Of a DNA stretch of 64,000 nt, positions 1 through 64,000 are shown piece by piece. The stretch is from Pseudobdellovibrionaceae bacterium (GTDB lineage Bacteria > Bdellovibrionota > Bdellovibrionia > Bdellovibrionales > Bdellovibrionaceae), in NCBI GenBank assembly GCA_019637875.1, contig JAHBUW010000003.1, positions 124,001 to 188,000 on the forward strand, given 5' to 3'. Position 1 is the stretch's first letter, and each line of letters opens with the position of its first letter. The notes under the pieces were generated by a model. It saw only the letters and a program-made list of their open reading frames with translations. It had not been told where the DNA came from and did no database searches. The position numbers and the translations under genes are program-made.

Positions 1-306
1 GTCACCGAGTGTCGCTTCCGTCTGCAAGCCCAATCGCTGGAAGTCACTCTGGGCGACGCGCGCTGGGATCTGCAATGGTCCTTCAAACCCGAAGAGCGTT
101 TTGAATCCTACCGCGACTCCGAAAAGCCCGAAGTTTACCGCTTCTACGTCCACGGCATGAGCGCGGCCCCGGCCCCCGTCGGCGCTTACGCCGAAATCCA
201 AATCGCCCGTTCTCCCGTAAAATACGTTCGTCTGCAGTTGAACGAGCTCGCGGCGGGCCAAGTGAAGGCGCGCGCGTCGACGATTGAATGCGGAGGAACG
301 CCGTGA
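1..306 (+). CDS. C-terminal part of an unrecognised protein (5' truncated by window edge)
   Basis: The first frame is open from base 1 to a TGA at 304-306 and gives about 101 residues ending in C-G-G-T-P. The start lies outside the window. The visible part is a mix of charged and beta-type sequence with no motif I recognise. The downstream lipoprotein appears to start at GTG 303, so the two genes share the four bases GTGA, which suggests translational coupling and one operon. No function can be assigned. Confidence 0.75.
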   Translation, partial: VTECRFRLQAQSLEVTLGDARWDLQWSFKPEERFESYRDSEKPEVYRFYVHGMSAAPAPVGAYAEIQIARSPVKYVRLQLNELAAGQVKARASTIECGGTP

Positions 307-1673
307 CGAAGTTCGTAGCGTTTCTTCTGCTTTCCCTCGTGACCCTCGCCGCGTGCACGCCCCGTCAAGACGGCGGTTCGGCCATTCAATCCATCCCGGG
401 TCGCGTGGCCTCGCCCGCACCCGGTCCCGCGACACCTTCAATTCCGGCCACACTGCCCGCCGCGACCGGCCCGGTCACCACCGGCGTGGGCGGTGGCGAT
501 TTGGGAGGCGGGAACGGCATTCTCGGCAAACCTTTAGAGACCTACCGCATCCGTATCGACCATACCGAAGAGTTCCGCGACTTCCTGCAACCGGTCTTGA
601 TGCGCGTCGAGAAAAAGCTTCCGCTACTCGCCCTCGAGATGTGGCACGTGATCCAACGTCGCGCTTGGTACTTCGTGCCGGTGAAATTGCAAACGCTGCC
701 CGCGGACCTCATCGCGGTGGGTTTCGCGACCGAACAGCTCGCGCTGCAGACCCATCAATCCGTTTGGTTCGACATGGATGAATTCCGCAAGATGGACCGT
801 CGCGCACGGGCGCAGCTGCTGCTTCATGAAGTGGTGATGGGGCTAAAGATCCTGAACTTCTCTTCGTATTCGGATCAGTGCGAAGCGCGGCGGGTCCGCG
901 CGAGCGAAACCATGCAGTGTTCGTACATCGACCGCGTGAAACTTCCCGCCGGTTTCGACGAATTCTTCCGCGCGCAAAAAGTCGAGCTGTCGCGCGCGGA
1001 TTACGACGCCATCCGTTTCATCACCACGGAACTCTTCGACGGCAAGGAACCCGCGGACAACGCCGCCTTGGTGGATCTGCTCGCGCCCGTGCGCAAATAC
1101 CCCGCCGACATCGAAATCCAGATGCTCGAGGCGGCGACCCAAGGAACGATCCCTTTGCAAAGTTTGATCGAATCCATGAACTATCTTTTGCGCCAGAACA
1201 TCACGGGATTTTTCAGCTCGAACCAAGACATCAAACGAGGTCAACGCGCCAACCAGCGCTGCCATCTGGAGCTTTCGTTCGACGAACGTAAAAAAGTCGG
1301 CTTGGCCCGCTTGCGCCTGGAACCCTTGGCGGAAAACCTCGCGGAGGAAGTTTACGAATTCCGGATCAAAGACGAAGAGCAGTCGACTCAAGCCGACGAC
1401 CGCAAATTCTGGATGCAGAATATTCTGGTGGAGGCGAAAGACGAGCCCACGATCGGCGACGAACGTTGGGAGCTGGAAATCTCGCGTTCCATCACGGGCG
1501 TGCAGCAGTACTCCTTGTCGCGCTCGAAATACGTCCGCGACCACGGTTTCCAAAAGCAGCTCAACGCGATTCCGAGCTGGTCGCAGGACGGAAGTTTCAT
1601 CCCGACGCCCACGGGCTTCAAAGCTTCGGGCGTGATGTGCTTCCCGACGCGTAGTCTGTACCTCGAACTCTAA
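303..1673 (+). CDS. Lipoprotein, paralogue of the lipoprotein at 7787-9835
   Basis: GTG 303 is preferred over ATG 288 because GGAGG lies at 292-296, six bases upstream, and it gives a clean signal peptide ending in the lipobox L-A-A-C at about residue 17. The mature protein (about 440 residues) begins with a Pro/Thr/Gly-rich linker, then a G-G-G-D-L-G-G-G-N-G segment, then a folded domain with a short L-L-H-E-V-V motif. The stretch from A-D-L-I-A-V-G-F to the HEVV region, and the later part starting R-C-H-L-E-L, can be aligned by eye with the 7787-9835 lipoprotein, so they look like diverged paralogues. HE could hint at a metallopeptidase ancestor, but no full HExxH is present. Function unknown. 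Confidence 0.75.
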   Translation: MTKFVAFLLLSLVTLAACTPRQDGGSAIQSIPGRVASPAPGPATPSIPATLPAATGPVTTGVGGGDLGGGNGILGKPLETYRIRIDHTEEFRDFLQPVLMRVEKKLPLLALEMWHVIQRRAWYFVPVKLQTLPADLIAVGFATEQLALQTHQSVWFDMDEFRKMDRRARAQLLLHEVVMGLKILNFSSYSDQCEARRVRASETMQCSYIDRVKLPAGFDEFFRAQKVELSRADYDAIRFITTELFDGKEPADNAALVDLLAPVRKYPADIEIQMLEAATQGTIPLQSLIESMNYLLRQNITGFFSSNQDIKRGQRANQRCHLELSFDERKKVGLARLRLEPLAENLAEEVYEFRIKDEEQSTQADDRKFWMQNILVEAKDEPTIGDERWELEISRSITGVQQYSLSRSKYVRDHGFQKQLNAIPSWSQDGSFIPTPTGFKASGVMCFPTRSLYLEL

Positions 1674-1714
1674 ATTAGTTTGCCAAGCCTCGCGACCGCA
1701 AGGAGGCTTTGCTC

Positions 1715-2812
1715 ATGAAAGCCTGCATCCCCCTTCTTTGCGTTTCGCTTTTGCTACAAGCTGGTGTCACGGCTTGTGTCACCTCCCCCGTCCGCCGCCA
1801 AGAGATCGTGCGCCTGAGCGCCGATCGCCGCTGCGGGGACCTGCTGGATATGGCCGATTGGGACCGCGAGGAAAGCCTGCTCGCCACGACTCAAGAGCTT
1901 CTGGAAGCGCGTTGCCATCCCGAGAGCTTGAAACTCGGCGGATTGTTACGCGACCGGTTGCGCGACAAGGATTACTCGGTCACGGCCGAAGCGCTTTCGG
2001 TCCTGGGGCCCGAGCAGATGTCGCAAACCTACGTCCTGGAAAGTCACGAGCGCACCTACCTCACTCTCGTGTTGGCCATCAATCACATCGAAATGGGAGA
2101 TCGCGAGGCCGCGAAGGTCGAACTCCGCCGCGCGACCCAAGAGCTCGACGCCGTTTTGTACAATCACGGTCGCGACGACGCGAGCCACCTGCTGATGGCG
2201 GGCCTATGGGAGGACGTGGGCGAGCCCGAGCTCGCGGCGCCCTACTGGCGGCGACTGGGTTTAGAGCAGTTCGCGACCACACGGGATCTCGCGAGTCCAT
2301 GGCGCATCTACGCCGTGGGTCATCTTCAAGGTTACGACTGGCGGATGGGCGAAGGCGCGGGCGGAGGCATCTACCAGATCACGCCGAAGACCGAGATTCC
2401 GAAAAAGTGCGTCTCGGCCACGGGCGCCTTGATCCCCATCGACGATTGGGTGCGCAAGATGGAACTGCGTCACGCGCATGACTATCACCCCCTCTTGAAT
2501 TTCAAATCCTACATCCGCTTCCCGCTTGGCGTGAGCTACGGCGTCCTGTTAGGGGGCACGGGGTTGGCGGTGGCCATCGGCGGTTGCGCCATGGTCGCGC
2601 AGGGGGGAAGCTCCGGCGACGGCTGTCGCGCGGCCTTCGAGGTCGGCGGCGCCCTGATGGCCGAAGCGCCGAACGCGTTCAACTACGCCGCGCAACCGGA
2701 TCTGCGTCACTGGTCCAAGTCGCCCGTCGCCTTCCTGATCACCCGCAGTCCGTCGCCGGAAACGGAAGTCTGCGCGACCAGCCTTCACCAATCCCCCATC
2801 TTGCGCCGATAA
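1715..2812 (+). CDS. Predicted lipoprotein, function unknown
   Basis: ATG 1715 follows AGGAGG at 1701-1706. The protein is about 365 residues and starts with a signal peptide whose lipobox reads V-T-A-C at about residue 21. The middle (roughly residues 60-200) is helical and may be TPR-like, with leucine and alanine spaced as in repeat helices. Near residue 270 a glycine-rich hydrophobic segment (G-V-L-L-G-G-T-G-L-A-V-A-I-G-G) may be a membrane-active or buried helix. It follows the 303-1673 gene by about 40 bases on the same strand and is probably cotranscribed. No family recognised. Confidence 0.7.
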   Translation: MKACIPLLCVSLLLQAGVTACVTSPVRRQEIVRLSADRRCGDLLDMADWDREESLLATTQELLEARCHPESLKLGGLLRDRLRDKDYSVTAEALSVLGPEQMSQTYVLESHERTYLTLVLAINHIEMGDREAAKVELRRATQELDAVLYNHGRDDASHLLMAGLWEDVGEPELAAPYWRRLGLEQFATTRDLASPWRIYAVGHLQGYDWRMGEGAGGGIYQITPKTEIPKKCVSATGALIPIDDWVRKMELRHAHDYHPLLNFKSYIRFPLGVSYGVLLGGTGLAVAIGGCAMVAQGGSSGDGCRAAFEVGGALMAEAPNAFNYAAQPDLRHWSKSPVAFLITRSPSPETEVCATSLHQSPILRR

Positions 2813-2839
2813 AAAAAGCCCCGTGCTTGCGCACGGGGC
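2811..2839 (-). terminator. Rho-independent terminator for the 2872-4422 gene
   Basis: The sequence has a GC stem (gccccgtgc / gcacggggc) with the four-base loop ttgc, next to a run of seven A on the plus strand. Read on the minus strand this is a stem followed by seven T, directly after the minus-strand gene ending at 2872. It overlaps the stop codon of the plus-strand gene ending at 2812. Confidence 0.85.
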
Positions 2840-2871
2840 CTGAAAGCCACGACCGGGGGAGGTGTGACGCT

Positions 2872-4422
2872 TTATTGACATTCGTTATGGATTCGCGCCG
2901 AACAGGAGTAGTTCAGATCGGCGATCACCGCCGCGCGCGTTTTGCGACCGCTCTCCAGCTCCTTAACCCACCACGCGATTTCACTCGTGGCTCCGGACCG
3001 GCGCAGATACTTTTTGTAAGCCTGACGGACAAAGTACTCGTCAGAGGCCAGAACGTGCGCCGTGAATTCCGCAACGCTGAGTCCGTTCTTCAAACGCTCC
3101 GCCCAGTAGCTCACGCCCTGCACGTCGCTTTGTAAGGAGTCATGATCACGATCAAGGTACTTCACGAAAACCGACACGACCGTCGCAATCGGATTCGCCA
3201 CGGTCGGGGTCGGGGTCACCACGGGCGGGGTCGTCCCTCCGGTATCCGTGCTGACGACGACCGGCGTGGTCACCACCGGCGTCGCACGGTCGCCACGCAG
3301 GATCTGGTTGATGACGTCTTCATCCGGGCAGCCAAAGTTCATATCCGGCGAATAGTTGTAAGGATTCGCGCCGTAACAGTGCTGTCCCGAAGTGTCGCCG
3401 GTCAACCACAGACGGAAGGGCATGGTGAAGCCGACACCACGGGCCCGCAGTTTCGCGGCCTGTTCCGTCAAGAAGGCGTGCCGTTGTGCCGTCGTCATCC
3501 GGGCGAACTTGTGCGTGTCGTCCTCGAGCACGCTGGCCCAATCGAGCTCCACGATCAGATTGTGCGCGCGATTCACGACCGTTTTATTGTGCAAGATCGC
3601 CTGACACGCGGGATAAGTCCCGCTCGCGCAGGGGGACGCATCGGGATCGAGCCCCACGTAGACCGGCCCGACGATGTAATCGAATAGACGAAGGTAATCT
3701 TGCGCTTGGTGACCGTTCGGCTGCTGCCCGATCAAGACCATACGCCCCTGCTCACGCGCGTGACGGCGAATTTCCGTCAGGACCGGCGCCAGCTGAAAGC
3801 GGGGATCTTGATGTCCCGTCTGTCCGAAAAGGATGTTTGTCACCCCGATGTCGATGGCGCGTTTCGTGACGAACAGAACGTAGCGACGGTACTCTTCCTG
3901 GTCGACGTTCGGCACGCAGGTCCCCGCGCCCCAGTGGCCTTCGGTCCCGGGGGAACACATCGCGCGGAAGTTGAAAGGACGGCCATTTTCATCGGCGTAA
4001 CTTTTCGTCAAAGAGACGGCCTCGGCGATGAAGATACCGTAGTCGTAACTCTTTCCCCGACGTTCGATGCTGTCGATCCGATTTTTGATATGCGCAAAGT
4101 TCGGAGGATTGGCCCAGGTTTCGATGGCCCGGGGAAGCGACGCGCACGCGGAACGCGTGAGCAGTTCGTCGTAACTTCCTTCCACGGGGTCGGTCAAAAG
4201 GCCGTCGAACATGCAGCCCTGATACTTCAGACGCGCCATCAGATCCGTCGGGTTCGCGGCCGCGGCGTTTTGTTCGCTGAGGCTGCGACGTTGGTAGCCG
4301 ACGTTGAAATCGACGAACGCGCCCTCACCACCCGTCAGATCGGTGAGCTTCATACCGGGGCCGCAGGCGACCAACAAGAGAGCCGCTCCGTAACCCGCCA
4401 GTTTCACGATTGCTTGTTTCAT
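2872..4422 (-). CDS. Lipoprotein with glycosidase-like region and C-terminal DUF4214-like domain
   Basis: The protein has 516 residues. The signal peptide ends at L-L-V-A-C (lipobox, Cys about residue 20), and GGGGGA precedes ATG 4422. The central part (about 40-370) has alternating strand and helix segments with W-x-N-P-P, F-G-Q-T-G-H-Q and V-E-L-D-W motifs, reminiscent of a TIM-barrel glycoside-hydrolase-like fold, though I cannot name a family. A Thr/Pro/Val-rich linker (about 375-420) leads to a C-terminal domain (F-V-K-Y-L-D-R-D, G-V-S-Y-W-A-E-R-L-K-N-G, S-D-E-Y-F) that matches DUF4214, a domain often found in exported and surface proteins. It is transcribed alone and ends at the terminator at 2811-2839. 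Confidence 0.75.
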   Translation of the reverse strand: MKQAIVKLAGYGAALLLVACGPGMKLTDLTGGEGAFVDFNVGYQRRSLSEQNAAAANPTDLMARLKYQGCMFDGLLTDPVEGSYDELLTRSACASLPRAIETWANPPNFAHIKNRIDSIERRGKSYDYGIFIAEAVSLTKSYADENGRPFNFRAMCSPGTEGHWGAGTCVPNVDQEEYRRYVLFVTKRAIDIGVTNILFGQTGHQDPRFQLAPVLTEIRRHAREQGRMVLIGQQPNGHQAQDYLRLFDYIVGPVYVGLDPDASPCASGTYPACQAILHNKTVVNRAHNLIVELDWASVLEDDTHKFARMTTAQRHAFLTEQAAKLRARGVGFTMPFRLWLTGDTSGQHCYGANPYNYSPDMNFGCPDEDVINQILRGDRATPVVTTPVVVSTDTGGTTPPVVTPTPTVANPIATVVSVFVKYLDRDHDSLQSDVQGVSYWAERLKNGLSVAEFTAHVLASDEYFVRQAYKKYLRRSGATSEIAWWVKELESGRKTRAAVIADLNYSCSARIHNECQ

Positions 4423-4525
4423 CGAATCCCCCTTTGACGAGATCAGGATCTCGCGAACGGAGGAAGCTTCGAACTTACATCGCGTCGAAGAGCGACTAAA
4501 ACTTTGACGGTCGAGACCGCGTAAA

Positions 4526-6004
4526 TTAGCCGGCGCGCGCGAGCTTCGTTTTCAATTGATATCGGGTACCGGATCCGGCCCCCGTCTTTATAATCATGTC
4601 GTTTTCGACCGCCCAGGTCAGGAACTTTCGCGCGGCCGCCAGCGAGATCTTCAAATGACCGGCGCAGTCCTGCGCGCCGAAGAGCTCTTCGCGCAAATCC
4701 CCGCGATGCAGCTGACGGAGCAGTTCTTTGTTCGAGTCGGGATCTTTCTTCTCGTAGGGGACGCGCAAGACCAGCGGCTCGATCATCCGCAATTGGTATC
4801 CGTCTTTACCGTGGTCGATCTCGAATCCAAGGCCGTTTTCGCCCGCCCACTTGCGCAGGCGGAAGAGGACCTGGTGGACCCGGTTGGGACTCGAAAAGAC
4901 GTCGTAGAATTCCCCCGGAAAAAGGGCGTTGAACATGACCCCGACCGGTACGGGTCGGTAAAAGTCGCGCGCCAACGTCGCGAGCGCGCGGTGCAATTTG
5001 CTGCCCGCGGGGAACGCATCCGCACCGTCGAGCTTCGCCGCGGTGACGTCGATCACCCGTCCCCCCGGCGTTCCGTAATCGAAGTGCTCGGTCACGATCA
5101 CGCGGCCCAGATTGCGCTGGGCGATGTCGCGGTAACCTTGCCAAGGCGATCCGAATAGATGGTAGTTGAAAAGCGTTTCTTCGAAATCGAAACGCAGCAA
5201 GTTCAGATCCGAGTGACGAACGGCTTCCCAATCGCCGAATTCCACCGCGCGTCCGCGGAACTCCCGCAGCTCACGGGTGTCGCCCGTGCGGCAAGCGCCT
5301 AGAACCGCGCGCCATTTCAACGTCGAGAGCTCCGCCACGGTGCCGTCACCGGCCAGAATCCGGTGGGCTTCGTTCAAATCCGCTTCGGCCGCGTCGTAAG
5401 CGTTTTCACTCAAGTGAATCTGCGAGCGGATCTCGTAAGCGTTGGCCTGCAGGCGCCGATGGCCTTCACGTCCCGTTTGCTCGATCAGGCGACCGAGCAG
5501 CGGCAGCGCCTCGGTGAACGCAACGGTCGTCGTCAGGGCCGCCGCAAGGTTGACCTCGCCGATCAGTTTTTTGTAAGGGTCCAGCTGCTTTTGCACGTAG
5601 GACTGGAGCAGCGACACGGATTCGAAGTACTCCCACCGATTGAAGTGGCAAAAGGCTTGGAACAAAAGCGTCTCGGGCACGTCCAGATGGGAAATGCCCT
5701 TCAGGATCTTCATCGACTCGTCGATGACCCCGAAGCGCTGAAGTAACACCGCGTATTCGGCGAGTTCGCCTTGGCTGGCGGGCTCGCCCAGACCTTCGCG
5801 GGCCTCGTTGATCACGGGGGCCAGAAGGCGCATCGCCATCTCATTCAGGGCCACCCGACGGCACAGATTCGCCAGCGGCAACCGGTATTCGCGCGGGACC
5901 TGCGCGCTATTGATCCCCGCCAGGCGTTCCTTCACGGACGCGACTTGGCCGGCGCGGATTCCCGCGTCGCATTCTTGTATGAGTTGAGGATCGAAATTCG
6001 CCAT
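4526..6004 (-). CDS. TPR-like protein with C-terminal winged-helix regions
   Basis: The open frame runs further upstream to 6727, but that part lies opposite the lipoprotein at 6083-7705. The plausible start is ATG 6004 (M-A-N-F-D-P-Q-L), giving 492 residues. Residues 1-300 are alpha-helical pairs typical of tetratricopeptide-like repeats. Residues about 340-490 look like one or two winged-helix modules (for example K-I-S-L-A-A-A-R-K-F-L-T-W-A). No signal peptide or membrane segment is visible, so it is cytoplasmic and probably a DNA-binding regulator with a protein-interaction scaffold. It is divergent from the 6083 gene, which it might control; that is inference. Confidence 0.65.
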   Translation of the reverse strand: MANFDPQLIQECDAGIRAGQVASVKERLAGINSAQVPREYRLPLANLCRRVALNEMAMRLLAPVINEAREGLGEPASQGELAEYAVLLQRFGVIDESMKILKGISHLDVPETLLFQAFCHFNRWEYFESVSLLQSYVQKQLDPYKKLIGEVNLAAALTTTVAFTEALPLLGRLIEQTGREGHRRLQANAYEIRSQIHLSENAYDAAEADLNEAHRILAGDGTVAELSTLKWRAVLGACRTGDTRELREFRGRAVEFGDWEAVRHSDLNLLRFDFEETLFNYHLFGSPWQGYRDIAQRNLGRVIVTEHFDYGTPGGRVIDVTAAKLDGADAFPAGSKLHRALATLARDFYRPVPVGVMFNALFPGEFYDVFSSPNRVHQVLFRLRKWAGENGLGFEIDHGKDGYQLRMIEPLVLRVPYEKKDPDSNKELLRQLHRGDLREELFGAQDCAGHLKISLAAARKFLTWAVENDMIIKTGAGSGTRYQLKTKLARAG

Positions 6005-6082
6005 CTGTCTCGCTTTGGGACGTTCCGCACGCCCTGACGTTTTCTCATCGGCCAAAGGGCGAGTGTGCTTTAAAATAGAGCC

Positions 6083-7705
6083 ATGGGGATTCGGGGACAC
6101 AGCTTCCGCGTCGTGGGGACCGTGCTCGCACTGATGTGCGCGGCGCTCGTCTTTCAGAATTGCGGTGGCAAAGGCCTGGCCCAACTCGATCTCGCCGATT
6201 TCAAACTCGATGTCAGCGGCTCCACTCAAGGTAACGGCAGCGGTTACGACGGCAAACTTTACGTGCACGTCGCGACCAACGCCTGCGCCGACACCTTGGG
6301 CTTCGACCGCGCGATCGCGGGCCGCAACGGCAAGTTCTACCTGACCCGCGACAACTGCTTGGATATCGCCACGACCGAGCAACCCGAAGTTCAAGTCGAC
6401 ACCAACGCCGCGAACCCCACGCGCATCTACTACCAAGGGCAGATCTTCGTCGAACACCTCGATCTGATCGGTGCGCTGGAGGTTTCGGGCTCGGGCTTTG
6501 TCTCGTCGGGATCGCTTTGGAAAATCGCTAACGGCCAACTGAGGTCCGAAGGCAAGTACGTCGGGCGTTACGACGCCGAGGGACGCCCCTTGTGGTCCCG
6601 GCGTTACCAGTTCGAAGCACATGATCTCTATCAACTCGGATACTCTTACATGCGTCCTTCGCGCGACGGCGGGATGATCCTGAGCGGAGGCTACGGCGAC
6701 GGCCGCTATCCCGCTTCCGCAGAACACGCGACCACATGGCTTGCACGTTTAGACGTTGACGGGAACATCGTCTGGAACAAACGGATCGACCAAGCGAACT
6801 CGAAGGCGATTCGGTTCCGTGGACTTACGGTGGACGCGAGCGACAATACGTACGCGCTCCTCGCCTACGAGCGAGAAGGGACAACGTCCGCGGTGATCGT
6901 GGCGAAGTTCGGTCCGTCGGGCCAGATCCTTTTCTCCCGCACGATTCCGGGTGACGCGCGTTCCATTCATATTTCGCCCTCCGGAGGACTTTTCGTGCTG
7001 ACCTTCGTGAACGGTGACGCGAACGTGCTGCGGTTCAGTTCCACGGGGCAAAGCATCTACTCTCGGGCCTATCCGGGACTCGCGACCTCGGCGCTCTACG
7101 GCGAATCCCGTTTGTTCTTCGCCAACGACGATACGGTCTTCGTGGGTGGCAACAAGCTCGTGCCGGCCCCCGAGTATCCCCTTCACAAATTGGGTCACGG
7201 CCGGATTCTGGAGCTGAGCGCGAACGGCGATATCAAATCTGCGCTCCGCTTCGCCACAGAAAAGCCCTTGAGCGGTCCCCCGCTCGTCACCGCCGACGGC
7301 GGCTTCATCTTCTCGGAGTCGAGTATGAACGCGCTGACCTTCGCGCGCTATCGCCGCGACTTTTCGCAGGAGTGGGTCTTACGTAAGGACGAAACCGATG
7401 GCTACCGAGCGCCCTCGATTGGACGCCTTATGGACGGACGCTTCATGTTCCTGCAAAGGAAGAGCTCGTCGCTGTCAATGTACTCGGCCGACCTGCTTTC
7501 ACCGCTCGACATCAAGCGTCCCGAACTCAGCTGTCCCCAGTGCGTGACGGGCACGATGCCCGACTTCATTCCCGCTACCGATATGGACGCCGCGACGGAA
7601 GGCGCGGAACTCGGCGCCCATACCGGTCTGACCGCCACCGACTTCCCGGCGGTCCGCTTCGAGCCGATTCAGCACTACCTGCCGTTCGAACTCAACCTCC
7701 AGTAA
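6083..7705 (+). CDS. Lipoprotein with F-Q-N-C lipobox, likely beta-propeller
   Basis: The protein has 540 residues. The signal peptide has a long hydrophobic stretch ending V-F-Q-N-C-G-G, so the lipidated Cys would follow N rather than the usual G or A. The body contains repeated blades of about 45-60 residues with patterns such as G-G-M-I-L-S-G-G-Y, T-W-L-A-R-L-D-V-D-G-N-I-V-W and D-N-T-Y-A-L-L-A. This is typical of outer-surface delta-60/SBBP-type beta-propellers that report 'A-R-L-D-x-x-G'. It is divergent from 4526-6004. Function unknown, probably a surface-exposed binding protein. Confidence 0.75.
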   Translation: MGIRGHSFRVVGTVLALMCAALVFQNCGGKGLAQLDLADFKLDVSGSTQGNGSGYDGKLYVHVATNACADTLGFDRAIAGRNGKFYLTRDNCLDIATTEQPEVQVDTNAANPTRIYYQGQIFVEHLDLIGALEVSGSGFVSSGSLWKIANGQLRSEGKYVGRYDAEGRPLWSRRYQFEAHDLYQLGYSYMRPSRDGGMILSGGYGDGRYPASAEHATTWLARLDVDGNIVWNKRIDQANSKAIRFRGLTVDASDNTYALLAYEREGTTSAVIVAKFGPSGQILFSRTIPGDARSIHISPSGGLFVLTFVNGDANVLRFSSTGQSIYSRAYPGLATSALYGESRLFFANDDTVFVGGNKLVPAPEYPLHKLGHGRILELSANGDIKSALRFATEKPLSGPPLVTADGGFIFSESSMNALTFARYRRDFSQEWVLRKDETDGYRAPSIGRLMDGRFMFLQRKSSSLSMYSADLLSPLDIKRPELSCPQCVTGTMPDFIPATDMDAATEGAELGAHTGLTATDFPAVRFEPIQHYLPFELNLQ

Positions 7706-7786
7706 CGTTTTTCGGCACCCCTCTTTGTCTCAATTACAGAAAACTGGCACGACCGATGCTCTACCTCTGAGTTGATGAGGTAGGTC

Positions 7787-9835
7787 ATGAACTTTGTAGT
7801 TATTGGTGTGCTTTCCAGTGTCGTTCTTTTGGCCGGTTGCACGCAAAACGAGTCACGTCGCACCCAAACGCCCGCCGCCCCCGCGGCCGTGGGCCCGGAT
7901 ATGCCAAAACCTGAAGAGGTCGTGAAAGGCAAAGCACTTCCTCCCGAGGTGAACCTGGGCGCCGGTGATGTCCAAACCCAATATGGACGGACCGCCCTTC
8001 CCGAAGGCTCCTTAAGTGTCGAGCCCCCGCGCGATGAAACGAACCTTCCCGTCGGCTCGACGAATGTGGCGATCCCCGCCGTTCCGGCCGTGACCCGCGT
8101 GGAAGATCCCGCGACCATGGCGAACCCGCCCGCGGATTTGCGACTGCAGCCCTCGCGTCCGGTTGAAATCGTCGATGCCTCGCCCGACTTCCCCGAAGAT
8201 ATGCCCCGCCCCGCGGTGACTGCTCCCTCGGGCGTCCGCCCGGCCACGGCGGTGACCGGAGTGACCGCGAGCACCGCGGCCTTCCGGCCCGTGCCCCCGC
8301 CTTCGGTCGAAGATCAAGTCGAAGCCGAAGCGACTCCCGCCACCCCCGAACAACGCCGCGGCCAAGAGCAGCGCTTCCGCCCCATGCCCAAAGATGACGT
8401 CGCGGTCGCGCCGACCGGCGCGCGGACAGAAACCGCGCCCACCGGCCCCGCGCAGAGCGTGAATCGCGACACGCACACGACCACCGTCGTCGTCGTTGCC
8501 GCGACCGGCGTGACCGGCCCCACCGGTCGCGATGGACAAGTCGCACGCCCGGCCGTCACCGCGAGCACCAGCGTGACCGAGGCGCCCACGAAATTCGAAG
8601 TGAAAGACTATAAGGTCATCGAGTCGAAAGCCTACAGCGTCATCTTGAAGCCGATGCTGCAGAAAATCCGCGTGATGAACGCGGCCACCGCCGATCGTCT
8701 CGAGAAAAAACTCAAAGAGCTGAAGTTGCGCACTTACAACGCCGCGGACGCCGACATCTGGAAGCACTTCCAGGCCGATGTTTTGGTCGCGGGCTTCCGT
8801 TTGCCCGAGCAGACCGAATATCGTTTAGTGCAACTGAAAGACGCCGTTTTGATCCCCGCGAAAGACATGGCGACCGATGAAAGCGCCGCGCGCTGGATTC
8901 TGGAATCCGTGCTGTTCCGTATGGCTTACGAAACCGCGCAGAAAAAAGATATGAGCTTCATGTCTTCCGTGACGGGCTTGGCCCACTCGGTGGCCGACAG
9001 CTTCATCAAGTCGCGCGACAAACTGAAGAAACGCCAAGTCTATGAGTACCTGCGCCACGCGCAAGTGTCCGTGGACGAATGGACGTTCGAGCAACTGAAC
9101 GCGATCGAAGCGTCCAGCGCGATCCTGCGCCTGTCGCTGCGTGAGTACACCGTCACCATGGCGCAACCGACCGACGCGTTCGACGTCCGTACGCTGGACG
9201 CCAGCAATCCGCGCGACGAAAACTGCCGCGTGAACATCACGTACCACGGCATCGAAAAAGGCGTGCTCGTGCAGGTTTCCGAGCCCCAGTGGCGCGAATT
9301 CGAATTCACGTTCGACGTGCAAAGCAAAGAAATGTATCCGCTGCGTCCCTCGCTCGCGGGCGACGACTTCCTGGATCTCGAGATCATCAAGAAACAGGCG
9401 GATAAAACCTCTTTGCGTTTGACCGTTCGTTTCAAGGTGCAGGCTCCCGGTTCGGAAACCGAGCGCATCGCCGATCACATGGTCCTCGAGAAACTTCCGG
9501 AAAAAGGGAAGGCCGAGAAAATCCTGATGTGCCGGATCGTGCCCTGGCCGGACGTTCCGCCCCGCGCGCGCACCGAAGAAGAAAAACCCGTCACCGCTCC
9601 GACGGGTTCAACGACCGTCCGCGGTCAAGAGCAGCGCTTCCGCCCCATGCCCGCGAACACCGGCGCCCAAACCCTGACGGCCCCCACCGGTAGCAAGACT
9701 CTGGTGTCGCCCACGGGCGCCAAAAATCTCGTCGCGCCGACAGGCGCGCAAAAACTAGTTGCGCCGACAGGCGCGAAAAAACCCGTGACGGCGTCGACCG
9801 CAGTCTCGGGGAAGCTGGCGCCTTCGACTCGCTAA
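7787..9835 (+). CDS. Large Pro/Thr-rich lipoprotein with P-T-G repeats
   Basis: The protein has 682 residues. GAGGTAGG precedes ATG 7787 and the signal peptide ends L-L-A-G-C. Residues about 20-260 are low complexity and Pro/Thr/Val/Ala-rich, with repeated A-P-T-G and A-S-T units, and look like an extended stalk. A folded domain (about 265-600) aligns with the lipoprotein at 303-1673 (A-D-V-L-V-A-G-F-R-L and R-V-N-I-T-Y regions) but has L-E-S where the paralogue has H-E. The 11-residue segment R-G-Q-E-Q-R-F-R-P-M-P occurs twice, at 8357-8389 and 9619-9651, flanking the domain. The C-terminus holds four 9-residue P-T-G repeats. Function unknown. Confidence 0.75.
   Translation: MNFVVIGVLSSVVLLAGCTQNESRRTQTPAAPAAVGPDMPKPEEVVKGKALPPEVNLGAGDVQTQYGRTALPEGSLSVEPPRDETNLPVGSTNVAIPAVPAVTRVEDPATMANPPADLRLQPSRPVEIVDASPDFPEDMPRPAVTAPSGVRPATAVTGVTASTAAFRPVPPPSVEDQVEAEATPATPEQRRGQEQRFRPMPKDDVAVAPTGARTETAPTGPAQSVNRDTHTTTVVVVAATGVTGPTGRDGQVARPAVTASTSVTEAPTKFEVKDYKVIESKAYSVILKPMLQKIRVMNAATADRLEKKLKELKLRTYNAADADIWKHFQADVLVAGFRLPEQTEYRLVQLKDAVLIPAKDMATDESAARWILESVLFRMAYETAQKKDMSFMSSVTGLAHSVADSFIKSRDKLKKRQVYEYLRHAQVSVDEWTFEQLNAIEASSAILRLSLREYTVTMAQPTDAFDVRTLDASNPRDENCRVNITYHGIEKGVLVQVSEPQWREFEFTFDVQSKEMYPLRPSLAGDDFLDLEIIKKQADKTSLRLTVRFKVQAPGSETERIADHMVLEKLPEKGKAEKILMCRIVPWPDVPPRARTEEEKPVTAPTGSTTVRGQEQRFRPMPANTGAQTLTAPTGSKTLVSPTGAKNLVAPTGAQKLVAPTGAKKPVTASTAVSGKLAPSTR
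9680..9787 (+). repeat. Four tandem 27-bp (9-residue) repeats inside the lipoprotein gene
   Basis: Units start at 9680, 9707, 9734 and 9761. They encode the pattern (A/S)-P-T-G-(A/S)-x-x-(L/P)-V. The last three units are nearly identical at the DNA level (gccgacaggcgcg core), so the repeat may change in copy number between strains. Confidence 0.85.
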
Positions 9836-9839
9836 TCGA

Positions 9840-11378
9840 TTAGAATTCCAGAGGACCGACCGCCGACTCCACGGCCGCGATCAGCTCGCGGCTTTGGATC
9901 ATTTCGCGGATCGCGGTCACGTCGTCCGCGAAGATGCGGTCCGTGGGCGCGAAGGGCACCTTTTTGCGGATCGCCGTGTGCAACGCCTCGACCGCTTTGG
10001 AGCTCTTCAGCGGACGCACCAAATCCACCGCTTGTGAACCCGAAAGCAGCTCCATCGCGATGACGTTGCGGACGTTGTCGATCACGCGCACGAGTTTGCG
10101 CGCGGCGATCGTCCCCATGCTCACGTGATCTTCCTTGTCGGCCGAAGTCGGAATGCTGTCGACGCTCGCCGGATGGGCCAGGACTTTGTTTTCGCTGACC
10201 AGCGACGCCGCCGCCACCTGCACGATCATGTGTCCCGAATTCAATCCACCGTTCGGCGCCAGGAACGCCGGCAAACCCGACATCGCCGGATTGATGAGCT
10301 TCGAGATCCGCTGCTCGCTGATGGACGCCATCGCGGAAAGCACGATGGCCGCGTAGTCCAGCGAGAAAGCCACGGGCATCCCGTGGAAGTTGCCGCAAGA
10401 CAGGATCTTCTCACCTTCGGTGAAGACGAGCGGATTGTCGGTGGAAGAGTTCGCTTCGGTCTCAAGTACCGACCACGTATGACGAAGGCCGTCCTTCACC
10501 GCGCCGTGCACCGCGGGCATACAGCGAAGCGAGTACGCGTCCTGCACGCGATTGCAATCGCGGTGGCTTTCCGCGATCTCGGAGGTTTCGCTCAGGAGCG
10601 TACGCAAGTTTTTCGCCGTGCGGATTTCCCCCGTGTGCGGGCGCGCGGCCGAGATCAAAGGATCAAAGGCATTGCGCGAACCGAGCAGTCCTTCCAGCGA
10701 CTGCGCGCCCGCGGCATCCGCCAGCCAGGCGAGGTCGCGCGCATCGTAAAGCGCCAGCATACCCACCGCGGTCATCACCTGACAGCCGTTGATCAGCGAC
10801 AGGCCTTCTTTGAACTGCAAAACCAAAGGCTGCAGCGACTTTTCGCTCAAGACCTTTTTCATCGGCGCCTGCGCAGAGCCGTTCCACGCGGGGCCCTCGC
10901 CCATCAAACCCAAAGCCAAGTGGGAAAGCGGAGCCAAATCGCCGCTCGCGCCCACCGAACCTTGGCCGGGGATCACGGGCAAGCAGTCCGCGTTCAAAAA
11001 CTCCAGGATCTTGTCGATGACTTCGGGGCGCACGCCGCTGTGACCGCGTGCCAGAGTGTTCGCCCGCAGGATCATGATCGCGCGGGTCTGCTCGGGCGTG
11101 AAGGGTTCGCCGATGCCGGCCGAGTGACTGCGGATCAGATTGCGCTGAAGCTCTTCGATCTCGGCGTCACTGATGCGGACCGAGCTGAAGGCGCCGAAGC
11201 CCGTGTTGACGCCGTAGATGGCTTCGCCGGTACGGATCTTTTCCGAGATCATCGCGCGCGACGCGAGGACTTTTTCGCGGGCGGCGGGGGCCAAACGGAA
11301 CTGCGTTCCGCCTTGCGACCAGGCTTTGATGTTTTCGACCGTGACGCCTTCTCCGGCAATGTCTACCCACGATTTCAT
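9840..11378 (-). CDS. hutH: Histidine ammonia-lyase
   Basis: This is the first enzyme of histidine degradation, converting L-histidine to urocanate and ammonia in the cytoplasm. The 512-residue length matches the family. The signature G-S-V-G-A-S-G-D-L-A-P-L-S-H is present, with A-S-G at residues 144-146 forming the MIO prosthetic group, and the active-site region contains Y55-G-V-N-T-G-F-G. ATG 11378 with AGAGGA upstream is chosen; the longer open frame to 11540 has no support. No hutU, hutI or hutG lies nearby, so either the pathway is scattered or urocanate has another fate. It converges with 7787-9835, leaving only four bases between stops. Confidence 0.95.
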   Translation of the reverse strand: MKSWVDIAGEGVTVENIKAWSQGGTQFRLAPAAREKVLASRAMISEKIRTGEAIYGVNTGFGAFSSVRISDAEIEELQRNLIRSHSAGIGEPFTPEQTRAIMILRANTLARGHSGVRPEVIDKILEFLNADCLPVIPGQGSVGASGDLAPLSHLALGLMGEGPAWNGSAQAPMKKVLSEKSLQPLVLQFKEGLSLINGCQVMTAVGMLALYDARDLAWLADAAGAQSLEGLLGSRNAFDPLISAARPHTGEIRTAKNLRTLLSETSEIAESHRDCNRVQDAYSLRCMPAVHGAVKDGLRHTWSVLETEANSSTDNPLVFTEGEKILSCGNFHGMPVAFSLDYAAIVLSAMASISEQRISKLINPAMSGLPAFLAPNGGLNSGHMIVQVAAASLVSENKVLAHPASVDSIPTSADKEDHVSMGTIAARKLVRVIDNVRNVIAMELLSGSQAVDLVRPLKSSKAVEALHTAIRKKVPFAPTDRIFADDVTAIREMIQSRELIAAVESAVGPLEF

Positions 11379-11659
11379 AGGTCTTGTCCTCTCTGGAAAA
11401 GACCCGTTGTCCGGTGGAAGGGCGCGCGAGTCAATGCCCGCGCGGGCTGTCGAGGCCTTCGACAAAGGCCTGATTTCGTTTGGGAGTTCGACGGCCCCGC
11501 GCCGAAGAACATTTGCACAAAAAGGCCATCGGTGTCGCATTTAGAGAAGCCGGGATCAATTGGGACCGCCCCCGCGAAAATCCGCCGTCCGGACGCCCCC
11601 ACGCTCGGGAAAGCGCGACCGGGGCTTTAAACTTAAAAGACATGTCGCAAAGGAAGCCC

Positions 11660-12169
11660 ATGAGAACCTTGATCCTGCCCCTCGTCCTCGCCCTGCCCGC
11701 TTTCACTCACGCTCAATCTTGGAACGCCGCCCGCCTGCCTGCGGACGACGCGCTCGCCGTCACGGCGGAATTCACCGGCGACGCCGCGAAGGGGGAGTCC
11801 GGCCCCTGTCCGCCCCAGCCCCAGCAGACGGCCGAGGAAAAACCGACCGAAACGCCTACGGAAGCGCATCCGCAAAGCGACGTCTTCCAGAAGCCGAGCC
11901 CCCGCATTCCGGCGAGCCTCGATCCCCGCGCGGAGGTCGAACCCGAACTCAGCGAATCCGAAAGATTCGAGCAGGTCTACCAAGAGATCGAACAGAGTTT
12001 CCGCGCGCGCGGCACCAGTCCGCAGCTCTTGAAGTCGCTGATGAACGCGTTGAAGCAACCCATCCGCGAGGCCACCCGCAGTCCCGCCAGCGAAGCGAAT
12101 GTGGTGGACGTCCGCCGCATCGACGAAGTCATGCGTCGCTACATCGATGCCCAAGACGAAGAGGACTAG
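11660..12169 (+). CDS. Small exported protein, unknown
   Basis: The start at ATG 11660 fits AAAGGAAG at 11648-11655 and gives 169 residues beginning with a Sec signal peptide (cleavage probably T-H-A/Q at about residue 18). The mature part is a Pro/Glu/Thr-rich linker (about residues 45-90) followed by an acidic helical C-terminus ending D-A-Q-D-E-E-D. It is divergent from hutH, with 281 bases between start codons, and converges with rpe. No family recognised. Confidence 0.6.
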   Translation: MRTLILPLVLALPAFTHAQSWNAARLPADDALAVTAEFTGDAAKGESGPCPPQPQQTAEEKPTETPTEAHPQSDVFQKPSPRIPASLDPRAEVEPELSESERFEQVYQEIEQSFRARGTSPQLLKSLMNALKQPIREATRSPASEANVVDVRRIDEVMRRYIDAQDEED

Positions 12170-12178
12170 CGCCCAGCT

Positions 12179-12859
12179 CTAACGAATTTTAAGGAGTTCG
12201 ATCCCGGCCTGAATGCCGCCGGGATATTTGAAGACCGCGTTGCCGGCCACCAGGACGTCGGCCGACTTGCACTGATCGCGCGTGGCTTCACTCACGCCGC
12301 CGTCCACTTCGATCCAGACTTTCAAACCGCGACGGTCGATCTCTGCCCGGAGGTGATCCATCTTCGGCACCTGATCGGTCATGAATTTCTGACCGCCGAA
12401 ACCGGGCTCGACGGTCATGACCAGCACCAGATCCACCTGATCCAGGTAAGGTAGCACCGCTTCTAAAGGCGTGCGCGGCCGCAAGGTGATCCCCGCTTTG
12501 GCGCCCAGTTCGCGAATCCGCTTCAGCGTCGGCCCCACCTGATCGGTGGCTTCGACGTGAATGGTGACGATGTCGGCGCCGGACTTCACGAACTCTTCGA
12601 CGTAACGTTCGGGCTTATCGATCATCAAGTGAACGTCCAGCGGCAGCGGCGAGATTTTCTTCAAGGCCGCGACGACGCCCATGCCGATCGTCAGGTTGGG
12701 CACGAAGTTTCCGTCCATGACGTCCACATGGACCCAGTCCGCGCCCGACTCGGCCAGACGTTTCACCTCGGCTTCGAGGTTCGCGAAGTCCGCCGACAGA
12801 ATGCTGGGCGAGATGAGCGGCTTTTCGATCCGGCGGTAATCGACACGAGCGTCAGGCAA
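12179..12859 (-). CDS. rpe: Ribulose-phosphate 3-epimerase
   Basis: This enzyme interconverts D-ribulose 5-phosphate and D-xylulose 5-phosphate in the pentose phosphate pathway. The TIM-barrel motifs are all present: S-P-S-I-L-S-A-D-F near the start, H-V-D-V-M-D-G-N-F-V-P-N, V-M-T-V-E-P-G-F-G-G-Q-K-F and E-V-D-G-G-V-S. The frame is open to GTG 12874, but AAGGAG at 12871-12866 sits six bases before TTG 12859, which is therefore chosen (226 residues). Either start overlaps the end of fmt, so translation is probably coupled. It is the last gene of the lptG-def-fmt-rpe operon. Confidence 0.93.
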   Translation of the reverse strand: MPDARVDYRRIEKPLISPSILSADFANLEAEVKRLAESGADWVHVDVMDGNFVPNLTIGMGVVAALKKISPLPLDVHLMIDKPERYVEEFVKSGADIVTIHVEATDQVGPTLKRIRELGAKAGITLRPRTPLEAVLPYLDQVDLVLVMTVEPGFGGQKFMTDQVPKMDHLRAEIDRRGLKVWIEVDGGVSEATRDQCKSADVLVAGNAVFKYPGGIQAGIELLKIR

Positions 12860-13793
12860 AGAGGTCTCCTTCACTCAGATTCGCGGACTTCAGAAATTCC
12901 GAAATCGGCATACGGTTACGGGATTCGGGCTGAACTTCCAAAAGCGACAGCGCGCCGTCGCTCGTCTGGATGATGAGCTGCTCGCGATCGACGACCGCGA
13001 CATGGCCCGCCGGAACGTTGAAATTTTCCGCGAGCGGTTTTACGCGATGAAGTTTGAGTTTCTTGTCGCGGAAAGGCACCCAGATCCCGGGACCGAATAC
13101 GAAGGCCCGGCTGCGATTGAAAATCAAACGCGCGGGCGACGTCCAATCCTGACGAGCCTCGAGGTTGTCGATTTTTTTCGCGTAGGTCGCGAGCTCGTGA
13201 TTCTGCGGAATTCCCGCGAGATTCCCGCGGATGAAGTCCATGAGTTCAATATGCAGCAGATCCGCGCCCAAAACTCCCATCTGATCGTAGACGTCCTGCG
13301 CGCTCATCTCGTCGGTCACCTTCAGGCGACGGATACCGAGCAGATCCCCCGCATCCAGCTTCTTCACGACTTTCTGAAGGGCTACGCCCGTTTCGGTTTC
13401 CCCGGCTTCGAGGCTGCGCTGAATGGGCGCGGCCCCGCGCCAGCGCGGCAGAATCGAGGCGTGGACGTTGACCGCGCCGAAACGGAAAAGCTCTAAAAAC
13501 TTCGTCGACAGGATTTGCCCGAAGGCCACGACGACCGCGATCTCGGCGCTCCAGCTTTCGATCTCCTGAAGGATCACGTCTTGATTGATATTGTCGGGTG
13601 AAATCACGCGCAGGTCGTGCGCCAGCGCCAGGCTTTTCACCGGCGAAGGTGTCAGCATCAGTTTGCGCCCGGCGGGACGGTCGGGTTGGGTCACGACGCC
13701 CACGATCTCGAAGTGATCGTCGTTCAGCATCGCCTTCAGACAGGTGACCGCGATCTCTGGAGTGCCGAGGAAACAAACGCGTACGCGGCTCAT
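12852..13793 (-). CDS. fmt: Methionyl-tRNA formyltransferase
   Basis: It formylates the methionine on initiator tRNA using 10-formyl-tetrahydrofolate. The 313-residue length is normal. The N-terminal catalytic domain has F-L-G-T-P-E-I-A, the substrate loop P-D-R-P-A-G-R and the signature N-V-H-A-S-I-L-P-R-W-R-G-A-A-P-I-Q, with the catalytic Asn and His, plus D-A-G-D-L-L. The C-terminal beta-barrel follows. The gene begins four bases after def stops and overlaps rpe, the usual def-fmt arrangement. Confidence 0.96.
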   Translation of the reverse strand: MSRVRVCFLGTPEIAVTCLKAMLNDDHFEIVGVVTQPDRPAGRKLMLTPSPVKSLALAHDLRVISPDNINQDVILQEIESWSAEIAVVVAFGQILSTKFLELFRFGAVNVHASILPRWRGAAPIQRSLEAGETETGVALQKVVKKLDAGDLLGIRRLKVTDEMSAQDVYDQMGVLGADLLHIELMDFIRGNLAGIPQNHELATYAKKIDNLEARQDWTSPARLIFNRSRAFVFGPGIWVPFRDKKLKLHRVKPLAENFNVPAGHVAVVDREQLIIQTSDGALSLLEVQPESRNRMPISEFLKSANLSEGDLFA

Positions 13794-13797
13794 TCAA

Positions 13798-14397
13798 TTA
13801 TCTCCGCGAAGGAACTTTGTCGTCGTCGACTTCCAGTTCCGCTTTTTTCTTTTCAGGATAGCCGTGCTTCTTGATCTGATTTTTGATCTTGTTCGATTTG
13901 ATGAAGCTGATGCGGTCGATGAAGAGCGTTCCCTCAAGATGGTCCATCTCGTGCTGGATGACGATCGCGAGCAGACCATCGGTCCGCAGACGCTTCGTTT
14001 CGCCCTTCAGGGTTTCGTACTCGAGCTCCACGATCAGCGCGCGCTCGACCGTGTCGTAGAACGTGGGCACCGACAGGCAGCCCTCGTCGTAGGTGGTCTT
14101 GCCCTCTTTCTTTACGATGCGCGGATTCAAAATCACGAGGGGCTGCCCGATCTGGCGCTCCAACTCGGTCATCTCTTCGGGAACGAACTGACCGTTTTCA
14201 TCTTTAGGACGGCAGTCGATCACGAGCATCTGTTTCAGCACGCCGACCTGAGGGGCCGCGAGGCCGATGCCGTGCTCGGCGTACATCGTCTCCAGCATAT
14301 CGCTGGCGAGTTGTTGCAGCTCGGGGCCGAACTCGGTGATGGGTTCGGACTTTTCGCGCAGACGCGGATCGGGGAATTTCAGGATTTCCAGAATCAT
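13798..14397 (-). CDS. def: Peptide deformylase
   Basis: It removes the N-formyl group from nascent proteins. All three metal-site motifs are present: G43-I-G-L-A-A-P-Q, E-G-C107-L-S-V-P, and Q-H149-E-M-D-H153. At 199 residues it is longer than the common 170, with a Lys/Asp-rich C-terminal tail of about 30 residues and an insertion near residues 62-85. It is directly followed by fmt. A weak promoter-like pair (atgaca at 14446-14441 and tataga at 14425-14420, spacer 15) lies upstream, between def and lptG. Confidence 0.96.
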   Translation of the reverse strand: MILEILKFPDPRLREKSEPITEFGPELQQLASDMLETMYAEHGIGLAAPQVGVLKQMLVIDCRPKDENGQFVPEEMTELERQIGQPLVILNPRIVKKEGKTTYDEGCLSVPTFYDTVERALIVELEYETLKGETKRLRTDGLLAIVIQHEMDHLEGTLFIDRISFIKSNKIKNQIKKHGYPEKKKAELEVDDDKVPSRR

Positions 14398-14460
14398 AGA
14401 GCCACCTTTGACACTAGATTCTATATTGAAATCAAGGATTTGTCATGGGCTCGCGCGGAT

Positions 14461-15540
14461 TTAGCGTTTGAGTCTGCGGAACAGAAAAAACGCCAATCCG
14501 AGGCTGAGCAGATTCGGGGTCCAGGCCGCCGCAACGGGCGGAATTTGCCCGTAATTGCCCAGCGTTAGCGCCGCCGAGTACGCGGTCCAATAAAGCGCCA
14601 CCAATCCCAAACAAATCCCGACATTCAGCATGATGCCGCCCGAACGGGCTTTCCCCACCGCGAACGGAATGCCCAAAAGCGACATGACGAAGGCCGAAAA
14701 GGCGAAGCCGTATTTCGAATAATAGTCGACCTCGTACCGAAGGGTATCGAGCCCCGCCTCTTTATTGCGTTTGATGAACTCGGACAGCTCCTTCAGCGAG
14801 AGGATGTCCGAGGTATTCGCCGAAGAGCTCAGGTCCTTCGCGTCCTCGCCCATCAAAATCGTTTTCTCATTGAACGTGCTCGACAGCGGAAAACTCGAGT
14901 CTTCCGAAAACAGCGTCACCGTGCCTTTGTGCAAAAGCCACTGGCTGCCCTTCATGTCGACCTCGTCCGCGCTGATCATCTGGAGCAGATCCCAGTTCGG
15001 ATTGAAGAAGTAAAGCGTCAGCCCCTGCGCGCGTTGGGCCTGTTCGTTCAGGGTCTTGATGTTGAAGATCATGTCTTTCGAGCGGTACCAGATCCGGTCC
15101 GTCTTCACGATCGAATAGAGGCCCGGGTTCTTGCGGATCTCGTGGTAAAAAACGAAGTTCTTCTGCTTCGCGAAACCGGGAAGGACCTGGTCGGCCATCA
15201 CGAAGACGAGCCCGCAATTCAACACGATCCACACCAGCATGGGGGCCGCGATGCGGAACAGACTCATGCCGCAACTGAACAGGGCCGTCAGCTCGTTCCC
15301 GCGCTGCAGGGTCGACAGTGTCATGATCGACGCGAGCAGCGAGGCCACGGGAATCATCCGGTAAACGATCTCGGGCACCGAATAGCCATAATACCGAAGG
15401 AGCGTGCCGCCCGCCGTTTCGGGGTAGGAAACCATGACCGACATCGCATCCACGGCGACGAAAAGTGTGACGAAAACGAGGAGCCCCCCGATCAGGTAAC
15501 TCCAGAAAAATCCTGAGATATAACGGTCAATGCGGTTCAC
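14461..15540 (-). CDS. lptG: LPS export ABC permease of the LptF/LptG (YjgP/YjgQ) family
   Basis: This 359-residue inner-membrane protein matches the LptF/LptG layout: N-terminal helices starting M-N-R-I-D-R-Y, the Q-R-G-N-E-L-T-A-L coupling-helix segment near residue 80, a long periplasmic beta-jellyroll-type region (about 125-260), then three C-terminal helices. The protein moves lipopolysaccharide from the inner membrane to the Lpt bridge. A start of the I-D-R-Y-I type and a C-terminal R-R-L-K favour LptG over LptF, but I cannot separate them securely. No Shine-Dalgarno is visible before ATG 15540. The gene is 63 bases upstream of def. Confidence 0.82.
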   Translation of the reverse strand: MNRIDRYISGFFWSYLIGGLLVFVTLFVAVDAMSVMVSYPETAGGTLLRYYGYSVPEIVYRMIPVASLLASIMTLSTLQRGNELTALFSCGMSLFRIAAPMLVWIVLNCGLVFVMADQVLPGFAKQKNFVFYHEIRKNPGLYSIVKTDRIWYRSKDMIFNIKTLNEQAQRAQGLTLYFFNPNWDLLQMISADEVDMKGSQWLLHKGTVTLFSEDSSFPLSSTFNEKTILMGEDAKDLSSSANTSDILSLKELSEFIKRNKEAGLDTLRYEVDYYSKYGFAFSAFVMSLLGIPFAVGKARSGGIMLNVGICLGLVALYWTAYSAALTLGNYGQIPPVAAAWTPNLLSLGLAFFLFRRLKR

Positions 15541-15549
15541 CGGATTCAG

Positions 15550-15578
15550 TTGACTCGATAAAAAGCGTCCTGTTAACT
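15550..15578 (+). promoter_or_regulatory. Candidate promoter for the 15585 response regulator
   Basis: TTGACT at 15550-15555 is followed after 17 bases by TTAACT at 15573-15578, a fair -35 and a weak -10. Transcription would begin near the ATG at 15585, which has no Shine-Dalgarno, so the message could be leaderless. The gap to the divergent lptG start is only 44 bases. Confidence 0.35.
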
Positions 15579-15584
15579 CGAATT

Positions 15585-16670
15585 ATGGCGTTACGCGTCC
15601 TGTTGGCGGATGAAAGTGCGACGATCAAAAAAGTGATCCAGCTCGCGCTCCAAGATTTTGGAGTCGAGGTGAAATCCGTCCCGGTGGGCACCGACGTGCT
15701 GGCCGTCGCGAAAAGCTTCATGCCGGACATCGTTTTTGCCGACGTTCTGCTCACCAAACGCAACGGTTACGAGGTCTGCGCCGACCTGAAGAACGACGCC
15801 GAGCTTGAGGTCGTCCCCGTCGTTCTGATGTGGAGCGGCTTTATGGAGCTCGATCAGGGCAAAGTCCTTTCCAGCCGCGTCGATCGCAGCCTGGAAAAAC
15901 CCTTCGACGCCGATCACCTGCGCAATCTGGTGAAAGAGCTCGTCCCCCGGCTGCAAGCCAACATGATCAGCAACTACCTGCAGTTCCCCGAGCGTCCCGA
16001 ATTCATGGATGATCAGGCCGGAGCTTACGCTGAAGCCGATCAAGCCGCCGTCGAAGAGGCCGTCGCGCAAGATCCCTTCGCTCATCCGGACGACGGAGAA
16101 GAGCACGAGGCGGAAGAGTTCAAGCATGTGCCGCTGCCCCGCCGCCGCGAGCCCGGCACCGCCGCACGGGAGTTCCAATCGCCGCGCGAAGCGGGCGACG
16201 AATGGTCGCAGGCGGATCTCGCGAAATTCCGCGTGGGCACCAACGGCGCCTCGGATGAAATCCCGCTTCCCGAAATCGACGAGGACGTGAACGACTCGGC
16301 GGTCGTTTGGTCCTCGACCGGCGAAGAGGTTTCGATCCACAACTTCGACCGTGCCGGCGTCGCGGACGCGAAATCGGGACTGACCCGCACGGGCAAACGC
16401 CAAGCCCCTGCCGTGAATGAAGGCAGCCGCTCGCGCATCAGTCTGGGGACAAGTGCCGGCATCCCGAATCTGCCCGAATCTTCGTCTCACGACGCACACC
16501 TTAACGTTCCTAATCTCGACTACGAACGCGCCGAGCAGATCCTGCGCGAGCAATCGCGCGACGTACTGGAAACCATTGCCTGGCGCATCCTTCCGGACGT
16601 TGTCGAGCGCGTTGTGCGCGAAGAGTTGCAAAAACTCTTGAAGGATTCCGAACGTCTTGATGAAATCTGA
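15585..16670 (+). CDS. Response regulator with long linker and C-terminal helical domain
   Basis: The protein has 361 residues. Residues 1-120 form a receiver domain with phosphoacceptor D53 (F-A-D-V-L-L), a conserved Ser in W-S-G and Lys in L-E-K-P-F; the acidic pocket is D-E rather than D-D. Residues 130-300 are acidic and low complexity. The last 50 residues (A-E-Q-I-L-R-E-Q-S-R-D, I-A-W-R-I-L-P-D-V-V-E) form an amphipathic helix typical of response regulators in delta-proteobacteria and Bdellovibrio. There is no DNA-binding domain, so output is probably by protein contact. No partner kinase is adjacent. Confidence 0.8.
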   Translation: MALRVLLADESATIKKVIQLALQDFGVEVKSVPVGTDVLAVAKSFMPDIVFADVLLTKRNGYEVCADLKNDAELEVVPVVLMWSGFMELDQGKVLSSRVDRSLEKPFDADHLRNLVKELVPRLQANMISNYLQFPERPEFMDDQAGAYAEADQAAVEEAVAQDPFAHPDDGEEHEAEEFKHVPLPRRREPGTAAREFQSPREAGDEWSQADLAKFRVGTNGASDEIPLPEIDEDVNDSAVVWSSTGEEVSIHNFDRAGVADAKSGLTRTGKRQAPAVNEGSRSRISLGTSAGIPNLPESSSHDAHLNVPNLDYERAEQILREQSRDVLETIAWRILPDVVERVVREELQKLLKDSERLDEI

Positions 16671-16725
16671 GCCGCTCTAAAAACCCCGGGCTTCCGCCCG
16701 CGGCATTGAACTCCGGAGGCTCACC

Positions 16726-17583
16726 TTGAACATCAAAGATCTTATTCGCGCCGCCGTGACCGAAGACATGCCCGCGGGCGATTTGACGACCGATAGCCTC
16801 GCGCTGTCCCCCCGGATCGGACGCGCGCGCCTGATCGCCAAGCAAGATCTTTCCCTTTCGGGCTCTCCCGCATTCGAGCAGAGCGTGCACTTCCTCGAGC
16901 CCAACGCCAAAATCAAATGGCACTTCGAAGAGGGCGATGCCATCTTGAATCGCCAGATCATCTGCACGATCCACGGCGACCTCGTCCAGATCCTGAAGGC
17001 CGAGCGCGTGGCGCTGAACTTTCTGATGCACTTCACGGGCATCGCGACCCTGACCCGTGAATTCGTGAAAAGGATCGACGGCACAACGACGCGCATCCTC
17101 GACACGCGCAAAACCACGCCCGGCTACCGCGGCCTTGAGAAGAAGGCCGTCGTCCACGGCGGGGGCATGAATCACCGCTTGAATCTGAGCCACGCGATCC
17201 TCGTGAAGGACAACCACATCGCCGTCATGGGGGGCATCCGCGCCGCGGTTGAACGTATCCGTGAGCACTCGAATGCGCCCATCGAAGTTGAAGCCAGCAC
17301 GCTGGAAGATGTCCAAGAGGCGGTGGAGTTGAAAGTCGCGCGCATCCTGCTCGACAACATGGACAACGATCTGCTCGCGCAGGCCTTGAAAATCATCCCG
17401 GCCTCGATCGAAACCGAAGCCAGCGGCAACATGACGCTCGATCGCGTCGGCTCGGTCGCGAAGCTCGGCGTGCAGTTCATTTCCGTCGGCGCTTTGACCC
17501 ACTCCGCGCCCTCGGCGGACATGAGCCTCCTCTTCGACTGGGACTCAGCCGTCCGCGACTCGGCCGAGCGGGGCCGTCCGTGA
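16726..17583 (+). CDS. nadC: Nicotinate-nucleotide pyrophosphorylase (carboxylating)
   Basis: It converts quinolinate and PRPP to nicotinate mononucleotide in de novo NAD synthesis. The TTG start at 16726 is supported by CGGAGG six bases upstream. The 285 residues include L-D-T-R-K-T-T-P-G-Y-R (PRPP/quinolinate site), H-G-G-G-M-N-H-R, V-K-D-N-H and, near the end, S-V-G-A-L-T-H-S. The stop overlaps the GTG start of birA by four bases (GTGA), so the two are coupled. nadA and nadB are not in the window. Confidence 0.95.
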   Translation: MNIKDLIRAAVTEDMPAGDLTTDSLALSPRIGRARLIAKQDLSLSGSPAFEQSVHFLEPNAKIKWHFEEGDAILNRQIICTIHGDLVQILKAERVALNFLMHFTGIATLTREFVKRIDGTTTRILDTRKTTPGYRGLEKKAVVHGGGMNHRLNLSHAILVKDNHIAVMGGIRAAVERIREHSNAPIEVEASTLEDVQEAVELKVARILLDNMDNDLLAQALKIIPASIETEASGNMTLDRVGSVAKLGVQFISVGALTHSAPSADMSLLFDWDSAVRDSAERGRP

Positions 17584-18305
17584 GTTTCTCGGTCTTCGTC
17601 GCGACCCAGAACTGGGCCCACACCTCGCAGATCGCGGCGCACAGCCAACCTTCGGTCACGAGCACGAACGATTGGGCGAAAGAGTCCGCGTTTCGCGCCG
17701 GTCAAGCGGACTTCGAGGTCTTCATCGCCGATCACCAAAGTGCGGGCCGCGGCCGCGGCGCGAACATCTGGCAAGATGCGGCTCCGGGCGATCTTTTGCT
17801 GTCGAGCTGGAGCTTTCAGCTGTCGGCGCCGCCGCAACCCGTGCTGGCTCCCGCCTTGGGACTTTCGCTGTTTCGCGCGATGGTGACCACCTGGCCCGAT
17901 CTGCCGTTTTCGCTCAAAGCCCCGAACGATCTTTACCTCGGCGACAAAAAACTCGCGGGCATCCTGCTCGAAAACGTCCAGCAGGGCGACAAGACCCGTT
18001 TGATTTTCGGCTTGGGTCTGAACGTCTTCAACAAGCCCGATCTACCCACGGCGACCTGCTTGGCCGAGGGATTGAGTCTCGACCGGGTGAACGAGCTGGG
18101 TTGGAATTTGTTCTTGGACCGCCTGTGGCTCGAGCTCGTTTCCGCGCTCCGTGAAACCAAGGCGACCTTAAGCCCGAACCAGTGCGCGTCTTTGCGTTAC
18201 GCGCTCAACCGCAATCCGAATTTGACCGCTCCCTACGATGCTGTTACCCCCGAGGGCAGCCTGATCGTCGCCGGTGGCGAAAAGATCGACTGGTCGACGC
18301 TTTAG
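17580..18305 (+). CDS. birA: Biotin--protein ligase, without N-terminal HTH
   Basis: It activates biotin as biotinyl-5'-AMP and attaches it to carboxyl-carrier lysines. The 241-residue protein carries S-T-N-D near the start, the ligase motif G-R-G-R-G-A-N-I-W, and K-A-P-N-D-L-Y-L-G-D-K-K-L-A-G-I-L (usual K-W-P-N-D with W replaced by A). There is no helix-turn-helix domain, so it is the short monofunctional form and not a biotin repressor. GTG 17580 overlaps the nadC stop. Confidence 0.9.
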   Translation: MSFSVFVATQNWAHTSQIAAHSQPSVTSTNDWAKESAFRAGQADFEVFIADHQSAGRGRGANIWQDAAPGDLLLSSWSFQLSAPPQPVLAPALGLSLFRAMVTTWPDLPFSLKAPNDLYLGDKKLAGILLENVQQGDKTRLIFGLGLNVFNKPDLPTATCLAEGLSLDRVNELGWNLFLDRLWLELVSALRETKATLSPNQCASLRYALNRNPNLTAPYDAVTPEGSLIVAGGEKIDWSTL

Positions 18306-18328
18306 AGCGTTTTCCTCAGGAGAGTGAC

Positions 18329-18880
18329 ATGGCCCTGACTTATACGCCGTCCCCCGACTTGGGACAGACTTGTCCCGACTTCAACTTGCCCGCGACCGAT
18401 GGCCGCATCTACGGCAAAAAAGATCTCGCGCCGGGACGGCCGTTTCTGGTCATGTTCATCTGCAATCATTGCCCCTACGTCAAAGCGATCGAGGATCGAC
18501 TCATCACCCTGGGCCGCGATCTGCAGGCGCTGAACGTCCCGGTGGTCGCGATTTCGGCGAACGACGCCAACCGCTATGCGGAGGACTCGTTCGACAGCAT
18601 GAAAGCGCGCGCCGAGCTGAAGAGCTACACTTTCCCTTACCTCTACGATGAAAACCAAAGCGTCGCGAAAAGTTTCGGCGCGGTCTGCACGCCGGACTAT
18701 TTCATGTACGACGGCGACGGCAAACTCGCCTACCGCGGGCGTCTGGACGACTCGTGGAAAGAGGCCGACAAAGTCACCGTGCGCGAGCTGTATGAAGCCG
18801 CGAAACTTCTGGCGGCGGGCCAGCCCGCACCCGTGAATCAAACTCCGTCGATGGGCTGCTCCATCAAGTGGAAAGAGTAA
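18329..18880 (+). CDS. Thioredoxin-like (AhpC/TSA-type) family protein
   Basis: ATG 18329 follows CAGGAGAG at 18318-18324. The 183 residues form a thioredoxin fold with the redox-type motif C-N-H-C-P-Y-V near residue 46, C-T-P-D in the cis-Pro region and the conserved C-terminal G-C-S-I-K-W-K. This matches the PRX-like family often annotated 'thioredoxin family protein', which probably reduces peroxides or disulphides. No signal peptide, so cytoplasmic. It sits between birA and the GyrI-like gene on the same strand with short gaps. Confidence 0.85.
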   Translation: MALTYTPSPDLGQTCPDFNLPATDGRIYGKKDLAPGRPFLVMFICNHCPYVKAIEDRLITLGRDLQALNVPVVAISANDANRYAEDSFDSMKARAELKSYTFPYLYDENQSVAKSFGAVCTPDYFMYDGDGKLAYRGRLDDSWKEADKVTVRELYEAAKLLAAGQPAPVNQTPSMGCSIKWKE

Positions 18881-18884
18881 ATCG

Positions 18885-19454
18885 ATGTTGCGCGCCACCT
18901 TCCTGGGACTGTTCACGGGCCTGATCGCCTTCGTCATCTACGTCGCCTACTACACCGGTTACTTCAAAGCCGTGACGCTCACCGAAGGCCCGGCGGGTCC
19001 GTTCCGCCTGCTCGGCAAAGAGCACGTCGGCCCCTATCACAAAATCGTGCCGATCATCGAAGAAGTCGAAGCCTTCGCCAAAGAGAAGGGCCTGGACTGC
19101 ACGCGCAGCTTCGGTCTGTACCTCGACGATCCGAAAGCGACCGAAGAAATTCGCCTGCGCTCGCGCGGTGGCTGCGTCCTTCCCGCAGAGGCGTCCCTCG
19201 ACGGCGTGACCCTACCCGAAGGCGTGGCGCTGACCGAGTACCCGGCGGGCGATTTCGTGATCGCGCACTTCGACGGCTCCCCCGGCATCGGCCCGTTCAA
19301 GGCGTACCCGGCGGCCATGGAGCGCATTCAGGAAAAACGCTACGCCTTCGAAGGCTGGAACGTCCTCGAAATCTACGAGGTCGGCGGCCCCAAGGACGTC
19401 AAGACCATCTACTACTTCCCGCTGCTGGGCGGCCTACAGGCTTTGCCGGAGTAA
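18885..19454 (+). CDS. Membrane-anchored GyrI-like domain protein
   Basis: The protein has 189 residues. An N-terminal transmembrane helix (about residues 5-27, followed by Y-Y-T-G-Y-F) anchors a soluble GyrI-like/SOUL-type domain. Supporting pieces are G-P-Y-H-K-I near residue 47, L-Y-L-D-D-P-K, a Y-P-A-G-D-F-V-I-A-H-F-D strand and the C-terminal E-I-Y-E-V segment. The layout (one helix plus GyrI-like domain) resembles eukaryotic TEX264. It starts four bases after the thioredoxin-like gene stops, so the two are probably cotranscribed. The ligand is unknown. Confidence 0.75.
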   Translation: MLRATFLGLFTGLIAFVIYVAYYTGYFKAVTLTEGPAGPFRLLGKEHVGPYHKIVPIIEEVEAFAKEKGLDCTRSFGLYLDDPKATEEIRLRSRGGCVLPAEASLDGVTLPEGVALTEYPAGDFVIAHFDGSPGIGPFKAYPAAMERIQEKRYAFEGWNVLEIYEVGGPKDVKTIYYFPLLGGLQALPE

Positions 19455-19457
19455 GCG

Positions 19458-19940
19458 ATGCGCGCGGTTTGGCTGTCGCTGATTTTCCTTTTCAGTTTTT
19501 CCGCGCACGCCACCCTTCCCATAGAGGCGATCTTGGACGTGGCGTACACGAACCGCGATCCGCACGATGACGATTTTGAAAGCGCCTGGCTTTTGACCTC
19601 GGCCCTCGCGGACGAAGTTCGCCCGGTTTACACCGTGAACGAAGCCCGTCACGGACGGAACGCGACCGGCAATCCCGCGGCCTCGAAACTGCCCGCAAAC
19701 GCCGAAAGCCTCTACGGCGAGACTCTGCCTTTCCGTGATGGCTCCGGACGAATCACCTGGTGGGCCGTCGAAAATCGCGACGAGCGCTGCGTATATCACC
19801 GCTACCAAGGCACGAACGGCGAGGTCCACTGGAACGGCGCCAGTCGTCGTTTAGGCGGCGGCATGATGATCCGGATGGGCGACATCCCTCGCACCGTGCG
19901 CACGTTACTTTCGGCCTACGCTCGCTGCCGCAACACCTAG
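19458..19940 (+). CDS. Exported protein consisting of a toxin-like domain (paralogue of the 20020-21675 C-terminus)
   Basis: The protein has 160 residues. A Sec signal peptide (cleavage near S-A-H-A/T, residue 18) is followed by a short acidic spacer and then a domain of about 106 residues running to the C-terminus. That domain is about 58% identical by eye to the end of the next gene (shared R-H-G, G-N-P-A-A-S, R-D-G-S-G-R-I, C-V-Y-H-R, Q-G-T-N, E-V-H-W-N-G, C-R-N). The E-V-H-W-N-G followed by D-I-P-x-x-V ending recalls C-terminal domains of some Rhs/WapA-type polymorphic toxins; this is from memory and untested. Conserved His, Arg, Asp, Trp and Glu residues could form an active site. No adjacent immunity gene is recognised. 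Confidence 0.7.
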   Translation: MRAVWLSLIFLFSFSAHATLPIEAILDVAYTNRDPHDDDFESAWLLTSALADEVRPVYTVNEARHGRNATGNPAASKLPANAESLYGETLPFRDGSGRITWWAVENRDERCVYHRYQGTNGEVHWNGASRRLGGGMMIRMGDIPRTVRTLLSAYARCRNT

Positions 19941-20019
19941 GCGTCCAGTTCGTCAGAGACTTGTCTCAAGACGAAACGATCCGCATCCAGAAAGTCCGTA
20001 TTTTCTCCGACGAGAAGAC

Positions 20020-21675
20020 GTGATCCGTATCCTCTTTTTCATTCTCATTTTCACGACCGGCGCATGGGCGCACGCGTGGACCTACACCGAATATCCCGAA
20101 CTCCGTTCGGTCGATCGCGCCGTGCCCGCCCCCGTTCCCCGTTTGAAATCGATCTCGCTACGACCTCTGCGCGCGCCGGATGCGCCGACCCACCGGGGTT
20201 GGAAAGTCGAACAGGTCTACGTCTCGCCGGGACTCGAACGCCGTATCTTCGTGAAAGAGAACGTCGGCCTCAGCTCCCGCAAACCCCTCGGCTCATGGCT
20301 CAAGCTCGCGCGCGGCTACGTGTTGCACATTCCCCACCGCGGAAAAATCGTCGCCTACTACACCGAAGGCTTCACCGCCCTGGAGCGCACCGAAATTCAG
20401 AAAAGCGTGATCGTTGCGAAGTCCGCGCATCTCATGTGGAGCGCGCTGATCGCGCCCGCCCGCGCCGAACTCGCCGCGCCGGACGGTCCCGAATCGACGG
20501 TCCCCGCGGCGGACTGCGCGGGCGACATTTCGCAAAGCCGCGCCTGCCTTCTGGAGCGCGCCCGCCAGAATCCACGTCCCGCCACACGCGCGGCACGCTC
20601 GAAAAACTCGGCGTCGGTGGCCGGCCCCGACTACTGGTCTTGCGCGGGCCAGATGCTCGACGGCGCCTGGGAAGCCACCGTCGGCAGCGTGATCGGCGCC
20701 GCCGAATACGTCTGGTCGTGGTTCAAAGATCCGGGCGAGGCCTGGAGCGAAACCTCCAAGAGCTTCGAAGAATCCGTCGACTTCGTGCTGAACTTCCGCG
20801 AACGCATCGCCGAATCCGTGGAAGGTTTCATGGAGCTTGATCCCGAGATCCGCGACGAACTCATCTGCAACCTCCTGGGACAGATCGGCACCGCGGGACT
20901 CATGACCGCGGCGATCAGCTGGACCGGCGTGGGCGCGGCGGCCGGCACCGCCCGCGTCGTGGAGATGGTCAAATCCTTCATCGGCAAAGTGAAGCCCGCC
21001 ATGCGGGGGCTGAGCGCGCTCTCCAAACTGAAGGGCTCCGTCGACCTCCGCGCGGACAACGTCCGTAAGTACCTGCGCTCGCTCGTTCGTGGCGAGGCCG
21101 ATCCTTCGAAGGTCCGCGTGATCGAAGCCGCCGCCGAGTCGCACCCTTCGCTGGTGCCCCGCATTCTCGACAATATGGAATGTCTTCCCGGGAAAAACGC
21201 CGTCGACCGCTCGATCAGCGTGAAGTCCGCGAACACCGGCCCCTCCTGCGGGGGAATCGACGACGTTCTCATTTCGGCCCTGGAGAGAAGTGACGGCAAA
21301 AGTCCGCGTTTCGAACGCGCCATGGCCGAAGTCATCGACGTGAGCGACACGCCCCGGCCGCGCTACACCGTCAACGACCGCCGCCACGGTGACAACGCGG
21401 ACGGCAACCCCGCGGCCTCAAGACTTCCGCCGAACGCGATGGAGCTTTACCGGCAATCCGTGCCCTACCGTGACGGCAGTGGACGCATCAACTGGTGGTC
21501 CGTCGAAAAGCGCGGCAACCGTTGCGTCTATCACCGTTTCCAAGGCACGAACAACGAAGTCCACTGGAACGGTTCGACCGAGTCCACCCATGCGGGCGGC
21601 CTGACGACCAAAATGAGCGACGTCCCCGAATCGATCAAATCGGTTCTCAGCACCTTCGCGCAATGTCGGAATTAA
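20020..21675 (+). CDS. Multidomain exported protein with pretoxin-like middle and toxin-like C-terminus
   Basis: GTG 20020 gives 551 residues with a signal peptide (cleavage near A-H-A, residue 19). Residues 20-190 are an unrecognised beta-rich region. Residues 195-345 are helical and contain a hydrophobic, glycine/alanine-rich hairpin (L-M-T-A-A-I-S-W-T-G-V-G-A-A-A-G), like the pretoxin regions before toxin tips. Residues about 445-551 repeat the whole domain of the preceding gene, including paired Cys near C-V-Y-H-R and the final C-R-N. The order (export signal, helical pretoxin, variable tip) is the architecture of polymorphic toxins, here on a Sec signal. A single-domain copy upstream could be a spare tip or a second effector. 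Confidence 0.7.
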   Translation: MIRILFFILIFTTGAWAHAWTYTEYPELRSVDRAVPAPVPRLKSISLRPLRAPDAPTHRGWKVEQVYVSPGLERRIFVKENVGLSSRKPLGSWLKLARGYVLHIPHRGKIVAYYTEGFTALERTEIQKSVIVAKSAHLMWSALIAPARAELAAPDGPESTVPAADCAGDISQSRACLLERARQNPRPATRAARSKNSASVAGPDYWSCAGQMLDGAWEATVGSVIGAAEYVWSWFKDPGEAWSETSKSFEESVDFVLNFRERIAESVEGFMELDPEIRDELICNLLGQIGTAGLMTAAISWTGVGAAAGTARVVEMVKSFIGKVKPAMRGLSALSKLKGSVDLRADNVRKYLRSLVRGEADPSKVRVIEAAAESHPSLVPRILDNMECLPGKNAVDRSISVKSANTGPSCGGIDDVLISALERSDGKSPRFERAMAEVIDVSDTPRPRYTVNDRRHGDNADGNPAASRLPPNAMELYRQSVPYRDGSGRINWWSVEKRGNRCVYHRFQGTNNEVHWNGSTESTHAGGLTTKMSDVPESIKSVLSTFAQCRN

Positions 21676-22074
21676 TTTGAACGGTGGATCTCAGTTTGGG
21701 ACGTGGGCGGCGTCGCGCCCAAAGCTTCGAAAGCCGAAAGGCAAAGCGCCCAGGACAAGATCAGGAAGAACAGGCCAACTTTGCTTCGAGTGCTCTTCAT
21801 GCGTCGTGGTCCCTCGATCCTTAGCTTATGATGATTCGGTCACAATCTCAGTGAACTTCAGCTTATTTAGCAAATCTTGAACTCTCCGTTTCACTCGCAG
21901 GCGACGACAAAAATTTCGACAACCCTCTTGGGGTAGACGGCGCCGGAAAATTGACAAAAAAAGGACTCCTTGCGGAGTCCTTTTTCGTTAACCTTTGTGA
22001 TTGGCCGCTTAGGCGTCCGACTGGCTTACTGGCTCGTACGCTTACGCGTCCGACTGGCTTACTGGCTCGGCCGC
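21676..22074 (+). other. Intergenic region without a credible gene
   Basis: About 400 bases separate the toxin-like gene from the end of acnA. A 67-codon open frame at 21677-21880 has an odd composition and no ribosome binding site and is not called. The region holds a bidirectional terminator (21956-21985) and a short tandem repeat (22005-22085). Bases 21820-21960 are AT-richer than their neighbours. Confidence 0.7.
21956..21985. terminator. Bidirectional rho-independent terminator
   Basis: The stem ggactcc / ggagtcc with a short ttgc loop is flanked by seven A on the left and five T on the right, so it can stop transcripts from both sides. It would end the plus-strand toxin-like transcript and, on minus, the acnA transcript. 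Confidence 0.88.
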
Positions 22075-22085
22075 TTAGGCGTCCG
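22005..22085. repeat. 33-bp tandem repeat at the 3' end of acnA
   Basis: Copies lie at 22005-22037 and 22038-22070, and a partial third copy starts at 22071, where it overlaps the acnA stop codon. On the minus strand each unit contains the acnA ending (codons for S-D-A then TAA), in the same frame because 33 is a multiple of three. It looks like a local duplication of the gene's tail. Confidence 0.85.
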
Positions 22086-24864
22086 AGCGTGCCAGACGAT
22101 CCAGAACGAAGGGCAGGATGCCGCCGGACTGGAAGTACTTGAGTTCGTTCGGCGTATCGATGCGACACTGCGCTTGGATCTCGCGGTTGCCTTTGGGCGA
22201 GCGGACCTGCAGCGTGACCATCTGTTTCTCTTTCACGGTGTCCATGTTCGGGAAATCGATTTCCTCTTCCCCGGTCAGGCCCAGTGAATCGACCGTCACG
22301 CCCGCGGGCAACTGCAACGGCAGGACGCCCATCCCGACGAGGTTCGAACGGTGGATCCGCTCGAAGCTTTCGGCGACGACCGCGCGCACGCCCAGCAGAC
22401 GCGTCCCTTTGGCCGCCCAGTCACGCGACGAACCCGAACCGTACTCTTTCCCGCCAAAGATCACGAGCGGCGTGTTCGTCTTTTCGTAGGCGATGGCCGC
22501 ATCGTAAATCGTGGTTTCGGTGCCCGACGGGAACATCTTGGTGAAGCCCCCCTCGCGGTTGACGAGTTTGTTCTTGATCCGCACGTTCGCGAAAGTTCCG
22601 CGCATCATGACTTCGTGGTTTCCGCGGCGCGAGCCGTAGGAATTGAAGTCCACCGGCGCGACCTTGTGCTCTTGCAGGTAAAGACCCGCCGGAGATTTCG
22701 CGCTGATGTTCCCCGCCGGCGAGATGTGATCGGTCGTGATCGAGTCGCCGAAGACGGCAAGCAAACGCGCGCCTTTCACGACCGGATCCTGCTCGGCCAA
22801 CGAAGGATCGAGGAACGGGGGCTGACGGATGTAGGTCGAAGTATTGTCCCAGGCGTAAGTGTCGCCGGCGGGAACTTGCGTCGCCTGCCAGTTCTTGTCG
22901 CCCTTGAAGACGTCCGAGTAGACCTCTTCGAAACGTTTTTGGGTCACGTACTTGCTGACGATGCCTTCCAGTTCGGCCTGATCGGGCCAGATGTCCTTCA
23001 GGTAAACGGGCTGACCGTCGGTGCCGATGCCCAAAGGATCGGTCGCGAGGTTCACGTTCACGTTCCCCGCGATGGCCGCGGCGACCACGAGCAGCGGCGA
23101 CGCCAGCCAGTTCGTCATGATCGAGGGATGGATCCGCGCTTCGAAGTTCCGGTTCCCCGAAAGGACCGAAGCCGTCGCGATGCCGTGGGTGTCGATCGCC
23201 TTTTGGATGTCGTCCGCCAAGGGGCCCGAGTTTCCGATACACACCGAGCAGCCGAAGCCCGCGATGTTGAAGCCCAATTTATCCAGGTCCGGTTGCAGGC
23301 CCGAAGCCGCGATGTACTCGCGGACCGCGACCGAGCCGGGCGCGAACGAGGTCTTCACCCAGGGCTTCGCCTTCAGACCTTTTTTGACCGCGTTGCGCGC
23401 GAGCAAAGCCGCGCCCAACATCAGCGTGGGGTTCGAGGTGTTCGTGCACGAGGTGATCGCCGCCATGGTGATCGAACCTTGCACGAGGTTGTACGGCGTG
23501 CCGTCGGCCGCTTTCAAAGGAGCCGCCGCGCCGAGAGGGCCTAAATCCTTATCGGGATGGAAGGCCTCCATCTCGTAGGCGATGCCCTTCATGCTTTCGG
23601 ACATCTGCGACCATTCTTCCAAACGATCTTTCGAGAACTGCGCGAGGGGCTCTTGATAACGGTTCAGCAGATATTTACGGAACGCGCCGCGGACGTTGCC
23701 GAGAGTGACACGGTCCTGGGGACGCGACGGGCCCGACATCGAAGGCTCGACGGTCGCCATGTCCAGGTGCAGGGTATCGGCGAAAGTGGCCGCGTTATTG
23801 TACGCTTCCCACATGCCTTGCTCTTTGTAGTAGGCCTCGGTGCGCGCCGCTTTTTCGGGACGGCCGGTGATTTTCAAATAATCGATCACTTTCGAATCCA
23901 CGGGCACGATCCCGATGGTCGCACCGTACTCGGGCGACATATTCGCCAGGGTCGCGCGGTCCGCGATCGAGAGCGAAGCGACGCCCTCTCCGAAGTACTC
24001 GACGAATTTGCCGACGACGCCGCGTTTACGCAGCATCTGGGTCGCGGTCAAAACCAGGTCCGTCGCCGTCACGCCGGGCTTGAGTTTGCCTTTCAGCTCG
24101 AAGCCGATGACCTGGGGAATCAGCATGGTGCAAGGCTGACCCAGCATCGCCGCTTCCGCCTCGATCCCACCCACGCCCCAACCGACGACGCCCAGGCCGT
24201 TGATCATGGTCGTGTGCGAATCGGTACCGACGAGGGTGTCGGGATAGACGTAATCGTTTTCGCGCGTCGCTTTGGTGTGACCCTTCGACGACATCGCGAC
24301 GTGGGACAGGTGCTCGAGGTTCACCTGGTGGCAGATCCCGGTCGCCGGAGGAACGACGCGGAAATTGTTGAACGCCTTTTGCCCCCACTTCAGGAACTGG
24401 TAACGCTCGCCATTCCGTTGGAACTCCAGACGCAGGTTCGTGTCGAACGAATCCGACTTTCCGGCCGAGTCCATCTGCACCGAGTGATCGATGACCAGAT
24501 CGACGGGACGAAGCGGATTCACTTTTTTCGGATCGCCCGAGCGTGCGGCCATCGCGTTCCGCATCGCCGCCAGATCGGCCACGACGGGGACGCCCGTGAA
24601 ATCCTGAAGCAGAACGCGCGCGGGCGTGAACTGAATTTCGTACTCGGATTCGGCCTTCGGATCTTGTTTCAACAGCGCGAGGATGTCGTCTTTGCGAACG
24701 GCCTCACCGTCTTCGTGGCGGAGTAAATTTTCGATGAGAACTTTGGTGGAGTACGGAAACTTCGCCAAAGAAATTCCGGTGCTCGCCTCCAGCTTTTTCA
24801 GCGAGTGGTAGTGGTAGGTTTTCCCATCGATCGTCATCGTGGTGAGCGTCTTGAAAGAGTCCAT
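22075..24864 (-). CDS. acnA: Aconitate hydratase A
   Basis: It isomerises citrate to isocitrate in the TCA cycle with a [4Fe-4S] cluster. At about 929 residues it fits the AcnA/IRP1-type family. Cluster cysteines appear in T-S-C-T-N-T-S-N-P and G-C-S-V-C-I-G-N-S-G; the substrate loop V-G-T-D-S-H-T-T-M-I-N-G and the swivel-domain motif G-S-G-S-S-R-D-W-A-A-K-G are intact. Two adjacent ATG codons (24867 and 24864) are possible; GAGG sits five bases from the second, which is used. It is monocistronic, with the terminator at 21956-21985 downstream. Confidence 0.97.
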   Translation of the reverse strand: MDSFKTLTTMTIDGKTYHYHSLKKLEASTGISLAKFPYSTKVLIENLLRHEDGEAVRKDDILALLKQDPKAESEYEIQFTPARVLLQDFTGVPVVADLAAMRNAMAARSGDPKKVNPLRPVDLVIDHSVQMDSAGKSDSFDTNLRLEFQRNGERYQFLKWGQKAFNNFRVVPPATGICHQVNLEHLSHVAMSSKGHTKATRENDYVYPDTLVGTDSHTTMINGLGVVGWGVGGIEAEAAMLGQPCTMLIPQVIGFELKGKLKPGVTATDLVLTATQMLRKRGVVGKFVEYFGEGVASLSIADRATLANMSPEYGATIGIVPVDSKVIDYLKITGRPEKAARTEAYYKEQGMWEAYNNAATFADTLHLDMATVEPSMSGPSRPQDRVTLGNVRGAFRKYLLNRYQEPLAQFSKDRLEEWSQMSESMKGIAYEMEAFHPDKDLGPLGAAAPLKAADGTPYNLVQGSITMAAITSCTNTSNPTLMLGAALLARNAVKKGLKAKPWVKTSFAPGSVAVREYIAASGLQPDLDKLGFNIAGFGCSVCIGNSGPLADDIQKAIDTHGIATASVLSGNRNFEARIHPSIMTNWLASPLLVVAAAIAGNVNVNLATDPLGIGTDGQPVYLKDIWPDQAELEGIVSKYVTQKRFEEVYSDVFKGDKNWQATQVPAGDTYAWDNTSTYIRQPPFLDPSLAEQDPVVKGARLLAVFGDSITTDHISPAGNISAKSPAGLYLQEHKVAPVDFNSYGSRRGNHEVMMRGTFANVRIKNKLVNREGGFTKMFPSGTETTIYDAAIAYEKTNTPLVIFGGKEYGSGSSRDWAAKGTRLLGVRAVVAESFERIHRSNLVGMGVLPLQLPAGVTVDSLGLTGEEEIDFPNMDTVKEKQMVTLQVRSPKGNREIQAQCRIDTPNELKYFQSGGILPFVLDRLARSDA

Positions 24865-24867
24865 CAT

Positions 24868-25070
24868 GACCTCGCTCGGTACTTGAGCAGATAAGTGTCT
24901 GAAATTGTGGGTTAATCCCGCTGAATCTCAGTTGGTTTGCAAACCCCCTGAATGTAAGAGACAAAGGGGTTTTTGTCGACGCTCGCTGCGTAAAAATCAT
25001 CGACTCGGACGGACGAAACGATTACACAGGCTCAAATCTGAATTAGGCCGCGCGCCGGAGAAGATTTAGG
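24868..25070. other. Divergent intergenic region between acnA and the 25071 gene
   Basis: About 200 bases hold the promoters of both genes, but I cannot pick clear -10/-35 boxes. A palindrome ggtttgcaaacc (24934-24945) and a longer inverted repeat aaacccc (24941-24947) / ggggttt (24966-24972) followed by T lie in the part expected to be the acnA leader. A regulatory role is possible but unsupported. Confidence 0.4.
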
Positions 25071-26021
25071 ATGCCCGCCATGACCACATACGCCCTTATT
25101 TTTGCATTGATTCTCGGGACTTCGGCAACTCTGCCCGCTTATGCCGAGACCACCGCGGCGGACGATGTCGTCCTGAAAACTCTGAAGCGCGAGCTGCGTA
25201 AAGCTCAAAAGAGCTGCCCCAAACTCGATTGCCCCAGCCAAAGTCTCCAAGTCGTGCCTCTCACCAGTGCACAGGTCCGCGAGCTCGGGACCGAACGTCG
25301 CGCCCGTCTGCGCCAGGTGACGAAGGCGATGGCCCTGGATCTTTGGCCCGACACCGTGCTCGAAGGCCCCTACCAGGTGCAGTTCCGCATGCGTCTGGAT
25401 CACATCGAATTCCTCACCCGAAACGGTGAGCAGATCGGTTACCGCCTCAGCTTCTCGGATAAAGCGTGGAATACCGACGACTGTCGTCCGAAAACTTCGA
25501 ATACGCAAAACCAACTGAAAGATTGCGAAACCGGTCGCGTGCATGACGCGGGTTTCGTGCTGAACGATTTGAAAACCACGACCCGCGACGAAGGCGTGAA
25601 TCCCACCTACATCGCGGACCCGCCCGCACGCCGCCCGGCCCAAGCGGATCTGTCTCTCAATCCCGCGAAACGTAAAGCGCTCTCGAGCTACGCACGGGTC
25701 AATCTCCCGCTGACGAACCCCACCTGCGACGCCCGCGCGGTGAAAGAAACGATCGCCCGTCACCAATCGCAAATCGTGGATCTGATCTACGACGAGCGGG
25801 GCCTATGGATCTGCGACGATCACGAACGTTCGGCGAATTGTTACGAGGAAAGCTCGCTGGCGATTCTGCTGGGACAACTCGAGCCGGTGGAAAACCTCTT
25901 CGGGCCGAGCCAAAGCTACCGCACCGATCCGAACTATGCGCTCTGCGAGCGCAACGACAACTGCCTCGTGCGCCTGCGCTTCACGTGCATGCAACCCGAA
26001 CTGGCCGTCGAACTCGAGTAA
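25071..26021 (+). CDS. Exported protein, unknown
   Basis: About 316 residues; ATG 25071 and ATG 25080 are both possible. The signal peptide cleaves near A-Y-A/E. The mature protein contains eleven or so cysteines in pairs (S-C-P-K-L-D-C, C-R-P…C-E-T, C-D-A, C-D-D…C-Y-E, C-E-R…C-L-V…C-M), suggesting a disulphide-stabilised periplasmic or extracellular fold. No family recognised. It converges on the giant lipoprotein gene, three bases away. Confidence 0.65.
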   Translation: MPAMTTYALIFALILGTSATLPAYAETTAADDVVLKTLKRELRKAQKSCPKLDCPSQSLQVVPLTSAQVRELGTERRARLRQVTKAMALDLWPDTVLEGPYQVQFRMRLDHIEFLTRNGEQIGYRLSFSDKAWNTDDCRPKTSNTQNQLKDCETGRVHDAGFVLNDLKTTTRDEGVNPTYIADPPARRPAQADLSLNPAKRKALSSYARVNLPLTNPTCDARAVKETIARHQSQIVDLIYDERGLWICDDHERSANCYEESSLAILLGQLEPVENLFGPSQSYRTDPNYALCERNDNCLVRLRFTCMQPELAVELE

Positions 26022-26024
26022 TCG

Positions 26025-29000
26025 TCAATCTGGATAACGGGACGACTGGGCGCCGTGATTCGTCGCGGCCTCGGTCGCGTTGATCCCATGATCGTAGATC
26101 CGCAAATCCCCGATCGAGCCCGCCCACTCGGTCCCGCCGGACACGGCGCCCGCGTTGATCCGCGCGCCGACGCCCAAGGCGGCGCTTCCGCCATTCAGGG
26201 TGACTCCCGAGGTGGCGAGGTTACAGACCTCCGCGCCGTCCAACTGCAAACGTAGATTCTGCGTCGAGTTTTCGAAGCTCGCGATCAGGTGCGCCCATTT
26301 CCCCGTCGTGATCGCCGCGGACGAATAACAATGCGCGAGCGAACGCGCGCTGTAGTGGGCCAAAATCCGCGCGTCGGACAGCGCCGCTCCGTAGGTCGCG
26401 ACCTCGTCGATACGGCCCGGGAAGCGGCGGTCCGCGTAGGCTTCGTGATCGCCGACGCGGAAGTTCGCGGACGCCGCCGCCGTATAGCTCGGCGAGAACG
26501 ACGAGTAATCCACGCAACCGTCTTCCACCCCATTCACGTACACGAAAAGTCCGTAGTTGAGCGCGGTCGAACACTGCACGTTCTTCTTCACGACCGCGAT
26601 ATGATAATACTGCCCCGGCGAAAGCACGGTCGCGCCGGTCGCCGTTTTCCAACCGCTCCCGATGTAGGCCGAGAACGCGACTTGCGCTCCCGCGGTGACC
26701 TCGACCCGGTAGCCCGCGCTCCCCGTCGCTTTCGCCATGATCGTGCGCGAAGTGGAAAGCCCCGCCGTGGACGGCAAGTAGATCCAGGCCTCGGCGGTGA
26801 ATTCGTCGGCAATGTCGTTCGTCAGGCCGAAGTCCGCCCAACCGCTCGAGCCGTTGAACTCGACCGCTTTGTCCGAGCTCGCGAGCGCGCCCGCGCGACC
26901 ATAGGTCACGCCGCTGGCCGTGTAGGTTCCCGTCGCCGAGCCGATCGTGGGCGTCACCGTCGTGCCCGAGGATTCGTTCATCCGGTAGTAGTTCGTCGGC
27001 GAATCCGCCGCGACGACCTCGTTGTAAATGGAGCTCGTCCCCGTGCGCACTTCCCAGCGCCCCGAGCCGTCGCTGGCGATCTTCACGCTCAAACCGTTCG
27101 CGCCGCTGGCGTTGCCGATCAAGGTCCGTCCCGCCGTCACCGCCGAAGGACGCGCCCACAGTTCATATCCCAGTGACGAGAGCGAGTTGAAGCTCGTTCC
27201 GCCGTTCGCCCCATCCCCCGAACCGTCGAAGGTCAGACGGTAGGGCCCCGTGGTCCCGTTCGAAATCGTGGTATTGCCGTCGCCCATCCAGCCGCTGGAG
27301 GTCGTATTGTAAGCGAAACCGAGGAGCGCCAAATCCGCGGCGCCACCGGGCGCGACGTCGATCCAAGAGTTCACTTGCGGACTCGTGTTCGTGCCCGGGA
27401 TCATCTTCAGTCCATCTGCCGAGGCGAGCGCCGGTACGTACTCCGAATAGGGCGTGCGCGCCAAGAACTGCGCGCGGCCGTTCGTGGTGACGTTCACCGC
27501 GTCCGCCGACACCCCGAGCGTCAGTCGCGACAGTCCCGGCGAGGCCGACTTCACGGTGAAGCTGTAAGCCCCCGATCCATCCGTCGTGCCGCCGTTCGTA
27601 GCGGTGATCACGTCGCTTCCGCCACGCGATGAACTCAACCCGAGCGACTTCTGCGGCAGCGGCGTGCCCGCGGCGTTTTTCAGAACCCCGCTGAAAGTCA
27701 AAAGCGCCGCGCCGTCGGCGGCCAGGCTCACGCGGTCTTGCGTCCACGAGCTTTGCGCCGCCGAGACTTTGAAGTCATCGAAAACTCCCGTCACCGCGGG
27801 CGCGATGGTCACCGCCGGGGACGACACGCTCGCCGTAAGAGAGCTCGTTCCGGCCGTGAGTGAACTCACGGTAAAACTGACGTCCCCGCCCACGCCGCTC
27901 GTGGACGGCGTCGTCAAGATCGTATCCAGCCCCCCGCGATCGCTCGCGAGCGCCACCGATTTTCCCGCCACGGGATTTCCGTACGCATCCCGTAAAGTCA
28001 CCGAAACCGTATACGTGTCGGTGCCGTTCGACCACTTCGGTCCACCGGAGATCGCGATGTCCGAAGCGGCGATGGGCGCACCGGCGACGATGTTGAACGC
28101 GTTCGACGAAACCGCATTCAGACCCGCGCCCGTGGCCGTCAGAATTTTTCCCGTGCCCATGGCGTCGACGTGCAGTCCCGAGAACGTCGCGACACCCGAA
28201 ACCGCGGTGACGCTCGCGACGCCGCCCAGGGTGCCCGAGCCGGTCGTGAGCGCAAGGTCGACCACCGCGCTTTCGCCCGTGGCGACGTTCCCGTAGGCGT
28301 CGCGGATCTCGAGTCGCGGTTGCGTCGTCCACGCCAGGCCCGCGGTTCCCCCGCTCGGCTGCGCGGTGAAGATCAGATCGACGCCGGCCCCCGGCTGTAC
28401 GACGAAGCTTCCGCTATTTTGCGTGAGCGCGGAGGCGCCGCCCGAGCCCGACAGATCCGCCTTCGTGAAGCGGATCGTTTTCGCGCCCACGCTCGTCGCC
28501 GCGAGGTTCGTGTAGGTCACGACGCCCGCCGAAGCGGTCGCCGTCAATTGCCCCGACAAACTCGGCGTCCCCGTCACGAGCGACGCGGTCACGTTCGCCG
28601 AAGCGTCCGCGCCCTCATCGACCAAATTGTCGTACGCGTCCTTCAGGGTCAGGACCGGCTGCGTGGTGAAGGCCTGCTCGACGGTCGCGCCGGCGGGCTC
28701 GGTCGTGACTTCCATCTGCGTCGCGATTCCCGGTTTCACGCGGAAGCTCGCCGCATCGACGACCGTACCGCCTCTCGCGAACCGCAGAACCTTGTGGCCC
28801 GAGATGTTCATCTGCAGATTCGTGAAGGTGGCGAGGCCGCTCGACGCGACGGCGGACGCCGTGCCGAGGATCGCTCCCGTCCCGCTCTGCAAAGAGACGC
28901 TGATCGTTCCGACCGAGGTCGTCGCGCGGTTTCCCGAGGCGTCCCGCATCTCGATCTGCGGTTGGGTCGTGAAGGCCTGTCCCGCGACCGCGCCGGTGGG

Positions 29001-31685
29001 CGCGACGACCACCGCCAGCGTGCTGACCGGACCGGGGTTGATGTTCACGTTCGCTTCCAGCGTCAGGACGCCGGTCCCGCCGGTGAAGCCCGAGTTGTCG
29101 TCCTTCGTGAAACGCAAAGTCTTCGCACCCGTCTGGTTGATGCGCAGATTGGTGTAGGTCACCCGCCCGCTCGACGCCGCGAGGAGCGTCGTTCCCGTCA
29201 ACGTGCCGGAGCCCGCCTGCAGGCTCGCGGTGACGTAACCGGTCGCATCCGGTCCCGTGGTGACGCGGTTATTGAACGCATCGCGGACTTCCACCACCGG
29301 CTGTGGGGAAAGATTCGTAGAGATGCTCCCCGCGCCCGGCGCCGTCACGAACGCGAGCTGCGACGCCATCGCGTGCGCGACGTCGAAGGTTCCGCTCGAA
29401 ACCGTCGCGAGCGTGCCCATGGACGCGCGAATCACTTTGTTCGCGCCGGAAACGTTGATTTTCAGATTCGTGAAAGTGGCGACCCCGCTCGAAGCCACGG
29501 CGGTCGTCCCGCCGAGCAGCGGCCCGGTGCCGCCGGTGAGTGCGATGCTGACGGTTCCCGGCGCCGTCGTGACGCGGTTCCCGGCCGTATCCTGGATCTC
29601 GACGACCGGTTGCGTGCCCCACACGACGCCCGCCGTGCCGCCCGTGGTTTGGGTGACGAAGCCGAGCTTCGCGGGCGCGCCGATGATGGCCGTGAAGCTG
29701 TTCGAATTGACCGTCAGCTCAGCCGATCCGCCGAAGGGCGTGGTGTTGGGTTTCGTGAACTTCAGCACCTTCGCGCCCGCCGTCGACATTTTCAGATCCA
29801 GGAACGACACTTGTCCCGCACTGAAGGCGAGCGTGCTGTTTCCCAAAACCGCGCCGCCGCCCGAGTAAAGGCTCGCGACGATCGGCGCCCCCGCATCAAG
29901 TCCCGAGGTGATCAAGTTTCCGTAAGCGTCCTTCAGATCCAGCGCGGGCTGGGTCGACAAAATCGTATTGGCCAGATCGTTGCTGCTGGGTTGCGTGCGC
30001 ACCACGAGTTGCGAGGGCGTATTATGCGCGATCGCAAACGCCGTGGAGGTGATCCCCGTCAGCCCCGTGATACCCGCCGAAAGGATTTTCCCCGTTCCGG
30101 CGACGTTCATTTTGAGTCCCGTGAACGTCGCGACCCCGCTGACCGCCGCCAAGGACGCGGCCAGCGAGCCCGAACCCGTCGTCAGCGACAACCCCACCGT
30201 GCCGTTGAAGCCGGTGACCCGGTTGTTTTGATCGTCGAGGACTTCGACCACGGGCTGCTGGGTCCACGCGATCCCCGCGGTCCCGCCCCCAGGTTGCGTG
30301 GCGAACTTCAGCACGGCGGCGGTCCCCGAACCGATCACGAAAGAATTCGAATCGATGAACAGCGTCCCCGCGGTGGCCCGCAACGACTTCTGTCCGGTCA
30401 GGCTCATCTTCAGGCCCGCGTAGGTCGCGACGCCGCTCGAGGCCGCCAGACTCGTCGTGCCCGCAAGCACCCCGGTCCCGGTTTGCAGCGAAAGGGCCAC
30501 GGTCGCGTTCGAGTTCACGCACAAGTTTCCGTAGGCGTCGAAAAGACGCACGACCGGCTGCTGCGGCCACACCTGATTGGCCGAGCCGCCGCCCGGCTGG
30601 GTCGAAAACGCGAGCGCCGTGGGCGCGCCGGGAACGATGTGGAACGAGTTTGAAATGATATTGGCCGATCCGGGTGAGGTCGCGGTGATTTGTTTCGCGC
30701 CGACGTTTTCCATCTTCAGATCGCTGAAGGTGGCGACGCCGCCGACCGCGCTCACCGTTGACGTTCCGAGCAGCGAGCCGCCCCCGGCCGTCAGGGTCAA
30801 CGTGACGGCCGCGGTCCCGGTCGTCAGCAATGAACCGCCAGAGTCCAGAATATGCACCACGGGCTGGGGCGACCAGACGACTCCCGCCGCGCCTCCGGCG
30901 GGTTGCGTATCGAACGCAAGCGTATTGCCCGCATCCGGGACGATCGTGAACGCTTCCGAGATCGCCGCGGTTAGCCCCGCGGCCGTCGCGCTCAAACGAA
31001 CCTGCGCGGGACTCACGATGCCGGTGATGTTCAAACCGGTGTAGCTCGCGCGGCCCGCGCTCGCGGCAACACTTTTAGTTCCGTTCAAAGTTCCCGACGA
31101 GCCCGCCGCGATGGCGAGCGTGATGGAGTTGACGGCGGAAGGAACGCGATTTCCCTGCGCATCTTGAACGTCGACACGGGGTTGCCGCACGAAGTTTTGT
31201 CCCGCCGTCGCGTTCGAAGCTTGCGTGGAAAAGCCGAGCTTCACGGCAGGCCCGGCGACGAACTCCACCGAGGCACCCGCGACCGCGACGGGCGCGCTCA
31301 AGTTGATCGACTTCATTTCGGCGACCGTCGAGGTCATCACGCAACTCGAAGCGCCGCTCACGTCCGTCACCGAACAAGTTTGGATCGTGTTGCCGGTGCC
31401 GCTGGCGTTCACGACCGGTTGCAACCCCGGCATCGCTTCGCCGTTCTGATCACGAATGACGATGCTGATCGTGCTCGTCGCGACGCCATCGGCGACCACG
31501 GGCCCCGTCGCCGAGATTTGCGAAGTGTTCGTGTTCGCGACCGGCTTCTCACGTTTGGGGACGTTCTTCGCGGGACCACAGGCGCTCAACGTGAATGCCA
31601 ACGCCACGACGACCCCCGTGAGCGACGACGAAGTCGACACGCGGTGAAGGGTGTTTGCGATGGGCGAAAAGCCGGTCCACGCCAT
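26025..31685 (-). CDS. Giant surface lipoprotein with about ten Ig-like repeats and LamG-like domains
   Basis: The protein has 1886 residues. The signal region is long (about 35 residues) and ends L-S-A-C-G. A Big_1/invasin-like domain (about 50-150) precedes about ten repeats of 95-105 residues, each with the core F-x-T-Q-P-x-G-G-x-A, Q-P-V-V-E-V-x-D-A-Y-G-N and S-G-V-A-T-F-x-x-L-K. Two more Big_1-like domains follow. The C-terminal 400 residues hold two LamG/concanavalin-like lectin domains, the second apparently inserted in the first. The arrangement (lipid anchor, long Ig-like stalk, carbohydrate-binding tip) indicates an adhesin. No obvious Shine-Dalgarno precedes ATG 31685; GTG 31640 is an alternative. 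It is monocistronic. Confidence 0.82.
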   Translation of the reverse strand: MAWTGFSPIANTLHRVSTSSSLTGVVVALAFTLSACGPAKNVPKREKPVANTNTSQISATGPVVADGVATSTISIVIRDQNGEAMPGLQPVVNASGTGNTIQTCSVTDVSGASSCVMTSTVAEMKSINLSAPVAVAGASVEFVAGPAVKLGFSTQASNATAGQNFVRQPRVDVQDAQGNRVPSAVNSITLAIAAGSSGTLNGTKSVAASAGRASYTGLNITGIVSPAQVRLSATAAGLTAAISEAFTIVPDAGNTLAFDTQPAGGAAGVVWSPQPVVHILDSGGSLLTTGTAAVTLTLTAGGGSLLGTSTVSAVGGVATFSDLKMENVGAKQITATSPGSANIISNSFHIVPGAPTALAFSTQPGGGSANQVWPQQPVVRLFDAYGNLCVNSNATVALSLQTGTGVLAGTTSLAASSGVATYAGLKMSLTGQKSLRATAGTLFIDSNSFVIGSGTAAVLKFATQPGGGTAGIAWTQQPVVEVLDDQNNRVTGFNGTVGLSLTTGSGSLAASLAAVSGVATFTGLKMNVAGTGKILSAGITGLTGITSTAFAIAHNTPSQLVVRTQPSSNDLANTILSTQPALDLKDAYGNLITSGLDAGAPIVASLYSGGGAVLGNSTLAFSAGQVSFLDLKMSTAGAKVLKFTKPNTTPFGGSAELTVNSNSFTAIIGAPAKLGFVTQTTGGTAGVVWGTQPVVEIQDTAGNRVTTAPGTVSIALTGGTGPLLGGTTAVASSGVATFTNLKINVSGANKVIRASMGTLATVSSGTFDVAHAMASQLAFVTAPGAGSISTNLSPQPVVEVRDAFNNRVTTGPDATGYVTASLQAGSGTLTGTTLLAASSGRVTYTNLRINQTGAKTLRFTKDDNSGFTGGTGVLTLEANVNINPGPVSTLAVVVAPTGAVAGQAFTTQPQIEMRDASGNRATTSVGTISVSLQSGTGAILGTASAVASSGLATFTNLQMNISGHKVLRFARGGTVVDAASFRVKPGIATQMEVTTEPAGATVEQAFTTQPVLTLKDAYDNLVDEGADASANVTASLVTGTPSLSGQLTATASAGVVTYTNLAATSVGAKTIRFTKADLSGSGGASALTQNSGSFVVQPGAGVDLIFTAQPSGGTAGLAWTTQPRLEIRDAYGNVATGESAVVDLALTTGSGTLGGVASVTAVSGVATFSGLHVDAMGTGKILTATGAGLNAVSSNAFNIVAGAPIAASDIAISGGPKWSNGTDTYTVSVTLRDAYGNPVAGKSVALASDRGGLDTILTTPSTSGVGGDVSFTVSSLTAGTSSLTASVSSPAVTIAPAVTGVFDDFKVSAAQSSWTQDRVSLAADGAALLTFSGVLKNAAGTPLPQKSLGLSSSRGGSDVITATNGGTTDGSGAYSFTVKSASPGLSRLTLGVSADAVNVTTNGRAQFLARTPYSEYVPALASADGLKMIPGTNTSPQVNSWIDVAPGGAADLALLGFAYNTTSSGWMGDGNTTISNGTTGPYRLTFDGSGDGANGGTSFNSLSSLGYELWARPSAVTAGRTLIGNASGANGLSVKIASDGSGRWEVRTGTSSIYNEVVAADSPTNYYRMNESSGTTVTPTIGSATGTYTASGVTYGRAGALASSDKAVEFNGSSGWADFGLTNDIADEFTAEAWIYLPSTAGLSTSRTIMAKATGSAGYRVEVTAGAQVAFSAYIGSGWKTATGATVLSPGQYYHIAVVKKNVQCSTALNYGLFVYVNGVEDGCVDYSSFSPSYTAAASANFRVGDHEAYADRRFPGRIDEVATYGAALSDARILAHYSARSLAHCYSSAAITTGKWAHLIASFENSTQNLRLQLDGAEVCNLATSGVTLNGGSAALGVGARINAGAVSGGTEWAGSIGDLRIYDHGINATEAATNHGAQSSRYPD

Positions 31686-31810
31686 GACAACTTATCGGCA
31701 TCCGGCAGGGGCAAATCCAGTCGCAAAACCGGCTTTAGCTGAAGGAAATCGAATCTAAAGGCCGCCACCGTGGAAGGGGCGCGTCTTCACCCTCTCAATG
31801 AGGGACATCC

Positions 31811-31859
31811 AAAAAAAGAGCGCCGAAGTTGTCTCGATACGAGACGGCTTCGGCGCTCG
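31811..31859 (-). terminator. Terminator for the small membrane protein gene at 31900
   Basis: A long stem (gagcgccgaag / cttcggcgctc, enclosing a second gtctcg / cgagac stem) is followed on the minus strand by seven T (the A run at 31811-31817). It lies about 40 bases downstream of the minus-strand gene ending at 31900. Confidence 0.85.
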
Positions 31860-31899
31860 AAGTGAATTTGGCGACACCGTCCCGGCGCTCACCGCAAAC

Positions 31900-32238
31900 T
31901 CAGACCGGGGGACGAACCGGCGTGTTCCGGCGGCGACGACGGAAGAAGTGGTACGCGTTCCCGCGCCCTTGCTCCGGGTGCGCGTTGTAGCGAGGGGTTC
32001 CGTTTCCGATCAAGGCTCCCGCTCCGGCGCCGAACAAAATCAGTACGATCGGAATCCCGATCTTCGCGACCAGCGGCGCGGTCGCGGACGCCTCCATCCC
32101 GTAAGCCAGGTCGATGGTTCCGCGCTCGTACATCAGAATTCCGCCGAACGCGACCAGACCTCCGAGCATCACTCCGATCATCGCGCCCAACCAATTCCAC
32201 GTGCGCGTTTCGCCTTTGGCCTTCATCTCATGTTGCAT
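31900..32238 (-). CDS. Small membrane protein, two predicted helices
   Basis: ATG 32238 is chosen because GGGAGG lies seven bases upstream; this gives 112 residues. Two hydrophobic segments (G-A-M-I-G-V-M-L-G-G-L-V-A-F and I-G-I-P-I-V-L-I-L-F-G-A-G-A-G-A) flank a short loop. The C-terminus is basic (F-R-R-R-R-R-N). No family recognised. It is divergent from the DUF4112 gene, with 121 bases between the starts. Confidence 0.65.
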   Translation of the reverse strand: MQHEMKAKGETRTWNWLGAMIGVMLGGLVAFGGILMYERGTIDLAYGMEASATAPLVAKIGIPIVLILFGAGAGALIGNGTPRYNAHPEQGRGNAYHFFRRRRRNTPVRPPV

Positions 32239-32359
32239 AGACACCTCCCATCGGCAAAGACTGCAAACCCGGGGCACGGGAATTTTTGGCGTGCCCTACG
32301 GGATTTTTTCCCCGGCATGTCTCTTGTTGGGTCTGATCACGGAACGTCAGGAGGATGAG

Positions 32360-32881
32360 ATGGACTCGATTTATTCCCCGAAAAGCTGGGCGCTCGAACA
32401 CGGAGCCGCGCCGCAAAGCCGCGCTCACGAAATTTCGGATCTGCGGGCGATTTCCCGGGCGATGGATAGTCAATTCAAAGTCGGTGGTTTCCGCTTCGGC
32501 TGGGACGGGATCTTGGGTTTGATTCCGGGAATCGGCGACGTCGCGACGAGTTTGGTGTCCATTTACATCGTCATGCGGGCGGCGGCCCTCGGCGCATCGC
32601 CGTCGATACTGATGCGCATGGGACTCAACGTTTTGATCGACAACGTCTTCGACGCGGTTCCGATCTTCGGTCAAATTTTCGATTTCCTGTGGAAGTCGAA
32701 CGACAAAAACATGGTCCTTCTCGAAAGACATTTACAAAACCCACGGGCCACTTCGCGCGCCTCCGCGCTGGTCGTGGGTTTCGTCATCTTGGGGATCATC
32801 ACCGCATTGATCGCGTTGATGGCGCTTTCGATCATGGCCGCGGTTTGGATCTTCGAACAATTCCAAACCGGCGCTTGGTGA
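32360..32881 (+). CDS. DUF4112 family membrane protein
   Basis: AGGAGG precedes ATG 32360, giving 173 residues. The conserved core of DUF4112 is recognisable: F-G-W-D-G-I-L-G-L-I-P-G-I-G-D, then M-G-L-N-V-L-I-D, V-F-D-A-V-P-I-F-G-Q-I-F-D-F-L-W-K-S-N, with the closing L-L-E-R-H-L. A C-terminal transmembrane helix (about residues 140-165) follows. The function of the family is not known. Confidence 0.85.
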   Translation: MDSIYSPKSWALEHGAAPQSRAHEISDLRAISRAMDSQFKVGGFRFGWDGILGLIPGIGDVATSLVSIYIVMRAAALGASPSILMRMGLNVLIDNVFDAVPIFGQIFDFLWKSNDKNMVLLERHLQNPRATSRASALVVGFVILGIITALIALMALSIMAAVWIFEQFQTGAW

Positions 32882-32901
32882 TCGTCTTCGCCGGGGTCGG
32901 C

Positions 32902-33288
32902 CTAGTACTGACCCGTGCGGAGCATGACGAGCGTGCAAGCCTCGACCACTTCGCTGCCCGCCTGCTCCAGTTTGTCGGCGAGTTCCGGATTTTCGCTGCC
33001 GGGATTGAAGATCACGCGCTTCGGTTTCAAGGCCAGGATCTCGTTGGTCAGCTGGTTCGAAATTTTCGCGCCGACGTACATGGTCAGGGTGTCGACGGGA
33101 ACTTGCAGCTCCGCGACGCTTTTCACCGACGGGACGCCCTCGACGACGGCGACATTGGGGCTGACCGGCAGCGGAGTGTGACCGTACTCTTGCAGAAGTT
33201 TAAAGGCCTTGTAGGCGAAACGATCCGCGCGGTCGGATGCGCCCAGGATGGCGACGTTTTCGTGTTTGGATGAATCGGTTTGTCCCAT
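32902..33288 (-). CDS. CoA-binding domain protein (YccU-like)
   Basis: ATG 33288 follows GAGGAGGAAG. The 128-residue protein is a single Rossmann-type CoA-binding domain: V-A-I-L-G-A-S-D-R-A-D-R-F-A-Y-K-A near the start, P-V-S-P-N, and F-N-P-G-S-E-N-P-E-L near residue 95. Members of this small family bind CoA and are otherwise uncharacterised. It converges with the DUF4112 gene. Confidence 0.85.
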   Translation of the reverse strand: MGQTDSSKHENVAILGASDRADRFAYKAFKLLQEYGHTPLPVSPNVAVVEGVPSVKSVAELQVPVDTLTMYVGAKISNQLTNEILALKPKRVIFNPGSENPELADKLEQAGSEVVEACTLVMLRTGQY

Positions 33289-33368
33289 GCTTCCTCCTCG
33301 GAGTGGGGTTTCGGGATCCGTTGAACTGGATAGCAAAATTTGGGAAATCCGAAAAGGGAGGATGAATC

Positions 33369-34028
33369 ATGAAATTGGGGTTAATGACGATGATCGCCGG
33401 GGTTCTGTTGCTCGCGGGCTGCCAAAGCGCGCTCAACAAAGTGGGCCGCAACGCGAAGTACAATGCCTACGAGATGATCGGCGTGCAAAAACGCGATCTG
33501 CTGAAACGTGAGGTCGCGGCGACCAAAGACGACCAAAAAGAAGCGAGCGAAGAGTTCAAAGACGCCCTCGAAAAACTGAAAGCGGTCTACGCCTTCGACG
33601 GCGGCGATCTCGAACGCGAATACCGGCGCCTCAATTCGTCCTACGAAGACGCGGAGGCCCAAGCCAACGCGGTCCGCCTGCGCATCAAAAAAGTCGAAAC
33701 CACGGCGGGGGATCTTTTCGAAGAGTGGAAAAAAGAAATCGACCAAATCGAAACGGCCAATCTCCAAGCCCAAAGCCGCAAAACCTTGGCGACGACCCAA
33801 AGCCGCTACGCCGATATGCTGAACAGCCTCAAAAAAGCCGAGTCCACGATGAACCCGGTCCTCACCAAACTGAAGGACCACGTCCTCTACCTGAAACACA
33901 ACCTCAACGCGAAAGCGATCGGCTCACTGAAAGGCGAAGGCGCCGCCATCGAACGCGACATCAACAAACTCATCAACGAGATGAACAACTCCATCGCGGC
34001 GGCCGACAAATTCATCGAGCAAACCTAA
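33369..34028 (+). CDS. DUF2959 family lipoprotein
   Basis: The protein has 219 residues. The signal peptide ends L-L-A-G-C-Q-S (lipobox). The rest is almost entirely coiled-coil helix (N-A-Y-E-M-I-G-V-Q-K-R-D-L-L, E-E-F-K-D-A-L-E-K-L, then long heptads), as in the DUF2959 family. GGGAGGA lies before ATG 33369. A hairpin repeat and a terminator follow. Function unknown. Confidence 0.82.
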   Translation: MKLGLMTMIAGVLLLAGCQSALNKVGRNAKYNAYEMIGVQKRDLLKREVAATKDDQKEASEEFKDALEKLKAVYAFDGGDLEREYRRLNSSYEDAEAQANAVRLRIKKVETTAGDLFEEWKKEIDQIETANLQAQSRKTLATTQSRYADMLNSLKKAESTMNPVLTKLKDHVLYLKHNLNAKAIGSLKGEGAAIERDINKLINEMNNSIAAADKFIEQT

Positions 34029-34029
34029 A

Positions 34030-34063
34030 GGTAGCAGCTACTTTCCGGAAGGTAGCTGCTACC
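34030..34063. repeat. Imperfectly spaced 12-bp inverted repeat
   Basis: ggtagcagctac at 34030-34041 is exactly complementary to gtagctgctacc at 34052-34063, with a ten-base spacer. It lies between the DUF2959 stop and the terminator. It has the form of a REP-like palindrome, but whether it recurs elsewhere cannot be seen from this window. Confidence 0.7.
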
Positions 34064-34068
34064 AAAAG

Positions 34069-34096
34069 AAAACCCGGGTCGCCCCGGGTTCTTTTT
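34069..34096. terminator. Bidirectional terminator between DUF2959 and topoisomerase VI A
   Basis: aacccggg / cccgggtt with loop tcgc is followed by ctttttag on plus; on minus it is followed by ttttctttt. It serves the convergent genes ending at 34028 and 34095, and its right edge overlaps the top6A stop codon. Confidence 0.85.
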
Positions 34097-35258
34097 AGAC
34101 GTACGAGCCGCCCTTGATCTTTTCAAGAATGATCTTCTCGGTTTTGATGGGATCGCGAGGATCGACCGAGAAGAAGGACTGTTGCTCGCAACGGATCTTC
34201 TCTTTGATCAGCCAGCGCAGGATGTCCGACAGGCCCTTGTTTTTCTTGTCCGCGAAGAAGGGATCGTTTTCCAAAGCGTCCTTCGCCTTTTTCAAGGCGC
34301 GGGCTTCCGCCGGATCGCTTTCCTTCACTTTGTAGTGAGGCAGTCCGTACTTTTTCACGTCCTCGGGCAGAACGCCCAAAAATTTCACCGACGGCGCCGA
34401 GAAGTCGGCATTCCGAATCAACGAAGCCGCCGAGCCGGCCTTCAAAGTCCGGAAGATGTTCTGCATGGTGTACGCATCGAGATCCCCGAAGAAGTACATG
34501 GGCACATCGAGCTGTTCTTGAATGAGTTTACACCAACCCCGCACGGCATTGGAGGGAACGCCCGTCGCGCCCATCAGGATGCAGTTGTTCCGGCGCGTGA
34601 AACCCATGTTTTGCAGGGTATTCGCGGTCCCTTCCGACTCGACGATCAAGCAGAAGTCGATTTTCTTTTTCGCCTTCAGCTTCAAAGACTGGGGTTTGTT
34701 CTTGGGCTGGAAGGGAGCGGTTCCCAGCGACGACAAGTCGACGGTCGCCTTTTCGCCATCCGACAGCGTTTCGGTGACGACCAGCTGCTGCGAGTAGGTC
34801 TGACCGCCGCGGTCATTGGCGAAGCAGTTCAGCTCTTCACGGTAAACGCGCAGCATGTCGCCGATGAAATCGATGATCGAGTCCGACTCGTTCTGGTCTT
34901 CGAAATCGAGAGGCTTCAGCGAAGAGTTCCCTTTGATGAGACCCTTACAGATGTAATACAGCTCACGCTTCGTATTGACCGCGCCGATGTCCAGGTTGCG
35001 CATCAGAATCTCGAGCATGAAGACGACCCGCGCGAGCTTCTGCACCGACGAAACGTTCAGCTCCGTGCGGACGACCTTGTCCCCGGGGGTCAGGTAACCG
35101 ACTTTGGGGTTGTAAAACGAGTTATCGAGGCTGGTTTTCACCGCTTCGAGAACCGGGCGCTTGGATTTTTCGAGATCGCTGAGCATGCGCTCGGCGATGA
35201 CCCGCGCCTCCTTGGGAATATCCAGGTTCAGGCTGCGGACTTGGACCAACTTTGCCAT
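34095..35258 (-). CDS. top6A: DNA topoisomerase VI subunit A (Spo11-like)
   Basis: This is the DNA-cleaving subunit of a type IIB topoisomerase. In 387 residues it has the winged-helix catalytic segment T-K-R-E-L-Y101-Y102, where one Tyr attacks DNA, and a Toprim domain with E-S-E-G (207-210) and F-F-G-D259-L-D261-A-Y for Mg2+ binding. The C-terminal helices fit Spo11/Top6A. It directly follows top6B with a 9-base gap, so the A2B2 enzyme is made from one transcript. Topoisomerase VI is typical of archaea and plants and rare in bacteria. Confidence 0.9.
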   Translation of the reverse strand: MAKLVQVRSLNLDIPKEARVIAERMLSDLEKSKRPVLEAVKTSLDNSFYNPKVGYLTPGDKVVRTELNVSSVQKLARVVFMLEILMRNLDIGAVNTKRELYYICKGLIKGNSSLKPLDFEDQNESDSIIDFIGDMLRVYREELNCFANDRGGQTYSQQLVVTETLSDGEKATVDLSSLGTAPFQPKNKPQSLKLKAKKKIDFCLIVESEGTANTLQNMGFTRRNNCILMGATGVPSNAVRGWCKLIQEQLDVPMYFFGDLDAYTMQNIFRTLKAGSAASLIRNADFSAPSVKFLGVLPEDVKKYGLPHYKVKESDPAEARALKKAKDALENDPFFADKKNKGLSDILRWLIKEKIRCEQQSFFSVDPRDPIKTEKIILEKIKGGSYV

Positions 35259-35267
35259 CTTAAATCC

Positions 35268-37025
35268 TTACTCTTTCGAGGGTTCGGTGATCGGAGCGGC
35301 GGTCTCATCGGCCGCGGGAGTTTCCACTTCCACGACCGGGGTCACCGAAATCACGTCCCGGGCTTCGACTTCGGCGCTGTCGCCGTCGTCATTTCCCAAC
35401 TTCTTCGACTCGCGCTTTTTCTGCACGTTCAACTTGTGTTCCGCTTCTTCGAGATCCGCGATCGCGGCATCGGAGTCGCGGCCCAAAAGCTTACGGAGTC
35501 CGTCTTCGGCCTTTTTCTTACGGCCGGCGCTGGACTTCGTCAGTCGAACCAGCACGTCCACCAAGATGGGGCCGAACTGTTCAATGTGGGCGAGTTTACG
35601 TTCCAAATCCGCTTCTTTCGATTCGCGTTTGATGTGGCGGGACAGCTTTTGTCCCGCTTGCATCAGGGCACGGCGGATCTCTTCGACCAGCTCTTCCGAG
35701 GCGTCGATGGTTTCTTTCGAAGCGTTTTTGAACTTAATGAACGGAGACACGATCGACACCGCGAAGATGTACGGCCCGATCGGGAGCGACTTCTTCGGTT
35801 GCGAAACGCCGTAGGACTTCCAGTTCACCGACTCAATCGCCCAGGTGATCGCGCAGCCCGATTTATCGAACTGGAGCGGCACGCGGTTCGCGAAACGCAA
35901 AAGCGTGACGGGCTCATCGGCCTCGAGGTTCCGGTTTTTGAAACGCGCCAAAGCGACTTCCACCGAGACGGGTTTGAAGTCGCAGATGGTGGGTTTACGA
36001 GTCACGACCGAGAAGAAATCGACCTCGCCCAAACGCTGGATCGACTTCGAAAGCGACTCTTCGCCCACGGTCAGAACCGATTTGGTGGAAGGCGCCATCA
36101 GCTCGGTGTTTTGCACCGCTTGGAAGATCTTTTTGTAATCGTCGTCTTTCAAACCCGTCAGCGGTTTGTCGAGCAGCGCTTTCGGCAGCCCCTTCGCGAC
36201 GAAATCCTTCAGCGTCGCGTCCGACACCCGCGAAAAGCCCGTCTTCAAGAAGTTCGCGACCGAGACTTTTCCGAACAGCGTCGCGTGGGTGATGAACTCA
36301 CCCAGTTTGAAGGTGTGGGGGTGGGGCAACGTCGCGCCCGGCAGATCGGGAACGTCGGTCGTCACCCGCTCGATGCGGACTTCTTCGTTATCGAGAAGGG
36401 TGTAGTTCAAAGTCAGGTGCGGGTTCACGAGGACCGTACCCTCGAGATAGGTGATCAAACCCCCGTCCCCGTTCAATTGCACGCGGCCGTCGATCGTGAA
36501 CTCGACCCGGGTTCCGTGGTCTTTGTTCTTCCAATCGAAGGTCTCTTTATTGCGCAAAATCCCGGTGTTCGACTTGATGTCGACGTCGACTTGACCCTTC
36601 AGGGCCTTGCGCATCTTTTCGGTTTTAGTTTGAACGAAAGCCCCTTTGGCGTTCGTCAGCTGCGCCCAAGTGGTCGCCGCGGAGATCCCGATCCCCTGCT
36701 GACCGCGTGAGCACTGGCCCTTCCCGAACTTCGACGACGCGAGGTATTCGCCGAAAACTTTGGCAAGATCGTCCGGGTCGATCCCGGGTCCGTTGTCCTC
36801 GACGACGATCTTAATCAGGTCCGTATTTTTGGTCGAACCGGTGCCTACCTTCGTGATCTGAACCCAGATTTCCGGAGGAATTCCAACCTGTTCGCACGCA
36901 TCCAAAGAGTTATCAACGGCTTCTTTTAGAGTCGTCAAAACCGCCTTCAAAGGCGACGAAAAACCGACCTGTTGCAGGTTTTTCGAGAAATATTCCGCCG
37001 TACTGCTCTTCGTAATTTTCGACAT
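35268..37025 (-). CDS. top6B: DNA topoisomerase VI subunit B
   Basis: This is the ATP-binding subunit that drives strand passage. In 585 residues it carries the GHKL ATPase motifs K-E-A-V-D-N-S-L-D-A (N-box, 34-43), E-D-N-G-P-G-I (76-82) and S-R-G-Q-Q-G-I-G-I-S-A (106-116), then a transducer-like region with G-P-Y-I-F-A. The last 80 residues are a charged, acidic tail (E-E-A-E-H-K-L…T-E-P-S-K-E) that looks like an added extension. It is followed by top6A and preceded by an HNH gene on the same strand. Confidence 0.92.
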   Translation of the reverse strand: MSKITKSSTAEYFSKNLQQVGFSSPLKAVLTTLKEAVDNSLDACEQVGIPPEIWVQITKVGTGSTKNTDLIKIVVEDNGPGIDPDDLAKVFGEYLASSKFGKGQCSRGQQGIGISAATTWAQLTNAKGAFVQTKTEKMRKALKGQVDVDIKSNTGILRNKETFDWKNKDHGTRVEFTIDGRVQLNGDGGLITYLEGTVLVNPHLTLNYTLLDNEEVRIERVTTDVPDLPGATLPHPHTFKLGEFITHATLFGKVSVANFLKTGFSRVSDATLKDFVAKGLPKALLDKPLTGLKDDDYKKIFQAVQNTELMAPSTKSVLTVGEESLSKSIQRLGEVDFFSVVTRKPTICDFKPVSVEVALARFKNRNLEADEPVTLLRFANRVPLQFDKSGCAITWAIESVNWKSYGVSQPKKSLPIGPYIFAVSIVSPFIKFKNASKETIDASEELVEEIRRALMQAGQKLSRHIKRESKEADLERKLAHIEQFGPILVDVLVRLTKSSAGRKKKAEDGLRKLLGRDSDAAIADLEEAEHKLNVQKKRESKKLGNDDGDSAEVEARDVISVTPVVEVETPAADETAAPITEPSKE

Positions 37026-37076
37026 ACTTTTTTTAAGATTCGGAAAACGGGCGAAAAAGGCAACCTAAAGATGGAT

Positions 37077-37379
37077 TCAGTTTTGCCCTGTCGAGTCATT
37101 TTCGAGCTCTTGGAAGTACTCGGCGGCGAGGCGATGCCCCTTTCTATTGTTACATTCCTTGCAACAGGGGACGCAGTTTTTCTTCGTGGATTTACCCCCG
37201 CGGATGACCGGGAGCAGATGGTCCATTGTCAGAGTGTGTGCCGGGAACTTCTGCTTGCAGTAGTGGCACAGGCCGGGACCGATCTGTTGACGCCACCACT
37301 GGCTGGCCCGCAGCTCACGGGCTTTCGCTTTTTCGCGGCGTTGATGGTCTTCCGGAGCGGGAGTGAAGAAAAGAGTCAC
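37077..37379 (-). CDS. HNH endonuclease family protein
   Basis: GTG 37379 gives 100 residues. A complete zinc-stabilised HNH module is present: C-H-Y-C, T-M-D-H-L-L-P-V-I-R-G-G, C-V-P-C-C-K-E-C-N-N-R-K-G. Such small HNH proteins are nickases or endonucleases, often of unknown target. No signal peptide is seen. It is 51 bases upstream of top6B on the same strand, which may be cotranscription. Confidence 0.85.
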   Translation of the reverse strand: MTLFFTPAPEDHQRREKAKARELRASQWWRQQIGPGLCHYCKQKFPAHTLTMDHLLPVIRGGKSTKKNCVPCCKECNNRKGHRLAAEYFQELENDSTGQN

Positions 37380-37427
37380 GCCCCGCTTCTTAACGTAAAG
37401 AACGCAGGGGCGTCAAACGACGCCTGC

Positions 37428-38357
37428 CTAGTTGTAGTCCAAATCACGGGGGGACACGGGCGCTTCAAACGCGCTTTCCTCGGCACCGAACTTCACGATG
37501 AGCTGATTCTTACGCGTATCCACGCGCACGATCACGCCCTCCCAGTAAGTCCGGCGATGATAAACGGCCTGACCGACGCAGAAATTCTGCAGGCAGCGCG
37601 CCGCTTGAACGCGGGGCTCTTCCTTCTTCGGTTTGGTCTCGATCACCGTCACCGAAGGACTAGTTTCGCGACGTTGGGTCGGCGTTTCTTCACGGCGCAC
37701 GACGGGACGCTGTTCCTCCGGAGTGACCGGAGGCAGCTCACGGCGCTCGACGTCCACGGGACGGGGGATCGGGATCACGGGACGGATATCCACAGGTTGC
37801 CCTTCCGAGGTCCCTTCTTTCGGTTCGGTCACGCCGACCGAGGGCGCGGTCTCGCGAACGCCACCGACTTTCGAAGCGTCGAAGCCCGCGTAAACGCCGT
37901 TCAGCTTCAGTTCGTCGGCGGCACCGGTCACGATCTGCAAATTGCGCAGACGAACGCCCGCGACGATCACGAGTTCGGCCGCCTTCAAACCGCGCTCGAA
38001 GTTCACGAGTTCGACGCGCTGAAAGCCCTCGTTCGAATCGTAGATTGCGGGATCGGTGTCCACGCGCTGGATGTCCACGAAGCGCGCCGAGCCTTGCTCG
38101 CGCTGCACTTTCAACATGATCTGGCCGCCGCCCAAGCGCGACTTCGCCTCGACTTGGATCGATTTGATTTCAAGCTTGGCGGCGGGATGCTGTTTCTTGA
38201 GTTCCGCGGCGAGATCGATCTGCATGATGACCCGGCCGCCTTCGTTCACGACCTTCACGTTCTGATCGTTCAGCTGCAGCGGCAAACCTTGCGCCCCCGC
38301 CACCGACGTCGCCAGCACGGAACCCAGCAGTAATCCCGAAAGAAGGATCGTTTTCAT
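37428..38357 (-). CDS. Exported protein with Pro/Arg-rich linker and C-terminal SH3/Tudor-like domain
   Basis: The protein has 309 residues. A signal peptide (cleavage near V-A-G-A/Q) is followed by a beta-rich region (about 25-170), a Pro/Glu/Arg linker (175-245) and a C-terminal segment of about 60 residues with C-x-x-x-x-C-V-G-Q-A-V-Y, Y-W-E-G-V-I-V-R-V-D and L-I-V-K-F-G, like small SH3/Tudor-type barrels. It starts one base after the next gene stops (38359-40380) and is cotranscribed with it. Confidence 0.7.
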   Translation of the reverse strand: MKTILLSGLLLGSVLATSVAGAQGLPLQLNDQNVKVVNEGGRVIMQIDLAAELKKQHPAAKLEIKSIQVEAKSRLGGGQIMLKVQREQGSARFVDIQRVDTDPAIYDSNEGFQRVELVNFERGLKAAELVIVAGVRLRNLQIVTGAADELKLNGVYAGFDASKVGGVRETAPSVGVTEPKEGTSEGQPVDIRPVIPIPRPVDVERRELPPVTPEEQRPVVRREETPTQRRETSPSVTVIETKPKKEEPRVQAARCLQNFCVGQAVYHRRTYWEGVIVRVDTRKNQLIVKFGAEESAFEAPVSPRDLDYN

Positions 38358-38358
38358 G

Positions 38359-40380
38359 TCACAATCCTTTCAGGATCTGGAAGAGGTTGAAGGAACTTTC
38401 GTTCACACGGTTGTCGACCTTCTTGTCGGCCTCCATGCGGCGCAGCTCATCCAGGGTGTAACCCATGACTTCCGATGTATCGCGCTCGGTGCGGTTGCGC
38501 AGAAACTGGGTCAAACGGTGGAATTCCGCTTCGTCGCCTTCGGACAAACAGTCTTTCATCTCGGTGGACGAGGTCGCGCCCCAACGGCGCTCGATGCACA
38601 TGTAGGGATCGAAAGACATCTTCGAGATGCGCGACAACGCGACTTCAAACGGCAAGCGCACGTCGACGCCGCCCGAGGTCTTGTACTTGATCTCGCACGA
38701 GCGCGAGACGTCCGCATAAATCGCCAAGAAGTCGGACTTCAGATCCAAAAGCTTGTTCTTGATATCCGCGGGCGTCTTCATGGGGCGGCCCGGCTGGTAG
38801 CTGTAGGTCGGATCTTTCTTCACGACCACGCTCATGAAGTGCTTCGCCAGCGCGGTGATGTTGCCGATGCGCGCGCGAATGCGGATGTCCCGGCCCGGGG
38901 ACGAGTAGGACTCCCACTCCCCGCTCGCGCCGTAGATGTTGCGGGGGTAGACGCCGGGATGGCCTTTTTTATCGATGGACGCGTTGATCGCGGCGAGCAC
39001 CGAGTTCTCGCGGCCGCGCAAATCTTCGCAGAGGGCGTTCACTTCCGTGCGGAAAGAGTCGATGGGATCGACCGTTTTTCCGTGCGACACTTGATAGCGG
39101 ACGTAGTCGAAATAGTCGACTTCCACCTGACCGATGAAGAACTTGCCTTTACGGTAGTCCCCGTCCGCGGCGGGGCGGTTACCGCGGTACTGTTCATCCG
39201 AGTAGTCGCAGGGCCAAACTTGTTCGCCGTGCACGCAGTTCTGAATTTCCGAGTCGGACAAGAAACGGTGATACGCCTGGCGGATCACGCCCGATTCATC
39301 GGGACGCGCTTCGAACCACTCCGTTTGTCCCAGCCAATTCTGCTGGTTCTGCATCAAAACGAAGGGACGCCAATTCTTGAAGCCGCCGCCCATGAAGGGG
39401 TTGCCGCGGCTGTAGTCGCGGCCGAATTGTCCGCGCGTGATCGAATTGTCGGGGTGGGCGTCGATGAAATGGATGCCGCCCTTCTCGTCGACTTTGTAAA
39501 CGATGGCCGCGTGGCCGGCGGGTTTGTACAGGATCGTGCCGGGACCGATGGTCTCTTTTTGAATTTTCGGCGAGTAGAAATCGCTTTCCACGGGCGCGCC
39601 GGTCGTCTCGAACATCCGGTAGGTCCCGGTCGAAACCGTATCGCGGATGTAGCGCACCATCGTGAAAAAGTTCCGGCTGTCGCCCGCCGACGAGGGCGTC
39701 TCCAGGCGCGCGCGCGGCATGTTGCCGTTCCACGTGTAACGGGCGTCCCGCAGAAGCTTATCGAATTCGTCGAGCTTTTCGGCCATTTTGACCGGGTCGT
39801 TTTTGAACTGCTCTTCCAGGGCTTTACGCGAATTCTGCTGGCGCTGACGGATGTCCTCGGTCAGGGCGCGGGCGTTGAAGCTCGTCACGAACGAGAACGG
39901 CAGTCCCTTTTTATAAGAGTAGTAAGCACGCAGGAAATAGGGGAAATCCGCGCAGTCCGCGTAGAAAGCCGCCCGGGTATCCCACTCGCTCCACAGGGTA
40001 TTGGAGGCCGGATTTTTCAGGCACTTTTCGAGGGTATTGCACTTCGATTCGCCCATGGTCTGCAGGAAGCGGTTGAATTCGACTTCGTCCTGCGGCGTCC
40101 AACGCGACCGGCGCACGTTCCAATCCGAACGGGGTTGCGCGGGTACGCAGGCCAGGAATTTCGATTGGGAAAGCTCGAAGATTTTCACTTTACGGCCGTT
40201 GATGTCGGCCTCTTCCACCTTCATGGTGGGGCAATAAACCTTGGGGTCCTTGCTTTTCGCCGGGTCCTCGGCTTCGGGCAGGGGGTTCGCTTGGGCCAGC
40301 GCGGTCGAGCTGACGACGGCCGGCAGACCGATCGAACAGAGCGCGAAAATAAGCGTTCCGACTCCCTTTTTCCCGAGCAT
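38359..40380 (-). CDS. Exported NlpC/P60- or CHAP-like enzyme (candidate)
   Basis: ATG 40380 has GGAGG upstream and gives 673 residues with a signal peptide (cleavage near A-L-A/Q). Around residue 142 D-C-A-D-F-P-Y-F-L-R-A-Y-Y has the shape of an NlpC/P60 nucleophile segment; around residue 289 G-H-A-A-I-V-Y-K-V and around 306 I-D-A-H-P-D could supply the His partners. That would make it a peptidoglycan hydrolase or amidase; this is inference from the motif shape. The remaining 350 residues are helical and unknown. It is the first gene of a pair with 37428-38357. Confidence 0.6.
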   Translation of the reverse strand: MLGKKGVGTLIFALCSIGLPAVVSSTALAQANPLPEAEDPAKSKDPKVYCPTMKVEEADINGRKVKIFELSQSKFLACVPAQPRSDWNVRRSRWTPQDEVEFNRFLQTMGESKCNTLEKCLKNPASNTLWSEWDTRAAFYADCADFPYFLRAYYSYKKGLPFSFVTSFNARALTEDIRQRQQNSRKALEEQFKNDPVKMAEKLDEFDKLLRDARYTWNGNMPRARLETPSSAGDSRNFFTMVRYIRDTVSTGTYRMFETTGAPVESDFYSPKIQKETIGPGTILYKPAGHAAIVYKVDEKGGIHFIDAHPDNSITRGQFGRDYSRGNPFMGGGFKNWRPFVLMQNQQNWLGQTEWFEARPDESGVIRQAYHRFLSDSEIQNCVHGEQVWPCDYSDEQYRGNRPAADGDYRKGKFFIGQVEVDYFDYVRYQVSHGKTVDPIDSFRTEVNALCEDLRGRENSVLAAINASIDKKGHPGVYPRNIYGASGEWESYSSPGRDIRIRARIGNITALAKHFMSVVVKKDPTYSYQPGRPMKTPADIKNKLLDLKSDFLAIYADVSRSCEIKYKTSGGVDVRLPFEVALSRISKMSFDPYMCIERRWGATSSTEMKDCLSEGDEAEFHRLTQFLRNRTERDTSEVMGYTLDELRRMEADKKVDNRVNESSFNLFQILKGL

Positions 40381-40551
40381 GCGGCCTCCAACGGCCTTTA
40401 AAGCGAAGCCCGTGCCCGCGGCCGTCCCGGTGGATGTGAAAATATTCAGGTCTGGGCCCCGCGGACTGTCCACGAACTAGCCAGCACGCTCAAAGGGGGC
40501 ACGGTCCGCGCGCGTCTTTACATTCCCCTTCAATCCCTTTAGAAAAGCCCC

Positions 40552-40782
40552 ATGACCCAAGAGAGCATGACCGCCCGCCTGACCGCCGCTTATCCCGACG
40601 CGAACATTGAAGTTTTCGATCTCAACGGACAAGGTTCGTACTGGGAAGTGACGATCGAATCCTCCGCATTCAAGGGCCAAAACCGCGTGCAACAACACCA
40701 GGCCGTGATGAGCGTCTTCGCGCCGGAACTGAAAACCGGCGAAGTGCACGCGCTCTCCATCAAAACTAAAATCAAAGACTAA
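40552..40782 (+). CDS. BolA family protein
   Basis: The protein has 76 residues, the size of the family. The fold is recognisable by I-E-V-F-D-L-N-G near residue 19, Y-W-E-V-T-I-E-S-S-A-F and R-V-Q-Q-H49-Q-A-V, where the conserved His helps bind a shared [2Fe-2S] cluster. BolA proteins work with monothiol glutaredoxins in iron-sulphur trafficking, and a CGFS glutaredoxin gene follows 12 bases downstream. No ribosome binding site is clear. Confidence 0.9.
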   Translation: MTQESMTARLTAAYPDANIEVFDLNGQGSYWEVTIESSAFKGQNRVQQHQAVMSVFAPELKTGEVHALSIKTKIKD

Positions 40783-40794
40783 AGCGAGGTCCGT

Positions 40795-41100
40795 ATGGAA
40801 ACCAAAGAACGTATCGAGCAGATTTTGAACGAAAACCCCGTCGTCCTTTTCATGAAGGGCAACGCGCAGTTCCCGATGTGCGGCTTCTCGGCGCGCGCGA
40901 CGGCGATCTTGCAAGACATCGGCATCAACTTCCACACCGTCAACGTCCTTGAGGATCAAGAGATCCGTGAAGGCATCAAAGCCTACGGCAATTGGCCGAC
41001 GATCCCTCAGCTCTACGTCGACAAACAACTCGTCGGCGGATCGGACATCATGATGGAGATGTACCAATCGGGCGAGCTGCAAGGCCTCCTGAAGAAATGA
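40795..41100 (+). CDS. grxD: Monothiol glutaredoxin (Grx4 type)
   Basis: The protein has 101 residues. It has the CGFS active site (C29-G-F-S), the upstream K21-G for glutathione, W-P-T-I-P-Q-L-Y and G-G-S-D. Such proteins bind a [2Fe-2S] cluster with glutathione and deliver it, often together with BolA. GCGAGGT lies before ATG 40795. It forms a pair with the BolA gene. Confidence 0.95.
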   Translation: METKERIEQILNENPVVLFMKGNAQFPMCGFSARATAILQDIGINFHTVNVLEDQEIREGIKAYGNWPTIPQLYVDKQLVGGSDIMMEMYQSGELQGLLKK

Positions 41101-41113
41101 AGGCCGCGGTAAC

Positions 41114-41347
41114 ATGAAGGTGAACTTGGCCCGCTGGGACCGGGCACTTCGTTACGGATTCGGTTTCCTGCTCACCCTGTGGGCCGCCGCGGGCGGTCCG
41201 TGGTGGGCGTGGATCGGATTTTACCTGATCGCCTCGGCCAGCTGGGGTCTTTGTCCGATCTACGTCATGATGAATGTCCGCACCGCGCCCTCGGATCGGC
41301 GCCGTTCCAACGAAGACCTCGAAGATCTCTCCACCGGAAGGAACTAA
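41114..41347 (+). CDS. DUF2892-like small membrane protein
   Basis: The protein has 77 residues with two transmembrane helices separated by a short W-A-W turn. R-W-D-R-A-L-R-Y-G-F-G near the start and W-G-L-C-P-I-Y match the DUF2892 (YgaP C-terminal) pattern, whose members are inner-membrane proteins sometimes fused to rhodanese domains. The C-terminal tail is short and acidic. It is 14 bases after grxD and 4 bases before the FAD gene. Confidence 0.78.
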   Translation: MKVNLARWDRALRYGFGFLLTLWAAAGGPWWAWIGFYLIASASWGLCPIYVMMNVRTAPSDRRRSNEDLEDLSTGRN

Positions 41348-41350
41348 ACC

Positions 41351-42730
41351 TTGAGTTCACTCGCCGACTTCCTGCGCCCGGAACAAATCAAAACCGACCG
41401 CGAAAGCCTGATGTATTACGGCCGCGATTGGACGACCTACTACGATATCAAAGCGCAAGCGATCGTCTTTCCCGAAAAGCTCGACGACGTCGTGAACTTG
41501 GTGAAGTGGGCGCGCGCGACGAAAACCGCGCTCGTCCCCTCGGGGGGACGCACGGGACTCAGCGGCGCCGCCGTCGCGACCAATAACGAAGTCGTCGTGA
41601 GCTTCGAGCGGATGAATAAAATCCGCGACTTCAACGAGTTCGACCAGACCGTCGTCGTCGAACCCGGCGTCGTCACCGAGCAGCTGCAGAACTTCGCGAC
41701 CGAAAAAGGGTATCTGTATCCCGTCGATTTCGCGGCGCGCGGCTCTTCGCAAATTGGCGGCAATATCGCGACCAACGCGGGCGGCATTAAGGTCGTTCGC
41801 TATGGCATGACCCGCGAATGGGTCCTGGGACTGAAGGTCGTGACCGGTGCGGGCGAGGTTCTCGATCTCAACAAAGGCCTCATCAAAAACGCGACCGGCT
41901 TCGACCTGCGCCAGCTTTTCGTCGGCAGCGAGGGCGTCTTGGGTTTCGTCGTCGAAGCGACCATGAAGCTCACCCCCACGCCTCCCCGCGCGCAAGTGCT
42001 GCTGCTGGGACTCTCGGGTCTGGAAACATTGATGCCGGTCTTCGGCCTTCTGAAAAAGGGCCTTAGCCTGACCGCGTTCGAGATGTTCTCGCGCCAGGCG
42101 CTCGACATCGTGATGGAGCATCACGTCCTGCCCGATCCGTTGGGCGAAAACTGCCCTTACTACGTGGTCGCCGAATTCGAAAGCCCCGGCGAAGACTCCG
42201 AGGCGCGCGCGCTGGAGCTTTTCGAAAAAGGCGTCGAAGAGGGCTGGATCAAGGACGGCGCGCTTTCGCAATCCAACGAACAGGCGAAAACCTTCTGGAA
42301 GTACCGCGAGGACATCAGCGAATCGCTCGCGAAGTTCTCGCCCTACAAAAACGACATCTCGGTGAAGACGTCGGAAGTGCCGTCCTGCCTGACGCAGCTC
42401 GATCTGCTTTTGAAACAAGCCTACCCCACCTGGCGCGTGATCTGGTTCGGCCACTTGGGCGACGGCAATTTGCACATCAACATCCTGCGCCCCGATGGAC
42501 TTTCGAAAGAAGAGTTCGTGAAGGAGTGCCAGAAGGTCGACGTGCTCGTGTTCGAAACCGTGCGCAAACACGAGGGCGCCATCTCGGCGGAGCACGGGGT
42601 CGGACTTTCCAAGAAACCCTTCCTCAACTTTACCCGTTCCGAGGCCGAAATCGCGCTGATGCGCCAGATCAAATCGGTCTTTGATCCGGATGGCATCATG
42701 AATCCCGGCAAAGTCTTTGATTTGAAATAG
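41351..42730 (+). CDS. FAD-linked oxidoreductase, glycolate oxidase/D-lactate dehydrogenase family
   Basis: TTG 41351 has GGAAGG upstream and gives 459 residues. The PCMH-type FAD domain shows P-S-G-G-R-T-G-L-S-G-A-A and G-G-N-I-A-T-N-A-G-G. The C-terminal half has the catalytic cap motifs W-F-G-H-L-G-D-G-N-L-H-I-N-I-L and E-H-G-V-G-L-S-K-K. It oxidises a D-2-hydroxy acid (glycolate, D-lactate or D-2-hydroxyglutarate); the substrate cannot be fixed from sequence. No glcE or glcF is nearby. Confidence 0.93.
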   Translation: MSSLADFLRPEQIKTDRESLMYYGRDWTTYYDIKAQAIVFPEKLDDVVNLVKWARATKTALVPSGGRTGLSGAAVATNNEVVVSFERMNKIRDFNEFDQTVVVEPGVVTEQLQNFATEKGYLYPVDFAARGSSQIGGNIATNAGGIKVVRYGMTREWVLGLKVVTGAGEVLDLNKGLIKNATGFDLRQLFVGSEGVLGFVVEATMKLTPTPPRAQVLLLGLSGLETLMPVFGLLKKGLSLTAFEMFSRQALDIVMEHHVLPDPLGENCPYYVVAEFESPGEDSEARALELFEKGVEEGWIKDGALSQSNEQAKTFWKYREDISESLAKFSPYKNDISVKTSEVPSCLTQLDLLLKQAYPTWRVIWFGHLGDGNLHINILRPDGLSKEEFVKECQKVDVLVFETVRKHEGAISAEHGVGLSKKPFLNFTRSEAEIALMRQIKSVFDPDGIMNPGKVFDLK

Positions 42731-42773
42731 CCTCTGGGCGGACAATCGGGGCGACAGATTCAAGGAGGATCGC

Positions 42774-43130
42774 ATGTCGTTGATGACACTCGCTGCCGGC
42801 GCTTTGATCGGCTCCATCCTGACGGTGACTTTGCTCGCGACGGGTCTTCCCCTGCGGGCGATGGCGCAGACCAAAGACTACACCAAAGTTCCCGGCACCG
42901 AAGGCGTGCGGATTTTGAACGTCGATCCCGGTAGCGTTTTCGAAGCCATGAAAGTCGAAGAGGGCGACGTCCTTCTCGAGGTCGACGCCCAACGCGTGAA
43001 ACGCATCCAAGAAATCGAAGAGATCTTCCGCGACATCACGCCGGGCCGCAAAGTGAAGTACAAGGTCGAGCACGAAGGCAAAGTCGAAGAGCGCGAGATG
43101 GAATACCAAGCGCCCAAAAAGAAAAAGTAG
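42774..43130 (+). CDS. Membrane-anchored or exported PDZ-domain protein
   Basis: ATG 42774 follows AAGGAGG. The protein has 118 residues with an N-terminal hydrophobic segment (about 5-29) that is either a signal anchor or a cleavable signal (M-A-Q/T). The rest is a PDZ core: V-R-I-L-N-V-D-P-G-S-V-F, G-D-V-L-L-E-V-D, R-V-K-R-I-Q-E-I-E-E and K-Y-K-V-E-H. The C-terminus is basic (P-K-K-K-K). Probably a periplasmic scaffold. Confidence 0.8.
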   Translation: MSLMTLAAGALIGSILTVTLLATGLPLRAMAQTKDYTKVPGTEGVRILNVDPGSVFEAMKVEEGDVLLEVDAQRVKRIQEIEEIFRDITPGRKVKYKVEHEGKVEEREMEYQAPKKKK

Positions 43131-43138
43131 ACCTGACG

Positions 43139-43651
43139 TTACTGACGGGCGCCGGAGCTTTGCGCCGGGGCCTGGCCCCCGCTCGAATTCACGGCGCCGT
43201 TCAACGGCGGATATTTCGCTTCCGAGAGGCTGCCGATGATGAGCTCTTGGGTGTCCTCATCCGGCCATTGCTTGCTCTTCGCCCGCTCGTTCAACCGCTT
43301 CGCCATTTCCGCCAGCGCGCGACAGGCCTTCGAGCCCGACGGCGCGACGATCTGCGCCTGATTGAAGGGCTTGTTCTGAGCGACGAGCTTATCGAGCCAA
43401 TCTTTGTTCATGTTCGGATGCAGGTCCGCGAACATCGCGATGCCACCCGGCTGGGTCATCAGCCACTTCACGTCGTTGATGTTCATTTGCCGGCTTTTCA
43501 CCGCACCCTGGGTGTAGCCGACCGAGACCTGGCAGTTGCCGCTCGCGTTGTCGAAGACCTTCACCTCGGCCGGAGTGACGGCGGACGAGGCCAGCGGCGA
43601 AAGACCGACGGCCAGACTCAGTAAGAAGTGGAAGCGCCAACGCACTTTCAT
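43139..43651 (-). CDS. Exported protein, unknown
   Basis: The protein has 170 residues. A signal peptide (cleavage near A-S-S-A/V) precedes a helical domain with conserved-looking W-L-M-T-Q-P-G-G, H-P-N-M-N-K-D-W and two cysteines (C-Q-V, C-R-A). The C-terminus is Ser/Gly/Gln-rich and probably disordered. It starts eight bases upstream of the 43659-44504 stop and may share its transcript. Confidence 0.65.
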   Translation of the reverse strand: MKVRWRFHFLLSLAVGLSPLASSAVTPAEVKVFDNASGNCQVSVGYTQGAVKSRQMNINDVKWLMTQPGGIAMFADLHPNMNKDWLDKLVAQNKPFNQAQIVAPSGSKACRALAEMAKRLNERAKSKQWPDEDTQELIIGSLSEAKYPPLNGAVNSSGGQAPAQSSGARQ

Positions 43652-43658
43652 CGAGACC

Positions 43659-44504
43659 TCAGTCTTTTTCGTAACGCACGATCGCGGGACGTTTTTCGGT
43701 GCAGGCGCTCGGTCCCCCTTGGGCGTACGCGAGGATCATCAGATCGGGTCGCGCGGGGGAGGAGTTGTCGATGTCGTTTCCGTAGCGGAACTCGATCAAA
43801 TCGGAGACTTCTCCGGTGATTTTACCCGCGTCCAAAGTCACGCGGTAGGACTCGCCGCCGTTGTTGTCATGATGATAGCTCCGCCCGCCGCATGTGACCG
43901 AAGTCCCATTGTCGATGTGGCGAAGCCCGGTCAAGGCCTCCATGCTGAAGCCGCTGCCGTAGGTCAGGTCGTCCCCTTGCAGAATCACGCCGCCTTTGAA
44001 CCCGAGATAGGCGTTCATCGTGTTTTTCGAGCTCATCGGAACGCCCGGGTTGTTGTGCCAAATCAAATCGTATTTTTCGATGTCCGGAAGGGCCATGCCG
44101 CCGGCGGGCTCGTCGACGACCGTGACATCGTAACGCTTCAACAGAACGTCGCGCACGTAGCGCGTATCTTCGGGATCTTCCGTCGCGGCGCCACGATCGA
44201 CGACCAGCAGGATTTTGGGATTCAGCACCGGCGAGCTGTACCGCACGACCGTCTCGGCCACCAGCTGCGCGGACGCTCCGTCGACCACGAGCTGATCGTC
44301 GGATTCATCGCCCATCGCGATCAGGATCGTGGTCACCGCGGGCTTGAAGGTCAGCGGGGTCAGCTCACACGACACCCCTTCGCAAACCCCGAGCGAGCCA
44401 AGTTTCGCTTCGGCGAACTCCATCTGCGGGCTGGCGCAGTTTTGAAAGGCCAGAACGAGGGGCAGTACGAGCATTCCCCAAACGAGACGTGAAGTCCGGT
44501 GCAT
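43659..44504 (-). CDS. Lipoprotein with F-Q-N-C lipobox and class-I GATase-like region
   Basis: ATG 44504 gives 281 residues. The lipobox reads L-A-F-Q-N-C-A-S, the same unusual motif as the lipoprotein at 6083. The body has a flavodoxin/Rossmann-like series of strands: I-L-L-V-V-D, V-T-V-V-D-E-P, Y-D-L-I-W-H-N-N-P-G, G-G-V-I-L-Q-G-D-D-L-T. This pattern recalls ThuA-like or class-I glutamine amidotransferase folds, but the nucleophile Cys is not obvious. It is upstream of 43139-43651 on minus. Confidence 0.6.
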   Translation of the reverse strand: MHRTSRLVWGMLVLPLVLAFQNCASPQMEFAEAKLGSLGVCEGVSCELTPLTFKPAVTTILIAMGDESDDQLVVDGASAQLVAETVVRYSSPVLNPKILLVVDRGAATEDPEDTRYVRDVLLKRYDVTVVDEPAGGMALPDIEKYDLIWHNNPGVPMSSKNTMNAYLGFKGGVILQGDDLTYGSGFSMEALTGLRHIDNGTSVTCGGRSYHHDNNGGESYRVTLDAGKITGEVSDLIEFRYGNDIDNSSPARPDLMILAYAQGGPSACTEKRPAIVRYEKD

Positions 44505-44698
44505 ATATGAAGTCCCCCGGTTCGACTTAGAGCAACCCCGAGGCCACGCCATTTTCACGACCTGAAGGATTCAGCGCGCGAGGCGCGTGAAAACGCCTCG
44601 GTCCGATATGTCGAACCGCCAGCGCAATCTTCGTAAGTTCGACGCCTCGGTTTGAACGCCTTGAATCGGGTCAACCGCGGCGGCGGCGGCCGGAAACG

Positions 44699-44726
44699 CA
44701 AAAGCCCGGCACGGGGGCCGGGCTTT
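44699..44726 (-). terminator. Terminator for the 44756-45691 gene
   Basis: agcccggc (44703-44710) pairs with gccgggct (44717-44724). On the minus strand the stem is followed by tttt. It lies 30 bases beyond the stop at 44756. Confidence 0.75.
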
Positions 44727-44755
44727 CGACGGAATCGTCAGGGATTCGGAAGCGA

Positions 44756-45691
44756 TTACTTCGTGATGTATTCGCCGATGAACTGCGCGTAACCTTTCGC
44801 GAGCTCGGTCACGAATTCCATCATCTGCTGCTCGTTCTGTTCGATGCGCGTCAGGATCTCGGTGCCCATCTTTTTGAACTCTTGGTAAGTTTCGTCGTCG
44901 ATCGAACCCACGCCGGTCAGCGCCGCTTTCGCGTTCTGCTCGGTCAGGGTGACTTGGAACTTCACCGAGATATCGGTGCCGAAGCTGAACGAAGCGTCCA
45001 AGGCCAGGACGATCTTGTTCACGTCGCCGCTGATTTTCAGCTTCGACAGATTTTTCAGATCGCTTTCCGCCGACTGGATGTTCGACTCGAGCGGCCATTT
45101 TTTCTCTTCGTCTTTTTCCGCTTTCAAGAGCTCTTGTTGCTCTTTCACGTAAGTGGGAACCCAAGTGACGTAGTCCGCGTAAGCCGTCGTGATCGCCGCT
45201 TGCAGTTCGGGGATGGTGTTCACCGCGTTCACGTTGCTGATGAACTCGCAAACTTTCACGTCGCGAATTTCGCGGTAGTTTTCGGGCTTCGGATTCACGT
45301 TCGAGCATTCGCCCATCACGCTGGTCAGAGCGTACTTCACGCCCGCGATGACCTGAGTCTTCAGACCCGCGGTCAATTCACCTTTCATCGTGCGCTTGGT
45401 GCCCACGAGCGTACGCGCATCGAGTCCCGCGCCGATCGCCAGGGTCACGTTGTTGTCGCCCCATTTCGCTTGATCGGTCGAAGCCGACAGGCTCGCCTTC
45501 AAACGGTCACCCGCGAGGTCCGACGAACGCGCGTCGAATTTCACGCTCAGGTCGGTCAGGTAAGCGAAATCTTTCTGGACGTCTTTCGCGACGACATCGA
45601 GATTTTTGTTGATCGACGCCCACGAAGTGGCGGTCGCATTTGCCGAGACGGAAGCCAAAACCAAAGACAGGCCCAAGACGAAATTCTTCAT
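44756..45691 (-). CDS. Exported protein, unknown
   Basis: ATG 45691 is preceded by AAAGGA and gives 311 residues with a signal peptide (cleavage near A-N-A/T). The mature protein alternates beta-like segments (L-S-V-K-F-D-A-R, T-L-A-I-G-A-G-L, I-S-V-K-F-Q-V-T-L) with a central coiled-coil (E-Q-Q-E-L-L-K-A-E-K-D-E). It may be an outer-membrane-associated or periplasmic protein. It is monocistronic with its own terminator; no family recognised. Confidence 0.65.
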   Translation of the reverse strand: MKNFVLGLSLVLASVSANATATSWASINKNLDVVAKDVQKDFAYLTDLSVKFDARSSDLAGDRLKASLSASTDQAKWGDNNVTLAIGAGLDARTLVGTKRTMKGELTAGLKTQVIAGVKYALTSVMGECSNVNPKPENYREIRDVKVCEFISNVNAVNTIPELQAAITTAYADYVTWVPTYVKEQQELLKAEKDEEKKWPLESNIQSAESDLKNLSKLKISGDVNKIVLALDASFSFGTDISVKFQVTLTEQNAKAALTGVGSIDDETYQEFKKMGTEILTRIEQNEQQMMEFVTELAKGYAQFIGEYITK

Positions 45692-45853
45692 CGAAAAAGT
45701 CCTTTCAGCGTTGTTGGAAAACGATTTGAAGCGTGCGATGGCCCGGTCTACCCCGACCGCCCGACGCAACTCGAGTAAGGATCTAGTTCTTGAAGTTTTT
45801 TCCCGAGGCAAAACGGACACGCCCCGGGGCTCTTTCCGGACGAAACTACCGAT

Positions 45854-47062
45854 TTAGAAAACGATCCGGGTCTTGATCGAGCGGCCCAGGCCGCCGATGT
45901 CGAAACAGAGCGCCTGCGCCTCGGCTTTTTCCACGTCCATGATCAAATAACCGATGCGGGGATCGGTCGAAAGCTGCTGGGCCAGGATGTTGGCGCCATG
46001 CTTAGACACGAGCGAGTTGATTTCGCCCAGAACCCCGGGTTCGTTCCGGTGCACGTTCAAAATGCGGTGCGAACCCGACGTGGGCGGCACGTCGACGTGG
46101 GGAAAGTTGACCGCGCCGGAGGTCGCCCCCGCGCGCAGGAACTTGCGGAAGCTCTCGGCGACCTCGAGCCCGATGGCGTACTGGGCCTCTTCCGTCGAAC
46201 CCCCGATGTGCGGGGTCAGGATCACGTTCTTGATCCCCTGGAGCGCGCTGACGAAACGTTCTTTGTTCGAGGCGGGCTCCTCCGGAAAGACGTCCAGCGC
46301 CGCGCCCGCGATGTGGCCCTCTTTCAGCGCGTTCACGAGGTCCTCGATGACGACGACCGTGCCGCGCGAAAGGTTCAGCAGGTAACTGCCTTTCTGCATG
46401 CGGCGCAGTTCGGCCGCGCCGATCATGTGCTGGGTCTGCGGCGTTTCGGGGACGTGAAGCGTGACGAAATCGGATTTCTCTAGAAGTTCGAACAGCGTGG
46501 GCGAGGCCGTCGCGTTCCCCAGCGGAAGCTTCTTCACCACGTCGTAGAAGATCACGCGCAGGCCGAGGGCTTCGGCCATGATGCTGACCTGCGAACCGAT
46601 GTGACCGTAGCCCACGATCCCCAGCGTCTTGCCGCGCACTTCCCGCGCGCCTTCGGCGGACTTCATCCAGCCGCCTTGATGCGCGAGCGTGTTGCGATCC
46701 CCGAGCTGACGGGACAGCGCGATCATCTCGGCGATGACGAGCTCGGCCACCGAACGTGTGTTCGAGTAAGGCGCGTTGAAGACCGGAATACCCATCAGCT
46801 TCGCCGGCTGCAGATCGACCTGGTTGGTGCCGATGCAGAAGCAGCCGATCCCCTGCAGATTCGGCGCGCTCGCGAGGACCTCTTGGCGCAACTCCGTTTT
46901 GGAGCGAATGCCGACGAGATCGTACTGCGGAAGGAGCTTCTTCAGCTCGTCTTCGCTGGGCGAATCGGTTCGCAATTCCACCGCGAAGCCCTCTTCGACA
47001 AGGCGTTCTTTCGCGATGGGGTGGATGTTCTCGAGCAGGAGGATGCGCTGGGGTTGGCTCAT
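45854..47062 (-). CDS. serA: D-3-phosphoglycerate dehydrogenase
   Basis: It catalyses the first step of serine synthesis, 3-phosphoglycerate to 3-phosphohydroxypyruvate, using NAD. ATG 47062 gives 402 residues, near the E. coli length. The NAD site G-Y-G-H-I-G-S-Q, N-L-S-R-G (catalytic Arg), P-E-E-P and T-P-H-I-G-G-S-T (catalytic His) are present. The last 80 residues form an ACT domain (N-V-H-R-N-E-P-G-V-L), which gives serine feedback inhibition in relatives. It is divergent from the sigma-54 activator at 47166. Confidence 0.94.
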   Translation of the reverse strand: MSQPQRILLLENIHPIAKERLVEEGFAVELRTDSPSEDELKKLLPQYDLVGIRSKTELRQEVLASAPNLQGIGCFCIGTNQVDLQPAKLMGIPVFNAPYSNTRSVAELVIAEMIALSRQLGDRNTLAHQGGWMKSAEGAREVRGKTLGIVGYGHIGSQVSIMAEALGLRVIFYDVVKKLPLGNATASPTLFELLEKSDFVTLHVPETPQTQHMIGAAELRRMQKGSYLLNLSRGTVVVIEDLVNALKEGHIAGAALDVFPEEPASNKERFVSALQGIKNVILTPHIGGSTEEAQYAIGLEVAESFRKFLRAGATSGAVNFPHVDVPPTSGSHRILNVHRNEPGVLGEINSLVSKHGANILAQQLSTDPRIGYLIMDVEKAEAQALCFDIGGLGRSIKTRIVF

Positions 47063-47165
47063 GCCCCATAGTTCACCGACTGAAGGTCCCGCACAAGCCC
47101 TGTCGCAACAGGCTGCGGCAGGACTCGCCAAACCTTCTCGTTTTTGCCATCGTTAGGGGCAGAGT

Positions 47166-48503
47166 ATGAGCTCCACTTTCAATCCGGTCCTTCTTGTCAT
47201 CGACGACGATCACCTCATTCACGACTCTTTGAGTCTGTTGCTGCCGGATCATTGGGACATCCTGAGCGCGAACAGCCTGGCGCAAGCCCCGCAAGACGGC
47301 GTGATCCACGCGATCTTCGTGGACATGCACCTCACGCCGAACTCGAAGGTCGCCGAAGGCCCCGGCATCATCGCGGCGATGCGCGAACGCTTCCCGCTCG
47401 CCGAAATTTACGGGATGTCGGGCGACCTGACGATCGAGCTCATGGAAAAAGCGCTGGCCGCCGGCGCCCGCAAGTTCCTGGCGAAGCCGCTCCATCCGGA
47501 TGAGGTCACCGCGAGCTTCGAAAAGATCGAAGCGCTGTGGGCTTTACGCTCCAGCGAATCCCGCCACCGCTCGACGCAAACCCACCAGTGGATCGGGCAG
47601 TCGAAGGCCGCCGAAAAGATCCGCTTCGAAATCGCGAACCTCGCGGGTGAAACCAGCCCCATCCTGATCGAAGGCGAAACCGGCACCGGGAAAGAAGTCA
47701 TCGCGCAGATCTTGAACCAGCAGGACAACCGCCCCTTGATCGCGGTGAATCTCGGCGCGATCCCCGAGAATCTTTTTGAATCGGAGTTCTTCGGTCACGT
47801 GCGCGGGGCCTTCACCGGCGCCGATCAAATGAAGGTCGGTCTCGCCGAGGCCGCGAACGGCGGCGATCTGTTCTTGGACGAGATCGAGGCCTTGCCGCTC
47901 GCGCAGCAGGCGAAGCTCTTGCGCTTTCTGGAAAGCGGCGAAGTGCGCAAGGTCGGCGCGAAGGACACCGTCCACGTGAAAGTCCGCGTGATCGCGGCCT
48001 CGAACCAAAGCCTGCAGCAGATGGTGAAAGAGCAAAAATTCCGCGAGGATCTTTTGTTCCGCCTGACCTCACACCGCTTGCAGCTGCCGCCCTTGCGTGA
48101 ACGGACGGACGACATCGAGATCCTCGCTAAACACTTTCTGAAGATGCCGCGTTCGGCGGGCCTGAAGATGCTCGCTCCCGAGGCGATCACGCGCTTGAAA
48201 GCGCACGGCTGGCCGGGCAACGTGCGCGAGCTGAAACGGGTCATCGAACATCTCTCGCAGACGGCGCCGCTGCCGATCATTCGTGCGGAAGACGTTGATC
48301 GCCTGCTCGGTGGCGCGAGTGCGCCCGCGGGGCTCGGGGATTTCCCGCTCGAGCAAGGCCTGACATCCCTCGTCGAATCTTTCGAGAAACAGGTCCTCCT
48401 GAAGGCCCTGGATCGCACCGGCAAGGATGTGGATCAGGCAGCGGAACTCCTGCAGATCTCGCGCAGCAATTTCTATAAAAAAATGAAGGACTATGGTATC
48501 TGA
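47166..48503 (+). CDS. Sigma-54-dependent response regulator (NtrC family)
   Basis: The protein has 445 residues: receiver domain (phosphoacceptor D53 in F-V-D-M-H-L), AAA+ domain with Walker A G170-E-T-G-T-G-K-E, the sigma-54 contact motif G-A-F-T-G-A (214-219), Walker B G-G-D-L-F-L-D-E-I and R-finger region F-R-E-D-L-L-F-R-L, then a C-terminal Fis-type HTH (D-Q-A-A-E-L-L-Q-I-S-R-S-N-F-Y-K). It activates RpoN promoters when phosphorylated. The partner kinase is not adjacent. The following cdsA begins six bases after its stop. Confidence 0.94.
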   Translation: MSSTFNPVLLVIDDDHLIHDSLSLLLPDHWDILSANSLAQAPQDGVIHAIFVDMHLTPNSKVAEGPGIIAAMRERFPLAEIYGMSGDLTIELMEKALAAGARKFLAKPLHPDEVTASFEKIEALWALRSSESRHRSTQTHQWIGQSKAAEKIRFEIANLAGETSPILIEGETGTGKEVIAQILNQQDNRPLIAVNLGAIPENLFESEFFGHVRGAFTGADQMKVGLAEAANGGDLFLDEIEALPLAQQAKLLRFLESGEVRKVGAKDTVHVKVRVIAASNQSLQQMVKEQKFREDLLFRLTSHRLQLPPLRERTDDIEILAKHFLKMPRSAGLKMLAPEAITRLKAHGWPGNVRELKRVIEHLSQTAPLPIIRAEDVDRLLGGASAPAGLGDFPLEQGLTSLVESFEKQVLLKALDRTGKDVDQAAELLQISRSNFYKKMKDYGI

Positions 48504-48508
48504 GCTCC

Positions 48509-49420
48509 ATGACCGGAGCACTTGGAACCCCCGTCTATCAGGAGACCGCCCTCTGGGTGTTGTCGCTTCTGTTCGTGTCGGGTTTGATCGTTTATTTCCT
48601 GCGTAAAAAGAACCACTATTTCGTCGTCTCTTGGGCCTCGATCAAGAGTTGGCTGTTCGTCGCACCGATCCTGTTCGTACTGATGGGCCTGCCCGAACCG
48701 TGGCCGCTCATCGTGCTGACGTTGCTCGCCGTGCTGGGCGCGAAGATCTTCTTCCAGCTGGTGGGAATGTACCACCGCTCCTACTTCGTGCTCGTCTGTT
48801 ACGCGGGGATCCTGGGCCTCGGCTGGACGATCTACGCCGGGCGTTTGGATCTTTACAACCTGCTGCCGATGATCGTGCTCGGCGTGAGCTGCCTGGTGCC
48901 GCTTCTGCGGAACAACTACAAACGCATGATCCAGTACATCTCGCTGACGAACCTCGCGTTCGTTTTCTTGGGCTGGTCGTTCATGCATTTGGGTTTGGTC
49001 ATGGGTCTCGAAAAAGGGATTTACCAGCTTTTGTACCTGCTGATCCTGACCGAGTTCTGCGACAATACGAACCTCGCGATCTCGCGTTACGTCGGACGCA
49101 TCAAACTCTTCGACCGCATCGACCACAAACGTTCACTGGAATCGACCTTGGTGTCCATGGTGCTGACCCTGGGCATGGCGTTCATCATGCGTAACCTCTT
49201 GCCTGACAATTCGGACAAGTACTGGCTCGCGGCGGGCATCGTGGCGTCGGTGGGCGGGATGTTCGGCGACCTGATCATGGCGGTTCTTCGTCGCGACGCG
49301 GGCATCCGCGTGACCGGCGCGTTCGTCCTGGGCCGCGGGGATTTCCTGCACCGCATGGACCGTTTGATCTTCGTCGCGCCGATCTATTACTACGTGACCA
49401 CCTACCTCTTGAGTCATTGA
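48509..49420 (+). CDS. cdsA: Divergent CdsA-type phosphatidate cytidylyltransferase
   Basis: This 303-residue polytopic membrane protein (about eight helices) belongs to the CdsA family, which makes CDP-diacylglycerol from phosphatidate and CTP. The C-terminal family region is recognisable (E-F-C-D-N-T-N, G-R-I-K-L-F, D-H-K-R-S-L-E-S, then R-R-D-A-G-I-R and G-R-G-D-F-L-H-R-M-D-R-L). The usual H-G-G-x-x-D-R-x-D metal site is altered to R-G-D-x-x-H-R-M-D. plsC follows 10 bases downstream, supporting a phospholipid role. Activity is likely but not certain. Confidence 0.8.
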   Translation: MTGALGTPVYQETALWVLSLLFVSGLIVYFLRKKNHYFVVSWASIKSWLFVAPILFVLMGLPEPWPLIVLTLLAVLGAKIFFQLVGMYHRSYFVLVCYAGILGLGWTIYAGRLDLYNLLPMIVLGVSCLVPLLRNNYKRMIQYISLTNLAFVFLGWSFMHLGLVMGLEKGIYQLLYLLILTEFCDNTNLAISRYVGRIKLFDRIDHKRSLESTLVSMVLTLGMAFIMRNLLPDNSDKYWLAAGIVASVGGMFGDLIMAVLRRDAGIRVTGAFVLGRGDFLHRMDRLIFVAPIYYYVTTYLLSH

Positions 49421-49430
49421 GGCGAAGCGC

Positions 49431-50414
49431 GTGAAGGACTGGAACTACGACAACGAACAGTGGACGAAGCTGCCGGCGCACATGAAGCACCTGCCGCTGT
49501 TCACGCGTCAGATCGACTGGGTCTCGATCAGTTTCCGTTACGCTTGGGCCTTCTTCTTGAAGGTGCTCGCCTTCCGCTTCTACATCCGGTTGAAGGTGAA
49601 AGGCGACTACCGTCCCCTTTACGAAAAGCATCCCCGTTTGATTTTGATCTCGAATCACGCGAGCCACCTGGACGCGGTCTCGATCGCGGCGTCCATTCCC
49701 GCCCGTTACTGGATCCATCTTTTCATCGCGGCGGCGAAGGACTACTTCTTCACGAATCCGCTGTTCACCTTCTTCTCGCAGCACTGCCTGGGCGCGATCC
49801 CCATTGACCGCAAGGACAAACGCGGCGAAGCCATCCGCCTGATCACCCAGCTCCTCACGCAGCTCGACCGGATGTGGCTGATCCTTTTCCCCGAAGGCAC
49901 GCGCTCCAAAGACGGCAAGATCCACGATTTCAAACGCGGGGTTTCGCTGTTCGCCGAGCGCACGAATACGCCCATCCTTTTCGTTTACCTCGAAGGCAAC
50001 TCCGAACTTTGGCCGAAGGGCGCGTTCTTCGCGAAGCCCGGCAAACTCGTCATCCACGTTGGTCCCGTCATGCCCCCCGCGCCGATCGAGGACATTTACC
50101 GCGAGTACCGGCGGTGGGTGGAGTCCATCGTCCCCGGACAGTTCGACGAAACCGAAATCCCCGACTGGATGACCCGCACGTCGGTCCCGAAACCGGCGGC
50201 CGCGGCCATCACTCCCGCCGACGTCACGGGCGATGCGCCGGCGACGGGCGCCGATGAAGACGAAGACGTTCTTGATCAGGACGTGGAACTCGAGGCGGGT
50301 CCCGATCTCGACATGGATCCGGACGCCTCGGTGAATATGGATGCCGATATCGAAATCTCCGAACGCGAGTCGCGCGGCGTTTTCGATGACGACGAACCTT
50401 CCTCCAAAACTTGA
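49431..50414 (+). CDS. plsC: 1-acyl-sn-glycerol-3-phosphate acyltransferase
   Basis: GTG 49431 with GAGGCGA upstream gives 327 residues. The acyltransferase motifs are complete: S-N-H76-A-S-H-L-D81 (catalytic H-x4-D), G-A-I-P-I-D-R, F-P-E-G-T-R-S (substrate binding). It makes phosphatidate for the neighbouring CdsA. The last 80 residues form a strongly acidic tail (D-E-D-E-D-V-L-D, D-D-D-E-P-S-S) not typical of PlsC. The gene belongs to the cdsA operon. Confidence 0.9.
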   Translation: MKDWNYDNEQWTKLPAHMKHLPLFTRQIDWVSISFRYAWAFFLKVLAFRFYIRLKVKGDYRPLYEKHPRLILISNHASHLDAVSIAASIPARYWIHLFIAAAKDYFFTNPLFTFFSQHCLGAIPIDRKDKRGEAIRLITQLLTQLDRMWLILFPEGTRSKDGKIHDFKRGVSLFAERTNTPILFVYLEGNSELWPKGAFFAKPGKLVIHVGPVMPPAPIEDIYREYRRWVESIVPGQFDETEIPDWMTRTSVPKPAAAAITPADVTGDAPATGADEDEDVLDQDVELEAGPDLDMDPDASVNMDADIEISERESRGVFDDDEPSSKT

Positions 50415-50422
50415 GGTGCGAT

Positions 50423-51331
50423 ATGAGCGCGGAAATCCGTAAGACTCCTTTGCGACTGGGCGACTACGAAGTCTGCCCGCTCCCGACCGGCGAGTTCGGC
50501 CTGGACGGCGGCGCGATGTTCGGCACCGTCCCCAAAGTGCTGTGGGAAAAGTCGAATCCGCCGGACGAGAAGAATCGCATCCCCATGGAAGCGCGCGGTT
50601 TGCTTTTGAAGTCCGGTGATCGGCGCATCGTCATCGATTGCGGAAACGGTGGCGACTACGTCGCGAAATACGGCGAAAAGATCGGCCCCAAGTTCCAAGA
50701 GATGTTCAACATCGACACCACGGGGCCTTCGTTGATGAAGTCTTTGGCGACCCACGGCATGCGCCCCGAAGACGTGACCGACGTGATCCTGACCCATCTG
50801 CACTTCGACCACTCGGGCGGTGCCACCACGGAAAAGGACGGCCGCCTGGTGCCGACCTTCCCGAACGCCAAATATTATGTCCAACGCGCGAACCTCGAGA
50901 CCGCGCGTAAACCGAATTTGCGCGAGCGCGCGTCCTACTACCCCGCGAACTTCGAACCCCTGGTGGAGGCGGGCGTACTGACGATCTTGGACGGCAACGT
51001 CGAGAATTTGCTTCCCGGTGTCTCGGTCTTCGTTTCGAATGGCCACACTCAAGGTCAGCAGTACGTCAAAGTTTCGGGGGGCGGAAAAACTCTCGTCTAC
51101 TGCGGCGACGTGATCCCGACGAGCTCGCACGTCCGCCTCGCCTGGGTGATGGGCTACGACCTCGATCCGTTGACGCTGATCGAGGAAAAACGCGTGCTGC
51201 TGGAGCAAGCCGCGCGCGAATCTTGGTATTTGTACTTCGAGCACGATCCTTACTGCGACGCCGCCCAGATCCAACCGCAGGGTTCGGACTTCGCGGTGAA
51301 AGAGCGTTTCCACATTCAGGCGGGCACGTGA
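50423..51331 (+). CDS. Metallo-beta-lactamase fold hydrolase, lactonase-like
   Basis: ATG 50423 follows GAGGTG and gives 302 residues. The zinc motif T-H125-L-H-F-D129-H130-S-G-G is intact, with later G-H-T-Q-G-Q, Y-C-G-D and F-E-H-D ligands. The spacing and surrounding sequence resemble N-acyl-homoserine-lactonase (AttM/YtnP-like) enzymes, which open lactone rings, but many MBL hydrolases share this. No signal peptide. The stop overlaps the start of the next gene by four bases (GTGA). Confidence 0.85.
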   Translation: MSAEIRKTPLRLGDYEVCPLPTGEFGLDGGAMFGTVPKVLWEKSNPPDEKNRIPMEARGLLLKSGDRRIVIDCGNGGDYVAKYGEKIGPKFQEMFNIDTTGPSLMKSLATHGMRPEDVTDVILTHLHFDHSGGATTEKDGRLVPTFPNAKYYVQRANLETARKPNLRERASYYPANFEPLVEAGVLTILDGNVENLLPGVSVFVSNGHTQGQQYVKVSGGGKTLVYCGDVIPTSSHVRLAWVMGYDLDPLTLIEEKRVLLEQAARESWYLYFEHDPYCDAAQIQPQGSDFAVKERFHIQAGT

Positions 51332-51798
51332 GCCTGCAACCGCGCAGCCCCTTCCAGCTCATGATCCGTGATCCGCAGTTTCTGCCGACGCTGGTTCGCC
51401 GCGCGAAGTGGGGGCTTTTCATCGGCGGCTGCCTCGGTATCTTGATGGCGATGCTGCTCGTGCGGAATTTGGAGTTCCGCTGCGCGAATGAAGGCGCGAG
51501 CTGCGACGTTTTGCGCGAAGGTAAAGCCGTGATGATGTTCACGGTGGTCGTGCAGATGGCGTTGTTCGGCGCGTTTCTGAGCCTGCTCAGCGGAATTTTG
51601 CGTATGCTCATTCGCGGCGTGAATGCGCGCGACCGCGGCCTCACGGGGCCGGACGGAAAACCTTTGCAGGGCGAGCAGGTCTTCCACCCGAGCTGGAACG
51701 AAGAGACGAACGAGCAGGCGCTCCGCCTGGTCCCCAACCCCGACGACAAGTCGAAGACCGAAGCGCAAAAACACCTCGAACGATTCCGCAAAAAATAG
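51328..51798 (+). CDS. Small membrane protein, two helices
   Basis: GTG 51328 overlaps the MBL stop, so translation is coupled. The 156-residue protein has two transmembrane helices (about 27-46, L-F-I-G-G-C-L-G-I-L-M-A, and about 70-95) linked by a loop with two Cys (F-R-C, S-C-D), and a hydrophilic C-terminal region of about 60 residues. No family recognised. It ends the operon that starts with the sigma-54 regulator. Confidence 0.65.
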   Translation: MSLQPRSPFQLMIRDPQFLPTLVRRAKWGLFIGGCLGILMAMLLVRNLEFRCANEGASCDVLREGKAVMMFTVVVQMALFGAFLSLLSGILRMLIRGVNARDRGLTGPDGKPLQGEQVFHPSWNEETNEQALRLVPNPDDKSKTEAQKHLERFRKK

Positions 51799-51823
51799 AA
51801 TCGGCTTCCCGTCCGGGGCGCGT

Positions 51824-51881
51824 GTCTCATTCTGAGACGGGCGTCAATCTCGTTGCGGGTGTGACCCGAAAATGTCACCCG
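51824..51881. promoter_or_regulatory. Two inverted repeats upstream of the 51962 lipoprotein
   Basis: gtctca-ttc-tgagac lies at 51824-51838 as a perfect palindrome with a three-base spacer. cgggtg…cacccg lies at 51856-51881, with an inner gtgac/gtcac. They sit between the MBL operon and the lipoprotein start at 51962, so operator or leader functions are possible. Confidence 0.4.
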
Positions 51882-51961
51882 TGGCACGGGGCCCCCTGTA
51901 CTGAAAGCTCGGGGGCGTAGACATCCCGCTTTCCGGCGCGGGCGCTGCATTTCAAGCCGGT

Positions 51962-53572
51962 ATGGAACTCTCTCAGGGAAAAACCACCACGAAGCTCGCG
52001 GCGATCTCGGGATCGCTTTTCCTCCTTTTGCTCACCGCCTGCGCGCCCGGCTTTCGTCTGCAAGACGCCGCGGGGAACGACATCGTGAACCTGGATGCGG
52101 TCAAACAACCGGCGGCGTCGCTAAAAACCGTCGACGGCGAAGTGAAGTGGAATCCGTCGTCGGAGGCCCTGCCTTCCTCTCTCGATTTCGAAGTGAAAAT
52201 CCCTTACGGCCGCGTCTTCGGAATGTCCTCGAAGATCGTGAAGGGCGTTTTGCCCTTCAGCTGCCAGCTCATTCCCGGCATCACGAACAGCTCTTACAAG
52301 TCCTACGAGAAGGGCGAGATCCCTTGCGGCGGCATCATCGACGGGAACTGGAAACAGCTCCTGATGGTGAACGTGGATGCGATGTCGGGGAAGTCCGACG
52401 GCTTCGACTACCGGGTCGGCGCGGTGAACTTCCCGGTGTGGTTGTCGCGTGACCAGCGCGCGGGCGACTACAACGAATCGGATCTGGATACGAAGTCCTC
52501 GGTCACGCGCCGCTCTTCGAAACACTTCGGCGAGGACGTGAGCCTGCGCTTCAATCCGTCGGGCTCAAAAGCCGCGATCGAATTGTGCCTGAACGTCCCG
52601 GGCTCCACGGTGACCTCGAACCGCCAGACGGTGTGGTCGAAGGCCTCAAAGAAAATCCTGGGCATCAAGCTCTCCTACGATTCGGACTTCGACATCAATC
52701 CGGGGCAGGCGCGCTTCGATTACGCGCGCGGTTGCTTCCAGATCGACCTCGGTTACACGGGGCTGACCTCGGCGCCGACGGTGGCGCTGAAGACCACGAA
52801 GAACCCGGCACTGGCGAACGCGTCTTACGCGGGGCTGAACATCAAGATCAAAGATTGGTTCCTGCGCCTGATCGACAACGTGATGAATTTCTTCAAATCG
52901 TCGATCCGTAAAAAAGTGCAGGCGCAGGTCGTGCGCTCGGTGAACGACATGCTCGATCAGGACGTCGAGACCGGTCGCTGGTTCACGAAAATCCACGGCG
53001 AAGAGCTCGTGCGCGAACAGGGCGAAAAGCTGACCCGCGACATCACGAAGGCCGTGAACCGGATCGGCCTGCCCGCGTCGGTCGCGGACCTGAAGGCGCA
53101 ATTGAAGGACCGCTGCCGACTCAAGAAGCTGTCGGTGTCCCCGGACTGGGATCAGCGCCTGGAGGAGTTCTGCACGCGCGTGATCGATCAAGTCGAAATC
53201 GAAGTGGAAGCCTTCGCGCGCGACGAGGCGATGGCGGCGAAGGGTTGCTACTCACACCTGGCCCGGTTGCACGATTCCAACGGCAAGTGGTGGGCGAGCG
53301 AGTGCCAATTCGTTTCGCGCTTCCGCGTAAAACTGCCGACGATCGACGTCGACTATCTGACCGAGCTGAAGCTTTTGGTCGCGAACCTGGTCGCCATGGA
53401 CCGGATTCCGGACGACTGGCGCGCGGCTTTGGACGATCTGAACCTGGATGAGGCGACCCTCGGCTTGGTTCTGGAAGAGCTCGAAAAACGCGGTTTCAAC
53501 CAAGTGAACCGCGGCGACCTCGAAACCGCCGTCGAAGAGATCCTGAAACGTCTGCGGACGGCAGGTCTCTAA
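51962..53572 (+). CDS. Large lipoprotein, unknown
   Basis: The protein has 536 residues. The signal peptide ends L-L-T-A-C-A-P-G. Residues 30-290 are beta-rich and may form barrel or jellyroll strands; from about residue 295 the sequence becomes helical (K-D-W-F-L-R-L-I-D-N-V-M-N-F-F, then long amphipathic helices) up to the end. No known domain recognised. It stands alone; two palindromic repeats follow. Confidence 0.68.
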   Translation: MELSQGKTTTKLAAISGSLFLLLLTACAPGFRLQDAAGNDIVNLDAVKQPAASLKTVDGEVKWNPSSEALPSSLDFEVKIPYGRVFGMSSKIVKGVLPFSCQLIPGITNSSYKSYEKGEIPCGGIIDGNWKQLLMVNVDAMSGKSDGFDYRVGAVNFPVWLSRDQRAGDYNESDLDTKSSVTRRSSKHFGEDVSLRFNPSGSKAAIELCLNVPGSTVTSNRQTVWSKASKKILGIKLSYDSDFDINPGQARFDYARGCFQIDLGYTGLTSAPTVALKTTKNPALANASYAGLNIKIKDWFLRLIDNVMNFFKSSIRKKVQAQVVRSVNDMLDQDVETGRWFTKIHGEELVREQGEKLTRDITKAVNRIGLPASVADLKAQLKDRCRLKKLSVSPDWDQRLEEFCTRVIDQVEIEVEAFARDEAMAAKGCYSHLARLHDSNGKWWASECQFVSRFRVKLPTIDVDYLTELKLLVANLVAMDRIPDDWRAALDDLNLDEATLGLVLEELEKRGFNQVNRGDLETAVEEILKRLRTAGL

Positions 53573-53576
53573 ATCC

Positions 53577-53641
53577 ACTTCCAGCGCTGGAAGTAAAACG
53601 CCCATTTTTCGGGAGATTTACTTCCGGCGCCGGAAGTAAAT
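53577..53641. repeat. Two related perfect palindromes
   Basis: An 18-base palindrome lies at 53577-53594 (acttccagcgctggaagt) and a 26-base palindrome at 53616-53641, whose centre is cttccggcgccggaag. Both share acttcc…ggaagt arms, so they may belong to the same REP-like family. They lie just after the lipoprotein stop and before tRNA-Arg. Confidence 0.7.
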
Positions 53642-53748
53642 CACGCCTCCTCGCATATATCGCAAATGACCCGGCTCCCCTACGCTCCAGTCATCCGTGG
53701 CGAGCGTTGACGCAAGTCCGCCCATCTGCGAAAAAGGAAGTCACCGCG

Positions 53749-53825
53749 GCCCGGTAGCTCAGCTGGATAGAGCACTCGCCTTCTAAGCGAGCGGTCGTAC
53801 GTTCGAATCGTACCCGGGTCGCCAT
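53749..53825 (+). tRNA. tRNA-Arg (anticodon TCT)
   Basis: A 77-base cloverleaf is visible: acceptor ggcccgg / ccgggtc (one G-U pair), D stem gctc/gagc, anticodon stem ctcgc/gcgag with loop cttctaa (anticodon TCT, reads AGA), T stem gtacg/cgtac with ttcgaat loop, discriminator G and encoded CCA at 53823-53825. The following T-rich stretch may help termination. Confidence 0.93.
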
Positions 53826-53878
53826 TTTTTCCTGTTTTCGGATTCAATTTAACAGACGCAATGGGGACTTCTTATGAA

Positions 53879-54109
53879 GGGTCTACGAGTTCAATTCGAA
53901 GATCACGATTTACGGAAGTCCCGGCCTCGTGAACGCTTACAGCAAATGGAGAAAAGGATCGTCCGAAGAGAATTCGGGTTTTGATCAGCTCGGCGCGATG
54001 GATGAGATCTTTCGGGAAATGAGAAAAGACTTAGGCGAAAGCAATTGGAGCATCGGCAAGAACCAACTCATTGGCCTCTTCATTCGAAACGACGTTCCAA
54101 AATCATAGC
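53879..54109 (+). pseudogene. Remnant of a low-GC gene downstream of tRNA-Arg
   Basis: After an in-frame TGA (53876-53878), 76 codons stay open to a TAG at 54107-54109. The peptide contains K-I-T-I-Y-G-S-P-G-L-V-N-A-Y, M-R-K-D-L-G-E-S-N-W and L-I-G-L-F-I-R-N. This resembles the C-terminal end of a hypothetical-protein family with an I-Y-G-S-P and M-R-K-D-L-G signature that I recall from mobile and chromosomal genes, though I cannot name it. No start codon with a ribosome binding site is present. The region from about 53826 to 54220 is AT-richer than its surroundings and lies next to a tRNA, a common integration site. Confidence 0.5.
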
Positions 54110-54234
54110 CGTTTCAGACGAAAACATCCGCGCCACGACAACCGACGCTCACATTGTAAGCGTCCCCCGCCCTCCAAATTAACACCCCTTAATTCCCTCG
54201 TCTCATCCGGAGAACATGACCGAATCATCACGGG

Positions 54235-55530
54235 ATGCGGCTTGATTCCGCGGCGTTGGCCACCGAAAAGAAAGTCGTGACCACATCGAAACCCACCACC
54301 CCGGGCCTCGGCGCCCAACCGCTTTCGTCTTCGCAAGCGTTACTCCGAAATATCGGCGTCGTGGCCGTCGTGTCACTGCTCGTTTTCGGTTTCAATGACT
54401 ACCTCACGGGGCTGATGCCCACGTTCTACTTTTTCTACGCGAACGTGGTGTTCACGCTTCCGATCGTCTTCTTTCTGATCTACCGTCGCCACGAGGAGAT
54501 CGCGAAAGCGCTACTTCTGTTGATCCTGAATGCCTGCGTTTTCGTCGCGGAGCTTTCCGCGCCCCTGGATGACGGCGTACGTTTTTTCTTCATTCCGGTC
54601 GCGCTCCTCACGCTCATGTTCTACGAAACCAATGAGCGCGCGAAAGTCGCCTACGGTTTGAGCCTTCCCCTTGTCGCTTTCAGCCTGTCGTTTATTCCCG
54701 AACTGCGGATCGCACCACCCATCACGGACACGACCCTCACGCCGGAGCTTTCGAAAATCGTGAACTTCGTCGGCGTCTACGTCGTCACGATGGCCGAAAT
54801 CATGGTCTTCATCCGTTACATCCGCGCGCTCCGGATCGAAGCCGCGCTGCACTCGAAGTTTTCCGCCCTCGGTATTCTGTCCTCCGGTATCGCGCACGAA
54901 ATCAACAACCCGCTTGCGATCATCAAGGGGCGCTCCGAGATCCTCGCGCATAAGATCTCGGTCGGCGCGGACACGGCCTCGTTGCAAGCGGAAGCCGCCG
55001 CCATCACCCGCACCGTCGACCGCATCGCGCGCATCATCCGTGGTCTGCGGCTGTTCACGCGCGACTCCAGTGACGATCCCTTCCAGGCCGTTCCCGCGAC
55101 GATCATCGTCGAAACCGCCATGGACCTGTGCCACGAAAAAATCCAGCAAGCCGGCATCAAGGTCGACGTCGTCCTGCACCACCCGCTCGTCGTGCAGGGA
55201 CTCGAAACCCAACTCATCCAAGTGCTCGTGAATCTGCTGAACAACGCGCGCGACGCGATCGAAGGCCGAGAAAATCCGTGGATCCGCATCGACGTCAAAG
55301 AGGACCGCATCTGCGTCACCGACTGCGGGACCGGAATCCCCCACCAGATCGTCGACCAAATCATGCTGCCCTTCTTCACGACCAAGGGCCCGGAAAAAGG
55401 TTCAGGTCTGGGACTCAGCATCTGCAAAGGAATTCTTGAGCATCACGGCGGCGAGCTGTTCCTGGATCGCCGTTCGCGCAACACCTGCTTCGTCATGAAG
55501 TTTCGCCAGCTGGTGATGCCCACCGCTTAG
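54235..55530 (+). CDS. Membrane sensor histidine kinase
   Basis: The protein has 431 residues. About six hydrophobic segments (residues 38-195) form a membrane sensor. The HisKA box S-S-G-I-A-H221-E-I-N-N-P-L-A is followed by HATPase motifs L-N-N-A-R-D-A-I, D-C-G-T-G-I-P and K-G-S-G-L-G-L-S-I. The start is doubtful: ATG 54235 lacks a Shine-Dalgarno, while ATG 54215 has CGGAG but encodes only M-T-E-S-S-R-D-A-A before a stop that overlaps the kinase start. No response regulator is adjacent. Confidence 0.88.
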   Translation: MRLDSAALATEKKVVTTSKPTTPGLGAQPLSSSQALLRNIGVVAVVSLLVFGFNDYLTGLMPTFYFFYANVVFTLPIVFFLIYRRHEEIAKALLLLILNACVFVAELSAPLDDGVRFFFIPVALLTLMFYETNERAKVAYGLSLPLVAFSLSFIPELRIAPPITDTTLTPELSKIVNFVGVYVVTMAEIMVFIRYIRALRIEAALHSKFSALGILSSGIAHEINNPLAIIKGRSEILAHKISVGADTASLQAEAAAITRTVDRIARIIRGLRLFTRDSSDDPFQAVPATIIVETAMDLCHEKIQQAGIKVDVVLHHPLVVQGLETQLIQVLVNLLNNARDAIEGRENPWIRIDVKEDRICVTDCGTGIPHQIVDQIMLPFFTTKGPEKGSGLGLSICKGILEHHGGELFLDRRSRNTCFVMKFRQLVMPTA

Positions 55531-55543
55531 TCCTCTCCCGCCG

Positions 55544-55557
55544 CCGACCTAGGTCGG
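55544..55557. promoter_or_regulatory. Palindrome upstream of the catalase-like gene
   Basis: The 14-base perfect palindrome ccgacctaggtcgg lies between the kinase stop and the catalase-like lipoprotein start. A related cgacctagatc occurs at 56764-56774, just before the phospholipase-D-like gene. It may be a shared operator. Confidence 0.35.
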
Positions 55558-55618
55558 TCCCCCTTTCCACCACTTGAAAAGATTTTGAAAACGCCTCCCA
55601 GTCTGCTGAACTGGGTCC

Positions 55619-56761
55619 ATGATGACAACCCAACGCCTTCTCCTCGCTCTGGCCACGCTCGTTTTGACCTCATGTAAATCCGCACCGCCGGTCGCCGCAG
55701 ATCGTGCGCCCGCGAACGCTCCCAACCCGCCGCTCGAGCAGGGCGAAGTCTGGGGCGCCGAGGATGAAGAGATCGCCCGGCAGATCACCGAAGAAACGCG
55801 CAACATCGCGCTGGAAAATCGTAAATCCGGCGAACCCCTTCGTCGCGACGCCCACCCCAAACATCACGGCTGCGTGAAAGCCTTCGTCACGACCGACAAC
55901 TCCACGCTCGATCGCAACGCGCGCTTCGGCTTCTTGGGCGAGAGTAAACCCCAAGCGGCTTGGCTACGTCTGTCGAACGGCGACCCGAAGGGTTTCGCCA
56001 ATCCCGACAAGACCGGCGACGTCCGCGGCTTCGCGCTGAAGATCATGAACTCGCCGCAAACGCCCCAAGGCAACCACGACATCACCGCGATGAGCTCGCC
56101 CCGTTTCTTCTCGCGTGACTCGGAAGACTACCTCGATTTGTTCCATGCCCTGCGCGGCGGAACGCTTTCGCTCGCATGGTACGCGGCCCGCAACTGGACG
56201 AACATTTCCATCGTGCGCGCCGCGCAGATCACCCCCGAAAATCCCCTGACCACCGACTACTTCGTCCCGGTCCCCACGAAGTACGGCGCGCAGAACATGC
56301 GCATGAACTTCCGCCCCTGCGCGAACCCGGCGGCCCGTGCGATCAAAGCCGACAAATCCCGCCCGAACTATCTGCGCGAAGGACTCGTCACGGCGCTCGC
56401 CAAAGAAGGCGCCTGCTTCGATATCCTGATCCAGGTGAACAAAGATCCGCAGACCAACATCGTCGAGAACCCGACGCTGGAATGGAACGCGAAGATTTCG
56501 CCCTGGCAGGTCGCCGGCCGCGTCGAGATCCCTCAACAGACCGGATCGGACACACCCGAGCGCATGGCCTTTTGTGAAAACCTGAGCTTTAACCCTTGGA
56601 ACGCCCACCCCGACCTGCGTCCCATGGGTCAGATCAATCGCGCCCGCAAAATCGTCTACGACGAAATCTCGAAAATGCGCCACCAGGAAAACCAAGTGCC
56701 GCAAATCGAACCCCGCGACCACAACGCCTGCGTCGGCGAAACCGCCGCGCTCTGTCGGTAG
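55619..56761 (+). CDS. Catalase-like lipoprotein
   Basis: The protein has 380 residues. The signal peptide ends L-T-S-C-K-S. The body is a short catalase-family domain: the distal His lies in D-A-H-P-K-H-H-G, then D-V-R-G-F-A-L-K-I and S-S-P-R-F-F-S-R-D. Near the C-terminus R-A-R-K-I-V-Y-D-E resembles the heme-Tyr segment. At the position where active catalases carry the distal Asn (G-N-N-x-P) this protein has M-S-S-P. It is therefore a catalase-related protein of the short type, perhaps acting on organic hydroperoxides, and would be exported and anchored. Heme binding is likely but not proved. Confidence 0.8.
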   Translation: MMTTQRLLLALATLVLTSCKSAPPVAADRAPANAPNPPLEQGEVWGAEDEEIARQITEETRNIALENRKSGEPLRRDAHPKHHGCVKAFVTTDNSTLDRNARFGFLGESKPQAAWLRLSNGDPKGFANPDKTGDVRGFALKIMNSPQTPQGNHDITAMSSPRFFSRDSEDYLDLFHALRGGTLSLAWYAARNWTNISIVRAAQITPENPLTTDYFVPVPTKYGAQNMRMNFRPCANPAARAIKADKSRPNYLREGLVTALAKEGACFDILIQVNKDPQTNIVENPTLEWNAKISPWQVAGRVEIPQQTGSDTPERMAFCENLSFNPWNAHPDLRPMGQINRARKIVYDEISKMRHQENQVPQIEPRDHNACVGETAALCR

Positions 56762-56845
56762 CCCGACCTAGATCAAGTCCCGTTAGGTTCCCCCGCCCCC
56801 TCGCCGAGAAGACCACGTTCACTATCTCAGCGAGGAGACAACTCT

Positions 56846-59308
56846 ATGAACCTTCGACATCTTCTATTGCCATCAGTGTTGGCTTTTTCCGCGTGCTCGA
56901 GCGCGCCGAAACCCGAAGTGCCGCCCGAACGTCAGCCCGCGGGCCTTTTCGACGGCCTGTTCAAATCGACGACGGAAGCGCAGCCCCTGACCGACGAAGA
57001 AATCGTTTCGGTTTCGAGCTCAGGCCCGCTGAAAACCAAGGGCATGAAAGTCCTCGTCGATAACGACGCGGCCTTCGATGAAAAGGTGAACGCGATCCGT
57101 TCGGCCACCGCCGGCGAGACGGTCCGCTTGTCTTATTATATCTACTCGGACGACCACTCATCGTCGGTGCTGTTCAAAGAGCTGATCGCGGCCGGTCAGC
57201 GCGGCGTGAAGGTGAAGATCTTCGCCGACCTGATCATGAACTACAAATATCTGGATCTGTTCGCCTACATGAACTCGGCGACCCGTGGGAACATCCAGCC
57301 CCGCTTCTTCCTGAGCCTATCGCCGAAACTCGTGCGCGACCTGAGCTTCCTGAGCCGTCCCTGCCCGCCGATCAAGGGTAAGGTCACGGCGTCGAGCTGC
57401 TCGGACGCCAAGTGGGCCGAACTCGCGCAAAATCCCGAGTCGGACGCTTACGGCAAACTGCTTCTGAGCGGTATGCTCGGACGTAGCGCGACCGCCGTGA
57501 AATTCGCCGTGACCGAAGGTCAGCAACTCGACGTGGCCGCGCTCGCCAAAGGCGGCGGCGCTTCGAAAGACGAAACTCAACAGCTGATCGACTTCTTGAA
57601 ACTCGTCGTGAAATCGAAACTGCAAGGCGACAGCACCGCGGGCATCAAGGTCGCGCTGGCGTACATGTTCTACGGGGAAAAACTCAATCCCGTCATGAAC
57701 CAGATCAACGGCATGATCCCGCTCGAACAAAGCGGCGACACCTCGTTCGAAGACTGGGAACACATCACGGACTTCACGCACCACAAATTCCTGTCCATCG
57801 GCGAACGTTTCCTGCAAATCGGCGGACGTAACGTCGAAAACAGCTACCACACGAAACCTTCACCCCTGACCCAGAAATACATCTTCAAAGACGTCGACGC
57901 GTCGGTGCAGATCACCTCGGGCGGCGCGGACGTCACCCGCGCTTTCGACGAGTTCTGGTCGTACCAGCCTCTGACGTTCTCGATGGAAGACGTCTTCAAA
58001 ATGGCGCCGAACGACTTCATCACGAACATCCCGGCCGCGACCAAAGCGGTGGCTCAATGCGCGAAGGGCACCTACGGCGCGAAACGCCGCGCCCAAACCG
58101 CGCGTTGCCTGGAGTCGAGCCTTTATAACCAACCCGAATACAAAAACCGTGAGCAGCGCATGCAAGCGGCGGCGAAATTGCTGGACGAGCGCGCGGCGGG
58201 CTATGCGACCTACAAAAAGGTCATCAACGAGTCATGGTCGAAAAACGGCGACTTCTCGGGCAAGCTCTCGCAAAACGACGTGAAGAAAGCCTTCGTCACT
58301 TACATCGAGAACCTGCACTTCGATCGCCGTAAACCCGCCGACAAACGCCCCCGCGTTTTCGGCGTGAAGCCCGCCGAAGAGTTGAACTCGGGAAAATATC
58401 TGCACTATCTGTGGCTGCGTGGAATGGAGAACGTCTGCGCCTCGACGGCCGAGTCGTTCAAGAAAAACCCGAACCAACCCCGCCAACGCGTGATCCTGCA
58501 CTCGGCGTACTTCCTGCCCCCGGGAATCATGATGAATACGCTGGCGAAGATGATCAACGGAACTTGGGATTGCCGTGGCGTGCGCCTGACGATCCTGACC
58601 AACTCGTTGGAAACGACGGATCTGAACGTCATCAACCTTCTGGGTCGCTACCAGATGACGGCGTTCTACAATCTGTACTCGCAGCGCCTGACTTTGTTCG
58701 GTAACGAACTCTACAAAGACGACCGCTCGCAAGACCCCCGTTTCAACAAAGACAGTCGTTCGAACGGCCGCGCCGCGGTCGTGGACTACTTCGAGTTGAA
58801 GTCGATGTCGGATGACGCCCACGTCTCGCTGCACGCGAAAGTCATGATCCTGGGCAACAACGACGCCATGGTCACCTCGGCGAACGGCGACATCCGCTCG
58901 TACTACATGGACACCAACAACGGTTTGTACCTGCGCAACGTTCCCGACTTCGTTCGTGAATACACCGCATGGCTGGATGGCATGATCAAAGACCGCGCGA
59001 AAACCAATTCGCGCGTGAAAGAGTTCACCGCCGGTGGCGTCACCGTCGACGAGACCCTGCGCCGCCTGCACGCCGAAGATCGCGCCATGATCGACGCGTT
59101 CATGAAGAAACGGGGCTGGGACAAGAAGGTCAAAGCCGCGCACATGAAGCAGCTGCACAAAGTGATCGAAGAGGTCACCGACATGATCTTCGATTCGACC
59201 CGCAAGATCATGCACGAAGGCCGCAACGAGGGCGACGACGTTCACGAGCGCCGCGCGAAGCAGTTGAAGCTGATGCATCGCTTCGACCGCCTGCTACAAG
59301 TGTTCTAA
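56846..59308 (+). CDS. Phospholipase D-like lipoprotein
   Basis: GCGAGGAG precedes ATG 56846; the protein has 820 residues. The signal peptide ends A-F-S-A-C-S-S. Two HKD motifs are present: H-H-K-F-L-S-I…G-G-R-N near residue 312 and H-A-K-V-M-I-L-G-N-N-D-A-M-V-T-S-A-N near residue 663, so the bilobal PLD catalytic site is complete. The unusual length comes from a helical insert (about 370-520) and a helical C-terminus. Relatives cleave phospholipids or transfer phosphatidyl groups (cardiolipin synthase). Anchored outside the inner membrane, it could act on its own or foreign membranes. Confidence 0.87.
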   Translation: MNLRHLLLPSVLAFSACSSAPKPEVPPERQPAGLFDGLFKSTTEAQPLTDEEIVSVSSSGPLKTKGMKVLVDNDAAFDEKVNAIRSATAGETVRLSYYIYSDDHSSSVLFKELIAAGQRGVKVKIFADLIMNYKYLDLFAYMNSATRGNIQPRFFLSLSPKLVRDLSFLSRPCPPIKGKVTASSCSDAKWAELAQNPESDAYGKLLLSGMLGRSATAVKFAVTEGQQLDVAALAKGGGASKDETQQLIDFLKLVVKSKLQGDSTAGIKVALAYMFYGEKLNPVMNQINGMIPLEQSGDTSFEDWEHITDFTHHKFLSIGERFLQIGGRNVENSYHTKPSPLTQKYIFKDVDASVQITSGGADVTRAFDEFWSYQPLTFSMEDVFKMAPNDFITNIPAATKAVAQCAKGTYGAKRRAQTARCLESSLYNQPEYKNREQRMQAAAKLLDERAAGYATYKKVINESWSKNGDFSGKLSQNDVKKAFVTYIENLHFDRRKPADKRPRVFGVKPAEELNSGKYLHYLWLRGMENVCASTAESFKKNPNQPRQRVILHSAYFLPPGIMMNTLAKMINGTWDCRGVRLTILTNSLETTDLNVINLLGRYQMTAFYNLYSQRLTLFGNELYKDDRSQDPRFNKDSRSNGRAAVVDYFELKSMSDDAHVSLHAKVMILGNNDAMVTSANGDIRSYYMDTNNGLYLRNVPDFVREYTAWLDGMIKDRAKTNSRVKEFTAGGVTVDETLRRLHAEDRAMIDAFMKKRGWDKKVKAAHMKQLHKVIEEVTDMIFDSTRKIMHEGRNEGDDVHERRAKQLKLMHRFDRLLQVF

Positions 59309-59368
59309 TCTGCACTTAAGTCTTGAAGCCTTCATGGGGCGTTGACCGCCCCGAGCACGAATTCAGAA

Positions 59369-59396
59369 CATGGGAGTCTCACCGGAGGCTCCCATG
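59369..59396 (+). promoter_or_regulatory. Hairpin that encloses the ribosome binding site and start codon
   Basis: catgggag (59369-59376) pairs with ctcccatg (59389-59396); inner bases 77-80 pair with 85-88 (one G-U), giving a stem of about 12 pairs with loop accg. The GGAGG and the ATG at 59394 both lie inside the descending arm. The stem is followed by tttcgtttt, so it could also serve as a terminator for the PLD transcript. Confidence 0.6.
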
Positions 59397-59732
59397 TTTC
59401 GTTTTCTCCCCGTACTTTTCGCGCTCTTGCTCGGCGGCTGTTCAACCGCTGAACTGATTCAACGAACCTATGAACCGCAAAAGTCCGGAGTCGTGAAATT
59501 CCAGGACGGTTTGATGGCCTTCATGGGCGGTGAAAAAGGCCGCACCATGGCCGAAGAGAAAATGCGCAACTTCTGCGCGCCGAAGCCGTTCCGGATCCTG
59601 CGCGAAACCGACAAAGAGATCGTCCAAACGAAAAGTCAGACCACGAACAACAAAGACGGCGGCAGCAGCACGGTGTCCACAACCGGCGCGTCGTCGGGCA
59701 GCATGACATACGCCTCGTTCGCGTGCCGCTAG
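59394..59732 (+). CDS. Small lipoprotein
   Basis: ATG 59394 gives 112 residues; the signal peptide ends L-L-L-G-G-C-S-T. The mature part is a small domain (E-L-I-Q-R-T-Y, M-R-N-F-C-A-P, F-R-I-L-R-E) with a Ser/Thr/Gly-rich insert near the end and final F-A-C-R, so its two cysteines may pair. The start sits inside a strong hairpin; an in-frame ATG at 59370 is a weaker alternative. No family recognised. Confidence 0.65.
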   Translation: MFRFLPVLFALLLGGCSTAELIQRTYEPQKSGVVKFQDGLMAFMGGEKGRTMAEEKMRNFCAPKPFRILRETDKEIVQTKSQTTNNKDGGSSTVSTTGASSGSMTYASFACR

Positions 59733-59736
59733 AAAC

Positions 59737-60585
59737 TTAGAAGAACACCTGCGCGTCGCCGTAGCGCGCGCGCATCGCCTCGACGTGCGCGAGCAGCGCG
59801 CGGATCCGGCCCTGCAAGGCCTTCGGCTTCGTCCACATTTTCAGGGACTTCGCGGTTCCGTCGGGATCCGCGGCCAAGGCCTGTTCGAGCGCCCGCACGC
59901 GTTCGATCTGCGCGCGGTCAAAGCGCGAAACGATTTGCAGATACTTCGAAACTTGCGTTGAGCTGCTGAGCGCCGCCCCGCCGTTGTCCCGCGCGATGAA
60001 GTGAAGTTCGCCCTCTTTCGACCAGGTCGCTTCGACGTTCCCACCCGACCAACGGTCCCACTGCCCGCATAAGATATCGAGCACCATGATCTGCGAGAAC
60101 TCGCGCGCCAACAGAAGCTCCGTATTGACCGGGGTCTTCCCGTCTCTAGTTTTAACGCCCGCGAAAGACATCATCGCCGTCGGCGAAGGACGTGCGCCAT
60201 CGGCGCGGATGAACTGCGCCACGGGGTGGGCCGAGTTGATCGTATTGCGGGCGGCATCCACGAGCGAGGCGACCTCTTCATTGCGGATGTCCATCGTCAC
60301 CACGCCCAGCATCGTCTGCGGATTGCGCGCGAGCGCCGCGAGCAGGTTGTCGCGGTTGATGATGCGCCATTTGTTCTTCTCAACGGCGTTTTGCATGAAC
60401 GCGCGGAACTTCTCGAGCATGGCGCCGTTTCCTTGATGGTAGGCCGAGGGAACCACCAGTCGGCTCATCTGCAGGTAGCGACCGATCGCGTAGGCCACGA
60501 CTTGCGCTTCCACGTTCGTCGCCGAGTTTTCGGGAACCCACTTCCCGACGTTTTCCGTGCCTTCGTACCCAGTTTCATGCCCCAC
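59737..60585 (-). CDS. Kinase-fold protein, Fam20C/HipA-like, possibly 5' truncated
   Basis: The open frame from GTG 60585 gives 282 residues. The C-terminal lobe has D-I-L-C-G-Q-W-D-R-W-S-G-G-N and F-I-A-R-D-N-G-G-A-A, which match the catalytic (D-R-x) and metal (D-N-G) segments of Fam20C- and HipA-type kinases. A W-V-P-E-N…E-A-Q-V-V-A-Y segment fits the N-lobe, but the glycine loop and Lys are missing. In the same frame, nine codons separate the GTG from a TAG (60613-60615), and the strong GGAGG points to ATG 60578 in another frame. A frameshift or truncation near the 5' end is possible. Confidence 0.6.
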   Translation of the reverse strand: MGHETGYEGTENVGKWVPENSATNVEAQVVAYAIGRYLQMSRLVVPSAYHQGNGAMLEKFRAFMQNAVEKNKWRIINRDNLLAALARNPQTMLGVVTMDIRNEEVASLVDAARNTINSAHPVAQFIRADGARPSPTAMMSFAGVKTRDGKTPVNTELLLAREFSQIMVLDILCGQWDRWSGGNVEATWSKEGELHFIARDNGGAALSSSTQVSKYLQIVSRFDRAQIERVRALEQALAADPDGTAKSLKMWTKPKALQGRIRALLAHVEAMRARYGDAQVFF

Positions 60586-60736
60586 CTCCGGTGCGCCCTC
60601 TATAGCCTGGACCTATGTCTTGGGGAAGATCGGGAAAGGGTCAGTATTAAATCGGGAAAACAATTCCTTTTTGCCACACTCGCCCCCCGCCCCCCAGAAT
60701 TAAGGAACAGCGAATCGAAACACCCAGGAGTCACGT

Positions 60737-61240
60737 ATGAGAAAAGGATTTCTCGTTCCGGCCCTCGTCTGTCTTTCGTTATTCCTCCCGCTCCTCACCC
60801 AGGCTTACCCCTTGGTGCCGGATCCGCAACTGACCCCGGGCTTCCTTTGCGACGTCCATGATCCCGACTATGCGGAAGACCGCTACCGCGAAAAGATCCC
60901 TTACTGCCGCCGTAACGTGAGCTCCGCGACCAAAAAGGATATCTACCGCGTTTACGGCATCCCCAGCCGCTGCACCAAACGCTACACCATCGATCACTTC
61001 GTGCCCCTTTCCCTGGGTGGCGACAACTCGGTCCAAAACCTGTGGCCCGAACACCGCAACGTCAAAGCCACCCGCCAAAACCTCGAACAGAAACTCTACG
61101 TGCAGATCTCGAAAGGTCAGATCACCCAGGACGAGGCCGTCGACAGCATCTATCAGCACAAGCTCAATCCCCCGCGTCCGGTCTCGGGAAGCGACGAGTG
61201 TGATCGCTTGGACCCCCAAGCCAACTGGGACCTTCTGTAA
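60737..61240 (+). CDS. Exported HNH endonuclease
   Basis: ATG 60737 follows AGGAG. The protein has 167 residues with a Sec signal peptide (cleavage near T-Q-A/Y). The HNH core Y-T-I-D-H-F-V-P-L-S-L-G-G, N-S-V-Q-N-L-W-P-E-H-R-N is complete, with Cys pairs (C-D-V, C-R-R, C-T-K, C-D-R) that suit an oxidising compartment. It would act on DNA in the periplasm or outside the cell, for example on released foreign or prey DNA; the target is inferred. Confidence 0.85.
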   Translation: MRKGFLVPALVCLSLFLPLLTQAYPLVPDPQLTPGFLCDVHDPDYAEDRYREKIPYCRRNVSSATKKDIYRVYGIPSRCTKRYTIDHFVPLSLGGDNSVQNLWPEHRNVKATRQNLEQKLYVQISKGQITQDEAVDSIYQHKLNPPRPVSGSDECDRLDPQANWDLL

Positions 61241-61342
61241 TTTTCGTCCCGAGCCGCCCGAATTCGGGCGCGCACCCGCAACCCAAGTGAGACTCGCGCA
61301 AAGTCTTTGACCGCGCGCGAGCGCGGGTTCATGCCTCGGCCC

Positions 61343-61792
61343 ATGAAACACAAAATCCTCGTCCTCGCGCTGACGCTCGCGTCGGCCTCCGCCTTCGCCG
61401 AAAAACTGACGGTCACCAAAATCTGGCATTGGAAAAACGAAGTCCAAGTTCAGCTGGAAACCGCCGACGGACTTTCGGGCTACTTGTTCAACGTCCAACG
61501 TAAAGACGACCGCTACCTCGGCGCGAAGATGCACGCCTACGGCCATCCGGCGCGCCCCCTCGTCGACTATTGTTTGATGAAAGAGATGATCGTCGGCGCC
61601 CTTGAAGGAGCACCGCCCGCCTTGATCATGAACGGCAAGCGCGACGAAATTTTCCCCGACCCGATCAACTTCCGCGAACGTCTTTCGCAGTACGACCGTC
61701 CCCAGGGCGAAGTTTACTGGCAGCGTACCCGCGAACTCCTGAAAGAGCTGTTCCGTCCGCAACGCGCCTGCAGTCCGATCCCGGCCGAGTAA
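61343..61792 (+). CDS. Exported protein, unknown
   Basis: ATG 61343 is chosen for the signal peptide that starts M-K-H-K-I-L-V and cleaves near A-F-A/E; ATG 61331 is four codons longer. The 149-residue protein has a beta-rich N-terminal part (T-V-T-K-I-W-H-W-K, V-Q-L-E-T) and a helical C-terminus with two Cys (Y-C-L-M, A-C-S). No Shine-Dalgarno is visible and no family is recognised. It converges with the hemolysin III gene. Confidence 0.6.
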   Translation: MKHKILVLALTLASASAFAEKLTVTKIWHWKNEVQVQLETADGLSGYLFNVQRKDDRYLGAKMHAYGHPARPLVDYCLMKEMIVGALEGAPPALIMNGKRDEIFPDPINFRERLSQYDRPQGEVYWQRTRELLKELFRPQRACSPIPAE

Positions 61793-61799
61793 CGAAGTC

Positions 61800-62450
61800 C
61801 TAGGCGATCAGATCGTTGATCACGCAGAAGTGCAGAACCGCCGCGATGACCACGAAGATGTGAAAGATCTCGTGGTAACCGAAAACTCGCGGCCAGGGGT
61901 TCGGGGATTTCAATGCGTAAATCACCGCCCCCAGCGTGTAGACGATCCCGCCCGCCAGGATCAACCCGACGCCGTAGCCCCCGAGCGCCTGACCGAGCTC
62001 GGTGAAGTAGTAGACGGGAATCCAACCCACCCCGACGTACAAAAGCGCCGCCAGCCATTTCGGCGCGCGAATCCAGAAGATCGTTTGCAGAATCCCCACC
62101 AGGATCAGCGCCCAGATCGCGGCCAGGGGCGCATGCCCCATCCCGTTCGGCAGCGCGATCAAAAAGATCGGCGTCATCGTTCCGCCGATCAAAACGAAGA
62201 TCGCCGCATGATCGAGTCGGCGCATGACCGCGCGCGCGGCCGGCTTCCAGTTGATTCGATGGTAAAGAGCGCTGACGGTCAGCAGGCAAATCAAAGACAA
62301 CGAGTAGATACCGACCGCGAAGATCATCATTCGCGAAGACGCCCGCGTGATGAGCATCAAACAGGCGCCTAAACTGACAAAGGCCGCCGCTTCGTGGAAG
62401 CGCCCCCGCAGGAGCGGCTTTACGGACTCAAGAGGACCCATGGTGGACAT
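61800..62450 (-). CDS. Hemolysin III/YqfA family membrane protein
   Basis: ATG 62450 is six bases from GGGAGG (ATG 62453 is adjacent) and gives 216 residues with seven predicted transmembrane helices. The family is recognised from R-F-H-E near residue 16, S-A-L-Y-H, R-R-L-D-H-A-A-I-F and the late G-Y-H-E-I-F-H-I-F, in which conserved Glu/His/Asp residues form the membrane site of the CREST/PAQR superfamily. It shares a 110-base divergent promoter region with a FabR/DesT-like TetR gene. Confidence 0.88.
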   Translation of the reverse strand: MSTMGPLESVKPLLRGRFHEAAAFVSLGACLMLITRASSRMMIFAVGIYSLSLICLLTVSALYHRINWKPAARAVMRRLDHAAIFVLIGGTMTPIFLIALPNGMGHAPLAAIWALILVGILQTIFWIRAPKWLAALLYVGVGWIPVYYFTELGQALGGYGVGLILAGGIVYTLGAVIYALKSPNPWPRVFGYHEIFHIFVVIAAVLHFCVINDLIA

Positions 62451-62499
62451 CATATACCTCCCGGGCCACGTCACACCACGACGTTGACCCGACACGATA

Positions 62500-62520
62500 C
62501 AGTATACACTTGTTTACCGT
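62500..62520. promoter_or_regulatory. Candidate TetR (FabR/DesT-type) operator
   Basis: agtatacacttgtttaccgt contains the half sites gtatac and gtttac around a four-base spacer. It is similar in pattern to remembered DesT/FabR operators (AGT-GAAC-gctt-GTT-GACT form). It lies in the divergent region between the hemolysin III gene and the TetR gene. Confidence 0.5.
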
Positions 62521-62563
62521 TTTTAAAAGCGCCTTTTCGTCGTGATTCGGTTATGAATTCCTG

Positions 62564-63184
62564 ATGGCCACCAAATCCGAGCAAAGAAACCAGACGCGTC
62601 ACCAATTGATCCAGGCCGGACTTCGGCTCAGCGGCGAAAAGGGCTTTGGCGCGCTGAGCCTGCGCGAAGTGGCGGTGGGCGCGGGCATCACCCCCGCCGC
62701 GTACTACAAACATTTTCACGACTTAGAGGAGCTGGGACTCGTCCTGCTCGACGAAGTCGGCCTCAGCCTGCGGCGCATGCTGCGTGAAGCTCGCAAACGT
62801 GTGGAGCCCGGTCCCGACGCGATCCGCGTCTCGATCGACGCCTTCCTGAAATTCGTGAACGAAAATGGCAACCTCTTCCGCCTACTTTTGGGCGAGCGTC
62901 AGGGCGCGACCCCCGCTTTCCGTAAAGCCATCCACACCGAGATGGACCGCTTCGTGGCCGAGCTTGCGGCGGACCTCGAGCGCCTGCAGGGCGCGCTGAA
63001 CCAACCGCTGCGCGACCCCTCGCTGACCGCGGAGGGTATCGTCGCCGTGGTCTTCACCCTTGGCGCGGAAGCCCTCGATCTGCCGAAGCACAAACAGTCG
63101 GGACTCAAAGAAAGAATGACCGAACACGTCCGCACGATTCTTCGCGGCTCGAAAGCCCCGCCGAAAAAGGGGCGCGCCAAGTAA
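62564..63184 (+). CDS. TetR family regulator (FabR/DesT-like)
   Basis: The protein has 206 residues. The N-terminal HTH (residues about 10-55: R-H-Q-L-I-Q-A-G-L-R-L, L-R-E-V-A-V-G-A-G-I-T-P-A-A-Y-Y-K-H-F) is clear. The F-R-L-L-L-G-E-R region and T-P-A-F-R-K-A-I resemble FabR/DesT repressors of unsaturated fatty-acid genes. The basic C-terminus is P-P-K-K-G-R-A-K. It probably controls the divergent hemolysin III gene and itself through the repeat at 62500-62520. Confidence 0.85.
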   Translation: MATKSEQRNQTRHQLIQAGLRLSGEKGFGALSLREVAVGAGITPAAYYKHFHDLEELGLVLLDEVGLSLRRMLREARKRVEPGPDAIRVSIDAFLKFVNENGNLFRLLLGERQGATPAFRKAIHTEMDRFVAELAADLERLQGALNQPLRDPSLTAEGIVAVVFTLGAEALDLPKHKQSGLKERMTEHVRTILRGSKAPPKKGRAK

Positions 63185-63246
63185 TTTTTCCGTGATCGAA
63201 GACCGGCCCTTCCCGTGGGGCGGTCTCTCGGGCAAAAACGCGGAAA

Positions 63247-63729
63247 ATGTTCGCGAAGCTCCTCGTCCTTTTCATTCTCGCTTTCGCTCTTCCCGCTTTC
63301 GCGGAAGAACCCGCGTGCTACCAAAACGAAATCGACCCCGCGACCCGCAAACTTTATCGCGACGAAGCGCCCTACCAGGCCGATCTCGAGGCGTTGCTCG
63401 CGAGCGAACCCACCCGTCCCGGAATGTACACGCTCTACCGCGCTTACAATCTCTCGAAAGCCGAGACGCCGAACGCGAACGCACTTAAAAATGACAAGCG
63501 CGCGCACTGCTACATCGGCTGCCGACTCGCGAACGACATCAGTGTCGAGGCCGCCGAGTACGCGGCCTGGTACAAAGAGCATCGCGACCTCACCGATTGC
63601 CAAAAGGCTTCACGTTTCGAGCCTCAAGACATCCTCGCTACGCAAGTCGGCATCCGCCTGGGCGAACAAAATGTCCCCCACGCCGACAAGGCGTTCTGTC
63701 AGCGGACCTGCCGTCAGAGTGTGCGTTAA
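63247..63729 (+). CDS. Exported cysteine-containing protein, unknown
   Basis: The protein has 160 residues with a signal peptide (cleavage near A-F-A/E). It has six to seven cysteines (A-C-Y, H-C-Y-I-G-C, D-C-Q, F-C-Q-R-T-C) and alternating helices; R-A-Y-N-L-S-K-A, G-C-R-L-A-N-D-I and E-Y-A-A-W-Y may be family motifs, but I cannot name one. No ribosome binding site is evident. Confidence 0.65.
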   Translation: MFAKLLVLFILAFALPAFAEEPACYQNEIDPATRKLYRDEAPYQADLEALLASEPTRPGMYTLYRAYNLSKAETPNANALKNDKRAHCYIGCRLANDISVEAAEYAAWYKEHRDLTDCQKASRFEPQDILATQVGIRLGEQNVPHADKAFCQRTCRQSVR

Positions 63730-63916
63730 AACCGCGCGGATTCGCCATTTTTCGCCTCAAATTCCCTCAAAGCCCCTGGCATCAACGATAGCGTTAAGCG
63801 TCAATTCGTCGGGTCTTCGTCAGAACTTTGCGTTCGGCGCATGATTGTATTGACCAAATGCATACCAACTATGAAATCTGTCCATGGTTCTTAACACCAT
63901 ACTGCGAGGGGGATTC

Positions 63917-64000
63917 ATGCAGTGGCTGGTTTCGGGCTTCTTGGTTTTTTCGCTGGTTTCGGTCAACGTTCACGCCAAAGGAAAATATGAGCGGAGCGAA
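63917..64000 (+). CDS. Start of an exported protein (3' truncated)
   Basis: GAGGGGG lies seven bases before ATG 63917. The visible 28 residues are a signal peptide (M-Q-W-L-V-S-G-F-L-V-F-S-L, cleavage near V-H-A/K) and K-G-K-Y-E-R-S-E of the mature protein. The rest is outside the window. The 190 bases upstream are AT-richer and probably hold its promoter, but no clear boxes can be chosen. Confidence 0.65.
   Translation, partial: MQWLVSGFLVFSLVSVNVHAKGKYERSE

Follow-up and report, generated by a model that had tools for sequence, protein, structure and literature searches.

A terminator-like hairpin covers the translation start of a small lipoprotein gene

The hairpin found at the start of a small lipoprotein gene in the analysed window is real and non-random, and most likely serves both to terminate the PLD-like gene upstream and to lock read-through RNA against translation. 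On balance we consider it probable that the full arrangement consists of an intrinsic terminator for the PLD-like gene, with a 3' arm that holds the ribosome-binding site and start of the next gene, a lock on the translation of read-through RNA, and an RNA start inside the hairpin. Computation shows that the hairpin exists and is stable, that its anatomy is terminator-like and that shortened RNAs are less costly to open. The window, i.e. the whole stretch of 64,000 nt that was analysed (G000:C3:124001-188000), belongs to a genome of 3.98 Mb in 30 contigs.

Hairpin at the junction of two genes

The features of the locus, all on the plus strand, are as follows.

56846 to 59308, plus strand: upstream gene for a PLD-like protein of 820 aa with a lipoprotein-like N-terminus (ORF; Pfam PLDc_2, E 1.2e-13)
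59336 to 59352, plus strand: weaker upstream hairpin, GGGGCG-TTGAC-CGCCCC, without a T tail (fold)
59366 to 59399, plus strand: hairpin of 15 pairs (12 strong ones at 59369-59396) with the loop ACCG at 59381-59384 (sequence and fold)
59370 to 59372, plus strand: in-frame alternative ATG in the 5' arm, adding 8 residues if used (sequence and ORF list)
59384 to 59388, plus strand: Shine-Dalgarno sequence GGAGG, with 59385-59388 paired and 59384 in the loop (sequence and fold)
59394 to 59396, plus strand: ATG of the lipoprotein gene, 5 nt past GGAGG, all bases paired in the 3' arm (sequence and fold)
59394 to 59732, plus strand: small lipoprotein gene, 112 aa (MFRFLPVLFALLLGGC...), lipobox LLLGGC (ORF and homologues)
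59397 to 59406, plus strand: T-rich tail TTTCGTTTTC, 7 T in 10, directly after the 12-pair stem (sequence)

The two genes lie on the same strand with 85 nt between them. For the 112-aa lipoprotein, no Pfam or NCBIfam family was found over the cut-off. Homologues were detected in 12 of 66 genomes of the family and 21 of 140 genomes of the order (both counts include its own genome), and these matches in other genomes show that the lipoprotein gene is real. Further downstream in the window, at 60737-61240, a secreted-looking protein of 167 aa gave a weak match to HNH_4 (E 5e-4), just under the cut-off.

The RNA of 59369-59396 (CAUGGGAGUCUCACCGGAGGCUCCCAUG) forms 12 pairs between the arms CAUGGGAGUCUC and GAGGCUCCCAUG, joined by the loop ACCG, with a predicted folding energy of -20.7 kcal/mol; compared with 200 shuffles, z is -6.5. 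The core contains neither mismatch nor bulge and a single G-U pair (59377-59388), and the stem can be extended by three pairs (A-U, A-U and G-U) to 59366-59399. From the stop codon of the PLD-like gene, the distance is 57 nt to the 15-pair stem and 60 nt to the 12-pair stem. The fold thus reproduces the hairpin with its four-base loop reported by the first-pass annotation, and the T-rich sequence reported past the stem is present from 59397, broken by CG. Of the pairing claimed there for GGAGG and the ATG, that of the ATG at 59394 stands in full, while GGAGG is paired in four of its five bases, the first G (59384) being in the loop. In the sequence of the locus, no Shine-Dalgarno sequence was seen for the alternative ATG at 59370, which is moreover located in the 5' arm; a start there was set aside as less likely.

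For comparison with the rest of the genome, a sample of 464 kb was composed of the window and 20 stretches of 20 kb, in which a crude gene-calling procedure returned 374 ORFs with a minimum length of 120 aa, 156 of them with a usable start and a Shine-Dalgarno sequence. The most stable uninterrupted start-covering hairpin among these 156 starts is that of the window (-24.6 kcal/mol; runner-up, -14.4), and a start-covering hairpin as stable never arose in 10,000 first-order shuffles of the region from -60 to +30, in support of the earlier judgement that this is not typical intergenic noise. Within a 150-nt fold, opening of the start would take 16.6 kcal/mol, the fifth-highest cost among the 156 starts, against a mean of 8.5 that is high because the genome is GC-rich. 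Among hairpins of any kind in the same sample, the window hairpin is in the top ten for stability.

Other strong hairpins were seen elsewhere in the window. An uninterrupted hairpin of 19 pairs (-35.3 kcal/mol), without a T tail, is located at 31818-31858, and a tandem pair of strong hairpins, the second one terminator-like, at 34030-34096.

Terminator-like anatomy of the hairpin

Terminator-like hairpins were collected from both strands of the 464-kb sample by the d score of d'Aubenton Carafa. The window hairpin (d = 15.3) ranked 49th of 71 hairpins with d above 0. In a shuffle control of one shuffle and one strand, four hairpins had d above 0 and none reached 15.3. Within 150 nt past a called stop on the same strand were 36 of the 71 hairpins, compared with 6.9% of random positions, indicating that the score is enriched where terminators belong. 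The 60 nt between stop and hairpin at the window locus fall inside the spread of 0-94 nt observed for terminator-like hairpins. As expected of an intrinsic terminator, a stable GC-rich hairpin runs directly into a T-rich tract, and both are positioned past the stop codon of a gene on the same strand. By these tests the window hairpin has the anatomy of an ordinary terminator, and it is ordinary as a terminator apart from the overlap with a start codon: a terminator-like hairpin covering a start on the same strand was found at one of the 156 sampled starts, that of the window.

Homologues of the PLD-like gene were surveyed at 24 of 30 loci (L009-L038), leaving out the short or weak matches L033-L038. 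A terminator-like hairpin was present within 120 nt past the stop in 11 of 23 homologues (window excluded), starting 20-69 nt after the stop codon. The survey rule required an uninterrupted stem and omits two candidates with interrupted stems recognized by eye (L012 and L013); among the loci left out, L035 has a terminator-like hairpin. No such hairpin was found after the stop of the closest PLD homologue (G012, 43% identity). In that genome the lipoprotein gene (C11:607,699) and the PLD gene (C11:827,864) are not neighbours. Taken together, the d score, the position past the stop and the hairpins after the PLD homologues support the first-pass proposal that the structure may end the PLD transcript.

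In a study of the tR2 terminator, ribosomes are described as repressing terminators close past a stop codon, with recovery as the distance increases, and terminators as able to function in a coding region within its first 100 bp (PMC4824070). Both points fit a terminator at this position.

Start-covering hairpins at homologous lipoprotein genes

The regions upstream of the lipoprotein gene were compared at 22 homologue places, the window included. Significant start-covering hairpins were detected at four places, the window, G012, G053 and G056, and 18 places were without one. The G012 hairpin has 11 pairs and that of G053 has 9 pairs, both with the Shine-Dalgarno sequence in the 3' arm, and the G056 hairpin has 14 pairs with the ATG in the 5' arm. 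Hairpins as stable arose in 30 (G012), 199 (G053) and 3 (G056) of 10,000 shuffles, and at 1 of 52, 0 of 52 and 0 of 40 sampled real starts of the respective genomes. The G056 hairpin is also terminator-like (d 13.2), and those of G012 (d -42) and G053 (d -61) are not.

Across the 21 places other than the window, enrichment of start hairpins was not significant (Fisher combination, p = 0.26); p was 0.005 for a subset, picked after seeing the data, of the four closest subfamily members with the window left out. The stems stand at different offsets and are not alignable, and the pattern is therefore a recurrence rather than demonstrated homology. No relative of 59309-59470 at the DNA level was found among the 65 other genomes of the family.

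These comparisons bear on the possibility that the hairpin is a plain terminator whose overlap with the start is incidental, translation being unregulated and the lipoprotein coming from an RNA that is leaderless or very short, or scarcely being produced. All of the terminator evidence (d score, position past the stop, PLD homologues) agrees with this explanation, as does the finding that most homologues have no start-covering hairpin. We regard it as unlikely, though worth keeping in mind, because such a hairpin was found at only 1 of 156 starts and because start hairpins also occur at three homologue places where the neighbour genes differ from those of the window locus.

Predicted effect of the hairpin on translation

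Opening of 59384-59396 is predicted to cost 16.4 kcal/mol at 37 C. For RNAs with the 5' end at 59374, 59376, 59378 and 59384, the predicted cost falls to 8.1, 5.8, 5.1 and 4.6 kcal/mol, respectively, indicating that RNA devoid of the 5' arm would free the start. In the predicted fold, the ribosome-binding site is paired in RNA from upstream promoters, and in the shortened RNA, if such 5' ends exist, it is accessible. With read-through RNA predicted to be locked at about 16 kcal/mol, the lipoprotein is probably made from RNA that begins inside the hairpin.

Alternatively, the hairpin could be a translational switch, opened on PLD read-through RNA by a protein, a helicase, a small RNA or a ribosome so that the lipoprotein is translated. 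The order of the two genes, 85 nt apart on the same strand, and the recurrence of start-covering hairpins at three homologue places are compatible with such a switch, which we nevertheless judge rather improbable: about 16 kcal/mol would be needed, PLD translation ends 57 nt short of the hairpin, and the hairpin itself would stop transcription. In addition, no antisequestor longer than chance was found in the upstream 166 nt, and a search of Rfam gave no family over threshold, the sub-threshold matches being located outside the hairpin. On these last two grounds a riboswitch with an antisequestor was rejected; as for the earlier suggestion that the structure waits for an unfolding factor, such a factor may be involved, even though neither an antisequestor beyond chance nor an Rfam match above threshold was found.

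The inverted repeat AACATGGGAG...CTCCCATGTT spans the start of the lipoprotein gene, and as a DNA palindrome it might be a repressor site controlling this gene. This is very improbable, since the palindrome occurs as a single copy in the genome and a T tail flanks just one of its sides, as in a terminator. Near-copies with up to 3 mismatches in the whole genome were no more frequent than those of a reversed-pattern control (6 and 14 per strand, respectively). A dispersed repeat or shared operator was rejected on account of the single copy.

Two further palindromes may be recorded here. One at 53615-53642 of the window (GATTTACTTCCGGCGCCGGAAGTAAATC) is perfect, with 12 pairs. In L052, palindromes at 3106-3154 and 3860-3890, less than 1 kb apart, have CTTCTTGAAACGCG in common, possibly representing a dispersed repeat.

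An RNA thermosensor controlling the lipoprotein, proposed earlier from the pairing of the Shine-Dalgarno sequence and ATG, is scarcely credible and was set aside on predicted stability: in the model the stem, with its uninterrupted 12-pair core and single G-U, opens only above 80-90 C, outside the physiological temperature range, and in a 172-nt fold the AUG bases have an unpaired probability not exceeding 0.0012 at 42 C and 0.09 at 80 C.

Promoter candidates inside the hairpin

The preferred reading, a terminator and lock bypassed by an internal RNA start, calls for a promoter of the lipoprotein gene itself. One candidate was recognized by sequence match.

59342 to 59371, plus strand: possible sigma-70-like promoter TTGACC-18-GAACAT, 8/12 match, with a putative RNA start near 59378 in the hairpin

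A match at least as good was obtained in 130 of 1000 shuffles. The consensus of sigma-54 promoters is TGGCAC-N5-TTGC. The best sigma-54 match obtained for the window gene (6/11) was no better than chance (shuffle p 0.32), and a sigma-54 promoter there was rejected as chance-like, though rpoN is present, as it is in all four genomes checked (the window genome, G012, G053 and G056). Since the matches at the window gene are chance-like, the promoter step is one that we infer.

Among the homologues, a sigma-54-like element with a score of 9/11 occurred at 7 of the 22 places (shuffle p 0.002 to 0.046). The scores for G012, G053 and G056 were 8, 9 and 9 of 11, respectively (p 0.07 for G012), and in all three the RNA start predicted from the element falls inside the hairpin. 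For RNA shortened to this start, the predicted opening cost in kcal/mol decreased from 11.6 to 7.7 in G012, from 8.1 to 4.2 in G053 and from 19.3 to 6.1 in G056, the 7.7 left in G012 being still substantial. A shared sigma-54-like promoter, TGGAATNNNNNTTGCT, was also seen, in several genomes, upstream of a sister lipoprotein subfamily (L061, L063, L064, L067, L068 and L069).

Discussion

Three inferred elements, namely termination itself, a lock operating in the cell and an internal promoter, would combine in the following way. The hairpin would act as intrinsic terminator for the PLD-like gene, its 3' arm being reused as ribosome-binding site and start codon of the gene that follows, and the majority of RNA polymerases leaving the PLD gene would halt in TTTCGTTTTC. 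RNA that escapes termination would carry the folded hairpin and would not be translated, and the lipoprotein gene would thereby be insulated at two levels. The lipoprotein would be made only from RNA with its 5' end within the hairpin, at about 59376 or later, transcribed from its own promoter; such RNA would lack the 5' arm and its start would be usable.

With Rho-independent terminators between genes of the same strand, the window hairpin shares the GC-rich stem, the 4-nt loop, the T-rich tail and the location 60 nt past a stop; it differs in having the ribosome-binding site and start codon of the following gene within its 3' arm and in that the tail is broken by CG. The transposase genes of IS10/IS200 are guarded by fold-back protection against outside transcription. 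Read-through RNA at the window locus would likewise fold across the start region, but no mobile element was seen at the locus and the palindrome is single-copy. RNA thermometers such as fourU and ROSE also hold the Shine-Dalgarno sequence inside a stem, but the window stem is far too stable and has neither a fourU nor a bulged stem.

A resemblance is also seen with phage T4, for which hairpins are described over the ribosome-binding site of soc, e, the endonucleases I-TevI, II and III, and segB; for I-TevI, the hairpin is formed only on upstream transcripts, and a late promoter starts RNA too far in to produce it (PMC2988022). The T4 late and homing endonuclease genes and the window gene have in common a stable hairpin over the Shine-Dalgarno sequence on read-through RNA. 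RNA begun inside the hairpin would be free in both, which holds for the window only if the internal start exists. The window differs from T4 in that the gene is a cellular lipoprotein gene, the hairpin is terminator-like and the internal promoter is putative.

More tentatively, and with a likelihood well below that for the window gene itself, gating of the T4 type may extend to the lipoprotein family within this bacterial family. RNA would then begin inside the start-covering hairpin, by means of sigma-54 in several relatives, the activated promoter of each gene would be the only source of translatable mRNA, and the hairpin would also terminate the upstream transcript in the window and G056.

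If the proposed arrangement is true, a single element of 34 nt would end one gene and keep the next from being translated by accident, a compact means of insulation in a cellular genome that is reminiscent of a phage strategy. It would also be a caution that where two genes meet closely, pairing of the Shine-Dalgarno sequence does not have to signify a riboswitch or thermometer.
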